Source: Spirosoma pollinicola
GTDB taxonomy: Bacteria > Bacteroidota > Bacteroidia > Cytophagales > Spirosomataceae
Direction of reading: 5' to 3'
DNA: 64,000 nucleotides
Assembly: GCF_002831565.1 (NCBI RefSeq)
Contig: NZ_CP025096.1
Coordinates: 8,304,468 to 8,368,467, forward strand
Numbering within the stretch: position 1 is the stretch's first letter; each line of letters opens with the position of its first letter. The notes under the pieces are model-generated. The model had not been told where the DNA came from, made no database searches, and was given only the letters and a program-made list of their open reading frames with translations. The position numbers were made by a program, and so were the translations under genes. Below, in pieces: positions 1-64,000 of the stretch.

Positions 1-131
1 AGCTGCTGTTTGTACAACTCACCTACTTTATCTTCTCGCTTAGCCCCTAGTTGAACCTCTAAACTGGCCAGAACCATGCACAATAAATAGCCGAGAAGAA
101 AACCAATCAATCCCCCACAGATCGCTTCCAT
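1..131 (-). CDS. Small membrane protein, 5' part only
   Basis: An open frame starts with ATG at 131 and runs off the left edge without a stop (about 43 residues visible). The N-terminus is one hydrophobic glycine/leucine-rich segment (GGLIGFLLGYLLCMVLAS), followed by a charged tail rich in Lys, Glu and Gln. This fits a single-pass or signal-anchored inner-membrane protein. I do not recognise the family. The next gene (260) is divergent, leaving a 128-base shared upstream region. Confidence 0.4.
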   Translation of the reverse strand, partial: MEAICGGLIGFLLGYLLCMVLASLEVQLGAKREDKVGELYKQQ

Positions 132-259
132 TAGTCGTTAGAGTAGAGTTTGTGTTACTATAATCACCGTTCGATAAAAAATTAACCAATACTCTATCCT
201 ATGTCCATTTGAGTTACTTTTCCACTTAACTATCGCCAGTAAAAGTAAACACCGCTTGA

Positions 260-631
260 ATGGATACGCCCCTCTCAGACACTTATATTGACTATGATGA
301 TGAACTCGACCCCAGTCGGGTACTAACCAGCTGGTGTGAAGCCATCACGGGCTTATTCATGTATTACAACGCCTTACATTCTCATATGACTACTCATTCA
401 ACGAGTGATGCCTACATTGGTCAGTGTCCCTTTTACCAACTGGTGCAACTAGCTAAAACCATGCATGAAGAGTTAGCCAAACTAGAGCAGGACTTGGGCC
501 AATTTCCGGGAGACAATCAGTCAACCAGTCAGCAGGCCTTCAAAAGATTGGCGGCTCATACCAATATCTTAAATCAACTCAACCAACAGGCTAGAATCAA
601 ACTTAGACTAGCCGAAATGCCTGCTTGTTAG
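260..631 (+). CDS. Hypothetical acidic helical protein
   Basis: A 123-residue frame with ATG start and good codon use. The protein is probably alpha-helical, with an acidic N-terminus (DYDDELDPSR) and a Gln/Leu-rich C-terminal half. There is no signal peptide, membrane segment or recognisable motif. It is divergent from the partial membrane protein at the window edge. I do not recognise a family. Confidence 0.5.
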   Translation: MDTPLSDTYIDYDDELDPSRVLTSWCEAITGLFMYYNALHSHMTTHSTSDAYIGQCPFYQLVQLAKTMHEELAKLEQDLGQFPGDNQSTSQQAFKRLAAHTNILNQLNQQARIKLRLAEMPAC

Positions 632-959
632 CTAGTCTAATCCGGCCCGAGCAAGCTTTACCCCTATTCGGCAACGGAATATATAATTCTATCGGGCTAC
701 CGACTGTTCAGCCAATGTCAGCCCTAATGAGCCTATGGTCTAGCTAAGTCGGTTCTACTTATAGCTTCATGTGATAATTTTCATACCGTAGAGTCACATC
801 AAATACGAGAAGGATGATCTGCTCACTAAAATTCGAGTTTTACGGCCTGGCATTGCCACAGATTTATAAAAAAACAGCCGAACCCCACAAGGCACGACTG
901 TTTAGATGAATGAAATGACACGCTCTTTTTTACCACTTAATGGATACCAACGTGTTATG
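632..959. other. Intergenic, no gene seen
   Basis: This gap lies between two convergent genes. Near 868-902 a weak inverted repeat (AAACAG ... CTGTTT) preceded by an A-run could act as a terminator for the TetR gene on the minus strand. Nothing else supportable. Confidence 0.35.
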
Positions 960-1634
960 TTAATTATCCCAACTACTAACGGCAGCAAAAGCCGGTCTGA
1001 GGGCCACCTTAGTGGTCGTCGATTCGTTGGCTGAATGAGCCATTGCTTTGTAAATGCCTCGAATTGACTCTTCGATTCGCTGCCAAACGGCTTCACTCCG
1101 CAGGTCAAGACCAATCATCGGCCGGTCGTTTTGGGCCTGTATAGTAAGATAGGACAAGGCCCCTAACAGTATTGCCGACATGGCCTGATGATCGCCCCCC
1201 TTAACGAAGGATAACTGATCGACCAGATGAGTCAATTCCTCATCCAGCGTTCGGCTAACTGTTTCCGATAAAGGGCTGCTTTCCTGTACAGTAGCCTTGA
1301 GTAGTTCACGGGATGATTGGGAAGCCCGAAGACGGCGAAACAGTTGTAGCGTCTGGCTTGACCAAACGGGGGCCAGGTCCTCAGCATGAACGGGCTGGAT
1401 CTGCTCCAGCCAGTCTGGACTGTAGTGGGGGACCAAATGGCCCATCCGCACATAATATTCGATTAAGCCCGGTAAGCCGCCAAAATAGCGGTAAATGAGT
1501 ACTTTACTGACGGCTGCTTTTTCGGCTATTGTGGTTATACATACCCCGTCAATACCCTGTTCGGCCAGCACCTCTTCCAGGGCGGTGACAATGCGCTGGG
1601 TGGTAGCGGCCCGGTTGCGTTTAAGTTGTTCCAA
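960..1634 (-). CDS. TetR/AcrR family transcriptional regulator
   Basis: A 224-residue protein of typical TetR length. Residues about 8-55 form the TetR DNA-binding domain: a helix starting RIVTALEEVLAEQG, then TTIAEKAAVSKVLIYRYFG, the conserved turn and recognition helix ending in Y-x-Y-F. The remainder is a helical ligand-binding domain of unknown specificity. The ATG at 1634 places the domain at the N-terminus as usual. No efflux pump or enzyme gene lies directly beside it, so the regulated target is unknown. Confidence 0.85.
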   Translation of the reverse strand: MEQLKRNRAATTQRIVTALEEVLAEQGIDGVCITTIAEKAAVSKVLIYRYFGGLPGLIEYYVRMGHLVPHYSPDWLEQIQPVHAEDLAPVWSSQTLQLFRRLRASQSSRELLKATVQESSPLSETVSRTLDEELTHLVDQLSFVKGGDHQAMSAILLGALSYLTIQAQNDRPMIGLDLRSEAVWQRIEESIRGIYKAMAHSANESTTTKVALRPAFAAVSSWDN

Positions 1635-2153
1635 GGTTAGTTTGTCAAAACGTTGTAAATTATTCCGCTAATTAATGAAGCTTATAATAGCTGCTGTACT
1701 TTCCCAATTGGTTGTTTACCTAGTTGAGCGTTTTGCAACAATATCAGATCATGTATTAATGCGTTGCTATTATCATTAACAAGATTGACGCGGAATGTTT
1801 TTATTTTTAAGAATAAATTAACAGGGTTATCTAGATTACGACATTATGGGCTAGGATAAGGGTTTGCTGAGAAGTTAATTCCTCGCTACCCGCTACGGGT
1901 TGCCTAATCAAAAAGCTGAACATTAGTTTGCTGACTGGGAGGGGGCGTACCTTCTTGATGCGAGGTCTTTTTAATTTTGGCTCGACTGGCCTGGTTGGCT
2001 CCTGTTACGTTGTTGTCGTGTTGTCCATGTAGCGGAGGTTAGCTCCGTACCTACAGCCACCTTTCCAATGGAGTGACAGTATAAGAGGTGTAGGTGTCAT
2101 TTTTTAGTTAGCTCCTAAAGAAACAAGGAGTTGGCATACCTAGTTAGTACCTC
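1635..2153. other. Intergenic, no gene seen
   Basis: About 520 bases upstream of both the TetR gene and the interrupted response regulator. The first 200 bases are AT-rich and may hold the TetR promoter and operator. I see no convincing coding frame or RNA. Confidence 0.3.
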
Positions 2154-2398
2154 ATGACGACTATCAATACAACGGATTGGCTGCTAGTCGTTAAAGATGA
2201 GGAAGTCCAGTGGGCTTTTCTTCGTACTGCCCTAAGAGGCATACTCCCTGAAGTGTACACGGTTCATGCCCCTAACGTGGTCACGGCCCTAAGCTATTTG
2301 CAAGCCTGTCTGCTTGAGCAGCGAACCCTGCCCCGGTTGATTTTGTCTGATTTGTATTTGTCCCTTCAGCCGGAAGGATTTCATCTAGTAGGCACTAT
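2154..2398 (+). pseudogene. Response regulator receiver domain, truncated by IS3-family element
   Basis: The frame begins with ATG at 2154 and reads as the N-terminal two thirds of a CheY-like receiver: a first strand with acidic residues (LLVVKDEEVQ), then ILSDLYLS carrying the expected phospho-acceptor Asp. At 2399 the sequence switches to the left end of an IS element, shared with the second copy at 34485. The frame runs into the element and ends at 2471 with foreign residues (ELATFDWRL). The C-terminal part of the receiver, including the conserved Lys region, is missing. Confidence 0.75.
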
Positions 2399-2463
2399 TG
2401 AACTTGCTACATTTGACTGGAGACTTTTTTTAGGCAGATTTGAGGCCAAACTTCAATTTGACC

Positions 2464-2694
2464 ATGGTTAAACGACGTGTGTTTGACGAAGCATTCAAGG
2501 AAATGGCTGTCGAGCTGTCTTATGTAAAAGGATCAATTCAAGAAGCCGCCCGCGAATTGGACATCGATCCAGGACGAATCAGCAAATGGAGACAACGCCA
2601 CAAAAAAAACGATCAAACGTTGCCTGCCAATACCACACTTACTGACGAACAGCAACAGATCAGAAGGTTGCAACGAGAGCTTCGAGAAGCTCAG
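2464..2694 (+). pseudogene. IS3-family transposase OrfA (helix-turn-helix)
   Basis: The protein starts MVKRRVFDEAFKEMAVEL at ATG 2464. It contains a helix-turn-helix (SIQEAARELDIDPGRISKWR) and the leucine-zipper-like end RRLQRELREAQ that normally continues as TERDILKKA in intact relatives. Homology stops at 2694, directly before the six-frame stop 12-mer, so the natural programmed frameshift region to orfB is lost. A more decayed copy lies at 34552. Confidence 0.8.
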
Positions 2695-2695
2695 A

Positions 2696-2707
2696 CTAGC
2701 TAGCTAG
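2696..2707. other. Six-frame stop palindrome CTAGCTAGCTAG (junction 1)
   Basis: This 12-mer is its own reverse complement and puts TAG in all six frames. It sits exactly between the end of orfA homology (2694) and the start of orfB C-terminal homology (2709), where roughly 700 bases of a normal IS3 element are missing. The same 12-mer occurs at 35161 and 61274, also at breaks in transposase genes. It is probably an assembly or gap linker rather than natural sequence. Confidence 0.7.
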
Positions 2708-2708
2708 C

Positions 2709-2960
2709 TCCCTGGCGGAGCGGGTGCTTCAGTCTCTGAAAGACGACTGCAAACTTAGCCGTACGTTTACCTCTTTTACCGCAGCCGCCGAGGGTGTTGA
2801 ACGAGCGATTACGGCTTATAACACGGTTCGTCCGCACGCTTCGCTGAATTATTTAACTCCGCACCAGATGCACCAGCGAAAGCGTAAAGTCAAGTTACGA
2901 TGGTACCCTTATAAAAAGGTGAGGTACGGAAATGTGCAATACGAGGGCCTGTTACGGTGA
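2709..2960 (+). pseudogene. IS3-family transposase OrfB, C-terminal fragment
   Basis: The frame from 2709 reads SLAERVLQSLKDDC, matching the region around the catalytic Glu (xxAERV), then AITAYNTVRPHASLNYLTP, the conserved end of IS3 rve domains. It ends in a basic tail. The Asp-bearing N-terminal two thirds are missing, so no active transposase can be made. Confidence 0.8.
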
Positions 2961-3002
2961 TTTTAATATCTGTCCAATCTAATCAGTAGCATACGGGTTC
3001 GC

Positions 3003-3571
3003 AGTAACCAAGCCAATCGTCAATTTTCCACCAACTACTTGCGAGAAGAAACCCTTAAACGGGCCACCGTCCGCTTGGTCAATTATCAGCACAAACAGTG
3101 GCTGGCTCCGTATTGGGGAGTGGGTTGTTATCATCTTCTGACGATCAGCGCTTCCCGGTTAGTGGCAAGATCCGGAACGCGCAGGCAATTCCACGTTACT
3201 ACGGATACGGTAAGGGCTATACGTTGTTAATCCATTCCTCCGATCAATACGCGCAGTATGGCAGTAAAACTGTTCCCTCCGCGATCAGAGATGCTGCCTA
3301 TGTGCTGGACGAGATTTTGGGCAACAAGACGGATTTAGAGATTGTTGAGCATACAACTGATACGGGTGGTTACAGAGACATCATATTTGCGCTGTTTGAT
3401 TTGCTTGGTCTTCAGTTCTCTCCCCGATTTAGTGACTTGGCGAATCAACGCTTATGTCGTATCAGAGGTTGGGACTTACTGTATCCTTCGCTGAAGTTCA
3501 CCAGCTATTTTCGGCCCGACTACATCCCGGCGCAATGGAGTGAGTTATTGAGAATGGATTATGACCACTAA
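3003..3571 (+). pseudogene. Tn3-family transposase fragment, frameshifted
   Basis: Two overlapping frames together match the catalytic region of Tn3-type transposases: TNYLREETLKRATVRLVNYQ in the first frame, then SSSDDQRFPVSGKIRNA, SSDQYAQYGSKTVPS and TDTGGYRDIIFALFDLLG in the second. The frame changes near 3110-3125. Both ends are missing (intact proteins are about 1000 residues). It begins just after the right end of the IS3 element, so it is nested transposon debris. Confidence 0.8.
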
Positions 3572-3756
3572 GGTCATAATTGCTTAGCGTAATTCTTTGT
3601 CCCACTGCTAAAAGAACGCCATAGCGGATTAATTCTGATCCATCAATTGATGGGTTTTCGGGCGATTCAGGCCTTAAACGAAACAATCAATCCGCTTGCC
3701 GGTTAGTTGATTCATATAGTAAGGCGGCTCGGCCGATACTCTAAATACAAACGATC

Positions 3757-4206
3757 ATGTTCGAAACGATTATGAATCTCGTCAAGCAGCACGCTGGTCA
3801 GTCAGTGGTAAACAATCCGGCCATCGCCAATGACCAAAACGATAACGTGCTTCAAACGGTCACGGGTAGCATTATGAACGGGCTGGGCCAACAGGCCCAG
3901 GGTGGTGGGTTAGGCAGTTTACTGGGCATGGCGACCGGCCAGGGTGATAGCAGTACGCTGTCGGATCATCCCGCCACGCAGGGCGTTCAACAAACGGTTC
4001 AGCAGGATTTGATGAGTAAGCTGGGGATCTCTCCCCAGGTAGCGATGTCGGTGGCGAGCTCCCTGGTGCCAATGGTCCTGAGCAAACTGATGCACAAAGC
4101 GAATGACCCTAATGACTCGAGTGTTGACGCTGGAAGCCTGATGAGCTCGCTGGGCGGTCAGGGCGGAGGCCTGGGTAGCATGCTGGGGGGCCTGTTTGGT
4201 AAGTAA
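3757..4206 (+). CDS. DUF937 family protein
   Basis: A 149-residue protein starting MFETIMNLVKQHAGQSVVN. It has the DUF937 layout: a Gln/Val-rich helical start, a central segment ending VASSLVPMVLSKLMHKA, and glycine-rich stretches (GGGLGSLLGMA, GGQGGGLGSMLGGLFG) in the middle and at the C-terminus. There is no signal peptide. The family is common in Bacteroidota and its biochemical role is unknown. It stands alone, followed by a long gene-free region with nested palindromes. Confidence 0.8.
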   Translation: MFETIMNLVKQHAGQSVVNNPAIANDQNDNVLQTVTGSIMNGLGQQAQGGGLGSLLGMATGQGDSSTLSDHPATQGVQQTVQQDLMSKLGISPQVAMSVASSLVPMVLSKLMHKANDPNDSSVDAGSLMSSLGGQGGGLGSMLGGLFGK

Positions 4207-4374
4207 GTTGACGGGCTATTGAAGCATCTTTTTAGAGTAGTTTAGTGTGGGTAAGCAGTCACCGAAACGGGGTCAGGTAATGCTATCGACTAGCTAGTTG
4301 CTCCTGCCTCCGTTAGGGACTTCCTCAAGGATGAAAAAAATCTACGCCAGAATGGCTTATCTCTTTTGTTTTTG

Positions 4375-4592
4375 GTTACAACTACCGAAGCGGGCCAAAT
4401 GTCAAATAGAAGTTTAAGGTACTGATTGTCAACCGTAAACGTTCCTTTTTCCTTTCTCTAAAGTCAAATGAAAACGTATAATTTTATTGACCAAAACGAC
4501 CTTAAAATGGTCGTTTTGGTCAATAAAATTATGCGTTTTCATTTGACATGAATCGGGCTATTTGAAATCTGGCCCACTTTGGTAGTTGCAAC
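4375..4592. repeat. Nested long palindrome (MITE-like or bidirectional structure)
   Basis: Outer arms 4375-4397 and 4570-4592 match 20 of 23 bases in inverted orientation. Further inside, TCAAATAG near 4401 pairs with CTATTTGA at 4558-4565. At the centre, arms 4463-4501 and 4509-4547 pair 38 of 39 bases around a 7-base loop. The whole block is about 218 bp with no coding frame. It could be a non-autonomous mobile element or a strong convergent terminator; the size and the two-tier arms favour a small element. Confidence 0.6.
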
Positions 4593-4639
4593 TAATGCGA
4601 TAATAAATTGGGTTTACCCAGTTTATTATCGCATTAGTT
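4590..4639 (-). terminator. Hairpin overlapping the stop of the sugar dehydrogenase gene
   Basis: Arms 4590-4613 and 4616-4639 match 23 of 24 bases with essentially no loop. The right arm contains the TAA stop of the minus-strand gene (4634-4636). Its position at the 3' end suggests a terminator or mRNA 3'-end stabiliser. It abuts the outer arm of the nested palindrome. Confidence 0.6.
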
Positions 4640-7600
4640 CGAAATGATCAACCGCTGGCTGGCTTTTAGAATACCGTCACCAAGTAAACGGTAAATGTAT
4701 ATTCCATCCCCCAAGCGGTCCCGGCTTAGTTCATAACGTCCTTCTTGATTAGTTGATACATCAATGCTACGGACTAGTTCACCCTGTAAGGTATAAATCT
4801 GAATCAGTGACTGGCGGGCTGAGGAAGATATCGGGAAAGTAACCGTTGTTGTCTGGTCGAACGGATTTGGGTAATTCGCTAGCCCCGTTCCAACTGGTTT
4901 ATCTCCCGGTATACGCTCCTCGGCTAGACGGGCCGACGACCTACTGATCAATTTCCATCGCTGATTAGCCCCACCAGTGGACGTCCAGGTGATTAGTTTA
5001 GTCCCGTCTGATGTAGACACACCAGAAACATCGAGTCGTTTGTCGAGGGCGCACTCAGGAGCGAATTCGTAGATGTTGTTTCCCTTATCGATCACTTTCC
5101 AGCGCTGAGCCTGGGTTGTGTTACTCGTCCAGATCTGAACTTTAGTGCCATTTTCCCTACCCGCATTATTCACATCAAGCCGTTTGGAGAGGATGTACTG
5201 CGGACTAAGATCATAAAAACCACCGCCTACATCAGTCAGTTTCCACCCCTGCGACACACTACCATTCGCGGTTCCAATCTGGACCTCAGTACCGTCGGCC
5301 GTACCCGCTCCACTGACCAGTAATCGTTTCCCAATGGCGTGTTGGGGCTCCAGTTCATAGATTCCATCGGCAAGCCCACCCGAACCTGGTGTACCAACCG
5401 GGGCGTAAAACAGGACAGAAGAGGGAATCGTTTTTTTGCCTATTCCTGGTCCTTCATAAAGCACATTTAATATCTGATCGCCATCACGTTCAAAAAAAGT
5501 GACGTCAATAGCGTGCTTTCCCGCTTTCAAATAGATAGATCCCGACTTCTCCAAAAATCCATGCAACCCGTCGTTATCGACTACTACAGCCCCGCCAATC
5601 GACAGCCGACTGCCGTCATCTGATTGAGTATAAAATGTATACTTTCCATCGGTGGGCAAGTCGACATAACCCTTAAAGAGAAATGCAAAATTATCTTCCC
5701 GATTTCTGGGCGCTAAAGTAAAGTCCGTGGTTGTACCTGTTTTCACAGGTGTCAGGGTTGAAAAAGCAGGCAAACTGGCATACTCTCCTTCTACGTAAGT
5801 ATAACTTACACCATTTGTTACACCCGACACAACATCAGCTGAGCGAATATAAGTAGCCGTGATTGTTGCAGCCGTAGAGGGTGTGTTTAACGTATGAGCG
5901 GCAGCTCCCCCATCAGACCAGGAATAAAATGTATAGTTTGATCCATTTTTAGTCTGATCTACCACATCCAGACTGCGGCTAATACCACTAACACCCGTAA
6001 ACGTGAAGGGGGTTGTTACAACGGTGCCATCAAATTTTACCGTCAGTCCCGCGGGTTGACTAACCAGCGTAATAACTGACTGAATCGGATTGACATCGAC
6101 CGTGCTAGTCGTAGTGGCTCCTTTAGAATCGGTTACGGTCAAATAGATACGGTAAAGTACATGCGGGGATGTTTCACCGGATACGGGTATGGTAAAACTG
6201 CCGGAACTGATTCCACTGGTGGACTCCAGAACCGGATGAAAATGAGTCGGTATATCATAATGGTAAAGATCTACCCGCCAGCTAAGCGCACTGGCAGGTA
6301 GATTGCCATCTTCGGGGTCAACACCCCTACCGGAAAAATCAATTACATCCCCTCCCGAATACGTTTTGCCGGCTGTCGGTGTAATAATGGTAGCTGTAGG
6401 TTTTTGATTCGTCAAAACTGTTAGGGTTGCTTCGCCACTGGTAACGCTACCCGCCGAATTACTAACCACCACCTTAAAAACCGCTCCGTTATCATTCAGC
6501 GTAACACTGGGAAGAACATAACTGGCGGCAGTTGCACCCGAAATAGCTACTCCGTTCCGTTGCCACTGATAAGTCGGAGTTGGTGTACCAGAGGCTGATA
6601 CTGAAAATGTAACGGATTCACCAACGGATACCGTTTTGTTGACAGGCTGTACCGCCACAACCGGCATTCCATTTCCGGTGTACGTTACTTTCCACAAAAC
6701 ACCACCGTTACTCGATGTATTGTCGGCATCTGAACCGCCCCCGATACCCCCCCTGGCGATGAAGTACAGACTGCCATCCAGCCCTACTTTAATAACCAAA
6801 GGTCGATTCAGACCTGTAGAAAATGAAGTAATGGATTTTGTAGCCGGATCCATAGTTTTGATCCATCCTCCACAATAATCAGCGAAAAAATACTTCCCCA
6901 TGTATGAAGAGGGAAACTGGGCAGTCGAAGGGTTATAAAATTCGCCGGCTGTAATAGAGCAGCCCGAATCGTGATTGTAGGCATAAACCGGATCCTGATA
7001 ATTCGTTGGGGGCGTCTGATTGGTTCTGTTGCCTTCAATGCCGGGCCAGCCATAATTTTTACCGGCTACGACCTGATTAATTTCTTCATAGGCGCTTTGG
7101 CCTACATCGTTGACAAAGACCGTTCCCGTTCCGGGCTGCACGACAATTCGAAATGGATTTCGTAAGCCCAGAGCCCAGATCGCCCGGTTATTTCCCACTG
7201 TTGAATTGTAGAACGGATTGTCTGTTGGGATACTGCCGTCTGGATTCAGACGCAGGATTTTCCCTTTTAGAGTGGTGAATGATTGCGCGTTGTCACCATT
7301 TGCATTTTCTCCAACGCTGATCAACAATTTTCCGTCTTTAAAAGCAAGCGAGCCGCCGTTGTGGTTACCCGCCGAGGACAGCGGGTCAATATCGAGCAGT
7401 ACTCGTTCACTCCCACTAAGGGCTATGTCGCCGTTGGCGGTAAACCGACTGACCCGATTGTTACTAACCGACCCTCCGGGTGCTTTATAAGTATAATAAA
7501 CATACACGAAATTATTGGTGCTAAAATCGGGGTCGAGCACAATCCCCTGCACCCCCCGCTCATTATAATTATCCACATTGGGGATCGTAAGGAAGGGCGT

Positions 7601-7876
7601 TGGCAACAAGGTGCCATTTGATACGATCCGAATGTTGCCACTCTTTTCGGTCAGAAAAATGCGTCCATTGGGAGCGATATCCATACCCACCGGATCAAGG
7701 CCTGTGGCTAATTGAATCCCCGCAAAATTAGGCGGAAACGTTTGGGCCCTGGTTGGGTGTGCTATGAGCAGCCCCATGGCAATCAACGTTACTATGTAAA
7801 AGTTGAACCAATGTAAGTGAGTAGACGATTGAATTAGGCAGGCTAATTCCCTAAGATTGGAGAAATTTTTTTTCAT
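4634..7876 (-). CDS. Secreted PQQ-type sugar dehydrogenase with Ig, PA14, ricin-like and T9SS domains
   Basis: A 1080-residue protein. Residues 1-45 form a long signal peptide ending in PTRAQ. About 55-400 is a GSDH/sorbosone dehydrogenase beta-propeller (LATGLDPVGMDIAPNGRIFL, GNHNGGSLAF, LKGKILRLNPDG, ALGLRNPFRI, YGWPGIEG), a fold that oxidises sugars with PQQ in the periplasm or outside the cell. An Ig-like domain (YQWQRNGVAISGA), a PKD-like segment (DPEDGNLPASALSWRV), a PA14 domain (YTFYTQSDDGSRLSIGG) and a beta-trefoil with three repeats (KRLLVSGAG, KRLDVNNAG, KRLDVSGVS) follow. The last 85 residues are a type IX sorting domain (NYPNPFDQTTTV). Expected location is the cell surface or secreted; the appended modules suggest glycan binding. 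Monocistronic. Confidence 0.88.
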   Translation of the reverse strand: MKKNFSNLRELACLIQSSTHLHWFNFYIVTLIAMGLLIAHPTRAQTFPPNFAGIQLATGLDPVGMDIAPNGRIFLTEKSGNIRIVSNGTLLPTPFLTIPNVDNYNERGVQGIVLDPDFSTNNFVYVYYTYKAPGGSVSNNRVSRFTANGDIALSGSERVLLDIDPLSSAGNHNGGSLAFKDGKLLISVGENANGDNAQSFTTLKGKILRLNPDGSIPTDNPFYNSTVGNNRAIWALGLRNPFRIVVQPGTGTVFVNDVGQSAYEEINQVVAGKNYGWPGIEGNRTNQTPPTNYQDPVYAYNHDSGCSITAGEFYNPSTAQFPSSYMGKYFFADYCGGWIKTMDPATKSITSFSTGLNRPLVIKVGLDGSLYFIARGGIGGGSDADNTSSNGGVLWKVTYTGNGMPVVAVQPVNKTVSVGESVTFSVSASGTPTPTYQWQRNGVAISGATAASYVLPSVTLNDNGAVFKVVVSNSAGSVTSGEATLTVLTNQKPTATIITPTAGKTYSGGDVIDFSGRGVDPEDGNLPASALSWRVDLYHYDIPTHFHPVLESTSGISSGSFTIPVSGETSPHVLYRIYLTVTDSKGATTTSTVDVNPIQSVITLVSQPAGLTVKFDGTVVTTPFTFTGVSGISRSLDVVDQTKNGSNYTFYSWSDGGAAAHTLNTPSTAATITATYIRSADVVSGVTNGVSYTYVEGEYASLPAFSTLTPVKTGTTTDFTLAPRNREDNFAFLFKGYVDLPTDGKYTFYTQSDDGSRLSIGGAVVVDNDGLHGFLEKSGSIYLKAGKHAIDVTFFERDGDQILNVLYEGPGIGKKTIPSSVLFYAPVGTPGSGGLADGIYELEPQHAIGKRLLVSGAGTADGTEVQIGTANGSVSQGWKLTDVGGGFYDLSPQYILSKRLDVNNAGRENGTKVQIWTSNTTQAQRWKVIDKGNNIYEFAPECALDKRLDVSGVSTSDGTKLITWTSTGGANQRWKLISRSSARLAEERIPGDKPVGTGLANYPNPFDQTTTVTFPISSSARQSLIQIYTLQGELVRSIDVSTNQEGRYELSRDRLGDGIYIYRLLGDGILKASQRLIISN

Positions 7877-8152
7877 AAGAATTCATCGTTGGATAAGAAA
7901 TAGATTAAACGAACACTACACGCTTATTACACAAATTATTACTCAGGGTGTGGATTCAGTTGACAGGCCTATAAAGCTCACCAAAACGAAGTAGCCTTGC
8001 CATATTGTTTAACTAGTTAACTTATTAATAGTTCTTGCTACTGAACATGATCTTATTTACTCAGACAAGCATGCTGACCCGTCCTGAATTTTGTTGACCG
8101 TTTGTTAGTAATCCGTTTTTTTTATTGACCAGTAAATTAAACTCTATTTTCA
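7877..8152. other. Intergenic upstream of the dehydrogenase, no gene seen
   Basis: An AT-rich stretch that must hold the promoter of the minus-strand dehydrogenase gene. I do not see a clean TAnnTTTG box. No coding frame is supportable before the IS3 remnant. Confidence 0.3.
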
Positions 8153-8258
8153 TTATTTAAAAACATCAACCGATTGCTTCTGAGGATAGTAGTTCTTCCA
8201 CCTTCGCTTTAGTTTTCCCTCCCCTTTGTGAACCTGTTCAGGCACCAGCATGTCACAA

Positions 8259-8274
8259 CCGCCACGGCGGACCG
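8259..8274 (+). repeat. GC-rich insert motif, copy 1
   Basis: CCGCCACGGCGGACCG interrupts the IS3 OrfB remnant between the codons for RPHLN and CDMLVPEQ, shifting the frame. It matches the consensus CCGNNNCGGCGGACCG of the copies at 34562, 34589 and 34625. Confidence 0.65.
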
Positions 8275-8384
8275 TTTAGGTGAGGGCGTTTGTAGTTGTA
8301 AAGAAAAACAGCCCATCCAAGGACCAACTCGGTTTGAGCTAACGAGTGTACAGCCCGATGAGCTAGATACTCTTCCTTAAGTAT

Positions 8385-8400
8385 ACTGCACGGGCGGCCA
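8385..8400 (+). repeat. GC-rich insert motif, copy 2 (diverged)
   Basis: ACTGCACGGGCGGCCA is a 16-base interruption of the same OrfB remnant between VNE and ILKEEYL, two segments normally contiguous in IS3 transposases. It shares the G-GGCGG-C core with the other copies but is the most diverged. Confidence 0.5.
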
Positions 8401-8529
8401 CTCATTCACTCGTTCCGCCACAGGGTTATCATTCAGCGGGTCGCCCGTTTGGGTCATGCTGATTTGTACATCAGAAGCATCCAGCAAGGCAATATAACTC
8501 TTGCTGCAATATTGGATGCCTCGATCTGA

Positions 8530-8546
8530 CGGGGCCGCCCGAGCGG
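8530..8546 (-). repeat. GC-rich insert motif, copy 3, at IS3/IS630 junction
   Basis: On the minus strand this is CCGCTCGGGCGGCCCCG. It lies exactly between the end of IS3 OrfB homology (about 8530) and the start of IS630 homology (8548). Like the others it would encode Arg-x-Gly-Gly-Pro (CGC TCG GGC GGC CCC). Confidence 0.55.
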
Positions 8547-8547
8547 T

Positions 8548-8844
8548 GCTCATAAGTCTAGCACCTTTTACGCGGTCTTCGAGGCCGAAAAAGCAAAAGC
8601 GTATCTGGATCGGCTAGAGTTTGTTTACACTCCCAAGCATGGTTCTTGGTTAGACATGGCCGAAATCGAACTGTCAGTTTTACAATGAGATTGTCTAAAC
8701 CGACACATCGCGACTAAAGACGAGTTGGTTAGGGAGGTCAGAGCCTGGCAAACCAAACGCAATCAAAGACAAGTCAAAGCCAACTGGCAGTTCACTAATC
8801 AAGAAGCAAGAATCAAACTACACAAACTTTACCCGACCACTTAA
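8548..8844 (+). pseudogene. IS630-family transposase C-terminal remnant
   Basis: The frame reads AHKSSTFYAVFEAEKAKAYL, RLEFVYTPKHGSWLDMAEIE (carrying the third catalytic acid of IS630 DDE enzymes), an in-frame TGA at 8686-8688, then DELVREVRAWQTKRN and NQEARIKLHKLYPTT up to the stop at 8844. The N-terminal half is absent here; related N-terminal pieces lie at 20078 and 21092. Confidence 0.8.
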
Positions 8845-9060
8845 CTTTTAAGAACCACTAGTTTGACATGGCCAAAACGCCGACCCGTCCTAGATTCATC
8901 CAGATAACTTTGAGAACAACTAACCTCTTGGTGTCTCTTTACGGTGCTGATTAGTCACCGGCTTCATACCCCATGGTCAATGACCTTATTCTATGCCTGA
9001 TCAAACTTAGTGAAGATTCGACTTTAAAATAGGCCCCTTTTGGGGCCATCAGCAGTTTGC

Positions 9061-9453
9061 TTACGCCATATCGGTACAGGCAGTCTGGTAGCGTGATACC
9101 GACCGCTTGACTTGGCACAAGCGCCGGCGGGACACCGGCAAAACAGCTCCTGAGTGCAGGTACACCAGCCCACTTTTAGAAGCCTCGGCAATTTCCAACC
9201 GCTCCACGTACATAAGGTTAACGACACAATTTCGATGAAGACGGATAAAATAGGCCTTAGGCAGTTGAGCCTGGTAATACGTTAAGGTGCGGGCCATGAG
9301 TGTCTTTTTTCCGTTTTTCCAGTGAAGCCAGCTGTAATTGCTGGTTGCCTGCAAATACATTAACTCTTCCAGGGGCAATCCGAACAGTCGGCCATTATCG
9401 GTATAACCCGTTGAGGAAGTGGTTGTTGAGGTAACAATGGGTAAAAATTCCAT
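9061..9453 (-). CDS. Stand-alone LytTR DNA-binding protein
   Basis: A 130-residue protein made of a short N-terminal tail and one LytTR domain: LEELMYLQATSNYSWLHW, MARTLTYYQAQLPKAYFIRLHRNCVVNLMYVERLE, and LPVSRRR. LytTR domains bind DNA repeats, usually as the output of a response regulator, but there is no receiver domain and no kinase next to it. Such single-domain proteins occur in Bacteroidota and may act constitutively or be controlled by partner proteins. It is flanked by IS debris and a 600-base gene-free stretch. Confidence 0.85.
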   Translation of the reverse strand: MEFLPIVTSTTTSSTGYTDNGRLFGLPLEELMYLQATSNYSWLHWKNGKKTLMARTLTYYQAQLPKAYFIRLHRNCVVNLMYVERLEIAEASKSGLVYLHSGAVLPVSRRRLCQVKRSVSRYQTACTDMA

Positions 9454-10063
9454 TATTGTGTAGGAAGCAAATAGAGTGAGTTAACGGATTTCAGGTTGAT
9501 GTTCAGCGACAGGTATAGTAATTTTTCGTCTTGCGGTTGAGCGTCCATTCTGGCTGGCAGCGTTGCTTTGCGAGTTGATTTACCAGCCGTGGTGCCCGTT
9601 GGATACTACAAATTTTAGCCCTGACAAAACACCAATGACCTTTGGTCTTTGATACAAAAAGGCGTGGCCGTACGGGCAAAAATGAAAAGGATCCGATACA
9701 GCTGTCCCCGATCGTGGATAGAGAGGTGATTTTTTCTGGGCGGGTTTGCTTACCGGATGCCCAATGCGACTGATTAAGTTAACCGTGGTTAACACTAACA
9801 CAAGAGATTATTGCCATAAACTAATGAATGGTTGCCTATCGCTAACAACCACTTTGATAGTGATGTATACAGCTTCAATTGGGTTTAATCGCTTTCTACT
9901 GACAGGCTATTGATGCTCATTTTCGTAAAAGGGTCCCTTTTAATTTGACTTCCTGTATTTATTCAGTAGAATGGTAACTAATTGTACTAGCCAAAAAACT
10001 AAATCGCTGTTAGTAATCGATTTGTGCTAACGATGACCGGTTGTCTTTTAGTTAACTACTCTT
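9454..10063. other. Intergenic, no convincing gene
   Basis: About 610 bases. The only frame of any size (9580-9801, minus) has no family features and unconvincing composition. The region must contain the promoter of the LytTR gene. Confidence 0.3.
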
Positions 10064-10330
10064 TTATTTGGCGCCATGACAAATCCCAAGCAATTGTTGA
10101 TACTCTTTTGTCAGATTTCGCAGACAATTGACAATTGGTAAGCCGTCAAATGCTCCGACAGGTAAATCAATGCGAATGCCTTCATCATCTATCAGATAGG
10201 CCGCTACGAGAACGTTACCAAGAGCCACGAAACTGTTTAGTACTTCCAGTTGTATCTCAAGTTCCGCACAGCAAACACATGGACTATGTAGGGAACCATC
10301 GGAAGCCCTCAGGTTAAAGTAAAGGGTCAT
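10064..10330 (-). CDS. Hypothetical 88-residue protein
   Basis: A short ATG-started frame (MTLYFNLRASDGSLHSPCVC) with two closely spaced cysteines (CVCC) and a predicted beta-alpha pattern: ALGNVLVAAYLIDDEGIRI, then a C-terminal helix LTKEYQQLLG. There is no signal peptide. Codon use is compatible with a real gene, but I do not recognise a family. It is downstream of the ScyD-like gene and separated from it by a strong hairpin. Confidence 0.45.
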   Translation of the reverse strand: MTLYFNLRASDGSLHSPCVCCAELEIQLEVLNSFVALGNVLVAAYLIDDEGIRIDLPVGAFDGLPIVNCLRNLTKEYQQLLGICHGAK

Positions 10331-10370
10331 AGCCTTAAATTAATAGGGTAGACGGTTGAGTATGCATAAG

Positions 10371-10411
10371 CTAGCCAGGGTTAATCAGTTGCCCTGATTA
10401 ATCCTGGCTAG
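10371..10411 (-). terminator. Hairpin terminator after the ScyD-like gene
   Basis: Arms 10371-10388 and 10394-10411 match 17 of 18 bases with a 5-base loop. It lies 7 bases beyond the stop of the minus-strand gene at 10419. Confidence 0.7.
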
Positions 10412-10418
10412 AGAAACT

Positions 10419-11432
10419 CTAAAACGTAATCTTCGATAAGGTCCCGTCGCCCATGCTGGTAAGATAGGCAGTGTGAGCATCCACTATTTTTAGGTCTGTC
10501 GGCATGTTCAGCTTATCCAGCAGTGTATCACTGCTGGTACCCTTTGCCCGTAGCAACCGACCCGTGTTCGGCGTCCAACCCATTGCGCCAAAGGTGGCAA
10601 ATTCAAGGGCCAGATAGTTGCCATTTCCATCGTTCTCGATGTCGACCAGGCTGTTGAAAGTCTGCTGAAAAACGCTGATTTTCCCAGTTAAGTCCATCCG
10701 ATAAATGAGCGCTTTACCGGCCGGGAACGGAAAGCCCAGCAACGTACTAATGGCGAACTGTTTGCCATCATAAATAATATTCGTAGGAACCGCCTGAATA
10801 AATGGTGGTCCTGGAGGAGGTCCAGCCGGATTTGGGTTAGCAATACCCGGCACTTCCGCTACGATGCTCAGTTGGCCGCTCGGCGAGCGTCGGACAATGG
10901 CATTAGCGGCTGCATCTGCAAAATACAGGGCTCCGTCAGGCCCGAGTGTCATATTATAGAGGTGAGATTCGCCGGTATCGCTGGTAAGCGACTGGCCTAT
11001 AACAAACTGCTGAATATTCTCAGGCGTTAAGCTGGACGCTACGATCGGCGCATCACCTGTTTTATATGTATCCAGACTCAGTGTATACAAGCCCTTGGCA
11101 TTCAGCACGTAAAGGGTGGTGCCGATAATAAGTAGGTGATCGGTAGCATCCAGTTCGTTATCAGGCCGTGTGAAGGAATATAAGCCTGTAATAACCGGGT
11201 GCACCTTTCCATCCAGTGTGATTTCTGATACGCGGCCATCGTTGTTACCGGTTCCTTGTTCAGTTACGAAGACTCGTCCGCTGGCGTCGGTTTCTACGCC
11301 AATGAGTCCCACTAAGCCGGTAGCTAACGTAGTTGTAGTGACCTGAACGGGGTCAGGTATCCGGTGATCCTGGCATCCTGTAAGTAGGCTACCTGCCAGA
11401 AAAAAACTTATAATGGATCGTTTGTAGGACAT
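10419..11432 (-). CDS. ScyD/ScyE-like beta-propeller lipoprotein
   Basis: 337 residues. The N-terminus is a lipoprotein signal (IISFFLAGSLLTGCQD) with the modified Cys at about 20. The remainder reads as a beta-propeller of the ScyD/ScyE or SMP-30-like type: TTLATGLVGLIGVETDASGRVFVTEQG near the start and MTLGPDGALYFADAAANAIVR in the middle. Such proteins are periplasmic or surface-attached; the ligand or reaction is unknown. It is the last of four closely spaced minus-strand genes (cytochrome, cysteine-synthase-like, reductase, this one), 71 bases after the reductase. Confidence 0.75.
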   Translation of the reverse strand: MSYKRSIISFFLAGSLLTGCQDHRIPDPVQVTTTTLATGLVGLIGVETDASGRVFVTEQGTGNNDGRVSEITLDGKVHPVITGLYSFTRPDNELDATDHLLIIGTTLYVLNAKGLYTLSLDTYKTGDAPIVASSLTPENIQQFVIGQSLTSDTGESHLYNMTLGPDGALYFADAAANAIVRRSPSGQLSIVAEVPGIANPNPAGPPPGPPFIQAVPTNIIYDGKQFAISTLLGFPFPAGKALIYRMDLTGKISVFQQTFNSLVDIENDGNGNYLALEFATFGAMGWTPNTGRLLRAKGTSSDTLLDKLNMPTDLKIVDAHTAYLTSMGDGTLSKITF

Positions 11433-11503
11433 AACATGAGTTGATTAGTAAATAGATAGAGTGAAAAGCGTTGGTATATTCCTACCGAAGCAGATTGATC
11501 AGT

Positions 11504-12175
11504 TCAAATAATATAGTTGGTTAGAACAGGATTACTGTCAATACGATCGTTGGTCAGGCTGAAGCTATTATCCGGGGCATAACCGCTCATAAAAACAGCA
11601 GTACCATTCTGGCCACTCTCCACGGCTTCCAGATAGGTCCTGGCTACTGTAGCGGCCGTCGGAAATTGGGTTTCGTCCAAGCCAAATGAACTAGCCGTTT
11701 CGGCAACCAGAGGAGGATGAACAATCACCAGCCGACGGTCCTGAGTCATATCCAGGGCAGCCGCTCTGACAAAACCTTCCAGGCCGGCATTGACCATGGC
11801 AACCATTGATGTTCCGGGTCAGGGAGTATACGCTAACATACCCCCCGTCATCACAAACACACCATTGGGCCGGAGCTTGGCTATGCCCCTGCGGGCCATG
11901 TTAATCTGGCCCATCAGTTTATTCGATAACGTTAACTCAATCTGGGAATCGGTCAGTTGATCCAGGCTACCAAAGGCCGCATCACCGCCAATGATCAGAA
12001 TAGCGTCCAGTTCGCCGATTAGCTCGTAAAAGGCATCAATACTGGCCAGATCGGTAAAATCAACGCCGGGTTGTGTGGAACGGGATGCGCCGATGAGCGT
12101 AAACGCCTGCTCGTTGAAGAGGTGATCGACTGCTTTGCCAATGGTGCCAGAGGCTCCGATAAGTAATACATCCAT
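11504..12175 (-). pseudogene. Short-chain dehydrogenase interrupted by one in-frame TGA
   Basis: Starting at the ATG at 12175 the protein reads MDVLLIGASGTIGKAVDHLF, with the Rossmann GxxGxxG motif at residues 7-13, then LDAILIIGGDA and the catalytic-region segment GVFVMTGGMLAYTP. A TGA at 11819-11821 follows. The same frame then continues PGTSMVAMVNAGLEGFVRAA and GTAVFMSGYAPDNSF to a natural end at 11504. Both halves are uniform and no indel is needed, so this is a single nonsense change or sequencing error in an otherwise intact reductase of about 220 residues. The TGA sits just before the expected active-site helix. Located 25 bases after the cysteine-synthase-like gene. Confidence 0.8.
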
Positions 12176-12200
12176 ACTATAGAGGTCAAGAGAATAAATG

Positions 12201-13373
12201 TTAAAACACACCCGGCCGGTCAGCTAATAAGCGGCTGATCGGGCGATAATCCGTAAACTCGACGTTAGGGGCAATATAAGTTGGCCTAACAGGTTCTATC
12301 CGAACTAGGTCGGTACTCAGGTATTTTTTATTGCAATCGCACAGAATAGTTACCACGCGGGCAATGGGACCCATTTCCTGTTGTAGCTTAATAGCACCGA
12401 CCAGGTTTGCTCCCGACGAAATTCCCACCGCGACACCCAGTTGCCGGGCCAGTTTCTGGGCCATTAGTATGGCGTCGCCATCGCTGGCCTGCACGACATG
12501 ATCCAGTTCGTTTAACTGTAGAATTTCTGGAACGAACTCATCAAATAAGCCCTGAATCCGGTGGGTTCCGGTTTTGTAACCTACTGATAACGTTGGTGAT
12601 TCGGCGGGTTCGAGCGGATGGATACGAATGTTAACGTCTCGGGATTTGAGATAACGTCCTACACCCATGACCGTACCGCCGGTACCGACACCGGCCACAA
12701 AGGCATCCGGTCTAACATCAACGCTCTGAAGCTGGAGCCAGATTTCTTTGCCAGTTGTCAGGCGGTGGGCTTCCGTATTGTCCCTGTTAGCGAACTGGCG
12801 GGGCAAAAAAACGCACGGGTCGCAAGCCGCCATCTCTTCTGATCGTTGAATACCGCCCATAAAACCGCCTTCTTCTTTCGTAAATAGGACAATGTCGGCC
12901 CCCAGACTCCGAATGATATCAATACGCTCCTGGCTAACACCGGCGGGCATGATAATCGTCACGGGGTGCCCCAGCGCCTGCCCGATTGCCGAAAAAGCTA
13001 TTCCCGTACTGCCGCTGGTGGTTTCAACAATACGGTCGCCCGGTCTAATCTTCCCTTCCCGATACGCCTGATGCAACACATGAAGCGCCATTCGGTCTTT
13101 CATACTGCCGGTCAGATTGTATTGCTCACATTTTACGTAGAGCGAACAGGGCTGTCCGCCATAAGTGTAGAATAACTCCAGCATGGGCGTGTTTCCGACC
13201 AGGTGCCAAAGCCGTTCAAACTTTTTCTGAATAGTGGGCGTCAGCGCCGTTGCTGGTGATGAAAAACTGCCTTCTGAATACGTAAAGCGATGCGGATATA
13301 CCAGAAATAGATTCATAGGTCGGGCTTTGTTTAGGGCTGGCGGTAACATATCATTTGTACGCCTGGATGGCAT
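12201..13373 (-). CDS. PLP-dependent cysteine synthase / cystathionine beta-synthase family enzyme
   Basis: A 390-residue fold-type II PLP enzyme. Key features: VGNTPMLEL near residue 60, the PLP lysine in NLTGSMKDRMALH, the phosphate/substrate loop ETTSGSTGIAF, and GVGTGGTVMGVGRYLK binding the cofactor phosphate. The C-terminus has GVAVGISSGANL. The family forms cysteine or related amino acids by beta-replacement on O-acetylserine or similar. ATGs exist at 13373 and about 13316 (MNLFLVYPHRF); the upstream one gives an unusual long leader, so the start is uncertain. Clustered with a cytochrome c (22 bases upstream) and a reductase, not with sulfate genes, so a specialised role is possible. 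Confidence 0.82.
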   Translation of the reverse strand: MPSRRTNDMLPPALNKARPMNLFLVYPHRFTYSEGSFSSPATALTPTIQKKFERLWHLVGNTPMLELFYTYGGQPCSLYVKCEQYNLTGSMKDRMALHVLHQAYREGKIRPGDRIVETTSGSTGIAFSAIGQALGHPVTIIMPAGVSQERIDIIRSLGADIVLFTKEEGGFMGGIQRSEEMAACDPCVFLPRQFANRDNTEAHRLTTGKEIWLQLQSVDVRPDAFVAGVGTGGTVMGVGRYLKSRDVNIRIHPLEPAESPTLSVGYKTGTHRIQGLFDEFVPEILQLNELDHVVQASDGDAILMAQKLARQLGVAVGISSGANLVGAIKLQQEMGPIARVVTILCDCNKKYLSTDLVRIEPVRPTYIAPNVEFTDYRPISRLLADRPGVF

Positions 13374-13395
13374 AGCGGGTTGGCTGTTATCGCCT

Positions 13396-14268
13396 TCAGT
13401 TCACTTTATGCAGGAATAAGTAGATAGCTTTTAGTTCATCGTCAGAATACGTAAATAATTTAACCGGCATGTATTTGCTTAATACACGTCCCTCAGGGGT
13501 TTTGCCAGTACGAAACAATTGGACAAATTCCTGAGGGGTCCATTTGCCCAGTCGGCCAGTTGATGAAATATCGGGGATAGGCGGCTGTTCAGGTGAACGG
13601 GAAGGAGCCCCTTTGAAATTGGCAGAGTGGCAACCCGTACACGTGATAGCCAGGTATTTTCCATAATCGGCATTAACTTTCAGCTTTACGTCATCTACAT
13701 ACATGGCGTTATGGTCGATTTCTTCGGCGGCTAATAACGGGAACTCGCCTATGAAGGTCAGAATCCGGCCCAGTGGCTTGATCGATTTTTGCGGAGTCGT
13801 TTTATCCACCGGCGGCTGCCTCTTAACGTAGCTGATCAGGGCGGTCATATCCTGATTCGACAAGCCACAGATCTCGTGCGACGGCATAAACCAAAGCGGT
13901 TTGTTGTCTTTTCCCAGTCCATGCCGCAACGCCCGAACCCAGTCCTGATCGCTATATTGAATGCCACCCTTGCCACTGGTAATATTCGATGCTTGTATGA
14001 ACCCGATTGGCGAATTTTTATCGGCAAATACTTCACCCGTAGCCAAATCAGCGCCATGACAACCCACACAACCTCTAATCTCGGCAACATGTCGGCCAGC
14101 GATATAAGAAGCCGAGTCATCGGGAATGTGTAGCTGCTGAAGCTTTACATGGTACACTTTATTTATACCCGCTTCGGTTTGGGTATAAACAATGCTATAA
14201 AAGAGGAGGAGCAGAAGAACCAGGCTACCTAATACTATGCCAGTCCATTTGAAAACTTTTTTGAACAT
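13396..14268 (-). CDS. Membrane-anchored diheme cytochrome c
   Basis: 290 residues. The N-terminal hydrophobic helix (IVLGSLVLLLLLFYSIVY) is an uncleaved anchor or signal. There are two heme-binding CxxCH sites, CVGCH near residue 68 and CTGCH near 210. The likely axial Met residues lie in FMPSHE and KYMPVK. Two class I cytochrome folds face the periplasm, as in electron-carrying subunits of dehydrogenases. First gene of a four-gene minus-strand cluster, so it may take electrons from one of the following enzymes (inference). Confidence 0.85.
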   Translation of the reverse strand: MFKKVFKWTGIVLGSLVLLLLLFYSIVYTQTEAGINKVYHVKLQQLHIPDDSASYIAGRHVAEIRGCVGCHGADLATGEVFADKNSPIGFIQASNITSGKGGIQYSDQDWVRALRHGLGKDNKPLWFMPSHEICGLSNQDMTALISYVKRQPPVDKTTPQKSIKPLGRILTFIGEFPLLAAEEIDHNAMYVDDVKLKVNADYGKYLAITCTGCHSANFKGAPSRSPEQPPIPDISSTGRLGKWTPQEFVQLFRTGKTPEGRVLSKYMPVKLFTYSDDELKAIYLFLHKVN

Positions 14269-14531
14269 GGTGATCAGAAATGAATAAGTGAAAATCCATT
14301 AGTCGCCTTCGATCTAAGACCAGATTAAAAGGTTAGGAAGGCACGGTGAGAGATTAAACCCGAATAGCTTCACTAATGCATCTAAAATTGGATGGTAATC
14401 TTTTGTCTCGCCCGGAAAGGGAAATAAACGACAAAATCCGGCATACAAACGACCGGATTTTGGTAATAAATAAAAAAAGCAACATATAAATATTCTAAAA
14501 GATCGGACCAAAACAGGCTCGGGCAGAAGCG

Positions 14532-16406
14532 TTACACCGGGGTTGGAATCCACAGCCGAAAGTAGGTGCCGTGCTGGGTCGTCAGGCTCATCTCGCCCCC
14601 TAATTGGCCGGTCAATTCACGAATCAGTCGTTGGCCAAAGGAGCCTTTTCGCTGGGTAACAGTCGGGGTTGAGCGCTCCAGCCGAGCGTCGGCCCGACCG
14701 GGACCCTCCAGTCCGGGACCATTATCCTGGACCTCGATGAGTAATCCAGTCGCCGGGCTATCCGTTACTGGCTTGAGCCGGACGGTCAACTTAGGGTTGG
14801 CTACGTTGGTATATGCGTACTTGAAGGCATTGGTCAGCACTTCGTTCAGAATTAGACCCAGTGGCACAGCCACATCCACATCCAGATGGATATCAGCTAC
14901 CTCGACTTGACAGTCGAACGTGTTGGGATCAAACCCGTAGCCCAGCAACAGGTTCTCGGTGAGTTCGGTCACGTAGGTTTTGATGGGCACATCGGCCAGA
15001 TTCTCGGTCTGGTAAAACTGTTGGTGAATCAGCGAGATGGCTTCTACCCGCCGTTGCCCGTCCTGTACGGCCTGTACCGCCCGGGGGTCATCGAGTCGTT
15101 TAGATTGCATCCGCATCAGGCTCGACACGATGGCCAGATTATTTTTGACCCGGTGGTGCAACTCCTGCATCAGTACGCCCAACCGGTCGGACTGCTGGCT
15201 AATCTGCCGGTTGTTTTCGAAAACCAGTTGGCTGGAGGTTCTCAACCGGGCATTCACCTGCCGAATAACGCGATACTGCCACAGGGCTAGGGCCAGAAGG
15301 GCAATCAGGGCAATGAGTCCAACCGCCTGCCAACTGATTTGGGTTAATTGACGCTGGTTATCAATACTTAACTGGTTGATGCGGGCCTGTTTCTGAGCAG
15401 TCTGGTATCGGGCTTCTACTTCGGCAATCTGCCTGTTTTTCTCCACACTCAGCATGGCATTCCGGTACTGATTACTCAGTCGTTCGTAGACCAGTGCCTG
15501 CTTGTACTGGCCCCTGGCTTCGGCAATGTGCGTTAGGGACTCATAGACCTGCGTTCTGTGTTCATCCTGGCGTTCAGGGTCGTGTACAATGCGGCTCAGG
15601 GCCAGTTTTGCGTAGTGTGCGGCTTCGTCCAGTCGGCCCAGGTGTAGCAACGGTTCGGGCAGGTGGATGTATGCGTAGAGTTCCCGTCGCGGATCTCCCT
15701 GCTGGAGACTGTAGGCCAGGCACTGACGAAAGGTTTTTTCGGCTTCGTGGTACTGCCCCCCATCCGTCAACAGAACGCCGTAGCCATCCAGGTGACTATA
15801 AAATTGTTGCCATTTCCGGGTCACCCATAAAACGGTCATGGCTTTTCGACCATAGGCCAGCGCAGAATCCAGTTTTCCGACATTTACGAAATCATCAGCC
15901 TTATCTGCATATGTAAACGGCAGCATGGACAACTGATGATACTCGCGTTGTAACGTAGCTGCCTGCCGATTGTATTGCTGTCTTTTGGCTAAATTCTGCA
16001 GGCTACTATAGACTCCGATAATATGAACACATAGTTTTTGTTGCTGTTCAAAAGCATAGGTGGCCTGGTAGATAGCCAGTGCCTGGAGGAAAAAATCAAT
16101 TGACCGGACAAGATTTCCGTTGGTCATTTCAATATACCCGGACAACTCATAGAATCGGGCCGTCCAGGCGGTCAAATGAGCCTGTTGAGCTACTTTCAGC
16201 GAAGCCTGTAATAAGGTTCTGGCGTCAGCAAATCGGGAATGTTCATTCAGGTAACTGACATACTTATCGGCCCATACCAATCGCTGCACAGGCGACAGGC
16301 CTGCCATCCGCCGTTGATAGAGACTATCGTAATCAATGGGCTGCAGGGGTTGTGCCCAACTGCTGATACCCAGCGACAGCAAAAAAAGGAGCAGACCGGT
16401 ACGCAT
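14532..16406 (-). CDS. TPR sensor histidine kinase (HisKA_2 type)
   Basis: About 624 residues from the ATG at 16406, which begins a signal peptide (MRTGLLLFLLSLGISSWAQ). An upstream extension to 16499 would overlap the preceding regulator and is unlikely. A periplasmic TPR array (about residues 20-340) is followed by a coiled coil, a membrane helix (AVGLIALIALLALALW), then the kinase core. The H-box is ELHHRVKNNLAIVSSL (HisKA_2 type), the N-box VPLGLILNEVLTNAFKYAY, and the G-box EVQDNGPGL. It starts 4 bases after the LytTR response regulator, its likely partner. Confidence 0.88.
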   Translation of the reverse strand: MRTGLLLFLLSLGISSWAQPLQPIDYDSLYQRRMAGLSPVQRLVWADKYVSYLNEHSRFADARTLLQASLKVAQQAHLTAWTARFYELSGYIEMTNGNLVRSIDFFLQALAIYQATYAFEQQQKLCVHIIGVYSSLQNLAKRQQYNRQAATLQREYHQLSMLPFTYADKADDFVNVGKLDSALAYGRKAMTVLWVTRKWQQFYSHLDGYGVLLTDGGQYHEAEKTFRQCLAYSLQQGDPRRELYAYIHLPEPLLHLGRLDEAAHYAKLALSRIVHDPERQDEHRTQVYESLTHIAEARGQYKQALVYERLSNQYRNAMLSVEKNRQIAEVEARYQTAQKQARINQLSIDNQRQLTQISWQAVGLIALIALLALALWQYRVIRQVNARLRTSSQLVFENNRQISQQSDRLGVLMQELHHRVKNNLAIVSSLMRMQSKRLDDPRAVQAVQDGQRRVEAISLIHQQFYQTENLADVPIKTYVTELTENLLLGYGFDPNTFDCQVEVADIHLDVDVAVPLGLILNEVLTNAFKYAYTNVANPKLTVRLKPVTDSPATGLLIEVQDNGPGLEGPGRADARLERSTPTVTQRKGSFGQRLIRELTGQLGGEMSLTTQHGTYFRLWIPTPV

Positions 16407-16410
16407 AGAA

Positions 16411-17190
16411 TTACCGAATATTAAAGTGGCGTAAAAAGTCGGTCTTGTAGAGCCGCCCCAGCGGCAGGCACAGCGTGGAGAGGCACACTTCCCGCTCATT
16501 GAATGTACTCACCCGGTTCAGGTTTACCGCATAGGAGCGGTGAATGCGAACCAGACGGGGGAAGCTAAGCCGATCGATTACGTGGCTAATGGTCAGCCGC
16601 AGGGCGTAGCGGTGCTTGGGGGTCACTAACGTCGTATAAGAACCATCGGCTTCGATATAGTCAATGTCATCGAGACTGATTTTGACGAACTGATATTTAT
16701 GTTTGATGAATACCGCGTCATCAATCCGCAGAATGGGCTCGGTTCGGGCTTCCTCTTTGCGCGCAGGCAGACTGGTCAGGGAAGGCCGCGGTTCGGGCGC
16801 AGTCGTCACCGATTGGGTAAAGTTTCGTAGGGCCAGCTCAATGGCAGCCCGCAGGCCGGGTACAGTGACAGGTTTGATCAGGTAAGCCGATGGATAGAGC
16901 CGCATGGCGCGGTCGAGCGTGACTTTATCAGTCAGGGCGGTCAGGAAGATGATGGGAATGGGCCGTTCGGTCAGCAGACGTTCCGCCGTTTCGATGCCGT
17001 CCCAATCGCCTTTAATATGAATATCGCACAGGGCCAGATCAAGCCGATTTTGCTGGTGCAAACTCAGGGCTTTGGGGCCGTTGTTGGCCGTCCCAATCAC
17101 GAAATAGCCTTCTTCTTCCAGCAGATCGCTCAGGTCCATAGAGAGCACCGCTTCATCTTCAATAATCAGGATATTGATCGGGTCACTCAT
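16411..17190 (-). CDS. LytTR-family response regulator
   Basis: 259 residues. Receiver domain about 5-125: LIIEDEAVLSMDLSDLL (acidic pocket), LALCDIHIKGDWDGIETA (phospho-acceptor Asp), FLTALTD (switch Thr) and YLIKPVT (conserved Lys). After a variable linker comes a LytTR DNA-binding domain (about 160-259): DDIDYIEADGSYTTLVTPKH, LVRIHRSYAVNLNRVSTF, LPLGRLYK. Middle gene of a three-gene operon: lipoprotein, this regulator (3-base gap), kinase (4-base gap). Confidence 0.92.
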   Translation of the reverse strand: MSDPINILIIEDEAVLSMDLSDLLEEEGYFVIGTANNGPKALSLHQQNRLDLALCDIHIKGDWDGIETAERLLTERPIPIIFLTALTDKVTLDRAMRLYPSAYLIKPVTVPGLRAAIELALRNFTQSVTTAPEPRPSLTSLPARKEEARTEPILRIDDAVFIKHKYQFVKISLDDIDYIEADGSYTTLVTPKHRYALRLTISHVIDRLSFPRLVRIHRSYAVNLNRVSTFNEREVCLSTLCLPLGRLYKTDFLRHFNIR

Positions 17191-17193
17191 GGG

Positions 17194-18099
17194 TCAGGGG
17201 TAGTTAAGGTAGTCGATTAAAACGGTATCTCGGATGCCCGTCAGTGCATCGGTGCTGAACTGCCCGGTTACGTAGCCCAACGTGTCAGTTCGCCAAGTAA
17301 GCGATATGTCTGACCGTTTGATTAATTTGTTGGGCATTTCGGGGCGCGCGTACCGGTAAATTTCTACGTGCCGGGCTATTTCGCGGCTGATGGGAAACAC
17401 CTCTCCCCAAGTAATCCAAGGGTGTATGTTCAGATCATACGGCACACCCCGTATTAACTGATAAGGACTGGATGCCAAGGAGTTGAAGTCCCGCCGAATG
17501 ACACGGTAGTAAAGAATGTTCCGGTCGTTTCGCACGTCGAGTTGCACGTACCGCCCCTGTTTATCCAGCTCATATTGGGTCGAGTAAGCCATCAGGCCAC
17601 TGTTGTTTAGTGGCATTCCCTGTAGCCTTATAATCTGGCCCATCGCATTGGTGCTGACCTGATAACGGTAGATAGGCTGACCATCCTGAAAAAAGTCGAT
17701 TCCCACCAATTGTCCGTTCCTGTAATTGTATTTACTGAAGCCCCGCTCATCCCGTACCCGGTCCAGTACACCTGCTTTCGTATAGAGTAGTTGCTGTTTG
17801 AGGGGATAATCCTTCAGATTAAACGTGTGTTCAACAGCTGAACACGCGCTTAACCACCCGCTTGAATTAAATGTGTAGGTGTAGTAGTTGGTGTTATAGG
17901 CATGCCATACCACATGTTGACACCGACGTTTGGGGCGGTCAGGGGTCGCACGAACGGATAAGGTATCGACTCTAGTCGTACTGTTTTGATAATCGGTGGT
18001 TGTGCAGGAAAACACGGCTATCAACAGCAGGTAAATGAACAGGGGGATTTTTATCAGGGCTATCGTACGCAGCATGGGTAGACTGGAAAGGCTACTCAA
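17194..18099 (-). CDS. Hypothetical lipoprotein in two-component operon
   Basis: 301 residues. The N-terminal hydrophobic helix IPLFIYLLLIAVFSCTTT ends in a lipobox-like Ser-Cys. The mature part is rich in Tyr/Asn with YD/RHS-like beta segments (YTFNSSGWLSACS, KYNYRNGQLVGIDFFQDGQP, YELDKQGRYVQLDVRNDRN). It is probably an outer-membrane or periplasmic lipoprotein of the kind seen beside regulators in Bacteroidota. Its gene ends 3 bases before the LytTR regulator, suggesting cotranscription and a possible sensory accessory role. No specific function is claimed. Confidence 0.65.
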   Translation of the reverse strand: MSSLSSLPMLRTIALIKIPLFIYLLLIAVFSCTTTDYQNSTTRVDTLSVRATPDRPKRRCQHVVWHAYNTNYYTYTFNSSGWLSACSAVEHTFNLKDYPLKQQLLYTKAGVLDRVRDERGFSKYNYRNGQLVGIDFFQDGQPIYRYQVSTNAMGQIIRLQGMPLNNSGLMAYSTQYELDKQGRYVQLDVRNDRNILYYRVIRRDFNSLASSPYQLIRGVPYDLNIHPWITWGEVFPISREIARHVEIYRYARPEMPNKLIKRSDISLTWRTDTLGYVTGQFSTDALTGIRDTVLIDYLNYP

Positions 18100-19181
18100 A
18101 GTACGTCAATTTGTCAAAACACTAGGTATAGCGGTGAGTCAACAGTATGGCGCTTATTCCTTAAAAGTAGATAGTTGGATTTATCGATACCGATAAATGA
18201 TCATAAACGACGGATTTGTGTATATGAATGACTTGATTAATGTAGTGGACTGTCCCCGATAAGTCCTGTTTCTAAATAAAAAAGCCAGATCCCAAGCCTG
18301 AACGAATTGAGTATGTTCTATCTTGTTAAAAATGCCTTACCTGCTGATCCGATGGATTACAACCTAATCAGTCAGTTCACTTGTAAGCTAATTCCGCCCG
18401 GAGCCCATCACTAATTTACAGGGTATAAGGACTGGATGAGCGGTGGCAGAGGGCAACAGAGTTAAAGTAGCATCGTTTATTGAAGGTGTAAAGGCCCACT
18501 CACTATTGCTTAGAAGCTATATTTTTGTGGTTTAATATCCCTAAGTAGATACGTGTCGAATGGAACGCTAACAGTTAGTACCGTTCCATTCAAGCGATTT
18601 CCCGACAGGTCAGCGCTGAAATCGCCTAGTAGAAGGGCTTGGTCATATGGATGCTCTTCGTTGAGCACAAAAATAGCCTAACTTTTGCTATCAGTGTCTA
18701 AAAGCGTTCACGAAAAAGTTACCTTTTCTGAACGCTTACTATGATAAGTACAATTTAATTTAAATGCATACGAAAACTACACTATAGTTGGTTTGAAGGT
18801 GAAAACGATTTATTTTGATTTGCATGGAATGGATTTGTCTATAGTGGAATAAGCCAAAGCCTGTAAATAATAAAGGGAAGATCACTTGGTAAAAATTGTA
18901 TTTTATTTAGTCAATTTGTATAAGTTATCCTATTTTAAGAGATTTAATCAAAACTGACCCCTTTATACAAGCCATAGGAACAGGCCGGATTGTCCTTTGG
19001 AAAGTGGAGAAGAAACCTATTTATTGTGTTAAGGAAATATCCGTAGATTGACCTTATAAATTGCGAGTAAAGTACTGCCTAAAACCGCTTATGGGCTATC
19101 ATAACGCTTGATTATAAAATAACAAGTCCATCAGTTTTGCCATTACGTTCGCATTAAATATCAACGAATATTCATAGCCAA
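18100..19181. other. Long gene-free region with two hairpin clusters
   Basis: About 1.08 kb with no plausible coding frame. It contains hairpins at 18558-18591 (10-bp arms GAATGGAACG/CGTTCCATTC with an inner CTAAC/GTTAG pair), 18594-18625 (GCGATTTC/GAAATCGC) and 18702-18737 (AAGCGTTCA/TGAACGCTT with inner GAAAA/TTTTC). The rest is AT-rich. It could hold a small structured RNA or promoters of the flanking divergent genes. Confidence 0.45.
18558..18625. repeat. Two adjacent hairpins, possible structured RNA
   Basis: The first stem is 18558-18567 with 18582-18591 (perfect 10 bp). The second stem, 18594-18601 with 18618-18625 (perfect 8 bp), starts two bases later. No U-tract follows either stem, so a simple terminator is not an obvious explanation. 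Confidence 0.4.
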
Positions 19182-19742
19182 ATGCCTATGATTTTACCAC
19201 GTTGGCTCAAAAGCAAATTTATATTGTTGCTCCTTTCAACAGCTTTTGGCCCTCTGCTTAGTCAGGCTCAATCAGAGTATACCAGTAAGATAATTGCGAA
19301 TGGAAAATTGAAATGGGAGGATTTTAGCGGTCCTGTCGATCCCACGTCAAACTATGCTGCTATGACCCATTACCAGATTGTTTACACCTATAAAGTAATT
19401 TCCATAGGAGGAAGCCAGGTTAGTCTTAATTTGCAGGTGTCTACTCGGTTAAGAGGGAACTCTTGGGTAAAACCGACTCAACGAAGTGATGAACTCTTAG
19501 CTCATGAACAGGGCCATTTTGATATTGCTCGGATACATGCGTTAACGTTCAAAAAGGCTATCCTATCAACAGTCTTATTGAAAGACACCTACAAGGAGAA
19601 GATAAATTTAGTATTCCAGCTCCATCTAACTAACGCAAAGCTCATGGGTCTACAGTATGATGAAGAAACCAATCATTCTCTTAATAAATCGGAACAGAAA
19701 AAGTGGAATCAAAAACTTAATGGTTTGCTCCTAGAGCTATAA
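19182..19742 (+). CDS. DUF922 family putative secreted Zn-dependent protein
   Basis: 186 residues. The signal peptide (SKFILLLLSTAFGPLLSQAQ) is followed by a DUF922-like body: GKLKWEDFSGPVDPTSNYAA at the start, and LLAHEQGHFDIARIHAL at about residue 107, a HExxH-like histidine motif (HEQGH) suggesting zinc binding and possible protease activity. Length is normal for the family. Exported to the periplasm or outer membrane. It stands alone; substrate unknown. Confidence 0.78.
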   Translation: MPMILPRWLKSKFILLLLSTAFGPLLSQAQSEYTSKIIANGKLKWEDFSGPVDPTSNYAAMTHYQIVYTYKVISIGGSQVSLNLQVSTRLRGNSWVKPTQRSDELLAHEQGHFDIARIHALTFKKAILSTVLLKDTYKEKINLVFQLHLTNAKLMGLQYDEETNHSLNKSEQKKWNQKLNGLLLEL

Positions 19743-19951
19743 ATTTGTTTACAGGAGTGTTTGAATTCTAGGTCTAGCTTAACATGGTGCCAATGGCTGT
19801 TGCCAAAGTCGGTACACGTCTGGACTACCCGGCTCAACGTATAGTTTTCGAAGTAAAGTTTGGCTACGTAGTACTCATATATTGAACCAACCGAACCGCT
19901 TTTCGACTTTTGCAACAGTCACGCCACTTATACAACACGGAATAGTTTTAG

Positions 19952-20071
19952 CTACTTAGTGTTTTCACTCCATTTCTCGTATACCTTCTTAAAGTCAGCC
20001 ATGTAGAATTCCGTATACCCGCAATTGTCCCAAACAGCAGTTGAAGGGAAAAAGGGTAGGTAGATTGAGTC
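19952..20071 (-). pseudogene. Orphan C-terminal coding fragment
   Basis: A 39-codon minus-strand frame without a start, rich in aromatic residues (STAVWDNCGYTEFYMADFKK), ends at a TAG at 19952. The composition looks coding, but the 5' end is blocked by a stop, and the IS630 fragment at 20078 lies just beyond. It is probably the tail of a gene destroyed by that insertion. Family not recognised. Confidence 0.35.
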
Positions 20072-20077
20072 CTAGTA

Positions 20078-20278
20078 TTGAGCGTTCAGGGTCCACTAGA
20101 CAAATATGTTTATCTTTCCGGCATAGGCCAATACGTCAAACCGTTTGTGCTGCCGGAAGCCGATCTCGCAACGCTTAATCAGCTCCTTCGGAAAGGCAAA
20201 GAATCAGCTTGTAAGATGCCTCGCGCCAAAGTCTTGCAGCTTTTACATCAAGGACAACACTCACAGCAAAAGATTTAA
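20078..20278 (+). pseudogene. IS630-family transposase N-terminal fragment (copy A)
   Basis: The frame reads KPFVLPEADLATLNQLLRKG then KMPRAKVLQLLHQGQHSQQK. This matches the N-terminal helix-turn-helix region of IS630 OrfA (a TLxxLxxKG core followed by RAKVLLLxxQG). It ends abruptly after 67 residues. The same segment recurs, diverged, at 21092. Confidence 0.7.
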
Positions 20279-20343
20279 ACCCTGTTTTATATGTTTGCCC
20301 AGACCCATAAAACCACGACTACTTATGAATTAACGGCAATATT

Positions 20344-21060
20344 ATGGATCCCTATTACCTGGGCGGCTACTTTCTGATCAAGAACAAATTGTTTGGGTGG
20401 AGTCCTGAAACTAATGGAATTGTGCAAACATGCAGTGGTTGCATAAATACCCATGTTTTTGAGTACTGGTGCTGGAGTCCGGCTAACGATCGACTTACAG
20501 AAACCGAGAAAACTGCCCTTGGACTTGACGCCAGAATAATACGAGAAATACAAGCCTGGACCGTCAAAAAATACAACGAAGGTAAGATAAGATGGGGCGA
20601 TGCATTCTCGGATTTGGAAACCATTCAGGAATTCAAAAATCTATTCTTCGCCAATCGGGATGACTTGTACACTCAGGCTATCTATTTAAGCGAGTTAGAT
20701 GCCCAATCACTAATTGCCGATTTCGACCACGAAGAAGTAAAGGGAGGAAGATTCGGTATCTGGAAGAATCTAAGTGAGAAAATCCGGGAGGTTCCCAATT
20801 CGGCGGAGGAATTACTCGGGTACGATCTGGTTGGTGTGGACACCGGCGGCAGTTTTCACTCGTTTCACTGCCACGGCATAGGCAAGCAACTCGCCGGTCG
20901 ATTCGGGCTGACGCTGAATCAACACGGACTGTTCAATCATATTCCCGATCCGCAGGCGATCAGAGCATATTTGAACTGCGGAACCGCTCCGGTTGAACCC
21001 GTTCCCTGGTATGTTGCCAAAACCAAGCGATTAAAAACGGCTGGTATTCTTCCAATTTAG
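20344..21060 (+). CDS. Unknown protein between IS630 fragments
   Basis: A 238-residue ATG-started frame with no stops and normal composition. It has several Cys and His residues: QTCSGCINTH near residue 30 (a CxxC) and GSFHSFHCHGIGKQL near 175. There is no signal peptide or membrane helix. The C-terminus is basic (YVAKTKRLKTAG). I do not recognise a family; the size and style resemble immunity-type or helper proteins of polymorphic toxin systems, but that is only an impression. It lies between two IS630 N-terminal remnants in the same orientation, so it may be a passenger. Confidence 0.6.
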   Translation: MDPYYLGGYFLIKNKLFGWSPETNGIVQTCSGCINTHVFEYWCWSPANDRLTETEKTALGLDARIIREIQAWTVKKYNEGKIRWGDAFSDLETIQEFKNLFFANRDDLYTQAIYLSELDAQSLIADFDHEEVKGGRFGIWKNLSEKIREVPNSAEELLGYDLVGVDTGGSFHSFHCHGIGKQLAGRFGLTLNQHGLFNHIPDPQAIRAYLNCGTAPVEPVPWYVAKTKRLKTAGILPI

Positions 21061-21091
21061 TGGTTAGAACAAACTGGTTAGCCCATGTGGC

Positions 21092-21622
21092 ATGGGTATA
21101 ATTGCTACTCCGTTCGTCTTGTCGGTAGCCGGTCAGACAACACTCGACGAATTAGTCAGTAAAGGTAAAGATTCAGTTAGCAAGCTTAACCGGGCCAGAG
21201 TCTTGCCGTTTTCGTATCAAGGGCAGCATCCCGAACAGAACAGTAACTTATTAGGCATCAGTTTGACACAGTTCATAACTTGCGAAAACGCTATCGAGAG
21301 AACGGATTGCAATGAGTTATCAGCGAAAAATCCCGGCCCAGCCAGCCTCGCAATGTGACTCAGCAAGTCGAAGCCCAGATAACCCAACTAGTTTGTAGTC
21401 AGGCACCTAATGAGCGGACACGTTGGACAGTGGCCCTGATTAACGAACGGTTGGTCAAACTTGACATTCACATTGATGACGAGTCGGTTCAGTTGGCTTA
21501 AAAAAAGCAAGCTCAAGCCTTGGCTCAAGAAACAATGGTGCATCGGGCAGGTAGATGGGGAATATCTGGCCAAAATGGAGAATGTTTTGGCTCTTTATAA
21601 CCAGCCACCCACAGTGGGGTAG
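21092..21622 (+). pseudogene. IS630-family transposase, multiply frameshifted (copy B)
   Basis: Successive frames give PFVLSVAGQTTLDELVSKGK (N-terminal HTH), PRNVTQQVEAQITQLVCSQA, APNERTRWTVALINERLVKL (the second helical domain) and LKPWLKKQWCIGQVDGEYLA, the segment leading into the DDE domain. At least two frame changes and a stop (TAA at about 21499) separate these blocks. It ends with NQPPTVG at 21622, where the catalytic domain should continue. Confidence 0.75.
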
Positions 21623-21980
21623 TTAACACAGTTGGGGGTATATCCGACACGCATAGCCTGTAAAATCTTGTCAATCAATTAGTTATGTATATTTCACTGC
21701 CCAGTAAGAGCGCTACTTGCCAAAGTAGCGTATAGTACACGGAATAAGTGTGAATTTAGGTTGCTGATCGCTGTATATCGGGCCAAGATGGTCTTAACGT
21801 CGATTAAAGTATTAAGAGTATCAAAATTGGCCCGCTCTGGCGTACCGGCTTTTTACACGCACCTAAACAGCAACATTTATTCCTTACTAAAACGAACATT
21901 TATACTTGTCAATCAGCATTTTACAATCCTATTTTATATTTGAATGCACCAGGGTGGTCCCAATTGATAGTTGCAATCAA
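21623..21980. other. Intergenic, no gene seen
   Basis: AT-rich sequence after the IS630 remnant, at the 3' side of the AraC gene. Short frames are present but none is persuasive. Confidence 0.3.
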
Positions 21981-22892
21981 CTAGTTAAACGAAGCCCTGA
22001 ATTCCAGCGGTGACTGGTCCGTTTTGCTCTTAAATAGTTTATTAAATGACTGCGGATATTCAAAGCCGAGCCGGTAAGCAATTTCAGCAACCGATAAATC
22101 CGTAACGGACAGGTATTCTTTCGCTTTATCGATGAGCTTCTGGTGTATGTGCTGCTGTGCACTTTGCCCGGTCAGCGAGCGAAGCATATCACTGAAATAA
22201 TGGGGTGACAAATGCAGTTCGTTTGCCAGGTAGTCAACAGTGGGCAAGCCTTGCCGTAGGCTTTCTTCTTTATCAAAATAAGCGTTCAGCAACTGCTCAG
22301 TTCTGCTGAGCAAATCATTACTGCCCGTTTTGCGGGTAATGAACTGTCTTTCGTAAAAACGCCTACAATACCTGAGCAACACATCAACTTGGGCAAGAAC
22401 TATATCCTGGGTGTAGGGGTCGATATGCTGGTATTCTTCCTCTATTTTCAGAAATAGGTCTATGATATTCCTCTCTTCTTTTTCGGACAGATGCAATGCT
22501 TCATGTACAGCATAATCAAAGAAACCATACGTTTTGATGGCTACCGCGAGCGGATGTTTACCTAATAAACCAGGGTGCAGCAATAGCACATACCCCGTAC
22601 CAAGATCCTTGTTTATCTCAGAGCTGTCAACCTTTTCATGAGATTGCAGTTGTTTGGGGGCGGTGAAGCTCATCAAACCTTTGTCGAAATCATACGATTG
22701 CTGACCGTATTTGGCTTTTGCCTGTACATTTCGCTTTAACGAAATCGTATAGAAATCCAGGTAAAAGCGTTCCCACAACGCATCCTTTGCCAAGCGAATA
22801 TCTTCCACATGAATAATGCTCACCAGTGGGTGCAGGGGATCCGGTAGCGAAGCCAACCTATGAAACTGTATAATGGATTTGATGGCGTTCAT
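21981..22892 (-). CDS. AraC family transcriptional regulator
   Basis: 303 residues. The C-terminal 100 residues form the double helix-turn-helix: VDYLANELHLSPHYFSDMLR, then the linker and DLSVAEIAYRLGFEYPQSFN with PLEFR close to the end. The N-terminal two thirds resemble the cupin-like sensory part of AraC proteins (TGYVLLLHPGLLGKHPLAV). The effector is unknown. It is 100 bases downstream of an alpha/beta hydrolase on the same strand but separated by a hairpin, so it probably has its own promoter; it may control the hydrolase (inference). Confidence 0.88.
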   Translation of the reverse strand: MNAIKSIIQFHRLASLPDPLHPLVSIIHVEDIRLAKDALWERFYLDFYTISLKRNVQAKAKYGQQSYDFDKGLMSFTAPKQLQSHEKVDSSEINKDLGTGYVLLLHPGLLGKHPLAVAIKTYGFFDYAVHEALHLSEKEERNIIDLFLKIEEEYQHIDPYTQDIVLAQVDVLLRYCRRFYERQFITRKTGSNDLLSRTEQLLNAYFDKEESLRQGLPTVDYLANELHLSPHYFSDMLRSLTGQSAQQHIHQKLIDKAKEYLSVTDLSVAEIAYRLGFEYPQSFNKLFKSKTDQSPLEFRASFN

Positions 22893-22911
22893 GCTCGTCT
22901 TGCAGATTTAA

Positions 22912-22941
22912 AGAGAAAGCACGTTTTGGGGTGCTTTCTCT
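22912..22941 (-). terminator. Hairpin between hydrolase and AraC genes
   Basis: Perfect 11-bp arms 22912-22922 and 22931-22941 with an 8-base loop, in the gap after the minus-strand hydrolase. The run after it is TTTAAAT rather than a long U-tract. Confidence 0.6.
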
Positions 22942-22992
22942 CTAATGGATAGTGTTGTTCCGGCTGTATAAGCCATGCGCTACGACTTCGCC

Positions 22993-23907
22993 CTAGGCAA
23001 GATGCTCCCGGAAGAACGGAATCAGTTGATTAAGTGCTTCGCCAGTGGCTTCTGGCTGGTCGTACAAATCGTAATGGCTGGCCCCTTTTACGATATGCAT
23101 CTTTTTAGTTTTGGAAGCCGCTTTGTTATACAATTCAAAGCCATCTCGGTATGAGCCAAAAGCCCCTACTCTATCACCAAAGATAACCAGTAAGGGTTGT
23201 GTCAGAAAAAATTCGGCCAAATGAAAAGCATCGAACATAATCAGGGCCGACATACTGTTAAAGCGTAGTTTGTTGCACGAGGTTGGGTATTCACCCCTTG
23301 GTGTTCTGTAATAATCAATGGCTTCTAACATATCAAACTCGTCCATTCCCGACTGTCTGGCTTCTTCAACCGAACTAGGTGTCCAATTGGTAATGAGTTC
23401 TTCAGCGCCATTGGCTTCTGCAGTACGTTGTAGACCAACGGCTTCTAATGTCTCTAACGGATTGGATTCCCTGAATGCTCGACTTGCATTTGTCGCCACA
23501 ACGGTTGACACTGCTTTAATCCGTCGTTCGGTCATGGCGGCATTAGCGGCATACCCTCCACCCGCGCATACTCCCAGCAGACCAATCCTGCTGCTATCTA
23601 CAAATGGCTGCCTGGTCAGATAATCGACGGCACAGCGTATGTCTTCTATACGGGTAGCCGGATCTTCAAGATACCGGGGTTCTCCACCACTTTCTCCCTG
23701 ATACGACGCATCAAAAACAAGCGTGATAAAACCACCCTGCGATGCCAGCTTTGCCGCATATAAACCGGCTGTTTGTTCTTTTACGCTACTGCCGGGGTGC
23801 ACACAGACGATGGAGGCATATTTCTTCTTTTCATCAAACGATTCCGGGAAGAACAGGTTGGCGGCTACCTCCCAGGTCCGGTTTTTAAATCTTACGGATT
23901 GCGGCAT
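22993..23907 (-). CDS. Alpha/beta hydrolase (dienelactone hydrolase-like)
   Basis: 304 residues. The fold is marked by SIVCVHPGSSVKEQTAGLYA (oxyanion region), the nucleophile elbow GLLGVCAGGGYAA with Cys as the likely nucleophile, as in dienelactone hydrolase-like and YcjY-like proteins, LLVIFGDRVGAFGS (acid region) and KGASHYDLYDQPE (catalytic His). No signal peptide, so cytoplasmic. Substrate unknown. Upstream of an AraC regulator on the same strand. Confidence 0.82.
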   Translation of the reverse strand: MPQSVRFKNRTWEVAANLFFPESFDEKKKYASIVCVHPGSSVKEQTAGLYAAKLASQGGFITLVFDASYQGESGGEPRYLEDPATRIEDIRCAVDYLTRQPFVDSSRIGLLGVCAGGGYAANAAMTERRIKAVSTVVATNASRAFRESNPLETLEAVGLQRTAEANGAEELITNWTPSSVEEARQSGMDEFDMLEAIDYYRTPRGEYPTSCNKLRFNSMSALIMFDAFHLAEFFLTQPLLVIFGDRVGAFGSYRDGFELYNKAASKTKKMHIVKGASHYDLYDQPEATGEALNQLIPFFREHLA

Positions 23908-24404
23908 TGCTTTCGTTGAACTAGTTCAATGCAAATGTCAGCATCCGTAGCCGACCAGGAGTTTCCAAACTGCTTTTCGTTGTAGCTAAACCGCAGGTTA
24001 CGATCTAAAAGCCCTTGATACTGACCAACTCATTTGGTCCTAAATATCCGGACACGAAACTTAGTATGTGACGATTTGTAGTTGACAGGTATCAAAACAA
24101 ACCATCCAATTAAATGCCCATTTTTTAAAGCAGATGTATGAAAAGTCCTGCACTGCATTGCGAAACGTTTTGGTTGGGTTTTCCTTACAAAACTTCATCA
24201 GGCCTACGGTGAAATGAAAATGAGTGCCGATCACTGATTTAAAGAAACACCGAATGGGAGTAATAGTCTAAAAAATCAGTTACGGGTGTTGCTCGCGTCA
24301 GCAGGGGTCTCTTTTCGGTGTTCATCCGGAAAACAGGTTATGTTCATCGACTAGGTTATGCATACGCCTTGCCGTTCAATTGGCTTATCCGGGCTTCATT
24401 CGGA
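23908..24404. other. Intergenic, no gene seen
   Basis: About 500 bases between two minus-strand genes. It should contain the hydrolase promoter. No coding frame, repeat or RNA is evident. Confidence 0.3.
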
Positions 24405-24923
24405 TTATACCTGGAGACGATCCCAGAAAGCGGGCGGCTCTACACCCAGCGTGCGTAGGTAGACATAAGCCTGAGCCCGGTGATGAATTTCATTATCGAT
24501 CAGGTAGAAAAGAAACCAGTAGATAGGTCCTTCATACAGCCCAAAAGCCTTATCGACTTCCTGGAAACGCGAGGATGGAATCTGCGGCCAGTGGGCATTA
24601 ATCTTCTGGGTCACCCGATCCCACTGGTCCAGCACCTGCTCTTTCGTCGTTACTTTAGGCTGTACCTCCACCCCCTCGCTAAAGGAAGGCCACTCACCTG
24701 AAATAACGCCTTGCATGCTTTGGTCGGCCATCTGCAAAACTTCATCAATTAATGCCGAACAAGGTCGCATGCCACCCAGCGTATACGAAAAGAAGTGCTC
24801 CTCGGGGTAAGCCTCGATCAACCGGCGGGTGAGTCCCCGGTGTCCCTGCCAATGGGCAAGAAGTTGCTCGGGTGAGATAACGATCTGATCCGTCGTTTGG
24901 CTAAGCTGCGCTGTATTTTCCAT
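24405..24923 (-). CDS. DinB superfamily protein
   Basis: 172 residues forming a four-helix bundle. The C-terminal metal-site motif EIHHRAQAYVYLRTLG is typical of the DinB/YfiT group, with another probable ligand His at HWQGHRGLTRR near the N-terminus. Many members are thiol-dependent metalloenzymes, but the substrate here is unknown. Stands alone; a second DinB gene is at 57578. Confidence 0.8.
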   Translation of the reverse strand: MENTAQLSQTTDQIVISPEQLLAHWQGHRGLTRRLIEAYPEEHFFSYTLGGMRPCSALIDEVLQMADQSMQGVISGEWPSFSEGVEVQPKVTTKEQVLDQWDRVTQKINAHWPQIPSSRFQEVDKAFGLYEGPIYWFLFYLIDNEIHHRAQAYVYLRTLGVEPPAFWDRLQV

Positions 24924-25456
24924 GACTTGCTCTTGTTGAAGTTGTCGATTGATTTACAAGACAAAGAAAAGCTAGGGGAGTGACAGCCGTATGTCAGTAG
25001 TGAACCCAGTCGTATGCCTCTTTTGCATTTTAGTCAACAATTTACCGCCTTACAAATCATCATCAGGCCAAGGAGAAACGACTTATATTCCATAAGTAAA
25101 TCTCACTTGTCTCAAGGAGGAGCGAATTGTGAGACATTGATTTATCATTTCTGTCAAACACCATAAGTAGTATACGCCACTTCAAGACCCATTAACAGCA
25201 CGTTGAAGATAACAATAGCTGCCAGCGCCGTTTTGCAGAGTTTGAAGAAGAACGTAACGCGCACGTCGGGTAAGGCAGTGGTATGGGGATCGCTCATTAT
25301 GGTATCGAAGCAACGGTTCCTTTACTGCAAGAGGGGCAAACCCGCACAAAGCAAGTGGGTGGGATCGTGCCGTTGCTTCATGTCTTTTAGAAGGCGCTGG
25401 TGTGAGTGGAAGTGTTCTATCCAGTCACAGACCTGCATCGGTACGGCGCTGATGGT
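24924..25456. other. Intergenic with possible decayed frames
   Basis: Contains one minus-strand copy of the dispersed TCTCA/TGAGAC motif at 25106-25134. From 25203 on, plus-strand frames with several breaks (for example GIAHYGIEATVPLLQEGQ, then a stop) look like the relic of a coding sequence that I cannot assign. Confidence 0.3.
25106..25134 (-). repeat. Dispersed TCTCA-GCTCC-TGAGAC motif
   Basis: On the minus strand: TCTCA, then CAATT, CGCTCCTC, CTTGAGAC. One of about ten related intergenic copies (see 43070). Confidence 0.5.
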
Positions 25457-26471
25457 TTAGAAATACCCCCCAAGTACCCGCTTTTGATCGTAGAAACGCC
25501 GTTCTTGGGGCAGTATACCTTCGATGACGGCCGGGTCGGACGGTACCGTACGCAGGATGTCGAATAGAAAAAAACGCTCTTCATCGGGAACGCGAAATAG
25601 AGGACGTTTCAGCCGCGACCGCACGAAGGGGTAGAATAACAGCAGCGAGCCGGGCAGTAACTGGGCCGGATTTAACTCGGCGATGGTCTGCGTTACACAG
25701 TCGTCGATTACCGAATCGGCCACGAATAGGTCGAGCCAGGGGTGCGGTAGATGACCTAGCCCGGCGGCTTCCAGTTGCGCGATCAACTGCACCACGATGC
25801 CGGTGAATTCAACGTATGTCTGGTCTTCCTGCTGCTCCATGCCTGGAATGAACCGGAGCCCGGAGGTGAGGTTCAGCGTTAGCTCGTCGGGCATGGAGTA
25901 AAACGAGGTGGCTTCAATGAAAAAGGCGAGTCCGGTGGGCGGAAAGTTGCGGTCGGCGGGCACAGACGCGCCGTTGCCCCGGATGTAATCGAAACGCCCG
26001 TCGTCCATCAATACCCGCATGTTAGCCAGCATCGTCGGTACGTCGAGGTAAAACAAGCGGAGCGTTCGGGCGCGTTCGCAGGCCGGAATCAGCAGGATGG
26101 TGGCCCGCACGATCAGGGCGCACTACCCCAGCATCGACCACCGTCCGATCGGCCGTTACCGCATGAATTTGACGGAGGCTGCCTAGGTCAATCACCAGCC
26201 CGCCTTCGACCTGCGCCTGTCCAAAAGCCGTGTGGCCGTTGCCCCGGCCCACAATCCGCAGCCGGAACCGCCGGGCAAAGTGCATCATCGTAACGACATC
26301 ATCGACCGACCCCGGGTAGAGAATAGCCAGGGGTGATCGGGAAATCAGGTGGCCATAATCATCGGCTGCCGCCGACGAATGTAAAAGGATTACGAAAGCT
26401 GAACTTAGAATAATATCACAGCATAAACCTGAAGGGATTCGTAGCACAACATAGGGAAGCTGGCCAGACAA
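25457..26471 (-). pseudogene. FAD-linked oxidase (cytokinin dehydrogenase-like) with internal deletion
   Basis: The N-terminal part (26471 down to about 26125) is a FAD-binding PCMH domain: PLAILYPGSVDDVVTMMHFA, IVGRGNGHTAFGQAQVEGG, VIDLGSLRQIH. Just after TVVDAG the frame is lost, and homology resumes in another frame as LIVRATILLIPACERARTL, LFYLDVPTMLANMRVLM, then the substrate domain down to 25457. In intact enzymes about 100 residues separate these points (including the rest of the FAD domain), so this is an internal deletion plus frame change near 26110-26125. The N-terminus looks like a signal peptide. Product almost certainly inactive. Confidence 0.75.
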
Positions 26472-26490
26472 TTAAGGGACAGTCATTACA

Positions 26491-26922
26491 TTACCTGGCG
26501 AGCGAAAATCGACGAATTTCGTAGACGAGCTGATTTTTACCCGAAAACAAAGGTTTATTCATTTTACGAAGAACCAGCTTGCCGGGTTCGAAATGCAAAA
26601 TACGGTAACTACTTAACACAGTGCCAGTCTTGCCGACATACTGCATAGAATCTCCATTAATAATTTGGTAGCGAACGGGTCGCGCTTCGGCTTCCTTCCG
26701 CATAGTCATCGTTCCAAATCCGTCGTACTCGTAGATGATCTCGTCAGAATTTTTGGGTACAGTTTTCGTCTCAACGAACCCGTTGGTATACGAGTAAATG
26801 GAATCCGTTTTCCATGCTCCTTTCAGGTCAACTTCGGTCACCCGGAATTTTGGTTGACAACCCACCATGAGTAAGACAAGCAAAGCGATCTGATAAAGTT
26901 TTGTACCAATGTATTTTGTCAT
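26491..26922 (-). CDS. Small hypothetical lipoprotein
   Basis: 143 residues from the ATG at 26922 (MTKYIGTKLYQIALLVLL), followed by the lipobox MVGC. The mature part is a small beta-rich domain (VDLKGAWKTDSIYSYTNGFV, IIYEYDGFGTMTMRKE, LHFEPGKLVLRKM), like many META/lipocalin-sized lipoproteins of Bacteroidota. A longer start at 26979 would bury the signal peptide and is unlikely. It lies downstream of SusD on the same strand; a functional link is unproven. Confidence 0.65.
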   Translation of the reverse strand: MTKYIGTKLYQIALLVLLMVGCQPKFRVTEVDLKGAWKTDSIYSYTNGFVETKTVPKNSDEIIYEYDGFGTMTMRKEAEARPVRYQIINGDSMQYVGKTGTVLSSYRILHFEPGKLVLRKMNKPLFSGKNQLVYEIRRFSLAR

Positions 26923-27005
26923 GAGTGCTAGTATACTTGTGCTTTTTCTAGTGGTACCAGGTCGGACAACTGACACCACTAGAAAAATAAGCTCAGTCGC
27001 TTTTG

Positions 27006-28454
27006 TTAATTTACGTAGTACTGATTCTGCTTTAACACCCCATCGCTCAAGTCGATTTCGCGCTGCGGCAGGGGGAAATAATAGTGCTTCGGTTTGCTAA
27101 ACGTACGGCCAGGTTTGTAAGGGCCTCGATCCTTTTTGTAATGCGCGACAATGTCAATCAGGCCGGCTTTATCCCAGCGCATCAGATCCTGATGGCGTTC
27201 GTTTTCGCCTGCCAGCTCGACCCGGCGCTCATGCATGATGTCGGTCATAGTAGCGCCCGTCTTCGCGTTCAGACCTACTCGTTTCCGTACGGTATTAAGT
27301 TCCGTATCCCCGCTTTGTGCCGAGCGGATTTTGGCCTCAGCAACCAGCAGGTAGACATCCGATGTCCGAAGCCATGGCGCATTGAGCCCCTGATCCATGT
27401 CACCTGCATCGGTGAAACCAGTATATTTGCGGAATGCATGCCCTGTTACACGGGTCAGGTCGGGTGTAAATGTGCTAATCCCGTTCGCTTTCCGGTCGAC
27501 CTTGTCGCCATCGACCAGCACGGTGTAGGCTCGACGCGGATCGCCCGTTTCAAACTCACTGACGAGGTCAGCGATGGGCTCGTGAAAGCCCCATCCGCCC
27601 CACGAGCCCACCGTATGGTAGTAGGCCGGTGAGTCGTCGGTCGTCCAGCCCGACTTGTATTGCAGCGAAAAGAGAATTTCGGAATTATTTTCTGTACCAA
27701 GCTGAAAGTTCTGGTCGAAGCTGGGAGCTAGTTGATAGGCTGGGTTGCCAATTACTTTTGTCCCGGTGGCAATGGCTTTGGCCCACTGCGATTGGTAGAC
27801 ATACAACTTGGTCAAAAAACCATTGGCGGCTCCCTGCGTGGCCCGGCCCACATCATTGCCACTGTAAGATACCGGCAGCAGACTGGCAGCTTTTAGGAAG
27901 TCTGACTCAGCTTGTGCCTGAACCTCGGCCAGTGACGATTTGGCTTTGTTAAAATTGCCGGTTAGGACGTCGGCTTCGAGCAGGATAGGCACTTCACCGT
28001 AGATCACCGCTAACCGCCAGTACACGAAGCCGCGCAAGAAATAGGCTTCGCCCAGACTACGGTTTCGGATACTCTCGTCCATAGTCACTTTAGGCGCATT
28101 GATCAGCACGGCGTTGGCACGGGAAATCACTTCATATTTGCTCGACCACGTATTCAGGATGTGGGTGTTAGTTGGGTCGAAGGTGAACAACTCAAGCGAT
28201 GTTTCGTCGGGGTGATCACCCGCACGGTTCATGTCGTCGGAGCAGTTGTCAAAGGTGTACTCGGTATGGGCGAAGCCGTCTTCATCGAGTAGCGGGGCGT
28301 AAATCGCGTTGGTGGCCGACACGACGTCGTCGCCATTACGCCAGAACTTGTTCGACGCTGTCAGACCGTAGGGAGTCGATTCGAGCAGGTCTTTCTGGCA
28401 GCCCGTTAGGCTCAGTATGAGTAGTAGACTGGCAAATGTGGGTATATGTTTCAT
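27006..28454 (-). CDS. SusD/RagB family nutrient-binding lipoprotein
   Basis: 482 residues. The signal peptide has the lipobox SLTGCQ at about 17-20. The SusD fold is seen in NKFWRNGDDVVSATNAIYAP, SRANAVLINAPKV, RSLGEAYFLRGFVYWRLAVI and the C-terminal LMRWDKAGLIDIVAHYKKDR followed by YYFPLPQREIDLS. It caps the SusC channel at the cell surface and binds the oligomer to be imported. It begins 48 bases after SusC, with which it forms one operon. The ligand cannot be told from sequence. Confidence 0.92.
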   Translation of the reverse strand: MKHIPTFASLLLILSLTGCQKDLLESTPYGLTASNKFWRNGDDVVSATNAIYAPLLDEDGFAHTEYTFDNCSDDMNRAGDHPDETSLELFTFDPTNTHILNTWSSKYEVISRANAVLINAPKVTMDESIRNRSLGEAYFLRGFVYWRLAVIYGEVPILLEADVLTGNFNKAKSSLAEVQAQAESDFLKAASLLPVSYSGNDVGRATQGAANGFLTKLYVYQSQWAKAIATGTKVIGNPAYQLAPSFDQNFQLGTENNSEILFSLQYKSGWTTDDSPAYYHTVGSWGGWGFHEPIADLVSEFETGDPRRAYTVLVDGDKVDRKANGISTFTPDLTRVTGHAFRKYTGFTDAGDMDQGLNAPWLRTSDVYLLVAEAKIRSAQSGDTELNTVRKRVGLNAKTGATMTDIMHERRVELAGENERHQDLMRWDKAGLIDIVAHYKKDRGPYKPGRTFSKPKHYYFPLPQREIDLSDGVLKQNQYYVN

Positions 28455-28502
28455 TAGAAGGAATGACGTTTTAACATGTCGTTTCAGACAGGACGGGTGA
28501 AT

Positions 28503-31500
28503 TTAAAAAGCCAGTGTAGCGCCCAACGTGAAGGTACGAGCCTGCGGGTACTGAGCGTAGTCGACATTTTGCTGCGCGTACTGTCCCTGCGACCGGTCGC
28601 CATCGGCAAAGCCCAGTTCGGGATTCAGCCCCGTATATTTTGTGATCGTAAGCACGTTCTGCCCCGTCACGTAAATACGTGCCTGCGACAGGCCTAGCCG
28701 GTTCATCAGCGGTTTGGGCAAGGTATAACCGAGCGTCAGGTTTTTCAGCCGCAGAAAGTCGCCCCGCTCAATGAACAGGTCAGAGGTGCGGAAGTTACGG
28801 TTTGAGTTGGTGATGCTTACACGTGAAATGCTGTTACTGCTGTTCGGGCCAGTCCAGCGGTTCGTTTCGTCGGCGTAGAGATTAAACGAATAACTGGCGT
28901 CGAGCCCCTGCATCCGGTCGGCGTTGTAGATATCGACGCCACCCTGACCAAGGAAAAACAGCGTCATGTCAAAGCCCTTGTAGGTAAGACCCGTATTTAG
29001 ACCGTAGGTGACTTTGGGCTGCGGGCTGCCCAGAATCGTGCGGTCATTGTTGTCGATAACTCCATCGCCGTTTAAATCCTGAAAACGTACATCGCCGGCG
29101 TGGATCAAGCCTTGAGCCCGACGTGGGTCGTTAACCAGTGCCGGGTCGGCGTCGATCTCGCCCTGCGTCTGATAGAGCCCGTTGGTACGCCAGCCATAAA
29201 ATGTTCCATAAGCATATCCCTCATAGCTGCGGGTAATCTCCTGATCGGTGCGGCCGTAGGTCTGCGATCCCAGGAAACTGCCGGGCGTCAGTAGTTTGGT
29301 AATCCGGTTCTTTATGAACGTCGCGTTCCCGCTGACCGACAGCGACAGGTCGCCGATTTTTTTCTGATAACTCAATTCCAGTTCCAGCCCCTGGTTACGT
29401 AGCTGCCCCACGTTCTGGTCGGGAATGGTAGCCCGCCCCAGCGTACCCAGCGAGGGGGGCGATAGCAGCATATTCTTAGTGTCCTTGATGAAATAGTTGA
29501 CGGATGCCTGTAAGCGGTTTTGCAGGAAGCCCGCATCGAGCCCGAAATTGCTCATCTCAGCTGTTTCCCAGCCAATGTTGGCATTGGCGAGCCGTCCCTG
29601 TGCAGAACCCGACGTATTCTGGTCGCCGAACGAATAGCGATAGTTCGAGTTGATAAGCGCCAGGTATTGCAGCGAGCTGACGTTCTGATTCCCCAACTGA
29701 CCCCAACCGCCGGTTACTTTCAGATTACTGACAGTTGACAGGGCGTTCTTGAAAAAGGGTTCGTCGGACACGCGCCAGCCGAGCGAGAAAGCCGGAAAGT
29801 AGCCCCACTTGTTGCCCGGTGCAAACTTCGAAGAGCCGTCGGCGCGAAAGGTGGCCGTCAGCAGATAGCGATCTTTGTAGGCGTAGGTGCCCCGGCCGAA
29901 TACCGATTGCAGGGCATCGTAGCTACGACCACCGTCCAGGCCGTTACCAATAGCGACAATCGAACCGGCGTAGCGCATATACCTTAAGTCTGTGTCTTCG
30001 CTGGCGAAGTCGCGCCCACGCGTGGCCGAATACAGATCGTTGAAAGTCTGCGAGGTATAGCCACCCACTAGCCCGAGCGTGTGCTGACCAAACTGCTTGT
30101 CGTATGACAGAAAGTATTCCTGCAGGAAGGCCCAGTACTTATCATTACTAAGCGTCAGTTGGTTATACGATGATGTGCGGTACTGATCGGTAACCTTGAC
30201 GGCAAATTCACGTGTGTTTGAGAAGGTTGCGTCGAGAGCGAGGTTAGCGCGGGCTTTAAGTCCTTTTATAATCTCGAACTCACCCGTCACGCTACCCAGC
30301 AGCCGGTTGCGGGCGTTATCTTTATCCTGCGTATCGATGGTGTATTGCGGGTTGTTAATATCACCAAATGCACCTTTCCCCTGCGTGGTACTGTAAGTGC
30401 CATCGGCGTTCATCACAGGCAAACCGGGGTGAAACCGGATTGCACTCCAGAGCAGCCCGTCCTGCGCCGAAAGGGTATTCGGCGCATTGTCGTGGGTGTT
30501 TGTAAACTGGAGGTTCTGACCTATTTTGAGCCGTTTACTGATTTTGTGGTCCGAGTTGATGCGGAATGTATACCGTTTGTAGTACGAATTGCCGATGATC
30601 CCCGTTTCGTTGTAATAGCCGCCAGAAATGGCAAACGACGAGTATTTACCACCTCCACGAAGCGCCACATCGAAGTTTTGCGTAACACCTTGCCGCAGAA
30701 TTTGATCCTGCCAATTGGTTTGCTGGGTCTGGTATTGTGAATCCTGCCAGATTGCCGGAACCGTCAGGGCATCGTTGGTGTAGGCTTCTCGCTTGATAGA
30801 GGCCAACGTAGGTGCGTCGAGTACCGCTAATGTTTTGATACGGTTTGAGACGCCCGCGTAACCGTTAACGCTTAGCCGTAGGTTGTCGTCGAACCGCCCC
30901 CGTTTTGTCGTTATTAGCACAACGCCGTTGGCGGCCCGCGTTCCGTAAATCGCTGAAGCCGATGCATCTTTCAGGACGTCAATGCTTTCGATGTCGTTTG
31001 GGTTGACGTCATTCATGCTACCGGCCGGAACTCCATCAATGACGATAAGCGGATCGGCGTTGTTGACCGTGCCTAGTCCCCGAATACGAATGGAGCCCGC
31101 ATTGCCCGGTGCGCCACCGTTTCGCACGACGTTAACACCTGCCGCCCGTCCTTGCAGGGCTTGCTGCGCGCCACCCGACGGCAGGTTCTGAATGTCGGCC
31201 CCTTTCACGGCCGAGATAGCCCCGGTCACGTCTTTCTTTTCCTGCGTACCATACCCGACAACCACTACTTCGCCAAGTTGCTGAACATCGTTCTTCAGCG
31301 TTACGTTGATCGTCGCACGATTGCTGACGGGTACTTCCTGCGTGGTATAGCCGATAAACGAGAAGACCAGCGTACCGTTTGCGTCCGGAACGGTCAGCGA
31401 ATAGTCGCCGTTGGTATCAGTAACGGTACCGGTACTAGTACCTTGCAGCACGATACTGACACCTGGAATACCCTGTCCGTCCTCGCCTGTCACCTGGCCC

Positions 31501-31910
31501 CGTACCGCCACGGCCTGCTTAACGCTGATGACCAGTGACTGAATGCCAACCGATGGCGGCATCAGCTCCACGGAAGGTTTTTCAGTAGCAGTCTTATCGG
31601 CCGTTTTGACGATGAATACGGATTTTTTGACCTGTTTGACGGTAAGGTTTTGTGGCGACAGCAGGCGATCCAGGGCGGTTATCAGGTCTTTGGCCTGCAT
31701 CCATTCTTCCGATGGCACTGGTCGGTTATCAAGCGTAGTTGCTGCATAGCCAATCGTTACACCGTAGCGTCGTTCCAGTTCGGACAGGGCATCTTGAGTT
31801 GAACGAAAGGCCTTGGGGCGGTGAACGGACTGACTATGCCGAGTCGTTGCTAGTTGTTGAGAGGCACTAGGTTGCGCGTTTAGCAACTGACAACCGGAGA
31901 AGGTCAGCAA
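28503..31910 (-). CDS. SusC/RagA TonB-linked outer membrane transporter with STN domain
   Basis: 1135 residues from a TTG at 31910. An N-terminal STN domain (ALSELERRYGVTIGYAATTL) senses transport state and signals to FecR. A carboxypeptidase-like domain (VRGQVTGEDGQGIPGVSIVL), the TonB box region GEVVVVGYGTQEKKDVTG, a plug (ALQGRAAGVNVVRN, IRIRGLGTVNNADPLIVIDG) and the barrel, ending in FTLGATLAF, follow. The hydrophobic signal segment RPIAAVLLLTF lies just upstream of this start in the same frame, but the only nearby ATGs (31951, 31954) are one base out of frame, with a TAA at 31932-31934. So the annotated start probably follows a one-base loss in the signal-peptide region. Imports a nutrient polymer with SusD. 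Confidence 0.88.
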   Translation of the reverse strand: MLTFSGCQLLNAQPSASQQLATTRHSQSVHRPKAFRSTQDALSELERRYGVTIGYAATTLDNRPVPSEEWMQAKDLITALDRLLSPQNLTVKQVKKSVFIVKTADKTATEKPSVELMPPSVGIQSLVISVKQAVAVRGQVTGEDGQGIPGVSIVLQGTSTGTVTDTNGDYSLTVPDANGTLVFSFIGYTTQEVPVSNRATINVTLKNDVQQLGEVVVVGYGTQEKKDVTGAISAVKGADIQNLPSGGAQQALQGRAAGVNVVRNGGAPGNAGSIRIRGLGTVNNADPLIVIDGVPAGSMNDVNPNDIESIDVLKDASASAIYGTRAANGVVLITTKRGRFDDNLRLSVNGYAGVSNRIKTLAVLDAPTLASIKREAYTNDALTVPAIWQDSQYQTQQTNWQDQILRQGVTQNFDVALRGGGKYSSFAISGGYYNETGIIGNSYYKRYTFRINSDHKISKRLKIGQNLQFTNTHDNAPNTLSAQDGLLWSAIRFHPGLPVMNADGTYSTTQGKGAFGDINNPQYTIDTQDKDNARNRLLGSVTGEFEIIKGLKARANLALDATFSNTREFAVKVTDQYRTSSYNQLTLSNDKYWAFLQEYFLSYDKQFGQHTLGLVGGYTSQTFNDLYSATRGRDFASEDTDLRYMRYAGSIVAIGNGLDGGRSYDALQSVFGRGTYAYKDRYLLTATFRADGSSKFAPGNKWGYFPAFSLGWRVSDEPFFKNALSTVSNLKVTGGWGQLGNQNVSSLQYLALINSNYRYSFGDQNTSGSAQGRLANANIGWETAEMSNFGLDAGFLQNRLQASVNYFIKDTKNMLLSPPSLGTLGRATIPDQNVGQLRNQGLELELSYQKKIGDLSLSVSGNATFIKNRITKLLTPGSFLGSQTYGRTDQEITRSYEGYAYGTFYGWRTNGLYQTQGEIDADPALVNDPRRAQGLIHAGDVRFQDLNGDGVIDNNDRTILGSPQPKVTYGLNTGLTYKGFDMTLFFLGQGGVDIYNADRMQGLDASYSFNLYADETNRWTGPNSSNSISRVSITNSNRNFRTSDLFIERGDFLRLKNLTLGYTLPKPLMNRLGLSQARIYVTGQNVLTITKYTGLNPELGFADGDRSQGQYAQQNVDYAQYPQARTFTLGATLAF

Positions 31911-32083
31911 CAGTACGGCTGCAATGGGCCGTTAATGGGTAGATCGTTCATCATGTACTGGTTGGTCATTAGAGATACAATGTTCAGTTTTCGGTTTACA
32001 ATTTTCTGATCTCTCGTTCTCGGTCAATTACATGCTTCCTATCGAAGACTAGTGTAAACCGCAAACTGAATACCGCAAACTGT

Positions 32084-33115
32084 CTACAGTTTCGGTTTGA
32101 TACGGATGTGTTTGGGGGTTACGATAGATACGGTGAGGTCGTTGGCTTCGGCGATGGCAGCAAGCAGTATATCGGGGTCACGAGTTGGCAGATGGATGGT
32201 CATCCGGCGATTACGCAGCGTAGAGTCGGAAAACTCGATCCGGTAGTCGAGGTCCTGCTTCAGTAAATCGGCTATTTCACCCAGTGTGGTATTGTCGAAA
32301 ATAAACTGCTGCGTCGCCCAGGCGCTATACACAGCAGGTTGGACCCGCCGACGAACGATAGCCTGTTTTTTATACGCCGGTACGTCGATCAGTTCGCCCG
32401 GTACCATGCTGATAGGTGTCGACTGACTGGCCACGTGCAGGCGAACACGTCCGCTGTTGAGTATGATGCGTGTTTGTTGGGTCTGTTCATCGACGGTAAA
32501 GACAGTCCCTAAAACTTCGACCTGTAGCTGATCGGGCGTCTGTACGATGAACCGCTGGTTATTCGACTGATGGGTAACGGAAAACTGCGCCTTGCCCGTT
32601 AACCATACCGTCCGGGGTTCGTCGGCCGGCCAGTGCCGTGCTAACCGTATCGTAGCGCCGGTATTTAATACAACTGTCGACCCGTCGGGCAGCGTTACCG
32701 TACGGGGAGAGTCTGCAGTACCGTTGTATTCGGTCATGCCTATATTTATCCGATAAAGGATCATGCCCAATGCCAGCAGTAACAGGCTACTCAACGCGAC
32801 TGCAATACCAAGCCGGCGCCTTCGGGCGGGAGCGGGAGGCTGCTGGCGAACTTGGTAAGCCGGGGCTGGGCCATCTTTCTGTGCCTGAATAGCCACCCAG
32901 ACAGCTGCCTGCGCGCCAGCCGGTGGGTCGACGGGAGAAAGCTTCCACATTGTTACCAACTGTCGGGCAAGCCGAACATCGGCGGCTTTATGGGGGTGCT
33001 GATTCAGCCAGACTCTCCAAACGGACGAATTTGCCGAGTCGGTATGTTTTACCCATTTAATAAAATCGGGGTCGTTCGCCAGTTCTTCCGCCGAAAAATG
33101 ATCGTACTGCTGCAT
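32084..33115 (-). CDS. FecR family anti-sigma factor
   Basis: 343 residues. A cytoplasmic N-terminal segment (DFIKWVKHTDSANSSVWRVW), one membrane helix (LGIAVALSSLLLLALGMILY at about 105-125), then the periplasmic FecR domain (RTVTLPDGSTVVLNTGATIR, FSVTHQSNNQRFIVQTPDQL, VEVLGTVFTVDEQ) and the C-terminal STN-interacting part (FDNTTLGEIADLLKQDLDYR). It holds the ECF sigma factor and releases it when the SusC STN domain reports substrate. Genes lie in the order sigma, FecR, SusC, SusD. Confidence 0.93.
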   Translation of the reverse strand: MQQYDHFSAEELANDPDFIKWVKHTDSANSSVWRVWLNQHPHKAADVRLARQLVTMWKLSPVDPPAGAQAAVWVAIQAQKDGPAPAYQVRQQPPAPARRRRLGIAVALSSLLLLALGMILYRINIGMTEYNGTADSPRTVTLPDGSTVVLNTGATIRLARHWPADEPRTVWLTGKAQFSVTHQSNNQRFIVQTPDQLQVEVLGTVFTVDEQTQQTRIILNSGRVRLHVASQSTPISMVPGELIDVPAYKKQAIVRRRVQPAVYSAWATQQFIFDNTTLGEIADLLKQDLDYRIEFSDSTLRNRRMTIHLPTRDPDILLAAIAEANDLTVSIVTPKHIRIKPKL

Positions 33116-33223
33116 GTTTGCTCGCTGAAATCAGCTGATTACAACCTAACGTTCCTGTTTTCAGAGAAGCAATGGCAGCTTTGCGTCGGTTTTACCGGTT
33201 TTTAAAAGATTTTTTGAAATTAT

Positions 33224-33850
33224 TTATAGCCCAACACTTGGATAACTATTGACATGATCAAATAGGATAAACAAGACGACCATTGGCCATGTGAAGTTTA
33301 AGGGGGTTAATTGCCTACGTAAATTCCCCATAGCTTCGTGGATCAGATTGTAAACACTTCGGGTCTTAAGTGTCATGATCTCGGCTATCTCAGCATGAGT
33401 CAGCTCGTTTATGTACAGCAACGTAATGGCCTCTTTCTGTCGGTTGGTCAGTTGATTGATCGCTCGCTGCAATTGCGCTTGTCGCTGCTGAGCCGTTTCC
33501 TGAACGATAAGTTCGAATTCGTATGAGACAGATTGTGTAACCTGGTTAGTTTCATCAAAGGCCGTAGCGGATACGAAAGGGGCTTGCCTGCGAATAGATA
33601 GGTATACCTGACGACGCATCGCTTTGAGCAGGTAGAATTTAATAGCTACATCGGTCGCCAGATTCCGGCGGCTTCGCCAAATTTCAATAAACAAGGTTTG
33701 GATGCAATCTTTTACCAACTCCTCATCTTGAACAATATGATAGCCATATTGATACAGGATCGAGAAATAAGTTGAATAGATAGTCGAAAAGGCTTTTTCA
33801 TCACCAGCCTGAAACTGCTGCCATAACTCATGTTCATTCGAAGTATCCAT
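33224..33850 (-). CDS. ECF RNA polymerase sigma factor (FecI-like)
   Basis: 208 residues. Region 2: AFSTIYSTYFSILYQYGYHI with VKDCIQTLFIEIWRSRRNL binding core polymerase and the -10 element. Region 4: INQLTNRQKEAITLLYINEL followed by THAEIAEIMTLKTRSVYNLI (HTH for the -35 element). It ends with a hydrophobic tail (TWPMVVLFILF). It should activate the downstream FecR-SusC-SusD genes when released by FecR. Confidence 0.93.
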   Translation of the reverse strand: MDTSNEHELWQQFQAGDEKAFSTIYSTYFSILYQYGYHIVQDEELVKDCIQTLFIEIWRSRRNLATDVAIKFYLLKAMRRQVYLSIRRQAPFVSATAFDETNQVTQSVSYEFELIVQETAQQRQAQLQRAINQLTNRQKEAITLLYINELTHAEIAEIMTLKTRSVYNLIHEAMGNLRRQLTPLNFTWPMVVLFILFDHVNSYPSVGL

Positions 33851-34050
33851 TCGTTTGTCAGTTCAGAACTCTGAATTGCAGGAACGGTTTGATGCTCATC
33901 GGAAGAATAGTTTGCAGAAGGCCGTTTCCACTGATAATGACGAAGATACTAAATACTTAAACTTGGTGTACGTTGTCAAATGTTGGTAGAACACCCATGT
34001 ACAGAACAGCTTTACAAACGCTCGGCTCCGTCGTCTAAAGTGAGAGCCTT

Positions 34051-34100
34051 ATTCCTAACGAATCTCCTACCGATAAATTGGTAGAAGATTCGTTAGGAAT
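34051..34100. terminator. Hairpin terminator at the fucosidase 3' end
   Basis: Arms 34051-34070 and 34081-34100 match 19 of 20 bases. The right arm overlaps the last codons and stop (34093-34095) of the fucosidase remnant. The stem-loop probably ended that transcript. Confidence 0.65.
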
Positions 34101-34484
34101 TAATCGACTTTAATACGTTGGCAAACGAACTCGCTGGACGGTTTTGTGACAATTGTACAACCAGACCTTCAGCTGTACGCTCAAAAGAGAGGGCTTGTGG
34201 TTAGCTTACCGATTTTTCAGTATTTACTACTTTAGGTTGGTTTAAACTATTTTGAGCCAGCGATTTGATGGTCACCTTACAGTCATTTGGCCAGTCCATC
34301 AAGGCAGCATACAATACATCGCCCTTTGTCGTAAAACGGATATCGGCAGAGGTGAATTTTGTCTTCCCCTCGTTGAAACCCTGCCCGGTCAGCTTTGCCT
34401 GTTTTTCCGTAGATGGTCCTTCGCCATACACCTTCCAGAAACGGGTGTCATATATACTTACACTGTTGCCGTTCATCCAGCGAC
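34093..34484 (-). pseudogene. Alpha-L-fucosidase C-terminal remnant
   Basis: The minus-strand frame reads SIYDTRFWKVYGEGPSTEKQ and FTSADIRFTTKGDVLYAALM, the C-terminal beta-sandwich of GH29 alpha-L-fucosidases. An in-frame TAA at 34201-34203 is followed, still in frame, by LSFERTAEGLVVQLSQNR to a natural-looking end at 34093. The 5' side is cut at 34484 by the left end of IS3 copy 2, so the catalytic domain is gone. The gene was perhaps once a cargo enzyme of the SusCD locus (inference). Confidence 0.8.
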
Positions 34485-34561
34485 TGAACTTGCTACATTT
34501 GACTGGAGACTTTTTTTAGGCAGATTTGGGACCAAATTTTAATTTGACCATGGTTAAGTGA

Positions 34562-34576
34562 CCGCAACGGCGGACC
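34562..34576 (+). repeat. GC-rich insert motif, copy 4
   Basis: CCGCAACGGCGGACC is inserted near codon 4 of the orfA copy, compared with the intact sequence at 2464. Confidence 0.65.
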
Positions 34577-34588
34577 TTCTATATTTGA

Positions 34589-34604
34589 CCGAACCGGCGG
34601 ACCG
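34589..34604 (+). repeat. GC-rich insert motif, copy 5
   Basis: CCGAACCGGCGGACCG lies between TTTGA and GAAGCATT. Relative to the 2464 copy, exactly 15 bases are added. Confidence 0.7.
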
Positions 34605-34624
34605 GAAGCATTTAAGGAAATGGC

Positions 34625-34640
34625 CCGCCCCGGCGGACCG
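34625..34640 (+). repeat. GC-rich insert motif, copy 6
   Basis: CCGCCCCGGCGGACCG lies between GGAAATGGC and GTCGAG, a net gain of 15 bases over the 2464 copy. Confidence 0.7.
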
Positions 34641-34763
34641 GTCGAGTTATCGTATGCAAAAGGATCAATTCAAGAGGCTGCCCGCGAATTGGACATTGAT
34701 CCAGGACGAATCAGTAAATAGCGGCAACGACACATAAAGAACGACCAAACGTTACCTGCCAAT

Positions 34764-34845
34764 CAATGGATGTCAATTCGAAATTTTCCAGAATAAACTC
34801 AGGCAACAGGAACTGGATGATAGGCAAGAAACTCTCCAAAGCAAG
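34764..34845 (-). pseudogene. ISL3/ISAon1-type OrfA N-terminal fragment
   Basis: On the minus strand the frame reads LESFLPIIQFLLPEFILENF followed by ELTSI, which resembles the start of the small N-terminal protein of ISAon1-type ISL3 elements. It is cut at about 34764 by IS3 copy 2. Boundaries are approximate. Confidence 0.5.
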
Positions 34846-34916
34846 TAGGTTTGATTAAGAGCACAAACCAAGAAAAATACAACGGATCAATTCCAAAAGT
34901 TGTGGAGCATCAAGGA

Positions 34917-35160
34917 TTAAGCATATAACTGAGTTAGGCGGTACAGAAAGAATTCGATGTTTCGCACCCCGCGGAATTGACTTCGAAATGCTTTGATCTT
35001 CGCATTGAACGACTCGGCTGAAGCGTTGGTACTGCGGTTGTCAAAGTAGTTGAGAATCGTTTCATAATGATTTTGGATAGAACGGGCCACGGTGTTGAAA
35101 GTTTTGAATCCCGCTTGGCGTACTTTTTCATGCCATTTGGCCAAGCGGGCTAAGCCATAA
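34917..35160 (-). pseudogene. ISL3-family transposase C-terminal fragment
   Basis: The minus-strand frame reads ARLAKWHEKVRQAGFKTFNT, then NYFDNRSTNASAESFNAKIK (catalytic Glu region) and FRGVRNIEFFLYRLTQLYA up to the stop at 34917. The N-terminal three quarters are lost, and homology runs right up to the six-frame stop 12-mer at 35161. The OrfA fragment lies downstream, so two elements head to tail or a circle-like junction is implied. Confidence 0.8.
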
Positions 35161-35172
35161 CTAGCTAGCTAG
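35161..35172. other. Six-frame stop palindrome CTAGCTAGCTAG (junction 2)
   Basis: Directly abuts the truncated end of the ISL3 transposase fragment. Sequence on the right (35173 onwards) has no relation to an ISL3 element. Identical to the 12-mers at 2696 and 61274. Confidence 0.7.
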
Positions 35173-35371
35173 ACGGGCCTTCTTACACTTATCCACAGGT
35201 GGCCTGATTTAGCCGGAATGTATGGCCTGTCATGGCCGTATTGAATGGCCTACTTTAGGCCGAAATATACAGGGAGCATACGTGATAAATTACTCGATCT
35301 AGATTATGGGCTTAATTTAAGCAGAAGGGTTAGTAGTTCACAATTCACAAAGTCTTAAAAAAACGCTCTTA
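35173..35371. other. Intergenic, no gene seen
   Basis: Contains several short GGCCT/AGGCC-type words and, at 35351, a diverged copy of the dispersed motif (AAACGCTC then TGAGAGGC). No coding frame. Confidence 0.3.
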
Positions 35372-35620
35372 ATGAGAGGCAGGAACATTAAAGTATCTAC
35401 GTCCCATTGGGAGCGCTTTTTGGGACGCCTTGTTTTAAGTACGATCAACGAGTATCCGTCGCACACGTCACACCAAAAATGGGAAGAAGTTCAACAAGTC
35501 TATGACTCAACCATGCAGCGGCCACACCATGATGGCCGCATTTTTATAAAATCTGTCCAGTTTATTGGAGGCTACGACAAGCCCCTAATGAACTCGGACA
35601 AGCTCTTTTTTACTGATTAG
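35372..35620 (+). CDS. Hypothetical 82-residue protein
   Basis: An ATG-started frame (MRGRNIKVSTSHWERFLGRL) that converges on and overlaps the 3' end of the kinase gene by about 11 bases. It has no recognised motif. The mixed composition is compatible with a small soluble protein, but it could be a chance frame. Confidence 0.3.
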   Translation: MRGRNIKVSTSHWERFLGRLVLSTINEYPSHTSHQKWEEVQQVYDSTMQRPHHDGRIFIKSVQFIGGYDKPLMNSDKLFFTD

Positions 35621-38105
35621 GGAAATAAATACGAAACGTAGCCCCTTGACCCAGTTGACTCTGGGCCCAGATAACCCCACCATGATTAGCCACCACTTTT
35701 TCACAAATGGCCAGACCAATTCCCGTGCCCGCAAACTTATGTTTACCATGCAACCGCTGAAAGACCTGGAAAATGCGTTGGGTGTACTTCTCATCAAAGC
35801 CAATCCCATTATCAGCTACCTCAATCAGGTAATATGCCGGGGTTTGACGGGTGGGTTGAAGCAGGGTTGGAAGGCTACTCGCCGGTACGACTTGACAACG
35901 GATTTGAACATGGGGAGCCCGATTGGCTTGCCGAAATTTTAAGGCATTACTGAGCAGATTTTGAAACAGTTGGCCTAGCTGGGAGGCATCCCCGATGATG
36001 GTGGGTAACGCGTCAATCTGTAAGGTGGCCCCGGTTTCCTCTATCAGTAAGTCCAGATCCGCTACCGCTGTCTGAACGACACGAGTAAGAGATACCGGTA
36101 GGGTGGTATCCTGTTGAGTCGAAATGCGGGAATATGCCAGCAGGTCTCGAATCAGAATCGACATGCGACTGGCGGCCAGCTGCATGCGGTGCAGGTGATC
36201 AGCCCCCTCGCCTAGTTGCCCTCCATATTGAGTGCTTAGTAGATCGCCAAATTGTTGAATCTTGCGCAAGGGCTCCTGTAAATCATGGGAGGCAATGAAG
36301 GCGAACTGTTGGAGATTCTCGTTGGAGCGGGTGAGATCCCGATTAGCCTCAGCTAACCCTTGATTAGCCCGTTCCGTGGCTTGCTGACTGGCCCATAACT
36401 CGTCGGTCCTTTGCTGGACCTGGCGTTCGAGTTCCTGTTGCAACTCCCGTTGGGCGGTAATATCCAGCACCGTGCCGTCAATGCGAACGGGCTGCTTAAA
36501 GGCATCCCACTTGACCTGCCCGTTGGTGCGTAGAATACGCTGACGACCCGTTGTGGCATGAGTGACGGTGTATTCAACCTGGTAAAAGCCATTCGAGTCC
36601 GGCTTGAGGGCGTCGTTAAGTACCTGACTAATCCACTTTCGTTCGCTTTCCTGGATCGCATTCATCGAGGTGGCTACGTCCGTCAACTCGGGCAGGCCAT
36701 ACAACTCGGCTACCCGGGGTGATTTAGTGATGCGCTGGGTAGCCACATCAATGCGATACGAACCGAGTTCGGCTAAGTCGATGATGGATTGTAAACGGCT
36801 CTCACTTTCTTTTAATGCCCGCCGGGCTACCTCTTGTTGGGTCACGTCAACAGCTGTTTCCAAGACCGCATACACCTCACCGGCTGCGTTCCGTAAGGGC
36901 TTTAGACTGAGATCGAAATAATAGGTACCGGGTGTGCCGTTGATGGTCAAGCTGGCCGGGACACCCGTAGCCACATAGGCTTCTGCGGTAGCAAAAACGC
37001 GATCCAGTAGGGAAATAGCCGCTACATCAGCGTCCGTATTGATCAACACATCCCGAATCGGCTGGTTCAGAATGGATCGACCCTGCCCAAAAAAGGTAAT
37101 CATCGCTTCATTGGCGATCTCAATGACCAGGTTACGGCCCACAAACAGGCAGGTGGCTACCGGAGCCTGTTCAATGAGGGTACGAAAGCGGAGTTCGCTT
37201 TCGACAACAGCCCGACGATTCAGTACTTGTTGGGTTACATCCTGACAAAGGACCATGACGCCGGTAATGGACCCATCCAACTCGGTGAAGGGTTGATAAA
37301 CCAGATTTAGAAAGCCTTCCTTTTTTCCCCCGTCAACATGTACCCAATAGGGTTGATCATACAAAAAAACCGGCTCACCGGTCTGTCGAACCTCCTTGAG
37401 GATGGTCCGGAAAGGTTCCTCGGCTTCTGGAATGATATCAAATAAACACTGGCCCTGCAACGCCTCCACGGGGCGATCAATCAAGCGGGCGTAAGCCTGG
37501 TTGACAATGGTCACCCGCATCTCCTCTCCGGTCAGGACAATGATGGCGATCGATGCCTGGCGTACTAAGGTTTGAAACCGTTGCTCAGACCACTGGAGTT
37601 GATGAACGAGATCAACCTGGGGTGTTGTTTCGAAACAGGTGACCAAAACCCCTTGCACCTGGCCCGTTTGATCGAAGGCCGGGCTGTAACTAAATGTCCA
37701 GTATACCTCTTCCAGCCGCCCGTTGCGATAGATGGGTACTACCTGATTCTCATACCAAACCGATTGAGCCGTCGTCATGACCTGCTCAATCAAGGGGCCT
37801 ATAAAGTCCCAAATCTCTGGCCACACCGCTTTGGCTGGTTTACCCAACATATGCGGGTGCTTGCCATTGTTGCCTAAGCTAGGTCGGTAGGCGTCATTGT
37901 AGAAGCAGATGAGTTGGGGTCCCCACCAGAGAAACATGGGGAAAGCTGAGTGCAATAGATTCCGGACGGTGATTTGTAAGCTCGCTGGCCACTCGTCCAT
38001 AGGGCCTAAGGAAGTATGTGCCCAATTATACTGGCGAGTCAGTTCACCCATTTCCCCACCGTCGGCCAGGAACACAAGAGGAGTAGCCGTCGTGTTTGTT
38101 TTCAA
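35610..38105 (-). CDS. Multi-PAS sensor histidine kinase
   Basis: 831 residues, no membrane helix, so a cytoplasmic sensor. Four PAS/PAC modules in series (starting near QYNWAHTSLGPMDEWPASLQ, QRFQTLVRQASIAIIVLTGE, RFRTLIEQAPVATCLFVGRN and RLQSIIDLAELGSYRIDVAT) are followed by a coiled coil and HisKA (FAFIASHDLQEPLRKIQQFG, phospho-His in SHDLQEP). HATPase: N-box LFQNLLSNALKFRQ, G1 EVADNGIGFDE, F-box IFQVFQRLHG, G2 GTGIGLAICEKVV. No response regulator is adjacent, so it is an orphan kinase. Signal unknown; PAS domains suggest redox, light or small ligands. Confidence 0.9.
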   Translation of the reverse strand: MKTNTTATPLVFLADGGEMGELTRQYNWAHTSLGPMDEWPASLQITVRNLLHSAFPMFLWWGPQLICFYNDAYRPSLGNNGKHPHMLGKPAKAVWPEIWDFIGPLIEQVMTTAQSVWYENQVVPIYRNGRLEEVYWTFSYSPAFDQTGQVQGVLVTCFETTPQVDLVHQLQWSEQRFQTLVRQASIAIIVLTGEEMRVTIVNQAYARLIDRPVEALQGQCLFDIIPEAEEPFRTILKEVRQTGEPVFLYDQPYWVHVDGGKKEGFLNLVYQPFTELDGSITGVMVLCQDVTQQVLNRRAVVESELRFRTLIEQAPVATCLFVGRNLVIEIANEAMITFFGQGRSILNQPIRDVLINTDADVAAISLLDRVFATAEAYVATGVPASLTINGTPGTYYFDLSLKPLRNAAGEVYAVLETAVDVTQQEVARRALKESESRLQSIIDLAELGSYRIDVATQRITKSPRVAELYGLPELTDVATSMNAIQESERKWISQVLNDALKPDSNGFYQVEYTVTHATTGRQRILRTNGQVKWDAFKQPVRIDGTVLDITAQRELQQELERQVQQRTDELWASQQATERANQGLAEANRDLTRSNENLQQFAFIASHDLQEPLRKIQQFGDLLSTQYGGQLGEGADHLHRMQLAASRMSILIRDLLAYSRISTQQDTTLPVSLTRVVQTAVADLDLLIEETGATLQIDALPTIIGDASQLGQLFQNLLSNALKFRQANRAPHVQIRCQVVPASSLPTLLQPTRQTPAYYLIEVADNGIGFDEKYTQRIFQVFQRLHGKHKFAGTGIGLAICEKVVANHGGVIWAQSQLGQGATFRIYFPNQ

Positions 38106-38570
38106 GGGAATTAGTATTGAGAACTTGCTAAGTTATTTACGCTAATCGGATTACACAAAACCCATTCGTAATAAACGTTTCGTTCATGGGGTTTGTTAAA
38201 CCGGCGCTAAACACTTTATTAGTTATAGGCTGGTTCAGGTCAAGTCTTTTGCCAGTACCCATCATTTGAACGATTTATTGGGGGCGCGGCGTCCGACGAA
38301 CGAAATAAATCGTTGATAGTCGAACCATTCGCCAAATCAACTGCTTGGCTTGGCAGTTGGTTGTAATCTGAATAGACATAAACAATTCTCAAATAAGGCT
38401 CCTTTATTAGCCAAATGAGACCTTGTTTACCCAGTATTATTGGAAGGGCTTACTGGCTGATATTCTGCGGCCACCAAGTAGCAACGAGTAATCAATTGGC
38501 GGGTTCGCGATGATTAGCCTGACTTACTAGATCTTATCCCTACTTGGCATCCTTCTTACCTATTTGGTAG
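38106..38570. other. Intergenic with hairpin and a dispersed-motif copy
   Basis: A hairpin at 38269-38314 has perfect 11-bp arms (AACGATTTATT/AATAAATCGTT). The motif copy at 38387-38425 has TCTCA, GGCTCC and TGAGAC with a longer spacer. No gene seen. Confidence 0.4.
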
Positions 38571-39662
38571 TCACCTCAAGTAAGGAAATCTGGTGGGACG
38601 ATAAGAATCCAGCAAAGCTTCCTCCTGATCGCTAAGTAACTCGCTGGCTATCAGTCGGCCAACCACGGCTGCCAACGTTACACCGGCATGCATCACGGCC
38701 ACATAGAGTCCGTCGATACTGCTTATTCGACCGATGATCGGGAGTCCGTCCGCAGGAATGGGCCGGTTCCCTACCCTAACAGTCGTTAGGGTCAGTGGAC
38801 CTACATGATGCCACTGGCCTTTTATGTTGTCCAGGCTTCGGCGGGCTATCGCCTGGGGGTTATTCTCGATGGAATCATCCAGGAACTCTTCAGCACACAG
38901 CGTCAGCGTAGGAGAAGCCGCTCGTAGTTCCAGTGAGGGAGAAGAAACGATCCGGTTTACAAACGGATGGGCAGTCCGAAACGCCACCAGTATAGCGGGC
39001 GAGTTAGCCAGGGGCAAGTGGACTGCCAGTGGCTGGCATAAGGTGGTTGCCTCCACTCCGGTGGCTAAGACAACCAAGTCAGCACGTATCACACCATGAG
39101 CCGTAAGCACCCCCGTAAGGCGGGAACCGCTCACCAGCAAGGAGACGACCTCATTCCCCAATTGACAGCTGACACCCGCTTGGCGAGCGGCAGTGATCAA
39201 GCCCGGTAGGGTTAAGTTAGGATCTATTGCCCCTTCCTTTGCAGCCCATATGGCCCGGGAAGGCACCTTTTTTAGATTGGGCTCCAGCCGTTGTATATGT
39301 AGCTGATCGATTACGCGCACCGTATAACCAGCCTCCATGAGTCTGCCCGCCAGTCGCTCAGTTTGATTGGGATCATCCCGCCAAGTCAACGCACCCGACC
39401 AATTCAGCTTGAGTTGTCCCTTCAATTCCTCATCCAGTCGGTGCCAGTCCGCTATGGCTTGTTGCCTCAGGGCGATGTAAGTCTGCGGTGACTCGGGGTT
39501 AACCGTAATCCAGCCGAATGAGTTAACCGTTGCCCCATCCGCTGGATTGGGCGCTTTATCCAGCAAAGTAACTTGTGCCTGACCTCGTTGTAACTGGTAA
39601 GCCAGGCTGGCCCCCACAATACCCGCCCCTACCACCACAATATGAAGCTGTTTGCTGATCAT
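38571..39662 (-). CDS. FAD-dependent oxidoreductase of the DAO family
   Basis: 363 residues. The N-terminal dinucleotide-binding motif IVVVGAGIVGASLAYQLQRG and the DAO-type flavin pocket (NSFGWITVNPES) are clear, with a second FAD contact VVLATGVEATTL. The C-terminal GNRPIPADGLPIIGRI and LYVAVMHAGVTLA are typical of D-amino-acid or glycine/sarcosine oxidase-like enzymes. Cytoplasmic. The substrate is probably an amine or amino acid, not identifiable from context. Confidence 0.85.
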   Translation of the reverse strand: MISKQLHIVVVGAGIVGASLAYQLQRGQAQVTLLDKAPNPADGATVNSFGWITVNPESPQTYIALRQQAIADWHRLDEELKGQLKLNWSGALTWRDDPNQTERLAGRLMEAGYTVRVIDQLHIQRLEPNLKKVPSRAIWAAKEGAIDPNLTLPGLITAARQAGVSCQLGNEVVSLLVSGSRLTGVLTAHGVIRADLVVLATGVEATTLCQPLAVHLPLANSPAILVAFRTAHPFVNRIVSSPSLELRAASPTLTLCAEEFLDDSIENNPQAIARRSLDNIKGQWHHVGPLTLTTVRVGNRPIPADGLPIIGRISSIDGLYVAVMHAGVTLAAVVGRLIASELLSDQEEALLDSYRPTRFPYLR

Positions 39663-40041
39663 CTAGTTTTGCCTGTTTAGTGGTCAGTACCCGTCCCGTG
39701 TTATCAGAGTCGTGCTGGTCGAAGGAGCCAGCCAAACCAGTCAAGGCTGCTACAAACTTGGCGGCTTACCAGGACCAATTTATCAGTTTCATATCGAACA
39801 GAGGCTATTTATTTGTATAGCTTTACCGGAGTGTCTTACCATGGCGCTGTAGAGGAGAGGCAATTTTTATTCTTGCCAAATTTTACGTGTTACCACCATC
39901 ACTTGGCAAGGGCTATATAGAGGCGACATGCTAAGCAACTCCTGCCTACAACCATTCTGAGCTTGAAAAATGCTTGCAGCAGCCTTTTGTTAATGATTAC
40001 CGGACTAAGAAGCCCCTATTACTTAATCTCAGATAATGCTC
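39663..40041. other. Intergenic, no gene seen
   Basis: About 380 bases between two minus-strand genes. A diverged dispersed-motif copy (TCTCAGATAATGCTC) begins at 40027 and runs into the 3' end of the antiporter gene. Confidence 0.3.
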
Positions 40042-41100
40042 TCAATTAGCGATAAAAAACAGACCAATCATCCCCGCTGCGTACACCACTAACACCACAA
40101 TCGAGTCCAGGCCCATCCGAGCTAGCTGATAGGTCGGCCGAAATACAAAGCCCATCAAATAGACGACCGTCAGTAACATGGCTAAGCCCGTCAAGTAAAT
40201 ATCCGCTTTATGCGCCGTGGGTAAAACAGCCTTGCCCGAAATGAGCACCGCTAAGGGAAACAGCACTGGCAGAAAAGCATTTCCCCCAAAGATATCGCTT
40301 ACCGCCAGTGAATAGGCTTTTAGTTTGACCGACGCCAGACCCGTGGCCACTTCAGGCAGCGAAGTAGCCGCTGCCAGCACCGTAGCTCCGAAGACGACCC
40401 CACTCATGCCGATCCTGCCGGCAATGGCTTGCCCACTCTCTTCCAGGGCAAAACCACCCGCCAGTGTGGCCAGCGAGGCTAAGGTAAAAATTACCAGGCT
40501 ACGGGCCGTCGTTGGGAGCGAAGCACCCGCCGACAGGCTTTGTTGATTGGGTTTAGCTGGCTGGGTACCTTTCAGTTGCCAGGGTAAGCCCGTGCGCGCT
40601 TTGCCAATCAGGTAAACGCCACTAATCCAGACCAGTAGCAGCAGACATCCTGCTGGCGTCACTCGGGCCAGGATCAGTTGCGGAGGTAGCTGATGGCCCA
40701 TAATCACGATGGTAAGCATCGCCATCACCAGTAGCCCTTCGAGTACGGGTGTCAATGAGGTCTGCCGGGAGGTCAGGGTATGTTCTTTACCCACTCCGAT
40801 CGCATCCAGAATCACGAGTACAACCGTCTGCAGGGCGACACCGCCCAGAATATTGCCAATAGCCAGTTCCAACTGGTTACTCATGGCTGCGCTGATGGTA
40901 ATAGCAATCTCGGGCAGGTTGGTCACCACTGCCAGCACGATGATACCCCCCAGTGCTTGGCCCAGGTTAAATCGTCGGGATAACGTATCCGTTGTGTCAG
41001 AGAGTCGGATACCGGCGAACCAGACAATAGCCGCGGCAACCACGAAGATGATCGATAGTGTTAAGGAGGAGAGGGAGTCAAGCATGTGGTGTAAACACAT
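40042..41100 (-). CDS. Ca2+:cation antiporter (CaCA family)
   Basis: 352 residues with about 10-11 membrane helices. The two inverted alpha-repeats of CaCA exchangers are visible: NLPEIAITISAAMSNQLELA with AIGNILGGVALQ in the first half, and AATSLPEVATGLASVKLKAY with SDIFGGNAFLPVLF in the second (acidic residue in the PE of each repeat). Inner-membrane exchanger, probably Ca2+ or Na+ against H+. It may start at 41085 (MLDSLSS) instead of 41100. Monocistronic. Confidence 0.88.
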   Translation of the reverse strand: MCLHHMLDSLSSLTLSIIFVVAAAIVWFAGIRLSDTTDTLSRRFNLGQALGGIIVLAVVTNLPEIAITISAAMSNQLELAIGNILGGVALQTVVLVILDAIGVGKEHTLTSRQTSLTPVLEGLLVMAMLTIVIMGHQLPPQLILARVTPAGCLLLLVWISGVYLIGKARTGLPWQLKGTQPAKPNQQSLSAGASLPTTARSLVIFTLASLATLAGGFALEESGQAIAGRIGMSGVVFGATVLAAATSLPEVATGLASVKLKAYSLAVSDIFGGNAFLPVLFPLAVLISGKAVLPTAHKADIYLTGLAMLLTVVYLMGFVFRPTYQLARMGLDSIVVLVVYAAGMIGLFFIAN

Positions 41101-41417
41101 TTGGGGGCTAACCGGACGCCATCATCGTTAATTTATACAGGGTCTATAGCATCGCTCCAATGCCGCCGTTAATAAGGACAGTGCTATAGTGTCAATGATT
41201 GCTTCCTGCATTAGGGCATGGGGACACTAACTAGCTGGAGGAAAAGGCTGCGTTGTTGATTCGTTTACCTGCCCAGGAGAGCAAACGCCTTCTCATGAAT
41301 TGCTCTTTTTTCTTTCAGCTATTCGGCCAATATTAGCGGGTAGAAGCGGATGGCTGTTCTGATTAACAGCAGAGGGCAAGTCAACAGGAGCCCAACAGGT
41401 TAATTAATCCATCGATC
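41101..41417. other. Intergenic, no gene seen
   Basis: About 317 bases between divergent genes, presumably holding both promoters. No further feature. Confidence 0.3.
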
Positions 41418-41816
41418 ATGGGATATCGTAACAAAACAAAATCGGTTGGGTTGGGCCTGGTGGCCGGGCTGTTTGCCTATGCGCTAGTTGGTAAACTGGG
41501 GTTATATCTCCTCCTCATTAGCTGGAGGGACTACGCGACTCACAGTATCGATAAATCGTATACACTGCCGATGCTCTTTGCCAGGTTACTGGTTGGTCTA
41601 CTAGCGGCTACGGCGGCCAGCATTTCAGCGACCAAACTGGCCAGCGATTCCGGGAAAAGTGCCTGGGTGGTTAGTCCCCTGGTCTTTATAGTTGCAAGTT
41701 ACGTTCACTTGCTGACAGCGGTTTGGAGAGAGTACCCAGGTTGGTATCATTGGGCCTATTTACTACCCATCCTACCGGTTATTGGGCTAAGTCACTCCCT
41801 CTTGTGTAAGCGGTAG
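41418..41816 (+). CDS. Hypothetical four-helix membrane protein
   Basis: 132 residues with about four hydrophobic helices (VGLGLVAGLFAYALVGKLGL, MLFARLLVGLLAATAASI, VVSPLVFIVASYVHLLTA, YLLPILPVIGLSHSLL). The N-terminus is basic (MGYRNKTKS) and the C-terminus ends KR, consistent with the positive-inside rule. No conserved catalytic motif seen; family not recognised. Confidence 0.6.
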   Translation: MGYRNKTKSVGLGLVAGLFAYALVGKLGLYLLLISWRDYATHSIDKSYTLPMLFARLLVGLLAATAASISATKLASDSGKSAWVVSPLVFIVASYVHLLTAVWREYPGWYHWAYLLPILPVIGLSHSLLCKR

Positions 41817-41856
41817 CCTTTAATCCAGGCCGTCAGTCAGCCTTCGGGCTTTGCCA

Positions 41857-41886
41857 TCTCAAAATACGCTCCCACCTGAGACGAAG
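41857..41886 (+). repeat. Dispersed TCTCA-GCTCC-TGAGAC motif
   Basis: TCTCA AAATAC GCTCCCACC TGAGAC GAAG, about 165 bases upstream of the esterase start. Confidence 0.55.
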
Positions 41887-42051
41887 CAACCTTCATGTAT
41901 CTGCTCCTCATACCGAGCTTTTTAAGCCAGTTTACTGGCCAGACTTAAGCCAAGAATAGTATCCTGTGAAGGCTGTCCTGCAAAAAAAGAAAAAAGCCTA
42001 TGCAACGAGTTGGTCTTCCAGCGCATCCTGAAGGAAAACCGAACTAATTTA

Positions 42052-43023
42052 ATGAAATACGTCTGTCAATTTTTAAGAAAGAATCATGGTGTATTTATCG
42101 CTATCTTAGGGCTCCTGGCTCAACGAGTACTCGCTCAGCCACCTGACTATGCTAGTAGGGCAATTCAATCATCGAAATCGTGGGTGGATCTCGATTATGT
42201 AGGTGATGGCATCATCGGCCATAAATTGGATATCCATTTACCCCTGAGCGGCAAAGCGCCTTTCCCCGTCATTATTTGCATTTATGGCAGTGCCTGGCTC
42301 GCCAATAATGCCAAAGGTGCTATCTTTACGGATGGATTAGGACAACGATTATTGAAAGAAGGGTTTGCCGTGGTCGCCATTAACCACCGGTCGAGTGGCG
42401 ATACGCTGTTTCCCGCCCAGCTTCACGATGTAAAAGCAGCTATCCGATTTGTTCGCGCCAATGCCGCTACGTTTTCGGTAACCGACCAGTTTATCGGACT
42501 GACGGGCTATTCCTCCGGCGGTCATCTGGCTTCGCTGGCGGGCACAACCAATCATGTCAAAACAAAAACCATCGACGGTATTGAGGTCGATTTGGAAGGT
42601 CATTTAGGTCCGTTTACCCCTGTCAGCAGTCATGTAAATGCGGTCGTGGATTGGTTTGGTCCGACTAATTTTTTACTAATGGATTCCTGCGACCCCCGGA
42701 TGCATCATAATGACCCCCGATCGCCCGAATCATTACTCATCGGGGGAGGCATAACCCAGCATACATCAAGGGTTGAACTGGCCAATCCCATCACTTATGT
42801 TAGCAAAGCGAGCCCGCCCTTTTTACTAATTCATGGGGATAAGGACCCTCTAGTTCCCTTTTGCCAAAGTGAGGAGTTGGCCAACAAGTTGAAGCAGGAA
42901 GGGGTGAAAAGCGACTTGATCCAGGTGTCGGGGGGTAGGCATGGCCCAGGCGTACTGAGTGAGTCTTACTACACGAAGATGGTTTCATTCTTCACTACTG
43001 AATGGAAGCAGGTAAAGAACTAA
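42052..43023 (+). CDS. Secreted alpha/beta hydrolase (esterase)
   Basis: About 323 residues from the ATG at 42052; the N-terminus is a signal peptide (GVFIAILGLLAQRVLAQ), which an upstream start at 42010 would only lengthen. The fold is BD-FAE/DLH-like: VIICIYGSAWLANN (oxyanion-hole region), VVAINHRSSGD, the nucleophile elbow IGLTGYSSGGHLASLAG with catalytic Ser, LLIHGDKDPLVPFCQS with the acid, and SGGRHGPG with catalytic His. It probably acts in the periplasm on esterified sugars or similar. Monocistronic; two dispersed-motif copies flank it. Confidence 0.85.
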   Translation: MKYVCQFLRKNHGVFIAILGLLAQRVLAQPPDYASRAIQSSKSWVDLDYVGDGIIGHKLDIHLPLSGKAPFPVIICIYGSAWLANNAKGAIFTDGLGQRLLKEGFAVVAINHRSSGDTLFPAQLHDVKAAIRFVRANAATFSVTDQFIGLTGYSSGGHLASLAGTTNHVKTKTIDGIEVDLEGHLGPFTPVSSHVNAVVDWFGPTNFLLMDSCDPRMHHNDPRSPESLLIGGGITQHTSRVELANPITYVSKASPPFLLIHGDKDPLVPFCQSEELANKLKQEGVKSDLIQVSGGRHGPGVLSESYYTKMVSFFTTEWKQVKN

Positions 43024-43069
43024 ACTGAATGTCTAAACGGTGAGCAGCACTCAGCCTGACAACGTGTAA

Positions 43070-43100
43070 TCTCAGAAAATGCTCCTCAAAGTGAGACGAA
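43070..43100 (+). repeat. Dispersed TCTCA-GCTCC-TGAGAC motif (best copy)
   Basis: TCTCA GAAAAT GCTCCTCAAAG TGAGAC GAA. The CTCA/TGAG ends are self-complementary, so it can fold as a short hairpin. It lies between the esterase and an AraC gene. Confidence 0.6.
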
Positions 43101-43232
43101 ATAGTGTTTGTGTGCCTACTACCCCAAACGGGGCAATTAAAGAGATGATCATTATGGCAATTAAATTCATCGAATAAATACGAGCCAAGAAGGAATAATC
43201 CTTATCTGCTTACCATGTAAGCTGATGGAGGT

Positions 43233-43240
43233 TAGCTTTG
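43233..43240 (+). promoter_or_regulatory. TAnnTTTG promoter box for the AraC gene
   Basis: TAGCTTTG matches the Bacteroidota -7 consensus and ends 13 bases before the ATG at 43254. The upstream -33 TTG is not clear. Confidence 0.4.
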
Positions 43241-43253
43241 TGATCGAAATACG

Positions 43254-44111
43254 ATGGCTCCCAAAAACAACCATATCCCGGTTATCAAGCTACCTACTGG
43301 CATGGGCCAAGGAATTATCATTGCCAGAGGGGTATTCAATGGGGCACCCGATTCTAAGGAAGTAGGGCGAGCGCACCGGGATAGTGGACATTCCTTTTTC
43401 TTACAGGAAAAAGGCCTTACTCAGATCGAAGTTGACTTTCAACTCTATCAGGTAGTAGCACCCGCTCTTCTGTACATGCATCCTAATCAAGTGCATCGGT
43501 TGGTCGAGTTTAAAGAAGCTACCATCAGCAGTTGGATCATCACCAACGAAAATCTCCTACCAGACTATCTGAAACTATTAGAAGAACTCACCCCAGTCGA
43601 TCCGCTGCCGCTGCAAACAGACGCACTCACCCTTCTTTCACAAACCGCTTCGCTTTGCCTCCAACTAGCTGAACGAAAGCAGGAGAAACTGCATTACCAG
43701 CTCCTGAAAGAAAGCTGCAATCTATTAGTCGCCTTAGTGGCTTCGCAGTATCTGGCCCAGGCTAAACCAACCCACAACTTCACCCGGTTTGACGGGATTA
43801 CCAAAGCGTTCAAATCCGAACTGGAACGTGAATTTACCACCATTAAAAGTCCAGCCAGCTACGCCGAACGCCTAAACTTATCGACGCCGTATTTGAATGA
43901 ATGTGTCAAAACAGCGACGGGTCAGTCGGTTTCGTATCACATCCAGCAACGGATCGTCTTAGAAGCCAAGCGCCTGCTTCATCATTCAGATCAATCGGTC
44001 AAGGAGATAGCTGCCGCTCTGGGCTATGAGGATTACTCGTATTTTGTCCGGCTGTTTCGTAAAGTGGCGGGTATGAGCCCCCTGGCGTTTCGGAGCAAAA
44101 ACCTCGATTAG
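43254..44111 (+). CDS. AraC family transcriptional regulator
   Basis: 285 residues. N-terminal cupin-type sensor (HSFFLQEKGLTQIEVDFQLY, then YMHPNQVHRLVEF). C-terminal double HTH: SYAERLNLSTPYLNECVKTA and SVKEIAAALGYEDYSYFVRL, ending FRKVAGMSPLAFR. It is 77 bases upstream of, and codirectional with, the Tet(X)-like flavin monooxygenase, so it is a reasonable candidate to regulate it. Confidence 0.9.
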   Translation: MAPKNNHIPVIKLPTGMGQGIIIARGVFNGAPDSKEVGRAHRDSGHSFFLQEKGLTQIEVDFQLYQVVAPALLYMHPNQVHRLVEFKEATISSWIITNENLLPDYLKLLEELTPVDPLPLQTDALTLLSQTASLCLQLAERKQEKLHYQLLKESCNLLVALVASQYLAQAKPTHNFTRFDGITKAFKSELEREFTTIKSPASYAERLNLSTPYLNECVKTATGQSVSYHIQQRIVLEAKRLLHHSDQSVKEIAAALGYEDYSYFVRLFRKVAGMSPLAFRSKNLD

Positions 44112-44188
44112 TCCTATACTTACCACGTATCGATATTGCCTGCGCGTTCACTAGCCTGTTCCTTTGTAGCCAATAAACAGCTCGACTA

Positions 44189-45364
44189 ATGAACACACAG
44201 GAAGGCGTAAATTTATTAGAAAACAAACGGATAGCTATCGTTGGAGGTGGCCCTGGTGGCCTAACTCTGGCCCGTCTATTACAACTCAAAGGAGCGGATG
44301 TGACCGTCTATGAGCGGGATTATAGCCCAAGCACACGGGTGCAAGGGGCCACCCTTGACCTGCATTATGAATCGGGCCTAAAAGCCCTGGACAATGCGGG
44401 ATTGCTGGACGCTTTTAAGCACGCCTACCGGCCAGGGGCCGACAAAGGGCGGGTGGTCGATACGCAGGCGAACATCCTCTATGACGATCACGGCAAGGAC
44501 GAGTGCAACGATTTTGACAACGAATCGTTTCGGCCCGAAATCGACCGTGGCGATTTGCGGAGTCTATTATTAGCGTCTCTTCAGGCTGACACCGTCGTTT
44601 GGGACAGTCAGCTCGTCCAGATCTCACCAAGGCTTGATGCCTGGCAACTAACGTTTAAAAATGGTACCACCGTTGTCGCCGATCTTGTCGTTGGCGCCGA
44701 TGGTGCTCATTCCAAAGTCCGTCCGTTACTGACGTCGATCCAGCCTTTTTATGCGGGTACGACCATTGTGCAGGGAAATATAGCCGATGCGGCCACGGCA
44801 GCACCAACCATTCATCAACTACTCCAAGGCGGCAAACTCTATACACATACGACGGGGAAATTTTTACATGTATCCGCTAAAGGGGATGGTAGTATTGATT
44901 TTTACGTGAGTTGTCGAGTCGATGAAGACTGGCTACAAACCAATGGGATTGATTTTGCTGATCAGCAGCAGTTGCGGGCCTGGTTAAAGCAAGAATTTAG
45001 CGGATGGGCCCCAGTTTGGTTTGAGCTGTTTGAGTCAGTAAGCCTGCCCCTTTTGATTCGCCCGCAATATTGCGTGCCCTTCGACCAAAGCTGGGCCTCT
45101 CAGCCAAGCATTACTCTATTAGGTGATGCGGCTCATCTAATGCCGCCTTCTGGTGAAGGCGTTAATTTGGCCATGCTGGATGCATTGGAGCTAAGCGAGT
45201 GTCTGACGAGTGAGCAGTTTGCCACTACCCAATTGGCCCTAGCCGCTTATGAGAAACCGATGCTAGAACGAGGAACTGAAGAAGCCAAAGTTTCGATGGA
45301 GGGGGTGGAGTGGATGCATACCGAATCGGCCAATGATAAGCTGGTAGCGTTGTTTAACGAATAA
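44189..45364 (+). CDS. Tet(X)-like FAD-dependent monooxygenase
   Basis: 391 residues, the length and order of Tet(X)-type class A flavin monooxygenases. FAD motif: RIAIVGGGPGGLTLARLLQL, then VTVYERD. The segment GATLDLHYESGLKALDNAGL and the arginine in EIDRGDLRSLLLASLQADTV closely echo the corresponding Tet(X) segments. The second FAD motif is TLLGDAAHLMPPSGEGVN, ending MLDALELSECL. Tet(X) hydroxylates tetracyclines; related enzymes act on other aromatics, so tetracycline turnover is possible but not shown. Codirectional after the AraC gene. Confidence 0.82.
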   Translation: MNTQEGVNLLENKRIAIVGGGPGGLTLARLLQLKGADVTVYERDYSPSTRVQGATLDLHYESGLKALDNAGLLDAFKHAYRPGADKGRVVDTQANILYDDHGKDECNDFDNESFRPEIDRGDLRSLLLASLQADTVVWDSQLVQISPRLDAWQLTFKNGTTVVADLVVGADGAHSKVRPLLTSIQPFYAGTTIVQGNIADAATAAPTIHQLLQGGKLYTHTTGKFLHVSAKGDGSIDFYVSCRVDEDWLQTNGIDFADQQQLRAWLKQEFSGWAPVWFELFESVSLPLLIRPQYCVPFDQSWASQPSITLLGDAAHLMPPSGEGVNLAMLDALELSECLTSEQFATTQLALAAYEKPMLERGTEEAKVSMEGVEWMHTESANDKLVALFNE

Positions 45365-45391
45365 TTTGGGGAAAGCACAAATCAGGGCTTA

Positions 45392-45420
45392 TCTCATAAA
45401 TGGCTCATTTAAGAGACGAA
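45392..45420 (+). repeat. Dispersed TCTCA-GCTC-GAGAC motif
   Basis: TCTCA TAAATG GCTCATTTAA GAGAC GAA, 28 bases after the monooxygenase stop. Confidence 0.5.
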
Positions 45421-45566
45421 GGACCATGCATGTATAGGTTTATCAAATGATTGGGGTTGGGTCAGACGCCAACGCGGCCATTTGTGAGATCTTAAAGTAA
45501 AACGATTCAGCGAAAAGTCATCAAGAAGACTAGCCAACAGAAGGTAGGCGTCCCAAACCCGGACAC

Positions 45567-46355
45567 TTACTCAATGGAGGTTAACTCCGCACTAAACTGA
45601 GTTATTAATTCCTGATCGATGCCGTTCTGCAAGAGTCGAATAAAGGCGGAACCAATAATAGCACCCTGACTGTAGCGATGAACCAATTCGACGTCTGCTC
45701 GCTGGCTGATATTGATCCCAACGGCAGTGGGCGTTTGGAGGCCTAGCTCCGCTAACCGCGCCAGATACGATTCGCTCTCAGCCAAACGCTTAGTGCCGCC
45801 AGTGGTCGAATTGGATGACATCACATACAGAAAGCCACAGCCTTCCTTATCAATTTCCCACAACCGCTTCTGACTCGTACCCGGGCCAATCATAAAAACA
45901 GGGGCTAGATTATACTGTTCATAATAAGGTTTATAGTGCTGCTGGTAATCTGATAAGGGCAGCTCCGGCAATAAAACACCCGCAATGCCCACCTGCTCAC
46001 AGCGTTGACAGAACCGCTCAAAGCCATATTGGTACACCGGATTCAACGCCCCAAAAAACACCAAAGGCAAGCAGACCGAGGGACCCATTGAGGCTAATTG
46101 GTCGAATAACACATCCAGGCTCATGCCATTGGCTAAGGCTACCTGATGGCTACGTTGAACGATAGGCCCATCCAAGAGCGAGTCCGAAAAGGGCAGGCCG
46201 ATCTCCACAAAATCGATGCCGCTGGCTTGCAGGTGAGTCAATAAGGGAACCGTATCGTCCAGCTGGGGATACCCGGCCGTGATATAGAGGCTCACTAAGG
46301 GGCGGGGTTGCGTAAAGAGTTGGACTAAGCGATTGGTTGACAAAAGCGGGTTCAT
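45567..46355 (-). CDS. trpA: Tryptophan synthase alpha chain
   Basis: 262 residues. It cleaves indole-3-glycerol phosphate to indole and glyceraldehyde 3-phosphate in complex with TrpB. Landmarks: LVSLYITAGYPQLDDTVPLL, GIDFVEIGLPFSDSLLDGPI with the catalytic Glu, LVFFGALNPVYQYGFERF, the active-site region GVLLPELPLSDY and GAIIGSAFIRLL (phosphate binding). It overlaps the end of trpB by four bases (ATGA type), so translation is coupled. No other trp genes are in the window. Confidence 0.95.
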   Translation of the reverse strand: MNPLLSTNRLVQLFTQPRPLVSLYITAGYPQLDDTVPLLTHLQASGIDFVEIGLPFSDSLLDGPIVQRSHQVALANGMSLDVLFDQLASMGPSVCLPLVFFGALNPVYQYGFERFCQRCEQVGIAGVLLPELPLSDYQQHYKPYYEQYNLAPVFMIGPGTSQKRLWEIDKEGCGFLYVMSSNSTTGGTKRLAESESYLARLAELGLQTPTAVGINISQRADVELVHRYSQGAIIGSAFIRLLQNGIDQELITQFSAELTSIE

Positions 46356-47545
46356 GGCTTTGATTGAGAAGCTTGATAGTTAAAATACGTGGTTAAGTCT
46401 TTATCCCCTCGACCCGACAGGCAGACCACCACCAGTTGTTCGGGCTGCAACGAAAGTTGCTCTAAGGCGGCCAGGGCATGCGCCGATTCTAAGGCGGGAA
46501 TAAGGCCTTCTAAGCGGGTTACCGATAAAGCGGCTTCCAAAGCCTGCTGGTCGGTAACGGCTTTAAACTCGACGCGGCCCTGCTGGTGTAAATGAGCCAG
46601 TTGAGGACCGATACCCGGATAATCTAAGCCGGCCGAAACCGAATGGGCTTCCACCACCTGGCCCTGAGTCGTTTGCATGAACAAGGTTTTGGTCCCGTGC
46701 AAGATGCCCGGCCGACCCAGAAACGTAGCCGCCGCCGACTGACCCGAGTCAAGGCCCTGCCCGGCGGCTTCGGCCGCAATTAACTGCACCAAGGGTTGAT
46801 CCAGAAAGTGATAAAAGCTGCCGATGGCATTACTGCCCCCGCCCACGCAAGCGACCACATAATCGGGGAAGGTTTGGTGGGTTAACGCCGGAAGCTGCCA
46901 ACTGATTTCCTGGCTAATCACCGACTGGAACTGGGCCACCATATCCGGATAGGGATGGGGACCGAACACCGATCCCAGCACATAGTAAGTCTCCTCAGGG
47001 TCATTAATCCAGGCTCGAAAGGCCTCATTGACGGCCTCTTTTAAGGTCCGGCTCCCCGATTGAGCGGCCCGCACGGTGGCCCCCAGTAAGCGCATCCGCT
47101 CTACGTTGGTCGACTGTCGGAGCATATCTACTTCGCCCATGTAAATGACGCAGGGCAAATCGAGTAAGGCACAAATGGTGGCCGTGGCGACCCCATGGGA
47201 GCCCGCCCCGGTTTCGGCAATGATTCGTTTTTTGCCCAGCTGTTTGGCCAGTAGAATTTGGCCCAGCGTGTTATTGATTTTGTGCGAGCCGGTATGGCAT
47301 AGGTCCTCGCGTTTGAGAAAGATTCGGGCGTTATAGCGTTTGGATAATCGGTGGGCTTCGTACAAGGGGGTGGGTCGGCCCACGTACTGCTCCAAGAGGG
47401 TCTGAAAGGTTTGTTTAAAGCCAGCCGAACTTAAGATGGCTCGATAGTGGGCTTGAAGTTCCTCGATATTGGGGTAGAGGACTTCGGGAACATACGTGCC
47501 GCCAAAGGGGCCATAAAAGCCATCGGCGTTAACCTGATACGTCAT
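46352..47545 (-). CDS. trpB: Tryptophan synthase beta chain
   Basis: About 397 residues from the ATG at 47545 (MTYQVNADGFYGPFGGTYVP), preceded by AGGAG-like bases; the longer frame to 47653 runs through the attenuator and is not the start. It joins indole and serine with PLP. Landmarks: RPTPLYEAHRLSKRYNARIF, EDLCHTGSHKINNTLGQILL (PLP Lys), AETGAGSHGVATATICALL, VACVGGGSNAIGSFYHFL. Overlaps trpA by four bases. Confidence 0.95.
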   Translation of the reverse strand: MTYQVNADGFYGPFGGTYVPEVLYPNIEELQAHYRAILSSAGFKQTFQTLLEQYVGRPTPLYEAHRLSKRYNARIFLKREDLCHTGSHKINNTLGQILLAKQLGKKRIIAETGAGSHGVATATICALLDLPCVIYMGEVDMLRQSTNVERMRLLGATVRAAQSGSRTLKEAVNEAFRAWINDPEETYYVLGSVFGPHPYPDMVAQFQSVISQEISWQLPALTHQTFPDYVVACVGGGSNAIGSFYHFLDQPLVQLIAAEAAGQGLDSGQSAAATFLGRPGILHGTKTLFMQTTQGQVVEAHSVSAGLDYPGIGPQLAHLHQQGRVEFKAVTDQQALEAALSVTRLEGLIPALESAHALAALEQLSLQPEQLVVVCLSGRGDKDLTTYFNYQASQSKP

Positions 47546-47581
47546 AAAAGGAGATTGATTAGAGTTTGGGGCAATAAAAAA

Positions 47582-47603
47582 GGCTCCCTGTGAACAGAGA
47601 GCC
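47582..47603 (-). terminator. trp attenuator (rho-independent terminator)
   Basis: On the transcript (minus strand): GGCUCUCUG, loop UUCA, CAGGGAGCC, then UUUUUUAUU. The stem is 9 bp with one G-U pair followed by a U-run, i.e. a classic intrinsic terminator, placed between the leader peptide (stop 47628) and trpB (start 47545). Confidence 0.85.
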
Positions 47604-47627
47604 CAATGCCGTGGAAATGATCCGGGA

Positions 47628-47711
47628 TTAGAAGGCACGCCAAGCTGGTTCACAGTATCGGGTTGTGAAAGAGCGCCACCAGCTAGCCGTAAAGCGGATC
47701 AAGGAATTCAT
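47628..47711 (-). CDS. trpL: trp leader peptide with tandem Trp codons
   Basis: A 27-residue frame, ATG at 47711 to TAA at 47628. Residues 11-12 are encoded TGG TGG, with a third Trp codon at position 24 (start MNSLIRFTASWWRS, end PAWRAF). It is followed by the attenuator at 47582-47603, then trpB, and is preceded by a TATCTTTG box. Ribosome stalling at the Trp codons should prevent the terminator from forming when tryptophan is scarce. The layout follows the classical attenuation model; the antiterminator pairing was not resolved. Confidence 0.85.
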   Translation of the reverse strand: MNSLIRFTASWWRSFTTRYCEPAWRAF

Positions 47712-47715
47712 GAGG

Positions 47716-47747
47716 CAAAGATAAATGATTTTGCGTTAAAAATTCAA
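47716..47747 (-). promoter_or_regulatory. Bacteroidota-type promoter of trpL-trpBA
   Basis: The minus strand has TATCTTTG at 47723-47716 (exact TAnnTTTG) and TTG at 47747-47745, 21 bases upstream. Transcription would start about 4-5 bases after the box, almost at the trpL ATG (47711), so the leader mRNA would be nearly leaderless. Confidence 0.7.
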
Positions 47748-47962
47748 ATGTGGTCTTTTTAAGTGCGGCTAAGAGGGGAGTGCCGCTAAACTATCTAAAT
47801 CGTCACGTCATAAGCCCTGTAGCTTGTATCAAAAAAGATGTTGTAGTCATTCGCTATAAAGTCGCAGAAAACGCTTGTCTCATAATTCACTTTAGCAATT
47901 TCCGCACATTTCCGCTTTCACCTTTCCCCTACTTTTAAACAAACTATCAACGCGTTCAATTT

Positions 47963-48340
47963 ATGAAATCCATCTCGCCAAACATCTTCGTCAATGACTT
48001 ACAAGCAACCATCACCTTTTACACCAAACTTGGCTTTACAATAACGGATGAAGTGACTGCTGCCGAAGGCGAAAAGGTATTTGCCATGATGACGAACGGA
48101 AGTGTCACGTTCATGTTTCAGAGCTTTGCCAGCATTGAAGGCCAGCACCCGATGGTGAATCGTGCCGACGGAGGGTCGCTTTTGTTGTACATCACTGTGG
48201 ATAACATCCGTCAGTATTATGCCTATATCAACGAACGCGTAACCGTGCTCACCGGTCTGGAGAAAACGTTTTACGGGGCTACTGAATTTTCGCTCTGCGA
48301 CAACAATAATTACCGGCTAACTTTTGCCGAACATGACTAA
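47963..48340 (+). CDS. VOC superfamily (glyoxalase-like) protein
   Basis: 125 residues, with the betaalphabetabetabeta repeats of the vicinal-oxygen-chelate fold: ISPNIFVNDLQATITFYTKL, GFTITDEV, SVTFMFQSFASIEG, LLLYITVDNIRQYYAYI, TEFSLCDNNNYRLTFAEHD. A metal-dependent or binding role is possible, but no substrate is indicated. Its stop overlaps the ATG of the next gene by 8 bases, so the two are co-translated. Confidence 0.8.
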   Translation: MKSISPNIFVNDLQATITFYTKLGFTITDEVTAAEGEKVFAMMTNGSVTFMFQSFASIEGQHPMVNRADGGSLLLYITVDNIRQYYAYINERVTVLTGLEKTFYGATEFSLCDNNNYRLTFAEHD

Positions 48341-49181
48341 AGAGGAGCTCAATCCACTGAAAGTAACACCCGCAGAAGTGAAAAAGCTGCGCGCGCTGAA
48401 AATCAAAAAGAGTGAAATGCACCTGCACAACATAGAGGTATTGCAGACGTTGCTTGTTACCTCAAAAATCAGGGCGATGGAGCTGTTTGCGTTATCTGAG
48501 TTTCAAAGTCTTCCCTCAGTCGGCATACGCTTCGCGCATGACCTGATCTGGATGGGCTATTATTCCCTACACGAGCTGAAAGGAAAGGACCCCGCAAAGC
48601 TCACTGATCAATACGAATTGGAAAAAGGGGTATGGACCGATCCCTGTGTTGAAGATCAGTTTCGGCTGGTCGTACATTTTGCCAACCACCCAAACAGTAA
48701 ACTCAATTGGTGGGACTTCACCCCCGAGCGCAAAGCCTTCCGCGAAAAAAACGGCTATCCTTCCACGCGGCCAAAGAAGCCTTGGTTTGAGTTAGCTCAA
48801 TACCAAACGGGCAACCAAATAGCGGCCACGCAGGAGGCCACCCAAAAAGACCTGCATAAAAAACTGAAACTCGCCTTGGCCTACATGACCAAATATCCAC
48901 AAGAAAAAATCACCATCGCTCAACTGGCTGATTTAGCCCACCTCTCCCCCTATCATTTCATCCGCCTCTTCCGCAGTGCCTATGAACTGACACCCCTGCA
49001 ATACCTCACGCGACTACGACTAAAGAAAGCATCTTTACTACTAAAAAAATCAGATGCCACCGTAGCCAACATCGTTCCCCAATGTGGCTTTGAGAACGAG
49101 AGCGCTTTTATTCGCTTATTCAGAAAAGAATTCAGACTGACACCAATAGCGTACCGTAAGCAGTTTGGGCAGAAGAAGTAA
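48333..49181 (+). CDS. Cdd1/helix-hairpin-helix domain fused to AraC regulator
   Basis: About 282 residues from the ATG at 48333. The N-terminal half matches pathogenicity-locus (Cdd1) proteins: FQSLPSVGIRFAHDLIWMGY with SLHELKGKDPAKLTDQYELE (helix-hairpin-helix) and KLNWWDFTPERKAFREKNGY. The C-terminal 100 residues are an AraC HTH pair: ITIAQLADLAHLSPYHFIRL and ATVANIVPQCGFENESAFIR ending FRLTPIAYRKQFG. Thus a nucleic-acid-binding domain is joined to a transcription factor. The start lies inside the end of the VOC gene (ATGACTAA). Confidence 0.82.
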   Translation: MTKEELNPLKVTPAEVKKLRALKIKKSEMHLHNIEVLQTLLVTSKIRAMELFALSEFQSLPSVGIRFAHDLIWMGYYSLHELKGKDPAKLTDQYELEKGVWTDPCVEDQFRLVVHFANHPNSKLNWWDFTPERKAFREKNGYPSTRPKKPWFELAQYQTGNQIAATQEATQKDLHKKLKLALAYMTKYPQEKITIAQLADLAHLSPYHFIRLFRSAYELTPLQYLTRLRLKKASLLLKKSDATVANIVPQCGFENESAFIRLFRKEFRLTPIAYRKQFGQKK

Positions 49182-49490
49182 TCTTGCATTCAACTCTGCG
49201 CACTTTTGTTCTCCTTTGAAGATTCTTTCTGATCAAATTGCATATAATATCGCAAAAAAGACTTTTTTCAAGATAGGGGCTAAGACGATTTATTTCTCAG
49301 AAAAACGCTCCAATGCGAGACGAAAACTTTGTAGTTTAAGCAGAAGCGGCCCGATGCATTAATCGCTACATCAATGAAAGATTTATCGGCAGCCGGTACG
49401 CCGGAGCGGGCCGTACATATGCTTGTTTGGTTATGCCCTTCTAAATGCTTCTCGCTCATCTCAGGGATGAATGATCAGTAAGCCTTACCC
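49182..49490. other. Intergenic, no gene
   Basis: About 309 bases at the convergent ends of the AraC-fusion and RES genes. Holds a dispersed-motif copy at 49295. Nothing else found. Confidence 0.35.
49295..49326 (+). repeat. Dispersed TCTCA-GCTCC-GAGAC motif
   Basis: TCTCA GAAAAAC GCTCCAATGC GAGAC GAAAA, in the convergent gap after the Cdd1-AraC gene. Confidence 0.55.
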
Positions 49491-49958
49491 CTACCGTTTC
49501 CAAAGTCGGCGTTCGAGCCGTAGGTTCACCTGGCCAATGATCTGTATATCCCCAAACTGAGCGTGATTAGGGTGTAGCAGGTAATTGTAGGAGATTGGCA
49601 ACACGGCCGAGGGAACGGCCAACCCTAACTCAGTGGGCTTTTCCAGCCACTCGGCAAAAAACGTTTGTGTGACGGCTAACGCCTGGGGTTGGTCCCAGCC
49701 CGGTGGCAGGGCTTGGGGGTTGATCCAGCGCAAGGCATTCTCGGGTAGGCGCAGTGTAAACAGGCGCAGGGCGGGTAGGGCCTCATAGGCTACCTCGGGT
49801 AGGTGGACCATAATTTCCAGCAGGGTTAAAGCGGGTGAGGAGCCCGTATACAGGATTCCCTGCTCTCTGGGGTTCCAACGGCCGGGGGCTTTCTCCGCTC
49901 CCACTACTGTCAGGGGGTCATGCCAATGCGGTTCTTTCAGAATTCTGTAGACATCCAT
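49491..49958 (-). CDS. RES-domain toxin (NAD+ phosphorylase type)
   Basis: 155 residues. RES landmarks: the N-terminal Arg (MDVYRIL), GRWNPREQGILYTGSSPALT with the RES-like Arg/Glu/Ser set, LLEIMVHLPE, and the C-terminal NYLLHPNHAQFGDIQIIGQV. RES proteins degrade NAD+ when free of antitoxin. Its ATG overlaps the antitoxin stop (TGATG), the usual coupled order with antitoxin first. Confidence 0.9.
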   Translation of the reverse strand: MDVYRILKEPHWHDPLTVVGAEKAPGRWNPREQGILYTGSSPALTLLEIMVHLPEVAYEALPALRLFTLRLPENALRWINPQALPPGWDQPQALAVTQTFFAEWLEKPTELGLAVPSAVLPISYNYLLHPNHAQFGDIQIIGQVNLRLERRLWKR

Positions 49959-50518
49959 CAGCTAAATACTCCGTATTCGATGCGGGTAAAAACATCATCC
50001 ACCAGCCCAATACCCGTCGCCGTATTGAGCAACGACAGGGGCGTAGGATACGCTACGGACTCGGAGCTGGTCCGCTCGGCGGTAAACTCCGCTTCCCGTT
50101 GGTTAGCGGCCGCAATCAGGTCGTAGGGGCCGGTAGTCTGACTGATTTCGTTCAGTGGCCTGGCCGCTATTGATTGAAGGAGGGGATCAAAGCCTGTTTC
50201 TGGGGTGGCCAGTTCCGCCAGTGGGGTCTTCAGCCATCTGGTTAAGGTTTTTTTATGCTGGTCAAACACTGCTAATCCGTGTTCAAACAAGGCTTTGAGC
50301 CGGAATAAATGTTCTGAAATCAGTACCGAGAAATCGCCAGTTGTTGTTTTGTACAAGGCCCGTTCGGTTAACCCGATCAGGGTCGCCATTTCTTTTTTGG
50401 TGAGTCCGCTCAGGTCGGCTACCTCATCAACTAACGCCCGAGAGGCTTTGCGCTGGGCCTGAGGAATGATAGCCTGTCCCTGGCGGGACCTGGCCGACTG
50501 GATTCGAGTATGTACCAT
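49958..50518 (-). CDS. Xre/ParS-type antitoxin (DUF2384)
   Basis: 187 residues from the ATG at 50518 (MVHTRIQSARSRQGQ). HTH region: VDEVADLSGLTKKEMATLIG then LTERALYKTTTGDFSVLISE; C-terminal DUF2384: LFEHGLAVFDQHKKTLTRWL and GFDPLLQSIAARPLNEISQ. It neutralises the RES toxin and should repress its own promoter. A longer start at 50560 would lie inside the operator-like repeat at 50532-50570, so 50518 is preferred. Confidence 0.88.
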   Translation of the reverse strand: MVHTRIQSARSRQGQAIIPQAQRKASRALVDEVADLSGLTKKEMATLIGLTERALYKTTTGDFSVLISEHLFRLKALFEHGLAVFDQHKKTLTRWLKTPLAELATPETGFDPLLQSIAARPLNEISQTTGPYDLIAAANQREAEFTAERTSSESVAYPTPLSLLNTATGIGLVDDVFTRIEYGVFS

Positions 50519-50531
50519 GGGGGTGATATTA

Positions 50532-50570
50532 AACTGAACATTTTCCCTAATATATAACATTAGTTCAGTT
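50532..50570. promoter_or_regulatory. Operator-like inverted repeat of the TA operon
   Basis: Perfect 8-base arms AACTGAAC (50532-50539) and GTTCAGTT (50563-50570) flank an AT-rich centre with an inner CTAAT/ATTAG pair. The repeat sits 14-52 bases upstream of the antitoxin ATG, where autorepression of RES-Xre operons acts. Confidence 0.65.
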
Positions 50571-50683
50571 ATAACGCACAGGAACGAACAAGAGTTTGAC
50601 TACGGCATCAAATCATGCAGTAAAAATGCAAGAGATCGAGTCACGTGATTGTGGTTTTCGAACCAGCCCAACTAAACATAAGT

Positions 50684-51109
50684 CGACTTCTGCTACAAGC
50701 CGTATGCGACTAACAGGATTGGGAGGGCTGGCTACTGTATATGCTGGGTGGGGTAGTACAAACGGCCCGACAAACCATTGTGCTGGTAGAGGCTATTCGA
50801 GAGCGGATGCTGCACTACAAGCACACGCTGCGGCAGCGGTTGCCCAAACTCTACAGTCAGGACTTGCTCAACAACTTGTTTCAGCATCCTTACACCAAGA
50901 TTGATTTTCTGATGGCAGACTTGCACGTGACGCGCCTGACGGCCACTCGCTATCTGGACTTACTGAGCGAGCAGGGCTTTTTGCATAAACAGAAGATTGG
51001 GCTTAGTAATTACTACATCAATCAAGCGTTGATGAAACTATTGGTGGATGTAGGCTATAGCCTACCGGTTGGGCCTATTCCCTTGATTCAGACAACGTCT
51101 CAAAGCTAG
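50684..51109 (+). pseudogene. Fic family protein, C-terminal remnant
   Basis: In one frame: SRLLLQAVCD, a TAA at 50711-50713, then QDWEGWLLYMLGGVVQTARQ, IRERMLHYKHTLRQRLP and a winged-helix end (HPYTKIDFLMADLHVTRLTA, YLDLLSEQGFL). This is the C-terminal helical plus winged-helix part of Fic/DOC AMP-transferases. The catalytic HPFxxGNGR domain is absent upstream. A single stop interrupts what is left. It is divergent from the RES/Xre pair. Confidence 0.72.
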
Positions 51110-51269
51110 CAAGGGTATAATGATACGTAGCCTGGCAGAAGGAAACTGAAGGCTGCCCAATCCATATGCTTCAGAAATGGGGCATTCAGAGAGACGGATA
51201 ATTAAGGTCAGAGAAGGGAATTATAACAGCAGACCCGCATTCCTAGACACAAACATATATCTTGCAACT

Positions 51270-52271
51270 ATGAGCGCTACCTTCCCCGCTACTTATTCGA
51301 CTCTCAGTTCCACCGCCCTAGCTACTTTATTAGCCAAAACCTATGAACTAGAAAATGTGCGATGTGCCTTCCTAGTTCGGGGAGTGGGCGACACCTATTT
51401 GGTTGAATCAGCACAGGATCAATTCATCCTACGGATTTACCGATCTTCCCATCGAAGTCTAGCACACATCCAAGCCGAAGTGGCGTTGCTGCTCGCACTC
51501 AAGCAGGCTGGCGTATCGGTGTCTTATCCTATCGTTGATCGTACAGGAGGGACCATTCAGACCATTACCGCCATCGAGGGACAACGACAGGCCGTCCTTT
51601 TTAGCTATGCTCCTGGCCAGCCAGCCAGTATATTGACACCCGATCAGCTCCGCTCATTGGGCCGGGAAATGGCGCGCTTTCACCGGGTTTCATCGACGCT
51701 CACACTGCCCGGAGAGCGGTGGGTTTTTGATCTGGACACGACCCTTTTTCAACCTCTTGAACGCTTGCAAGCCACCTTTAGCGCTGACCAGGAAAGCTAC
51801 GCCTGGTTGCAAAACCAAGCCAACTACCTAAGTGAAAAGTTGTCACACATCAATACTACTGGTTTCCTGACCGGCTATTGCCATTTTGACTTCTTACCCA
51901 AGAACGTTCATTTTGACGGAGACTCAGTGACCTTATTTGACTTTGATTTTATGGGCTACGGTTGGTTGGTCAATGATATTATGTCGTTTTGGCAACATCT
52001 GGCCTTGGGGGTATACGCCGGTCGGATGAGCCAGCAAGCTTGTAATGAGGCCTATGCTATTTTTCTGGAGGGTTACGGTGAATTCAGTTCGATTAGTGAC
52101 CAGGAACTGGCCCTAGTCCCTTATTTATCGCTGGGCTTTTGGCTGTTTTATATGAGCTTCCATAGGACTCATGACCAATTTTACGGCTTTAGCCAGCCCT
52201 CACACCGAAACGTGTATATTAGCTTTTTGCGGCATCTAGTAGCCACGCATTGGGACAAATTAATTGATTAA
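51270..52271 (+). CDS. APH/homoserine kinase II-type phosphotransferase
   Basis: About 333 residues from the ATG at 51270. N-lobe: CAFLVRGVGDTYLVESAQDQ, FILRIYRS. Catalytic loop TGYCHFDFLPKNVHFDGDSV (His/Asp, with Asn), metal-binding loop TLFDFDFMGYGWLVNDIMSF. The family phosphorylates small molecules (aminoglycosides, choline, homoserine and others); the target here is unknown. The loop deviates from HxDxxxxN (first residues CHFD), but Asp and Asn are present. Monocistronic. Confidence 0.78.
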   Translation: MSATFPATYSTLSSTALATLLAKTYELENVRCAFLVRGVGDTYLVESAQDQFILRIYRSSHRSLAHIQAEVALLLALKQAGVSVSYPIVDRTGGTIQTITAIEGQRQAVLFSYAPGQPASILTPDQLRSLGREMARFHRVSSTLTLPGERWVFDLDTTLFQPLERLQATFSADQESYAWLQNQANYLSEKLSHINTTGFLTGYCHFDFLPKNVHFDGDSVTLFDFDFMGYGWLVNDIMSFWQHLALGVYAGRMSQQACNEAYAIFLEGYGEFSSISDQELALVPYLSLGFWLFYMSFHRTHDQFYGFSQPSHRNVYISFLRHLVATHWDKLID

Positions 52272-52640
52272 GCAGGAGTTGTTTGTAGCGGGCTAAGTCA
52301 GGCTCGACTTGACATAGCCTGTCTCCTTTAAACTGATTTTTTAGCCACTTATTCTCATTAAATGCTCCTCAGCCTGAGACAACAATCTAATTAGTGCAAC
52401 TAAAAATTTCACGATCCGCCGTTGCGCCAGGCCGCTGGAGCGGTTTGAATCGGAGCGCCGAAGCGACCGCCCCCGCGGCCCGGCATAATTCCTCCCATTA
52501 GGAAGTCCCCCCTGATTGATAGGCAGACTCGGTATTGAGGGTAAGTTGCGCCGGACGCCATGACAGCGGTAGTAGTTCATGCTAGTCTCAATTGTGATGT
52601 TTGAAAGCTTATTTTTGCTAGTCCCAATGATCAACCCCTA
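52272..52640. other. Intergenic: dispersed motif, then a GC-rich block
   Basis: Contains the motif copy at 52353-52380. From about 52405 to 52485 an unusually GC-rich block (CGCCGTTGCGCC, CCGCTGGAGCGG, CGACCGCCCCCGCGGCCCGG) stands out from neighbours. Minus-strand frames through it are short and broken. It may be mobile-element debris; one stretch (GCGCAACGGCGGATCG on the minus strand) is two mismatches from the GC-rich insert motif. Confidence 0.4.
52353..52380 (+). repeat. Dispersed TCTCA-GCTCC-TGAGAC motif
   Basis: TCTCA TTAAAT GCTCCTCAGCC TGAGAC, about 80 bases after the phosphotransferase. Confidence 0.55.
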
Positions 52641-53131
52641 ATGCGATACGTCTATCTTTTCCTGCTGGCTAGCCTCCTTTTTTGCGCCTGCAAAAAAAAA
52701 CAGCTGCCTCAAAACCTAGTCTCTCAGATCAAAGACGTAGCGATCTATAAACCAAGTCCGGATTCACTTTTGATCTATCTGGTGTTAGCCGACACCGCGA
52801 ATAAGCCTGTTGCGGCCACGGGCTCGTATCTGTTCATGTTGGCTGATTCTACCCGTGTTCCACCTCCTGTTTATTCCGACAGAGGGTACGTCAAACGACT
52901 GATTTCGTCCCCTCGTACCCAGGAATGCCCAAAAATGGAGAAAAGACACTGGCGGCCCAAATTGGCCGTTTCTCGGCCCAAGATTTACGAACCTGGGCGG
53001 CTGACCACGGTCTACAGGAACGATCATTAAGGGGAAAACTTGACCTTAGAGTCTCATTTTTACCAGCATTGGGTAATCCCACAATTGACACGGTGTTTCT
53101 CTATAAGCGGGTAAAGGTTGATCTCAAGTAA
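52641..53131 (+). pseudogene. Small lipoprotein with probable frameshift
   Basis: The first frame gives a lipoprotein signal (YLFLLASLLFCACKKKQLPQ) and a beta-rich domain (SQIKDVAIYKPSPDSLLIYL, SYLFMLADSTRVPPPVYSD). After about 52878 a different frame reads on more naturally, TTDFVPSYPGMPKNGEKTLA then RVSFLPALGNPTIDTVFLYK, to a stop at 53131 just before a terminator. A one- or two-base indel near 52870-52885 explains both. As written, the first frame ends at 53030 with an unrelated basic tail. Confidence 0.6.
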
Positions 53132-53152
53132 AGGAATTACCTCTAAACCGAA

Positions 53153-53191
53153 AACCAACAAGCCAACCCTAAATGAGTTGGCTTGTTGGTT
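53153..53191. terminator. Bidirectional terminator between convergent genes
   Basis: Perfect 15-bp arms 53153-53167 and 53177-53191 with a 9-base loop, then TTATTTT. Serves the lipoprotein (+) and the TonB receptor (-). Confidence 0.8.
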
Positions 53192-53252
53192 TATTTTAGG
53201 AACGTAACTCATCTCAGCTAGTCTGCCCAAATGTGACTGACTCTACTTTCCA

Positions 53253-55490
53253 TTAGAGAGTAAGCCCAACGGTGAGTTGAGCACTCCGACCATCCGATGG
53301 CCAAACCCCAGGACCTGGATAGAATGTAGGGCGCTTAGTGAAATACTGCTGATTGAACAGATTATTGATGCTACCACGAAGGGTGAGCAGCCGTTTGATG
53401 CGCCAGGTGCCATTCAGATCCACCAGGCTATAGGCAGGTACCGGACCGACCGCCCCATTGGCTGAAGGAACAGCGGTATTCAATGCATCGGAAAACGTTT
53501 GGGCTACATAGCTGTACTGGAGGGTCAAACTAGCCCCTCCGTAACGAGCTGTCAGACCATTACGAGACGTCCAACGTGGAGCCGACTCCACCTGATTACC
53601 CGTCACGTTCCGGTTTTCCGTTCCGGCCGAAACGCGACCAGCGATATAACGAGCGTTGTTAAAGGCTGTTGAGGTAAACCCACTGATTAGCAGTTTTTCG
53701 GAACGAAATAGCTGGGTTTCCAGCAACGCTTCAACCCCCGTGCTCCGGCTATCGCCGATATTGGTCCGAAGAACGTAATTCACCCCATCGCCATCCGGGT
53801 TGGTCAGTAGTACTGTGCCCAATCGATTGCGATACAGCAGATCAAAGAGGGTCACATTTACATGGATGCCCTGCCAGCGCCCTTCCAGGCCAATCTCAGC
53901 ATTGTAGCCATAGGCATCTTTCAAATTGTTGTCGACCCGTTCATACACCGAGGCTGGAATAATATCTTTAAACACAACAGGACGATACGCTTGCGCCCAG
54001 CCGCCGTAGAGTTTCACCTCATTCGATAGTTTGTACTGGCCATTGATACCCAACAACGCAAAATGGTGGCTGATATCCCGAGGCAGGTTGGCATTATCAT
54101 AATAGGAGATCGTACCCCGCATCTCGGTCGTACCACGTTCAACCCGAATACCCGGCGACACCGTCAGACGATCGGTTAGATAGAAGTGATTTTCGGCAAA
54201 AGCTGCGAAGTTCTTTGTCCGATAATGCAGGTCCCGTTTGAAGGGAGCCGTCAGGCTCAAATCGAACTCACTACCCGTTGTGCCCACGCCAAGTTGCCGA
54301 CGGTGCAGATCAGTGCTCATGAGTTGAACACCAGCCGCTAAAGCACCATTAATACCACCCAGCTTGTATTGATGCAACAATCTAGCTTCCGTCGTATAGC
54401 TGTTGAAGTTGTCAATATCGACTTGACGATTTCGGTACTGACCCGTTACCCGGCTGATCGTATCAGGAACGGTCGCAAACGCATCCAACTGAACACTGTT
54501 GCGAGCACCCAACACGGCTGAATTTGTCCACAGTACACTAGTCCGATCAGAGATTTTCCAGTTCAATTTTACCGATGGGATATAAATGTCCGGGTTGAAA
54601 TAGTTTCGGCTACGGGTCGATTGGCGCGAATCTTGGGCAAACATCGCATCGGTGAGTGGACCAGGAATGTGATAAGTGTACGTCGAACGACCCAGTTCTG
54701 CCGTTAGGCTCACCCATTTCGAGGCCTGAAACTGCAACGAACCAAACTGAGCCTGTGAATCTGAGTTACTATTCTGGCGATAGCCATCCGAATGCCGCCG
54801 GTAATAGTAAGCGTAGTAGGTCCATTTGCCAATCCGTCCACCAATCGCATTGTAGGTGCTCCGCAGCCCATATGACCCCACCGAGTTAATTGTCTCAAAG
54901 GCGAAACGGCGTGTTGTATCCGCTTTTTTGGTGATATAATTTAGCATTCCTCCAAATTGTGCACCATACTGAAGCGAGCCCATACCCCGCACAAATTCAA
55001 TACGCTCCATGCTTTCCATGGGGGGCGAATAGTGACTGGCCGGGTATCCATACATATCGGAGTTGGTGATGACCCCGTTCAGGCGAATGTTATTTTCCCA
55101 GGATCGGTGCGGATCTAGTCCACGGGTAGACACATTGATCTGATTACCTGTTCCGTCCATGTCGTAGACAAATACGCCGGGAATGCGGGCAAAAATCTGC
55201 CGGGGATTTTTCTCGGCAATGTTTGCATCAATTTCGGAGAGCCGAATGACTTCACTGCGCTTGCCCCCCATCAGGTAGGTCCCATGTATTTCGGGCAACG
55301 TTTCAACGACAATAGCGCGAGCCCCTTTCACCGTAACAGGACTGAGGGTATGGGAGCGTAAGGAGTCGTCAGTGGCTTTGGTTTGACCGATAGCGTCGGA
55401 TACGGGTTGAAGGAGAGCAATAGCGCCCAATAGTCCCACGACGAGCCGTCTGGGGATGTTCGTATATAGGTGTAAACTGTGTTTTTTCAT
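53253..55490 (-). CDS. FecA-like TonB-dependent receptor
   Basis: 745 residues. Signal peptide (RLVVGLLGAIALLQPVSDAI, cleavage near GQT); no STN or carboxypeptidase-like domain. Plug: SPVTVKGARAIVVETLPEIH, RIPGVFVYDMDGTGNQINVS with TRGLDPHRSWENNIRLNGV and MERIEFVRGMGSLQYGAQFG. Barrel with normal C-terminal strand (RSAQLTVGLTL). The plug pattern resembles the Fe3+-dicitrate (FecA) group, so a metal chelate is a likely cargo, but it is not proven. It follows a gene for a small exported protein (55721) on the same strand. Confidence 0.88.
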   Translation of the reverse strand: MKKHSLHLYTNIPRRLVVGLLGAIALLQPVSDAIGQTKATDDSLRSHTLSPVTVKGARAIVVETLPEIHGTYLMGGKRSEVIRLSEIDANIAEKNPRQIFARIPGVFVYDMDGTGNQINVSTRGLDPHRSWENNIRLNGVITNSDMYGYPASHYSPPMESMERIEFVRGMGSLQYGAQFGGMLNYITKKADTTRRFAFETINSVGSYGLRSTYNAIGGRIGKWTYYAYYYRRHSDGYRQNSNSDSQAQFGSLQFQASKWVSLTAELGRSTYTYHIPGPLTDAMFAQDSRQSTRSRNYFNPDIYIPSVKLNWKISDRTSVLWTNSAVLGARNSVQLDAFATVPDTISRVTGQYRNRQVDIDNFNSYTTEARLLHQYKLGGINGALAAGVQLMSTDLHRRQLGVGTTGSEFDLSLTAPFKRDLHYRTKNFAAFAENHFYLTDRLTVSPGIRVERGTTEMRGTISYYDNANLPRDISHHFALLGINGQYKLSNEVKLYGGWAQAYRPVVFKDIIPASVYERVDNNLKDAYGYNAEIGLEGRWQGIHVNVTLFDLLYRNRLGTVLLTNPDGDGVNYVLRTNIGDSRSTGVEALLETQLFRSEKLLISGFTSTAFNNARYIAGRVSAGTENRNVTGNQVESAPRWTSRNGLTARYGGASLTLQYSYVAQTFSDALNTAVPSANGAVGPVPAYSLVDLNGTWRIKRLLTLRGSINNLFNQQYFTKRPTFYPGPGVWPSDGRSAQLTVGLTL

Positions 55491-55720
55491 GAATGTAAGA
55501 AATGCTTGATATTGGTTGATTTGGCCAAAGCTGGTTTCCCGTTAGGGCGAATAGCAGCACAGATGGCCTCTTTACCAACGGATTACCTTGGTCAGAATGA
55601 TTCCTACTGGAAAAGAAAGAGGCATGCGGTATCGAAGGTAGCGGTGAGCTACGCCAATGGATACGACAAGGCAATACGCTTGGGCCCCGGTCTGAGCTAA
55701 TTTGTTACCAGAAAAATGGC

Positions 55721-56269
55721 TTAGGCTTCGGGCGGTGGCGAATGAACCGGATAGGGCCGCGAAGATAGACTGGGCTGTCCGGTTGGTAAGTGGCTGGTTT
55801 CGTGTTGTCCCAGTGTCAGAAAACAAAAATTAGCTCGTGGAGTCAGCGAGTATTCCGTCAAAAGAAGTTTGAGGAACTTATTGGCTTTCCTTTGAGAGTC
55901 AGCCATTCCCTCAATATGGTGGTTGAGAAAGGCCAGCAAATCAGCCTGACCAAACGTCTTTTGCTTGCGCTTAATCTCTAATCCAGCGATGAAAAGCGTA
56001 TCGTTACGAATTTCCAGGCTTACGACATCGTAGAAATGGCCTTGATGACTAAATCCTTCTTCTGTATTTCGAGCGATGGCATAGGCCTCATCAGACTTAT
56101 TCTTGAGTGGGACCTGAAATTCAATCAGACTATCCGTTGCCCGATACACGATCAGCCGCTCCGATAAATCCTGTTCTGCCTGCCACCAACTAGTAACACA
56201 CGCCAGCATATACGCCAGCGTATGATAAAATAGTAGGGCAAATAGACTAAAAGGAACCGCTTTTTTCAT
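55721..56269 (-). CDS. Hypothetical exported protein upstream of FecA-like receptor
   Basis: 182 residues. N-terminal hydrophobic helix (AVPFSLFALLFYHTLAYMLA). The middle has Lys/Asp-rich beta segments (YRATDSLIEFQVPLKNKSDE, GHFYDVVSLEIRNDTLFIAG, LLAFLNHHIEGM). The C-terminus is Pro/His-rich (HETSHLPTGQ, PVHSPPPEA). Similar small proteins often precede metal-related TonB receptors in Bacteroidota; the His clusters hint at metal binding. 230 bases separate it from the receptor. Confidence 0.55.
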   Translation of the reverse strand: MKKAVPFSLFALLFYHTLAYMLACVTSWWQAEQDLSERLIVYRATDSLIEFQVPLKNKSDEAYAIARNTEEGFSHQGHFYDVVSLEIRNDTLFIAGLEIKRKQKTFGQADLLAFLNHHIEGMADSQRKANKFLKLLLTEYSLTPRANFCFLTLGQHETSHLPTGQPSLSSRPYPVHSPPPEA

Positions 56270-56504
56270 GTAATACGAGCACTAGTGCTAATCGCAGCCC
56301 AAAAATAATACCAGAAGATCTGTTTTTGATAGATCTAAATAAAATAGCTTTCCAAGCCTGGGCCAGAACAAAAATGTGTAGTGGTTTACCAGCTTGATTA
56401 TAAAATTCTTCGGGTGAGCTGTGGAAGCTACGAATAGATCGAGTTGGTCGGTACACCAGGGCGGAACCTGTGGATTATTAGATTGCTATCATGAAATTGA
56501 ACAT

Positions 56505-56530
56505 TCTCACAAAATGCTCATTTGACGAAG
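56505..56530 (+). repeat. Dispersed motif, partial
   Basis: TCTCA CAAAAT GCTCATT TGACGAAG: left half and end conserved, TGAGAC half partly lost. Confidence 0.4.
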
Positions 56531-56559
56531 ATACTCTGTGAATACTTGACCATCGGTGA

Positions 56560-57261
56560 CTAGAGCCGGTGAGCAACAGACAAGGCCACCAGCCGGTTTT
56601 TGTAGCTACCCGCGTAAAAAGGAATGTAAGCGAGGGGGCTAGGGCCAATGTCGCGCAGACCCGCTTCATAGCTCAAGCCCAGCGTCGCTCGACCCAGCTC
56701 AAGACCCACCCCAGCCCCCAGCCCCACGTCCAGCCGCTGTAACCCCCGCTCCCCGAAGGTGGGCTCTTGCCAGGTGCTATACTCAATCATGTCCCCGTAG
56801 ATAATGTCGCCGGTTAGCTGGGTTTTGCCCCCTAAACCGTACGCTACGTAAGGCCCCGCGTGGAGCACTAGTTTGGTCGTCGATCCCAGCGGCAGCGTAT
56901 AGCCCAAATACAGGGGCAGCTGAGCATACCACTGCTGACTAACCAGACGGGTCTGCCGACCGGGTAGCACAAAATTATCGCCAAAGCCCAGCGACGAAGT
57001 GCCGCTCATCGTCATGCCCTTGCTGGTCAGACTGAGGCCCGATTGCAGAAACAGATTGGCTTTCAGAAAGTAGCTTAGGGTGGCCCCCAGATGAAGCCCG
57101 AACTTGGCGCGACCAGGAGGAATGGCTGGGTCAGCCAGCTGGAGAGCGGACAGATTAAGCCCGACCTGGAGGCCGATCTGCCAGGATTTGGTCTGGGCGA
57201 ATAGGCTTAGGTGGCTCACCAAGAGCAAACTAGTCAACAATAAGCGGTAGGGGTTTCTCAT
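56560..57261 (-). CDS. Outer membrane beta-barrel protein (PorT-like)
   Basis: 233 residues. Signal peptide (LLLTSLLLVSHLSLFAQ), then an eight-strand-type barrel with alternating aromatic strands: WQIGLQVGLNLSALQLAD, FGLHLGATLSYFLKANLF, QSGLSLTSKGM, YLGYTLPLGSTTKLVLHAGP, VGLELGRATLGLSYEAGLRD. The C-terminal strand ends in HRL. PF13568-type proteins include PorT of type IX secretion, but most have unknown functions. Monocistronic. Confidence 0.78.
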   Translation of the reverse strand: MRNPYRLLLTSLLLVSHLSLFAQTKSWQIGLQVGLNLSALQLADPAIPPGRAKFGLHLGATLSYFLKANLFLQSGLSLTSKGMTMSGTSSLGFGDNFVLPGRQTRLVSQQWYAQLPLYLGYTLPLGSTTKLVLHAGPYVAYGLGGKTQLTGDIIYGDMIEYSTWQEPTFGERGLQRLDVGLGAGVGLELGRATLGLSYEAGLRDIGPSPLAYIPFYAGSYKNRLVALSVAHRL

Positions 57262-57577
57262 AACGATTGTAGGGGCTTTACCTTAATTCATGGGGATGAC
57301 CGCAAAGTAAGGCCAAGGGTTGGCAAGAGAGGTTATTTTTGTTTTTTTTCCTGGGTATGGGGCCGCCTTCTAGCTGGGAGCGTCCTATATGATGGCTGGC
57401 GAGAGTTCAGCACGAAACGGTATATAATTGTTAGTGTAATTAATCTCAAAATATGCTGATATAATACCACGTATACACGACCAAACCGTTCTAAGTAGCT
57501 AACTACTACGTTTCTCTTTTAAGTAGTGAAAGACGGCTAACTTTGCCTGGGTAGTCCTCCTTATCTTATTCCGAACG
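57262..57577. other. Intergenic, divergent promoter region
   Basis: About 316 bases between divergent genes. The motif half-copy TCTCAAAATATGCT begins at 57444. Nothing else. Confidence 0.3.
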
Positions 57578-58027
57578 ATGCAGAAAGCCGTACTCTTAGA
57601 TATGTTAGCCCAAAACCGAACAACTTGTTCGTTTGCGTTCGATCAAATTACCGTCGAGAACCTCCCTCTTCGACTCAATGACGAAACGGCTTCGATCGGG
57701 TTCATTTATCGGCATGTGGGCGAGATGATGAATTTGTTTGGCTTGTTCTTTGGTCTGCCCGTTGAGATTCAAAATACGACCATGGGCGAACTCGATAAGG
57801 GCCAAGGGCAGGATATCAAACCTAGTCAAGAGTTAATAGCCGCTGGCTATGCGATGTTTGAGGCTTATGTCGAGACGACCCCTGATGAAGCCTGGCATGA
57901 TACCATCGAGACGCCTTTCTTCGGTACGGTTTCCCGAGCGCGTTTATTTAGTCATGTGCTGTTTCACACCGCGCATCATGCTGGCCAGCTTTCGTTAACC
58001 TTGAGCCGAGCAAAGAAGGGGTTATAG
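57578..58027 (+). CDS. DinB superfamily protein
   Basis: 149 residues, four-helix DinB/YfiT fold: ASIGFIYRHVGEMMNLFGLF (first metal His), VETTPDEAWHDTIETPFF, and the C-terminal HVLFHTAHHAGQLSLTLSRA with paired His ligands. Unknown substrate. Monocistronic. Confidence 0.85.
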   Translation: MQKAVLLDMLAQNRTTCSFAFDQITVENLPLRLNDETASIGFIYRHVGEMMNLFGLFFGLPVEIQNTTMGELDKGQGQDIKPSQELIAAGYAMFEAYVETTPDEAWHDTIETPFFGTVSRARLFSHVLFHTAHHAGQLSLTLSRAKKGL

Positions 58028-58122
58028 TCATCAACTAGTAGGGCTGGGGGGCTGGGCAGCAAATAAAAATCAGTGTTTCCTAAAATCCTCATTTTAGATT
58101 ACTCATCTCAATGAACTGATTA

Positions 58123-59631
58123 TTACCAATGTTCTTCTGCAATCTCTCTGGCGAGCCGACTAGTAATATTCACTTTCGCATCCTGAAACACAAAAACGGT
58201 GGTTCCCCGCTCCCGGGCATATGGACTTCTGATCGAATCCTCGATATAGCCAGCCCTAAATAAAGCACCTGTCTCTTCAAGCTCATCCCCAATTGCCTGA
58301 GCTTCTTTAACCCGGATGAGATGCCTATACGTTTTGGTGAGATCAAACCAGTCTAAATAATCCGCGTTAAAAGCAACAGCGTTGATGTTCTGACTGGTGT
58401 AATAATTAATCGCGCCAGCCTGCCCGTAATTATCACAAAGGACCAACGTATGCGCCGGATCGGCAAGATGGCAATACGCGGTATCCACTTTTGCGGCTAA
58501 TTCCTGCCAGCCTAGCATATCCGCAAAATCCTGGGGTACTGGATGGTCTTGGCCATCTTCCCAGCGCAAGAGGCCCCACGGCTTATACCGCTCGGGATGA
58601 TCGGCAATTTCCTGAGGGGATCTGTTGGGAAACGCTACCTGATACACAGGAATAAAACAAAGCATGGGAAGAGCTAGTAACGCAGCCCGCCCCCACGTTG
58701 ATTGGATGTTAACCGTCAAGTAAACGGCGCCAAAGGCTATGTAAACAGGGTAAATACCAATGGCGTAGTAATCTTTGGCTCTCAGCAAGATGAATGTCGC
58801 TAGCGTAAAAACGAAGGCATAACCGAAAGCGCGGTAGTCTTTGAAAGGCGTATAAACGAGAAGACTGTATAATCCGGCCGCTATGATCAGTAGGGAACCC
58901 ATAAAGAACAAGAGCTGCTGCTTCAGAAAATGGAGCCGACTCACATGAATCAGCTGAGTTTGAGCGAGTAATTTCATATGATGAAACACCGGAAACCCAT
59001 GTACGCATTGCCAGATCAAGTTGGGTAAAATCAGCAGCAAGCCAAGCAGTAACACCAGATAAAGCTGGCGATTCAGCAACAAAGCCCGTTGTGGCGTAAG
59101 GAGGATGGCGGGTAGCAAGCCAACGAGCAGAAAAACAATATTGTATTTATTGAGAAATCCGATGGCAACGGCAACCCAAAACCAGTACATCCACTTTTTG
59201 TCGTTGGACTGGATGTACTTAATCCAGACAAAATACAAGCTTGTCCAGCATAACACATCCAACGAATTGGGTTGAAGAAGCTGGTTCAATCGTAATAACC
59301 CGGAAAACAAAACCCCCGTGGCTGCCAGCACACAGGCAAACAAGTTACCTTTCAGGGCTTCGACTGTTTTCCATACCACCAGCAGGGTCAAGGCGCCAAA
59401 GAAGGCGGGGAAAAAGCGAATAATCAACGGTGCATTGCCAAGCCACTTACTGATTAAGGCAATCCAGGCGGTAACTGGCGGCACCGATACGTATCCCCAG
59501 TCCAGATGGTTAGCTTGGTCCAGATGCAAATATTCATCCCGCTGTAAATCATACTCAGGGCTCAAGAGAAGATATTGCAAAACGAACTTGGCCAGGATAA
59601 AGCCAATTAGGCAAAACACGTTCTTTGACAT
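58123..59631 (-). CDS. GT39-family membrane glycosyltransferase (ArnT/PMT-like)
   Basis: 502 residues with about 10-11 membrane helices. The first periplasmic loop has the signature DLQRDEYLHLDQANHLDWGY (catalytic Asp-Glu pair) and VSVPPVTAWIALISKWLGN, as in the ArnT/PMT superfamily that moves sugars from polyprenyl phosphate. The C-terminal half is a soluble periplasmic domain (LVLCDNYGQAGAINYYTSQN, AVAFNADYLDWFDLT). The acceptor is unknown (protein or lipid A-like). Monocistronic. Confidence 0.85.
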   Translation of the reverse strand: MSKNVFCLIGFILAKFVLQYLLLSPEYDLQRDEYLHLDQANHLDWGYVSVPPVTAWIALISKWLGNAPLIIRFFPAFFGALTLLVVWKTVEALKGNLFACVLAATGVLFSGLLRLNQLLQPNSLDVLCWTSLYFVWIKYIQSNDKKWMYWFWVAVAIGFLNKYNIVFLLVGLLPAILLTPQRALLLNRQLYLVLLLGLLLILPNLIWQCVHGFPVFHHMKLLAQTQLIHVSRLHFLKQQLLFFMGSLLIIAAGLYSLLVYTPFKDYRAFGYAFVFTLATFILLRAKDYYAIGIYPVYIAFGAVYLTVNIQSTWGRAALLALPMLCFIPVYQVAFPNRSPQEIADHPERYKPWGLLRWEDGQDHPVPQDFADMLGWQELAAKVDTAYCHLADPAHTLVLCDNYGQAGAINYYTSQNINAVAFNADYLDWFDLTKTYRHLIRVKEAQAIGDELEETGALFRAGYIEDSIRSPYARERGTTVFVFQDAKVNITSRLAREIAEEHW

Positions 59632-59888
59632 TGGGTGTAGTACAGGTTGAAATCGACGATTGGGGCCGACGTGAGATGACCACTAGGTTGATGCCCTATT
59701 ACAGTAGATGGTTGCGTCCGATCAAAAAGAATCTTATCTGTTAGTTAAGGTTTACGGCTACGGCGTTTCGTAAAAAGCTCTTTTGGAGAACGCTGATTCT
59801 GGGGTTCGTAAATAGGGCGATTCGTAAAACGAATGCAATAGTCATCTAATGCCTAAGCCAGTAACAAAAGTAGATTCTTGATAACCCA

Positions 59889-60587
59889 TCAAGTTAGAGT
59901 TAGTCGTTCCAGCGTCACAATAGTAACCGACTCAGGGCGCTTTTCGTAGCGCACTAACTCCAGCGAGATGGGATTGACCTGACCGTAGTCTGTGGAACGA
60001 TGCTGCTCGATATAATCCACTAAGGCTTCGGGTTTAGCTAGTCGGGAAGTGCCATAGACGATCAGGCTGGCGTGAGCGTTGATCCGGGGCTGGTTCTGCT
60101 CAGGTCCCTGTAAAAGCTCATGATGAGCTAAAAGCTCGTGAAACTGCTCACGCAACGCCTGAAGTTGATCAGTGGCCGGAAAGCCTTGCAGGATAACGCC
60201 TACCCGGTTGGCCGATAAGCCAGCAAAGCGGATCGACAAGTCCAGCGCATTCGGTGTAAGCTGTCTCATCAGTTGACGGTAGATGTTGACCCACCGATCA
60301 TCCGGGGTAATCGGTTCTCGAAAATACTCGATGGATCGAAGCGTAATGTGGAACGTCATCGGGTTATAGAACGTATGTCCCTCACCCGTATAGGCCCGTA
60401 ACTGGGTCAGTAGGCCGTCTAAGGATTCCCCAAATGGGGCCGGTAAGCGCAAAATAGCACTCACCCCCCAACGTTTGCTGGTTGCATCGGGAACAGGATC
60501 ACCATCAATATCATTGCGCAGCAAATCCGGCTTACCTATCGACCACATGTGGTCATAACCGCTTCGAATCGGGCTGTCTGGTCTCAT
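59889..60587 (-). CDS. 2H phosphoesterase-like protein
   Basis: 232 residues. Two H-x-T/S motifs typical of the 2H (LigT/cyclic phosphodiesterase) fold are visible: MTFHITLRSIEYF at about residue 79 and NAHASLIVYGTSRL at about 178, spaced as in the superfamily. No signal peptide. RNA 2',3' end or cyclic nucleotide hydrolysis would be typical, but no substrate is indicated. Monocistronic. Confidence 0.65.
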   Translation of the reverse strand: MRPDSPIRSGYDHMWSIGKPDLLRNDIDGDPVPDATSKRWGVSAILRLPAPFGESLDGLLTQLRAYTGEGHTFYNPMTFHITLRSIEYFREPITPDDRWVNIYRQLMRQLTPNALDLSIRFAGLSANRVGVILQGFPATDQLQALREQFHELLAHHELLQGPEQNQPRINAHASLIVYGTSRLAKPEALVDYIEQHRSTDYGQVNPISLELVRYEKRPESVTIVTLERLTLT

Positions 60588-60696
60588 AGCTAATGGTGGA
60601 AGAAAAAAATACCAATTGGGAAACTAATAGACCCCTTAGTTAGGGGCGTAAATAAGCAAGCGGTTGGCGGTTATTCAAGAAGAATAGATAGGGCTC

Positions 60697-60987
60697 TTAA
60701 CATGGATTCAGTCGATTCGCCATCAACTTCATCTGCGCTAACGACTGCTCCGCTTCGGCTTTGGTGAGTTCCTCTAACTCGTAAATAAATAGAATAGGAC
60801 CTAGCTCATCTTCCTGGTACTGCGCCTTCAAACCAATCCAGATCATCCACTCCGGCGCATGGATAATTGGGCAGACGCTCAAGGCCTGGCTCTGATCAAT
60901 CAACGGATAGTAGTGGGCATATTGGGCCAATCGTCGCTGTAATACCGTATGGATTCCGGCCTGGACATCAGCGGGTTGGACTTGCAA
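60697..60987 (-). pseudogene. 5'-truncated hypothetical gene
   Basis: A 96-residue frame (PADVQAGIHTVLQRRLAQYA, APEWMIWIGLKAQYQ, ELTKAEAEQSLAQMKLMANR) from a TTG at 60987. It looks like the C-terminal part of a longer protein: no ATG or upstream region remains because the IS3 fragment begins at about 60993. Family not recognised. Confidence 0.45.
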
Positions 60988-61005
60988 CAGTATAGTGGAG
61001 ATTTT

Positions 61006-61273
61006 TTAGGCGGCCATTGAGGAAGTGTAAAAATAAGATTCCTGTTGACTGGGCGTGCGGTAATTCAATACTGAATGCTTCCGTCGGCGGTTGTACCATC
61101 CCTCGATATACTCGAAAGTAGCCAACCGAGCCGCTGCCCGCGTGGCAAAATAAGTATGATTGACCATCTCGCACTTGAGGGTCTTAAAAAAACTCTCAGC
61201 AACCGCATTATCCCAGCAATTTCCCTTGCGGCTCATACTTTGCGCCACCGGTAAGTCCTTTAGTTCATCCCTA
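61006..61273 (-). pseudogene. IS3-family OrfB C-terminal fragment (IS150-like)
   Basis: The minus-strand frame reads DELKDLPVAQSMSRKGNCWD, NAVAESFFKTLKCEMVNHTY (catalytic Glu) and FEYIEGWYNRRRKHSVLNYR up to a natural stop near 61006. It is open up to 61273, where it meets CTAGCTAGCTAG. The IS right end (TATAGTGGAGATTTTTTAGG) lies at about 60992-61011. A different IS3 subgroup from copies 1 and 2. Confidence 0.85.
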
Positions 61274-61285
61274 CTAGCTAGCTAG
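61274..61285. other. Six-frame stop palindrome CTAGCTAGCTAG (junction 3)
   Basis: Joins an IS3 transposase fragment reading leftward to an ISKra4-like fragment reading rightward. Both are cut mid-gene at the palindrome. Identical to those at 2696 and 35161. Confidence 0.75.
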
Positions 61286-61564
61286 AAGAAGAGGAGCTTA
61301 CGGGATTCAGTTTGTTCTTATCTGGAGTCCAATCGCGACCGGATGGACTATGCGGGTTATCAAAAGCGGGGTCTGTTAATCGGTTCGGGAGCCATTGAAT
61401 CAGCCCACCGGACGGTGGTCCAAAAAAGGCTGAAGCGATCGGGCCAACGCTGGAGTGTGGCCGGTGCTCAACATGTGCTAAATCTACGCACTTGCTTTAT
61501 GAGCGAACGCTGGGAGTTGGTTAGAAAACATATCGAACCCTTCAATTACGCAATGGCCGCGTAG
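61286..61564 (+). pseudogene. ISKra4-like transposase C-terminal fragment
   Basis: The plus frame reads YAGYQKRGLLIGSGAIESAH, RTVVQKRLKRSGQRWSVAGA and QHVLNLRTCFMSERWELVR, matching the C-terminal region of ISKra4-type transposases (GSGxxES, GxRW). It ends at TAG 61562-61564. The inverted-repeat end GGGTGCATTTCA (minus strand) lies at 61584, where it interrupts an integrase gene. Confidence 0.8.
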
Positions 61565-61584
61565 CGACAATTTGAAATGCACCC

Positions 61585-62680
61585 TTTGCAACGGTATCTT
61601 GTCGCCAGCGTTTTGGGCGAACGAATGACGGGCAATATGCATGGTTAGCGTCTTTTCGATTCCGGCGGCAGGTGCTACATACTTCTTCAAACATTTATCG
61701 ATAGCACTGGTCTTGAAGGCAATCGTACGTTCCGTAATGAACTTGTCGTCAAGGTTGACATCTTTAAGTTCAGGAAAGACCAAGTCATCCTTATTGCGCT
61801 GAAATGCCTTGTATTGCGCCGTGATCTGAAGTGCCTTGTCCGGCACCTTGAGCGAGCCGCCTTTATTGTTCTTGCCCATCTCGTAATGCAGCCGGTCGTT
61901 TTGGAAGTCGCTCCATCGCAGACGCAACACATCGCTGATCCGCACCCCGGCCAAGTAGTAAGAGAATAGCCAAAGGTTCCGTACATGGTGCGGCTGGCCT
62001 TCGAGAGAAACTGTTTCAAGACGTTCTAACTCATCTTGATTCAGGCCGACCTTGGACGAGTCAGGAAACTTGATCTTCATTTTTCCTTTGCCAAATGGAT
62101 AAAACTTCTCGTCAACCGCACCTTCTTTAATAGCGTGACTAAAGACCGAGCGCATCATGACGATGTGGTTGATAGCCGATCGTTCTGAAAGATTGAGTTT
62201 CGTACGGATATGACCTTTGAACCGTTCCAGCACCGCAACGGTGATTTCCGGTAAGGCAATATCCTGTTTTATAAATTCTTTAAAGTGCTTGACGCGCGGC
62301 TTGTCAGCCGTGTACTGATTGTATTTGCCAGCCTCTTTCAGACGTTGCAGATACAGATCAGCCTGGGCAAAGAAAGTTGATCCTGTGGATGGTTTGATCC
62401 TTTGCCGAACGGCATGGGATGAGACATGTGATTTCTGCGTTTCGAGTTCTATGGCCTGTTTTTCTGCTTCCAGCTTTTTGGTTGACAAAAAGTTGTTAAG
62501 CCAGGTGCTGTTCGGATATGATTTTTTGACGCGCTGTTTATCGGCGTCCCAATCATCAGACTTTATACTGTAATCGAAATAGATATAAGAAGATTTACGA
62601 TCTTTGGTAATGCGAATGGCAAGGGGAAAGGTACCATCCTTTTTCTTTTCCTTGCGAAGTACAATATTGATAGTTGCCAT
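61585..62680 (-). pseudogene. Tyrosine recombinase/integrase truncated by ISKra4-like insertion
   Basis: About 365 residues remain. The N-terminal Arm/SAM-like domain (KDGTFPLAIRITKDRKSSYI, IYFDYSIKSDDWDADKQRVK) and the core domain are present, with catalytic Arg in AGVRISDVLRLRW and HxxR in LTMHIARHSFAQNAG. After KIPLQ the sequence turns into the reverse of the IS end, so the C-terminal catalytic Tyr is missing. The frame then reads about 30 foreign residues. It lies 126 bases from a tRNA-Phe fragment, i.e. beside its probable att site. Confidence 0.85.
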
Positions 62681-62805
62681 TTTGCCTACAACAATCCTAC
62701 AACAAGAGGTGGTTTAGCCCGGAATCTTGTGTATTAATGTGAGCGCTAAGCTACTCAAAATCAGCAATATCGAATCATATCAGACCATATAAAATCATTT
62801 TACGA

Positions 62806-62854
62806 AGGACTGAAAATCCTTGTGTCGGCGGTTCGATTCCGTCCATCACCACCA
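62806..62854 (+). tRNA. tRNA-Phe 3' fragment (attachment-site copy)
   Basis: The sequence starts at the anticodon arm (GGACTGAAAATCC, GAA anticodon), then a variable loop, T-arm (GGCGG TTCGATT CCGTC) and acceptor half CATCACC plus ACCA. The 5' half (D-arm, GGTGATG) is not present upstream, so this is the 3' half only, as left behind at an integration site. The integrase at 62680 points away from it. Confidence 0.85.
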
Positions 62855-62865
62855 CCCTAACGCGA

Positions 62866-62891
62866 GCCTTCCCAATCGGGAAGGCTTTTTT
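62866..62891 (+). terminator. tRNA terminator
   Basis: Stem GCCTTCCC/GGGAAGGC with loop AATC, then TTTTTT. Located 11 bases after the tRNA CCA, consistent with the original end of the tRNA gene. Confidence 0.8.
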
Positions 62892-62944
62892 ATGGCCCAT
62901 TGTCTCAAGTATTTCCTTTTTGCAATCATCAGACTAGAAAACTA

Positions 62945-62996
62945 ATTTGCTGTCATAATAATAGTATGCAAGCATACTATTATTATGACAGCAAAT
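62945..62996. repeat. Perfect 25-bp inverted repeat
   Basis: Arms 62945-62969 and 62972-62996 match at all 25 positions around a 2-base centre. AT-rich. No gene. It may be cruciform-forming or a terminator. Confidence 0.6.
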
Positions 62997-63066
62997 ATAC
63001 TGCTTTCACTAAATCTAACAAGAGTTAAACAGGGTTGTTTTGGATTTAAACCAGACGGGCCCTTAA

Positions 63067-63137
63067 GTACCAAACAGCATCTTGCTGTTTATAGCGTTTA
63101 TAATACTTCCCACAAACAGCAAGATGCTGTTTGGTAC
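63067..63137 (-). terminator. Long hairpin after the MutS-like gene
   Basis: Perfect 24-bp arms 63067-63090 and 63114-63137 with a 23-base loop, starting 6 bases beyond the stop of the minus-strand gene. Confidence 0.65.
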
Positions 63138-63142
63138 CTACA

Positions 63143-64000
63143 TTATTTCTTTACGGCATCCATTTCTATACCAATGGCCCGCATGAGCTGGCTGGCATTG
63201 AAACTCTTGCAAATGCCGTCGCGAAGTTTGTAATCAAACACGAGTTCGCCGTTGTTAAGATCGGATTGGAAGTGATAATTGCGAACGAAGCCGTCGGCAT
63301 CCGTTAACTGGCCTAACTCAAGATCGTGAGTTGAAACAAAGCCCGAAGCCGTTGTGTGGTGTAGCTGCCTAATAAGTGCCTCTGCGCCCCGATGACGGTC
63401 GGCGGAGTTAGTACCCTTCAGAATTTCATCCAGAAAATAAAGAACAGGCAAACCCTTCGGTGATTTATCAGCTTTTGTCAGGCCAATAAGGGTTTGAAGC
63501 CGCTTGAGTTCGGCATAAAACGACGAGGTACTTTCCTCAAGTGAGTCCTGTGTACGCATGCTTGTAAACACCTGCACGGGCGAACACCAGAACCGCTCGG
63601 CTCGCACAACAGCTCCTGCCAGCGCCAGCACGACATTTGTACCCACCGTGCGCAGAAACGTACTTTTCCCCGACATATTGGAGCCGGTAATCAAGATGGT
63701 TTTACCAGAACCTCTTACGATGAGCGAGTTGGCAACACTATTATTCTGAGCCAACAATGGATGTGCTGCCGATGTAATTTCCAGGACAAACTCATCATCG
63801 ACGATGTCAGGCGTAGCATACGACGGGTGCGCAAACGAGAAACCGGCCAGGCTATTCAGGGCTTCCAGTTCGCCAAGAGCGTCGAGCCAGTAATTAAGCA
63901 CGGGCCCATAGGTTTGCCGCCAGCGTTCGAGTCGAAGCAGGTAGTGAATGTCCCAAAGCGTTGCTACACCAAACAATAAAAAGAAATAGGGGTTTCGCCG
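63143..64000 (-). CDS. MutS-family ATPase, C-terminal part (5' end outside window)
   Basis: About 286 residues visible, open to the right edge. The ATPase core is clear: Walker A ILITGSNMSGKSTFLRTVGT, signature-region SMRTQDSLEESTSSFYAELK, Walker B LPVLYFLDEILKGTNSADRH, and the His switch SGFVSTHDLELGQL. The first visible residues are hydrophobic (NPYFFLLFGVATLWDIHYLL), suggesting the membrane-anchored MutS-related type rather than MutS1. It probably acts in DNA or nucleic-acid remodelling; role uncertain. Confidence 0.85.
   Translation of the reverse strand, partial: RRNPYFFLLFGVATLWDIHYLLRLERWRQTYGPVLNYWLDALGELEALNSLAGFSFAHPSYATPDIVDDEFVLEITSAAHPLLAQNNSVANSLIVRGSGKTILITGSNMSGKSTFLRTVGTNVVLALAGAVVRAERFWCSPVQVFTSMRTQDSLEESTSSFYAELKRLQTLIGLTKADKSPKGLPVLYFLDEILKGTNSADRHRGAEALIRQLHHTTASGFVSTHDLELGQLTDADGFVRNYHFQSDLNNGELVFDYKLRDGICKSFNASQLMRAIGIEMDAVKK

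Follow-up and report, generated by a model that had tools for sequence, protein, structure and literature searches.

A repeated 12-base six-frame stop sequence in the single-contig genome of Spirosoma pollinicola points to a draft assembly joined by artificial spacers

The question raised by this locus is why the same twelve letters should stand three times in one window (the whole stretch of 64,000 nucleotides that was analysed), and whether they belong to the organism or to the way in which its genome was put together. The sequence, CTAGCTAGCTAG, occurs exactly three times, at 2696-2707, 35161-35172 and 61274-61285, as the original prediction had it. The description of its composition is also correct: the twelve letters are their own reverse complement and carry TAG in each of three frames, so that TAG is present in all six. 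That three chance copies in 64 kb are very unlikely holds as well, i.e. none of 100 dinucleotide-shuffled windows contained the 12-mer, and Markov models of orders 1 to 3, derived from the window minus its three copies, give an expectation of 0.0006-0.002 copies per 64 kb. The tetramer CTAG is not rare (122 occurrences in the window, including 9 within the three copies). The count over the whole genome, which had been suggested as a check, gives 105 exact copies in the single contig (C1, 8,794,837 bases) as opposed to none of the reversed pattern; with one mismatch permitted there are 10 additional copies, versus 6 for the reversed control.

A conspicuous regularity is found in the distances between the copies. 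Cutting the genome at all 105 of them yields 106 pieces, which are numbered here in genome order. The first nine are 1,042,507, 889,540, 444,547, 437,743, 381,773, 348,671, 685,299, 337,326 and 303,471 bases long, and piece 70, the last one of the size-sorted stretch, has 598 bases. Over pieces 1-70 the length decreases strictly with a sole rise at piece 7, and the Spearman correlation of length with position is -0.9997. Over all 106 pieces the correlation is weaker (-0.889) because the 36 tail pieces, 71-106, are unsorted (26 of 506-966 bases, ten longer). The longest falling run comprises 64 pieces, as compared to a maximum of 10 when these lengths were shuffled 20,000 times. We know of no biology by which copies of a sequence would come to lie at intervals ordered by size, whereas contigs pasted from a size-sorted list would show exactly this. 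Note that the order of the list is visible for the first 70 pieces, while the last 36 lack it. Piece 7 (C1:3544854-4230152, 685,299 bases), the one exception to this order in the first 70, has the length that one would expect if two contigs of about 342 kb were joined there by a spacer that escaped notice. The part of it that was inspected contains a run of N, and the letters that can be read show no copy of the 12-mer within 2 mismatches.

We consider it nearly certain (probability about 0.99) that CTAGCTAGCTAG is an artificial spacer and that a draft of roughly 106 contigs was joined into one sequence. This reading is based on the size-sorted spacing, on overlaps of about 298 bases between the ends of pieces, on the repeats at the six flanks in the window and on the published use of the same letters. 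The original prediction had proposed a linker placed where contigs broke at IS repeats, and the same four lines of evidence bear it out. The draft, of about 106 contigs, would have been concatenated with the 12-mer between them, most contigs being placed by falling length and the rest, for the most part small and including probable circular molecules, being appended without such an order. The spacer would serve to stop any gene call from crossing a join, and indeed an identical sequence with stops in six frames stands at every join (105 exact copies). We infer that a person or a script added it before annotation or deposit.

The ends of the pieces show how the contigs may have come to stop where they do. 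Up to 1,400 bases were taken from each of the 212 piece ends and compared end against end only. Exact terminal overlaps were found in 70 cases, and 33 of these were dropped as short pieces matched to their own whole sequence. The remaining 37 consist of 26 overlaps between different pieces and 11 self-overlaps. Between different pieces, the overlap is 295-299 bases long in 19 out of 26 occurrences (in one of them after 3 unmatched bases) and 146-241 bases long in the other 7; the self-overlapping pieces do so by 298 bases (nine), 294 bases (one) or 146 bases (one). Among the ends of pieces 1-63, 82 out of 126 finish in sequence common to the end region of another piece. Control chunks were shared in this way in 0 out of 500 cases when drawn from the interior of the window and in 2 out of 500 when drawn from piece 17, these being the only two regions used. 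In 66 of the 81 ends that share sequence at 98% identity or more, the longest shared stretch is 280-310 bases. The recurrence of overlaps and shared stretches of about 298 bases means that many contigs reach into a repeat for roughly the length of one assembler word and end there, and we infer an assembler word length of about 299.

It had also been suggested that one should see whether every copy of the 12-mer lies at a truncated repeat. This is not the case when ends are compared with other end regions only: at least one flank falls in a shared end repeat at 53 out of 62 junctions among pieces 1-63 and at 72 out of 105 overall, which leaves 9 and 33 junctions, respectively, without a repeat flank in this end-against-end test. 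Counted by ends, 108 out of 212 lie in repeats common to other ends and 104 do not, again in the end-against-end test.

The window itself consists of the right end of piece 37 (1-2695; the whole piece has 33,477 bases), the complete pieces 38 (2708-35160, 32,453 bases) and 39 (35173-61273, 26,101 bases), and the left part of piece 40 (61286-64000; the whole piece has 25,954 bases). The three 12-base six-frame stops thus separate pieces 37 and 38 (2696-2707), 38 and 39 (35161-35172), and 39 and 40 (61274-61285), and all six flanks end in repeats. The window also encodes a protein of 1,080 residues; 6 out of 23 loci encoding its relatives match over most of its length with 55-58% identity, three being from Spirosoma.

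At the first site, the left flank (2399-2695, plus strand) is the first 297 bases, i.e. the orfA part with an HTH_Tnp_1 domain, of an IS3-type element about 1,177 bases long. The left end of piece 48 has this stretch with 100% identity, as does a complete copy of the element within piece 25 (C1:7697377-7698553). The right flank (2708-2996, plus strand) belongs to another IS3-type element, about 1,380 bases long, of which it represents the last 289 bases, and carries the orfB C-terminus with the integrase core (rve_3). Complete copies of this second element, too, were assembled elsewhere, and the one in piece 2 is 100% identical over the 289 bases. The original prediction saw here a single IS3 element running from orfA to orfB with about 700 bp missing. 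Both halves are of the IS3 type as it said; the idea of one element has to be given up, since by its matches the site is two different IS3-type elements side by side. The right end of piece 18 shares 298 bases with the opposite end of the same kind of element as the one at 2708, which makes piece 18 a candidate neighbour of window position 2708. A clear target-site duplication was seen in none of the three assembled copies of this element, and the ends of pieces 18 and 38 did not match each other in this respect.

At the second site, the left flank (34884-35160, minus strand) is a repeat of 277 bases that contains the C-terminus of a DDE_Tnp_ISL3 transposase, as seen from the Pfam family. It has 22 matches in the genome, 7 of which, this one included, are 100% identical over all 277 bases, and the repeat is common to the end regions of pieces 5, 9, 12, 16, 20, 56 and 67. 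The right flank is a repeat of 99-100 bases at the left end of piece 39 (35173-35272) that recurs with 100% identity in pieces 7 and 43. An ISL3 fragment had been predicted next to this copy of the 12-mer, and it is there, with transposase sequence on the left side only. An apparent overlap of piece 38, at its right end, with piece 5 was rejected as a contact between contig ends: the matching sequence sits some 1.15 kb within piece 5, in the same orientation, and tells us only that the repeat is also present there.

At the third site, the left flank (60976-61273, minus strand) is the last 298 bases, with the orfB C-terminus, of an element of the kind that begins at 2399 (IS3 type, about 1,177 bases). 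To the right, 3 bases after the spacer, there is a 296-base repeat (61289-61584, plus strand) that is found at 5 identical places in the genome, namely at the left ends of pieces 4, 40, 41 and 51 and in piece 67, which is 779 bases long. The prediction of an IS3 element joined to an ISKra4 element is thus upheld for its left half. The ISKra4 label found no support, as the 92-residue piece at 61286 matched no Pfam family at E <= 0.01. Piece 67 holds both the end sequence of piece 38 and the start sequence of piece 40; in it, the C-terminus of the ISL3-type transposase (window 34920-35144) faces the reading frame of window 61286-61561. As the two face each other there, the ISL3-type element and the element at 61286 may adjoin in the real genome.

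Even if the 12-mer marks joins, one could imagine that the pieces on its two sides are true neighbours and that it merely replaces a stretch of a correctly ordered genome, as in a scaffold gap. Three papers do describe, in the passages concerned, this spacer between contigs that had been ordered on a reference genome. In addition, when ends were searched against ends, five of the six in the window (the right ends of pieces 37, 38 and 39 and the left ends of pieces 38 and 39) gave no terminal overlap that would point to another neighbour. We nevertheless regard this explanation as very improbable, for three reasons. Firstly, the pieces are ordered by size and not by position. Secondly, the two halves at 2696 come from different elements. 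Thirdly, there is a 296-base overlap of piece 40, at its left end (window 61286), with the left end of piece 4, which pieces 41, 51 and 67 overlap likewise, so the assembly itself offers a different neighbour for piece 40. With the 12-mer read as a spacer between unordered contigs, it follows that gene order across the three points in the window is unproven, as had been cautioned. The suspicion that part of the apparent IS decay is artificial is justified too: the transposase truncations at the three sites are contig ends and not decay.

A second alternative is that the 12-mer is a natural repeat, e.g. a palindromic protein-binding or integration site that is targeted by mobile elements. At first sight the window would agree with this, as transposase sequence adjoins the 12-mer at all three sites, and there is a precedent in Frankia, where the passage in PMC6735867 describes a natural CTAGCTAGCTAG inverted repeat around nod genes, with transposases nearby in several strains. 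A natural repeat, however, would not show falling distances across 70 pieces, nor would it be found at points where the adjoining DNA breaks off some 298 bases into a repeat. It would also be expected at similar abundance in close relatives, yet only one out of 35 other genomes of the genus contains it, in a single copy. The 12-mer is thus present in 2 out of 36 genomes of the genus, in 2 out of 59 relatives and in 3 out of 395 genomes of a phylum sample (105, 2 and 1 copies), each of these sets including the present genome, and this rarity shows that it is not a trait of the lineage. We hold this alternative to be even less credible than the previous one. As to chance matches, the one or two copies in a few other genomes may be of that kind, but the roughly 0.1-0.3 copies expected in a genome of this size (scaled from the window estimate) compare to 105 seen, and the count refutes this explanation to a degree that leaves it next to no weight.

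It is instructive to compare the joined sequence with published pseudochromosomes. The same twelve letters are described as a spacer inserted between concatenated contigs in the relevant passages of PMC3464603, PMC3082526, PMC4195474, PMC5383966, PMC5399434 and PMC4475827; stops in six frames are given there as the purpose, except in the passage of PMC4475827, which only calls the 12-mer a linker. The arrangement of the contigs is different: it is by size in the present genome, whereas in the six accounts it is reference-based in three, random in one and not given in the text of the other two. In PMC2793016 the same letters are described as a stop tag for gene prediction on both ends of each contig, in contrast to the one 12-mer per junction found here. 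Given this published use as a spacer or an end tag, the artificial spacer proposed here would be an artefact of a known kind.

The consequences concern above all what is counted as chromosome. Ten pieces (17, 74, 76, 89, 96, 99, 100, 101, 102 and 105) start and finish with the same 294-298 bases, and all ten are printed as part of one "chromosome". Circular molecules in such assemblies show an identical start and end; since a terminal direct repeat could look alike, these ten pieces are only probably circular. The largest is piece 17 (C1:6622673-6792685, 170,013 bases), the first and last 298 bases of which are identical, giving 169,715 bases after trimming. It encodes relatives of plasmid Rep, relaxase and TraG-like proteins and probably represents a circle of about 169.7 kb that carries conjugation-type genes. 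Piece 89 (C1:8699396-8733550, self-overlapping, 33.9 kb) encodes a tape-measure protein, a primase-helicase and a replication-initiation-like protein, and from this gene content it looks like a phage or a phage-plasmid. The small self-overlapping pieces (74, 76, 96, 99, 100, 101, 102 and 105), which measure about 18.1, 14.6, 10.4, 3.7, 3.5, 3.5, 2.4 and 2.2 kb when trimmed, lie within C1:8682648-8794319. Plasmid families were found in four of them, i.e. Mob_Pre (74), Rep3 (99, 102 and 105), a relaxase (102) and a TraG-like coupling protein (105), and a family search with one of the proteins of piece 76 gave no match.

Taken at face value, this is a genome presented as one contig and scored as 100% complete with 0.16% contamination. 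It is quite likely that it is a pasted draft that hides a conjugation-type element of 169.7 kb, eight circles of about 2.2-18.1 kb, at least four of them with plasmid replication or mobilisation families, and a phage-like circle of 33.9 kb. If this is true, anyone who relies on the sequence as it stands to study gene order, plasmid content or IS decay would be led astray, and nothing in the completeness score would alert them to it. We suggest that the sequence be handled as about 106 contigs in arbitrary order and orientation and that, at the 105 sites, truncated transposases, unusual gene neighbours and breaks of synteny be regarded with suspicion; probable plasmids are being counted as part of the chromosome. 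Other pasted drafts could be screened for at little cost by counting a spacer and asking whether its copies are spaced in order of size; the count, carried out for this 12-mer only, exceeded 2 copies in none of the 394 other genomes of the phylum sample.

The tail also has some features of its own. Fragments of rRNA (small and large subunit, 5S) and two tRNA matches were found on small tail pieces, some of them crossing spacers, and one tail piece of 662 bases contains 22 scattered N.
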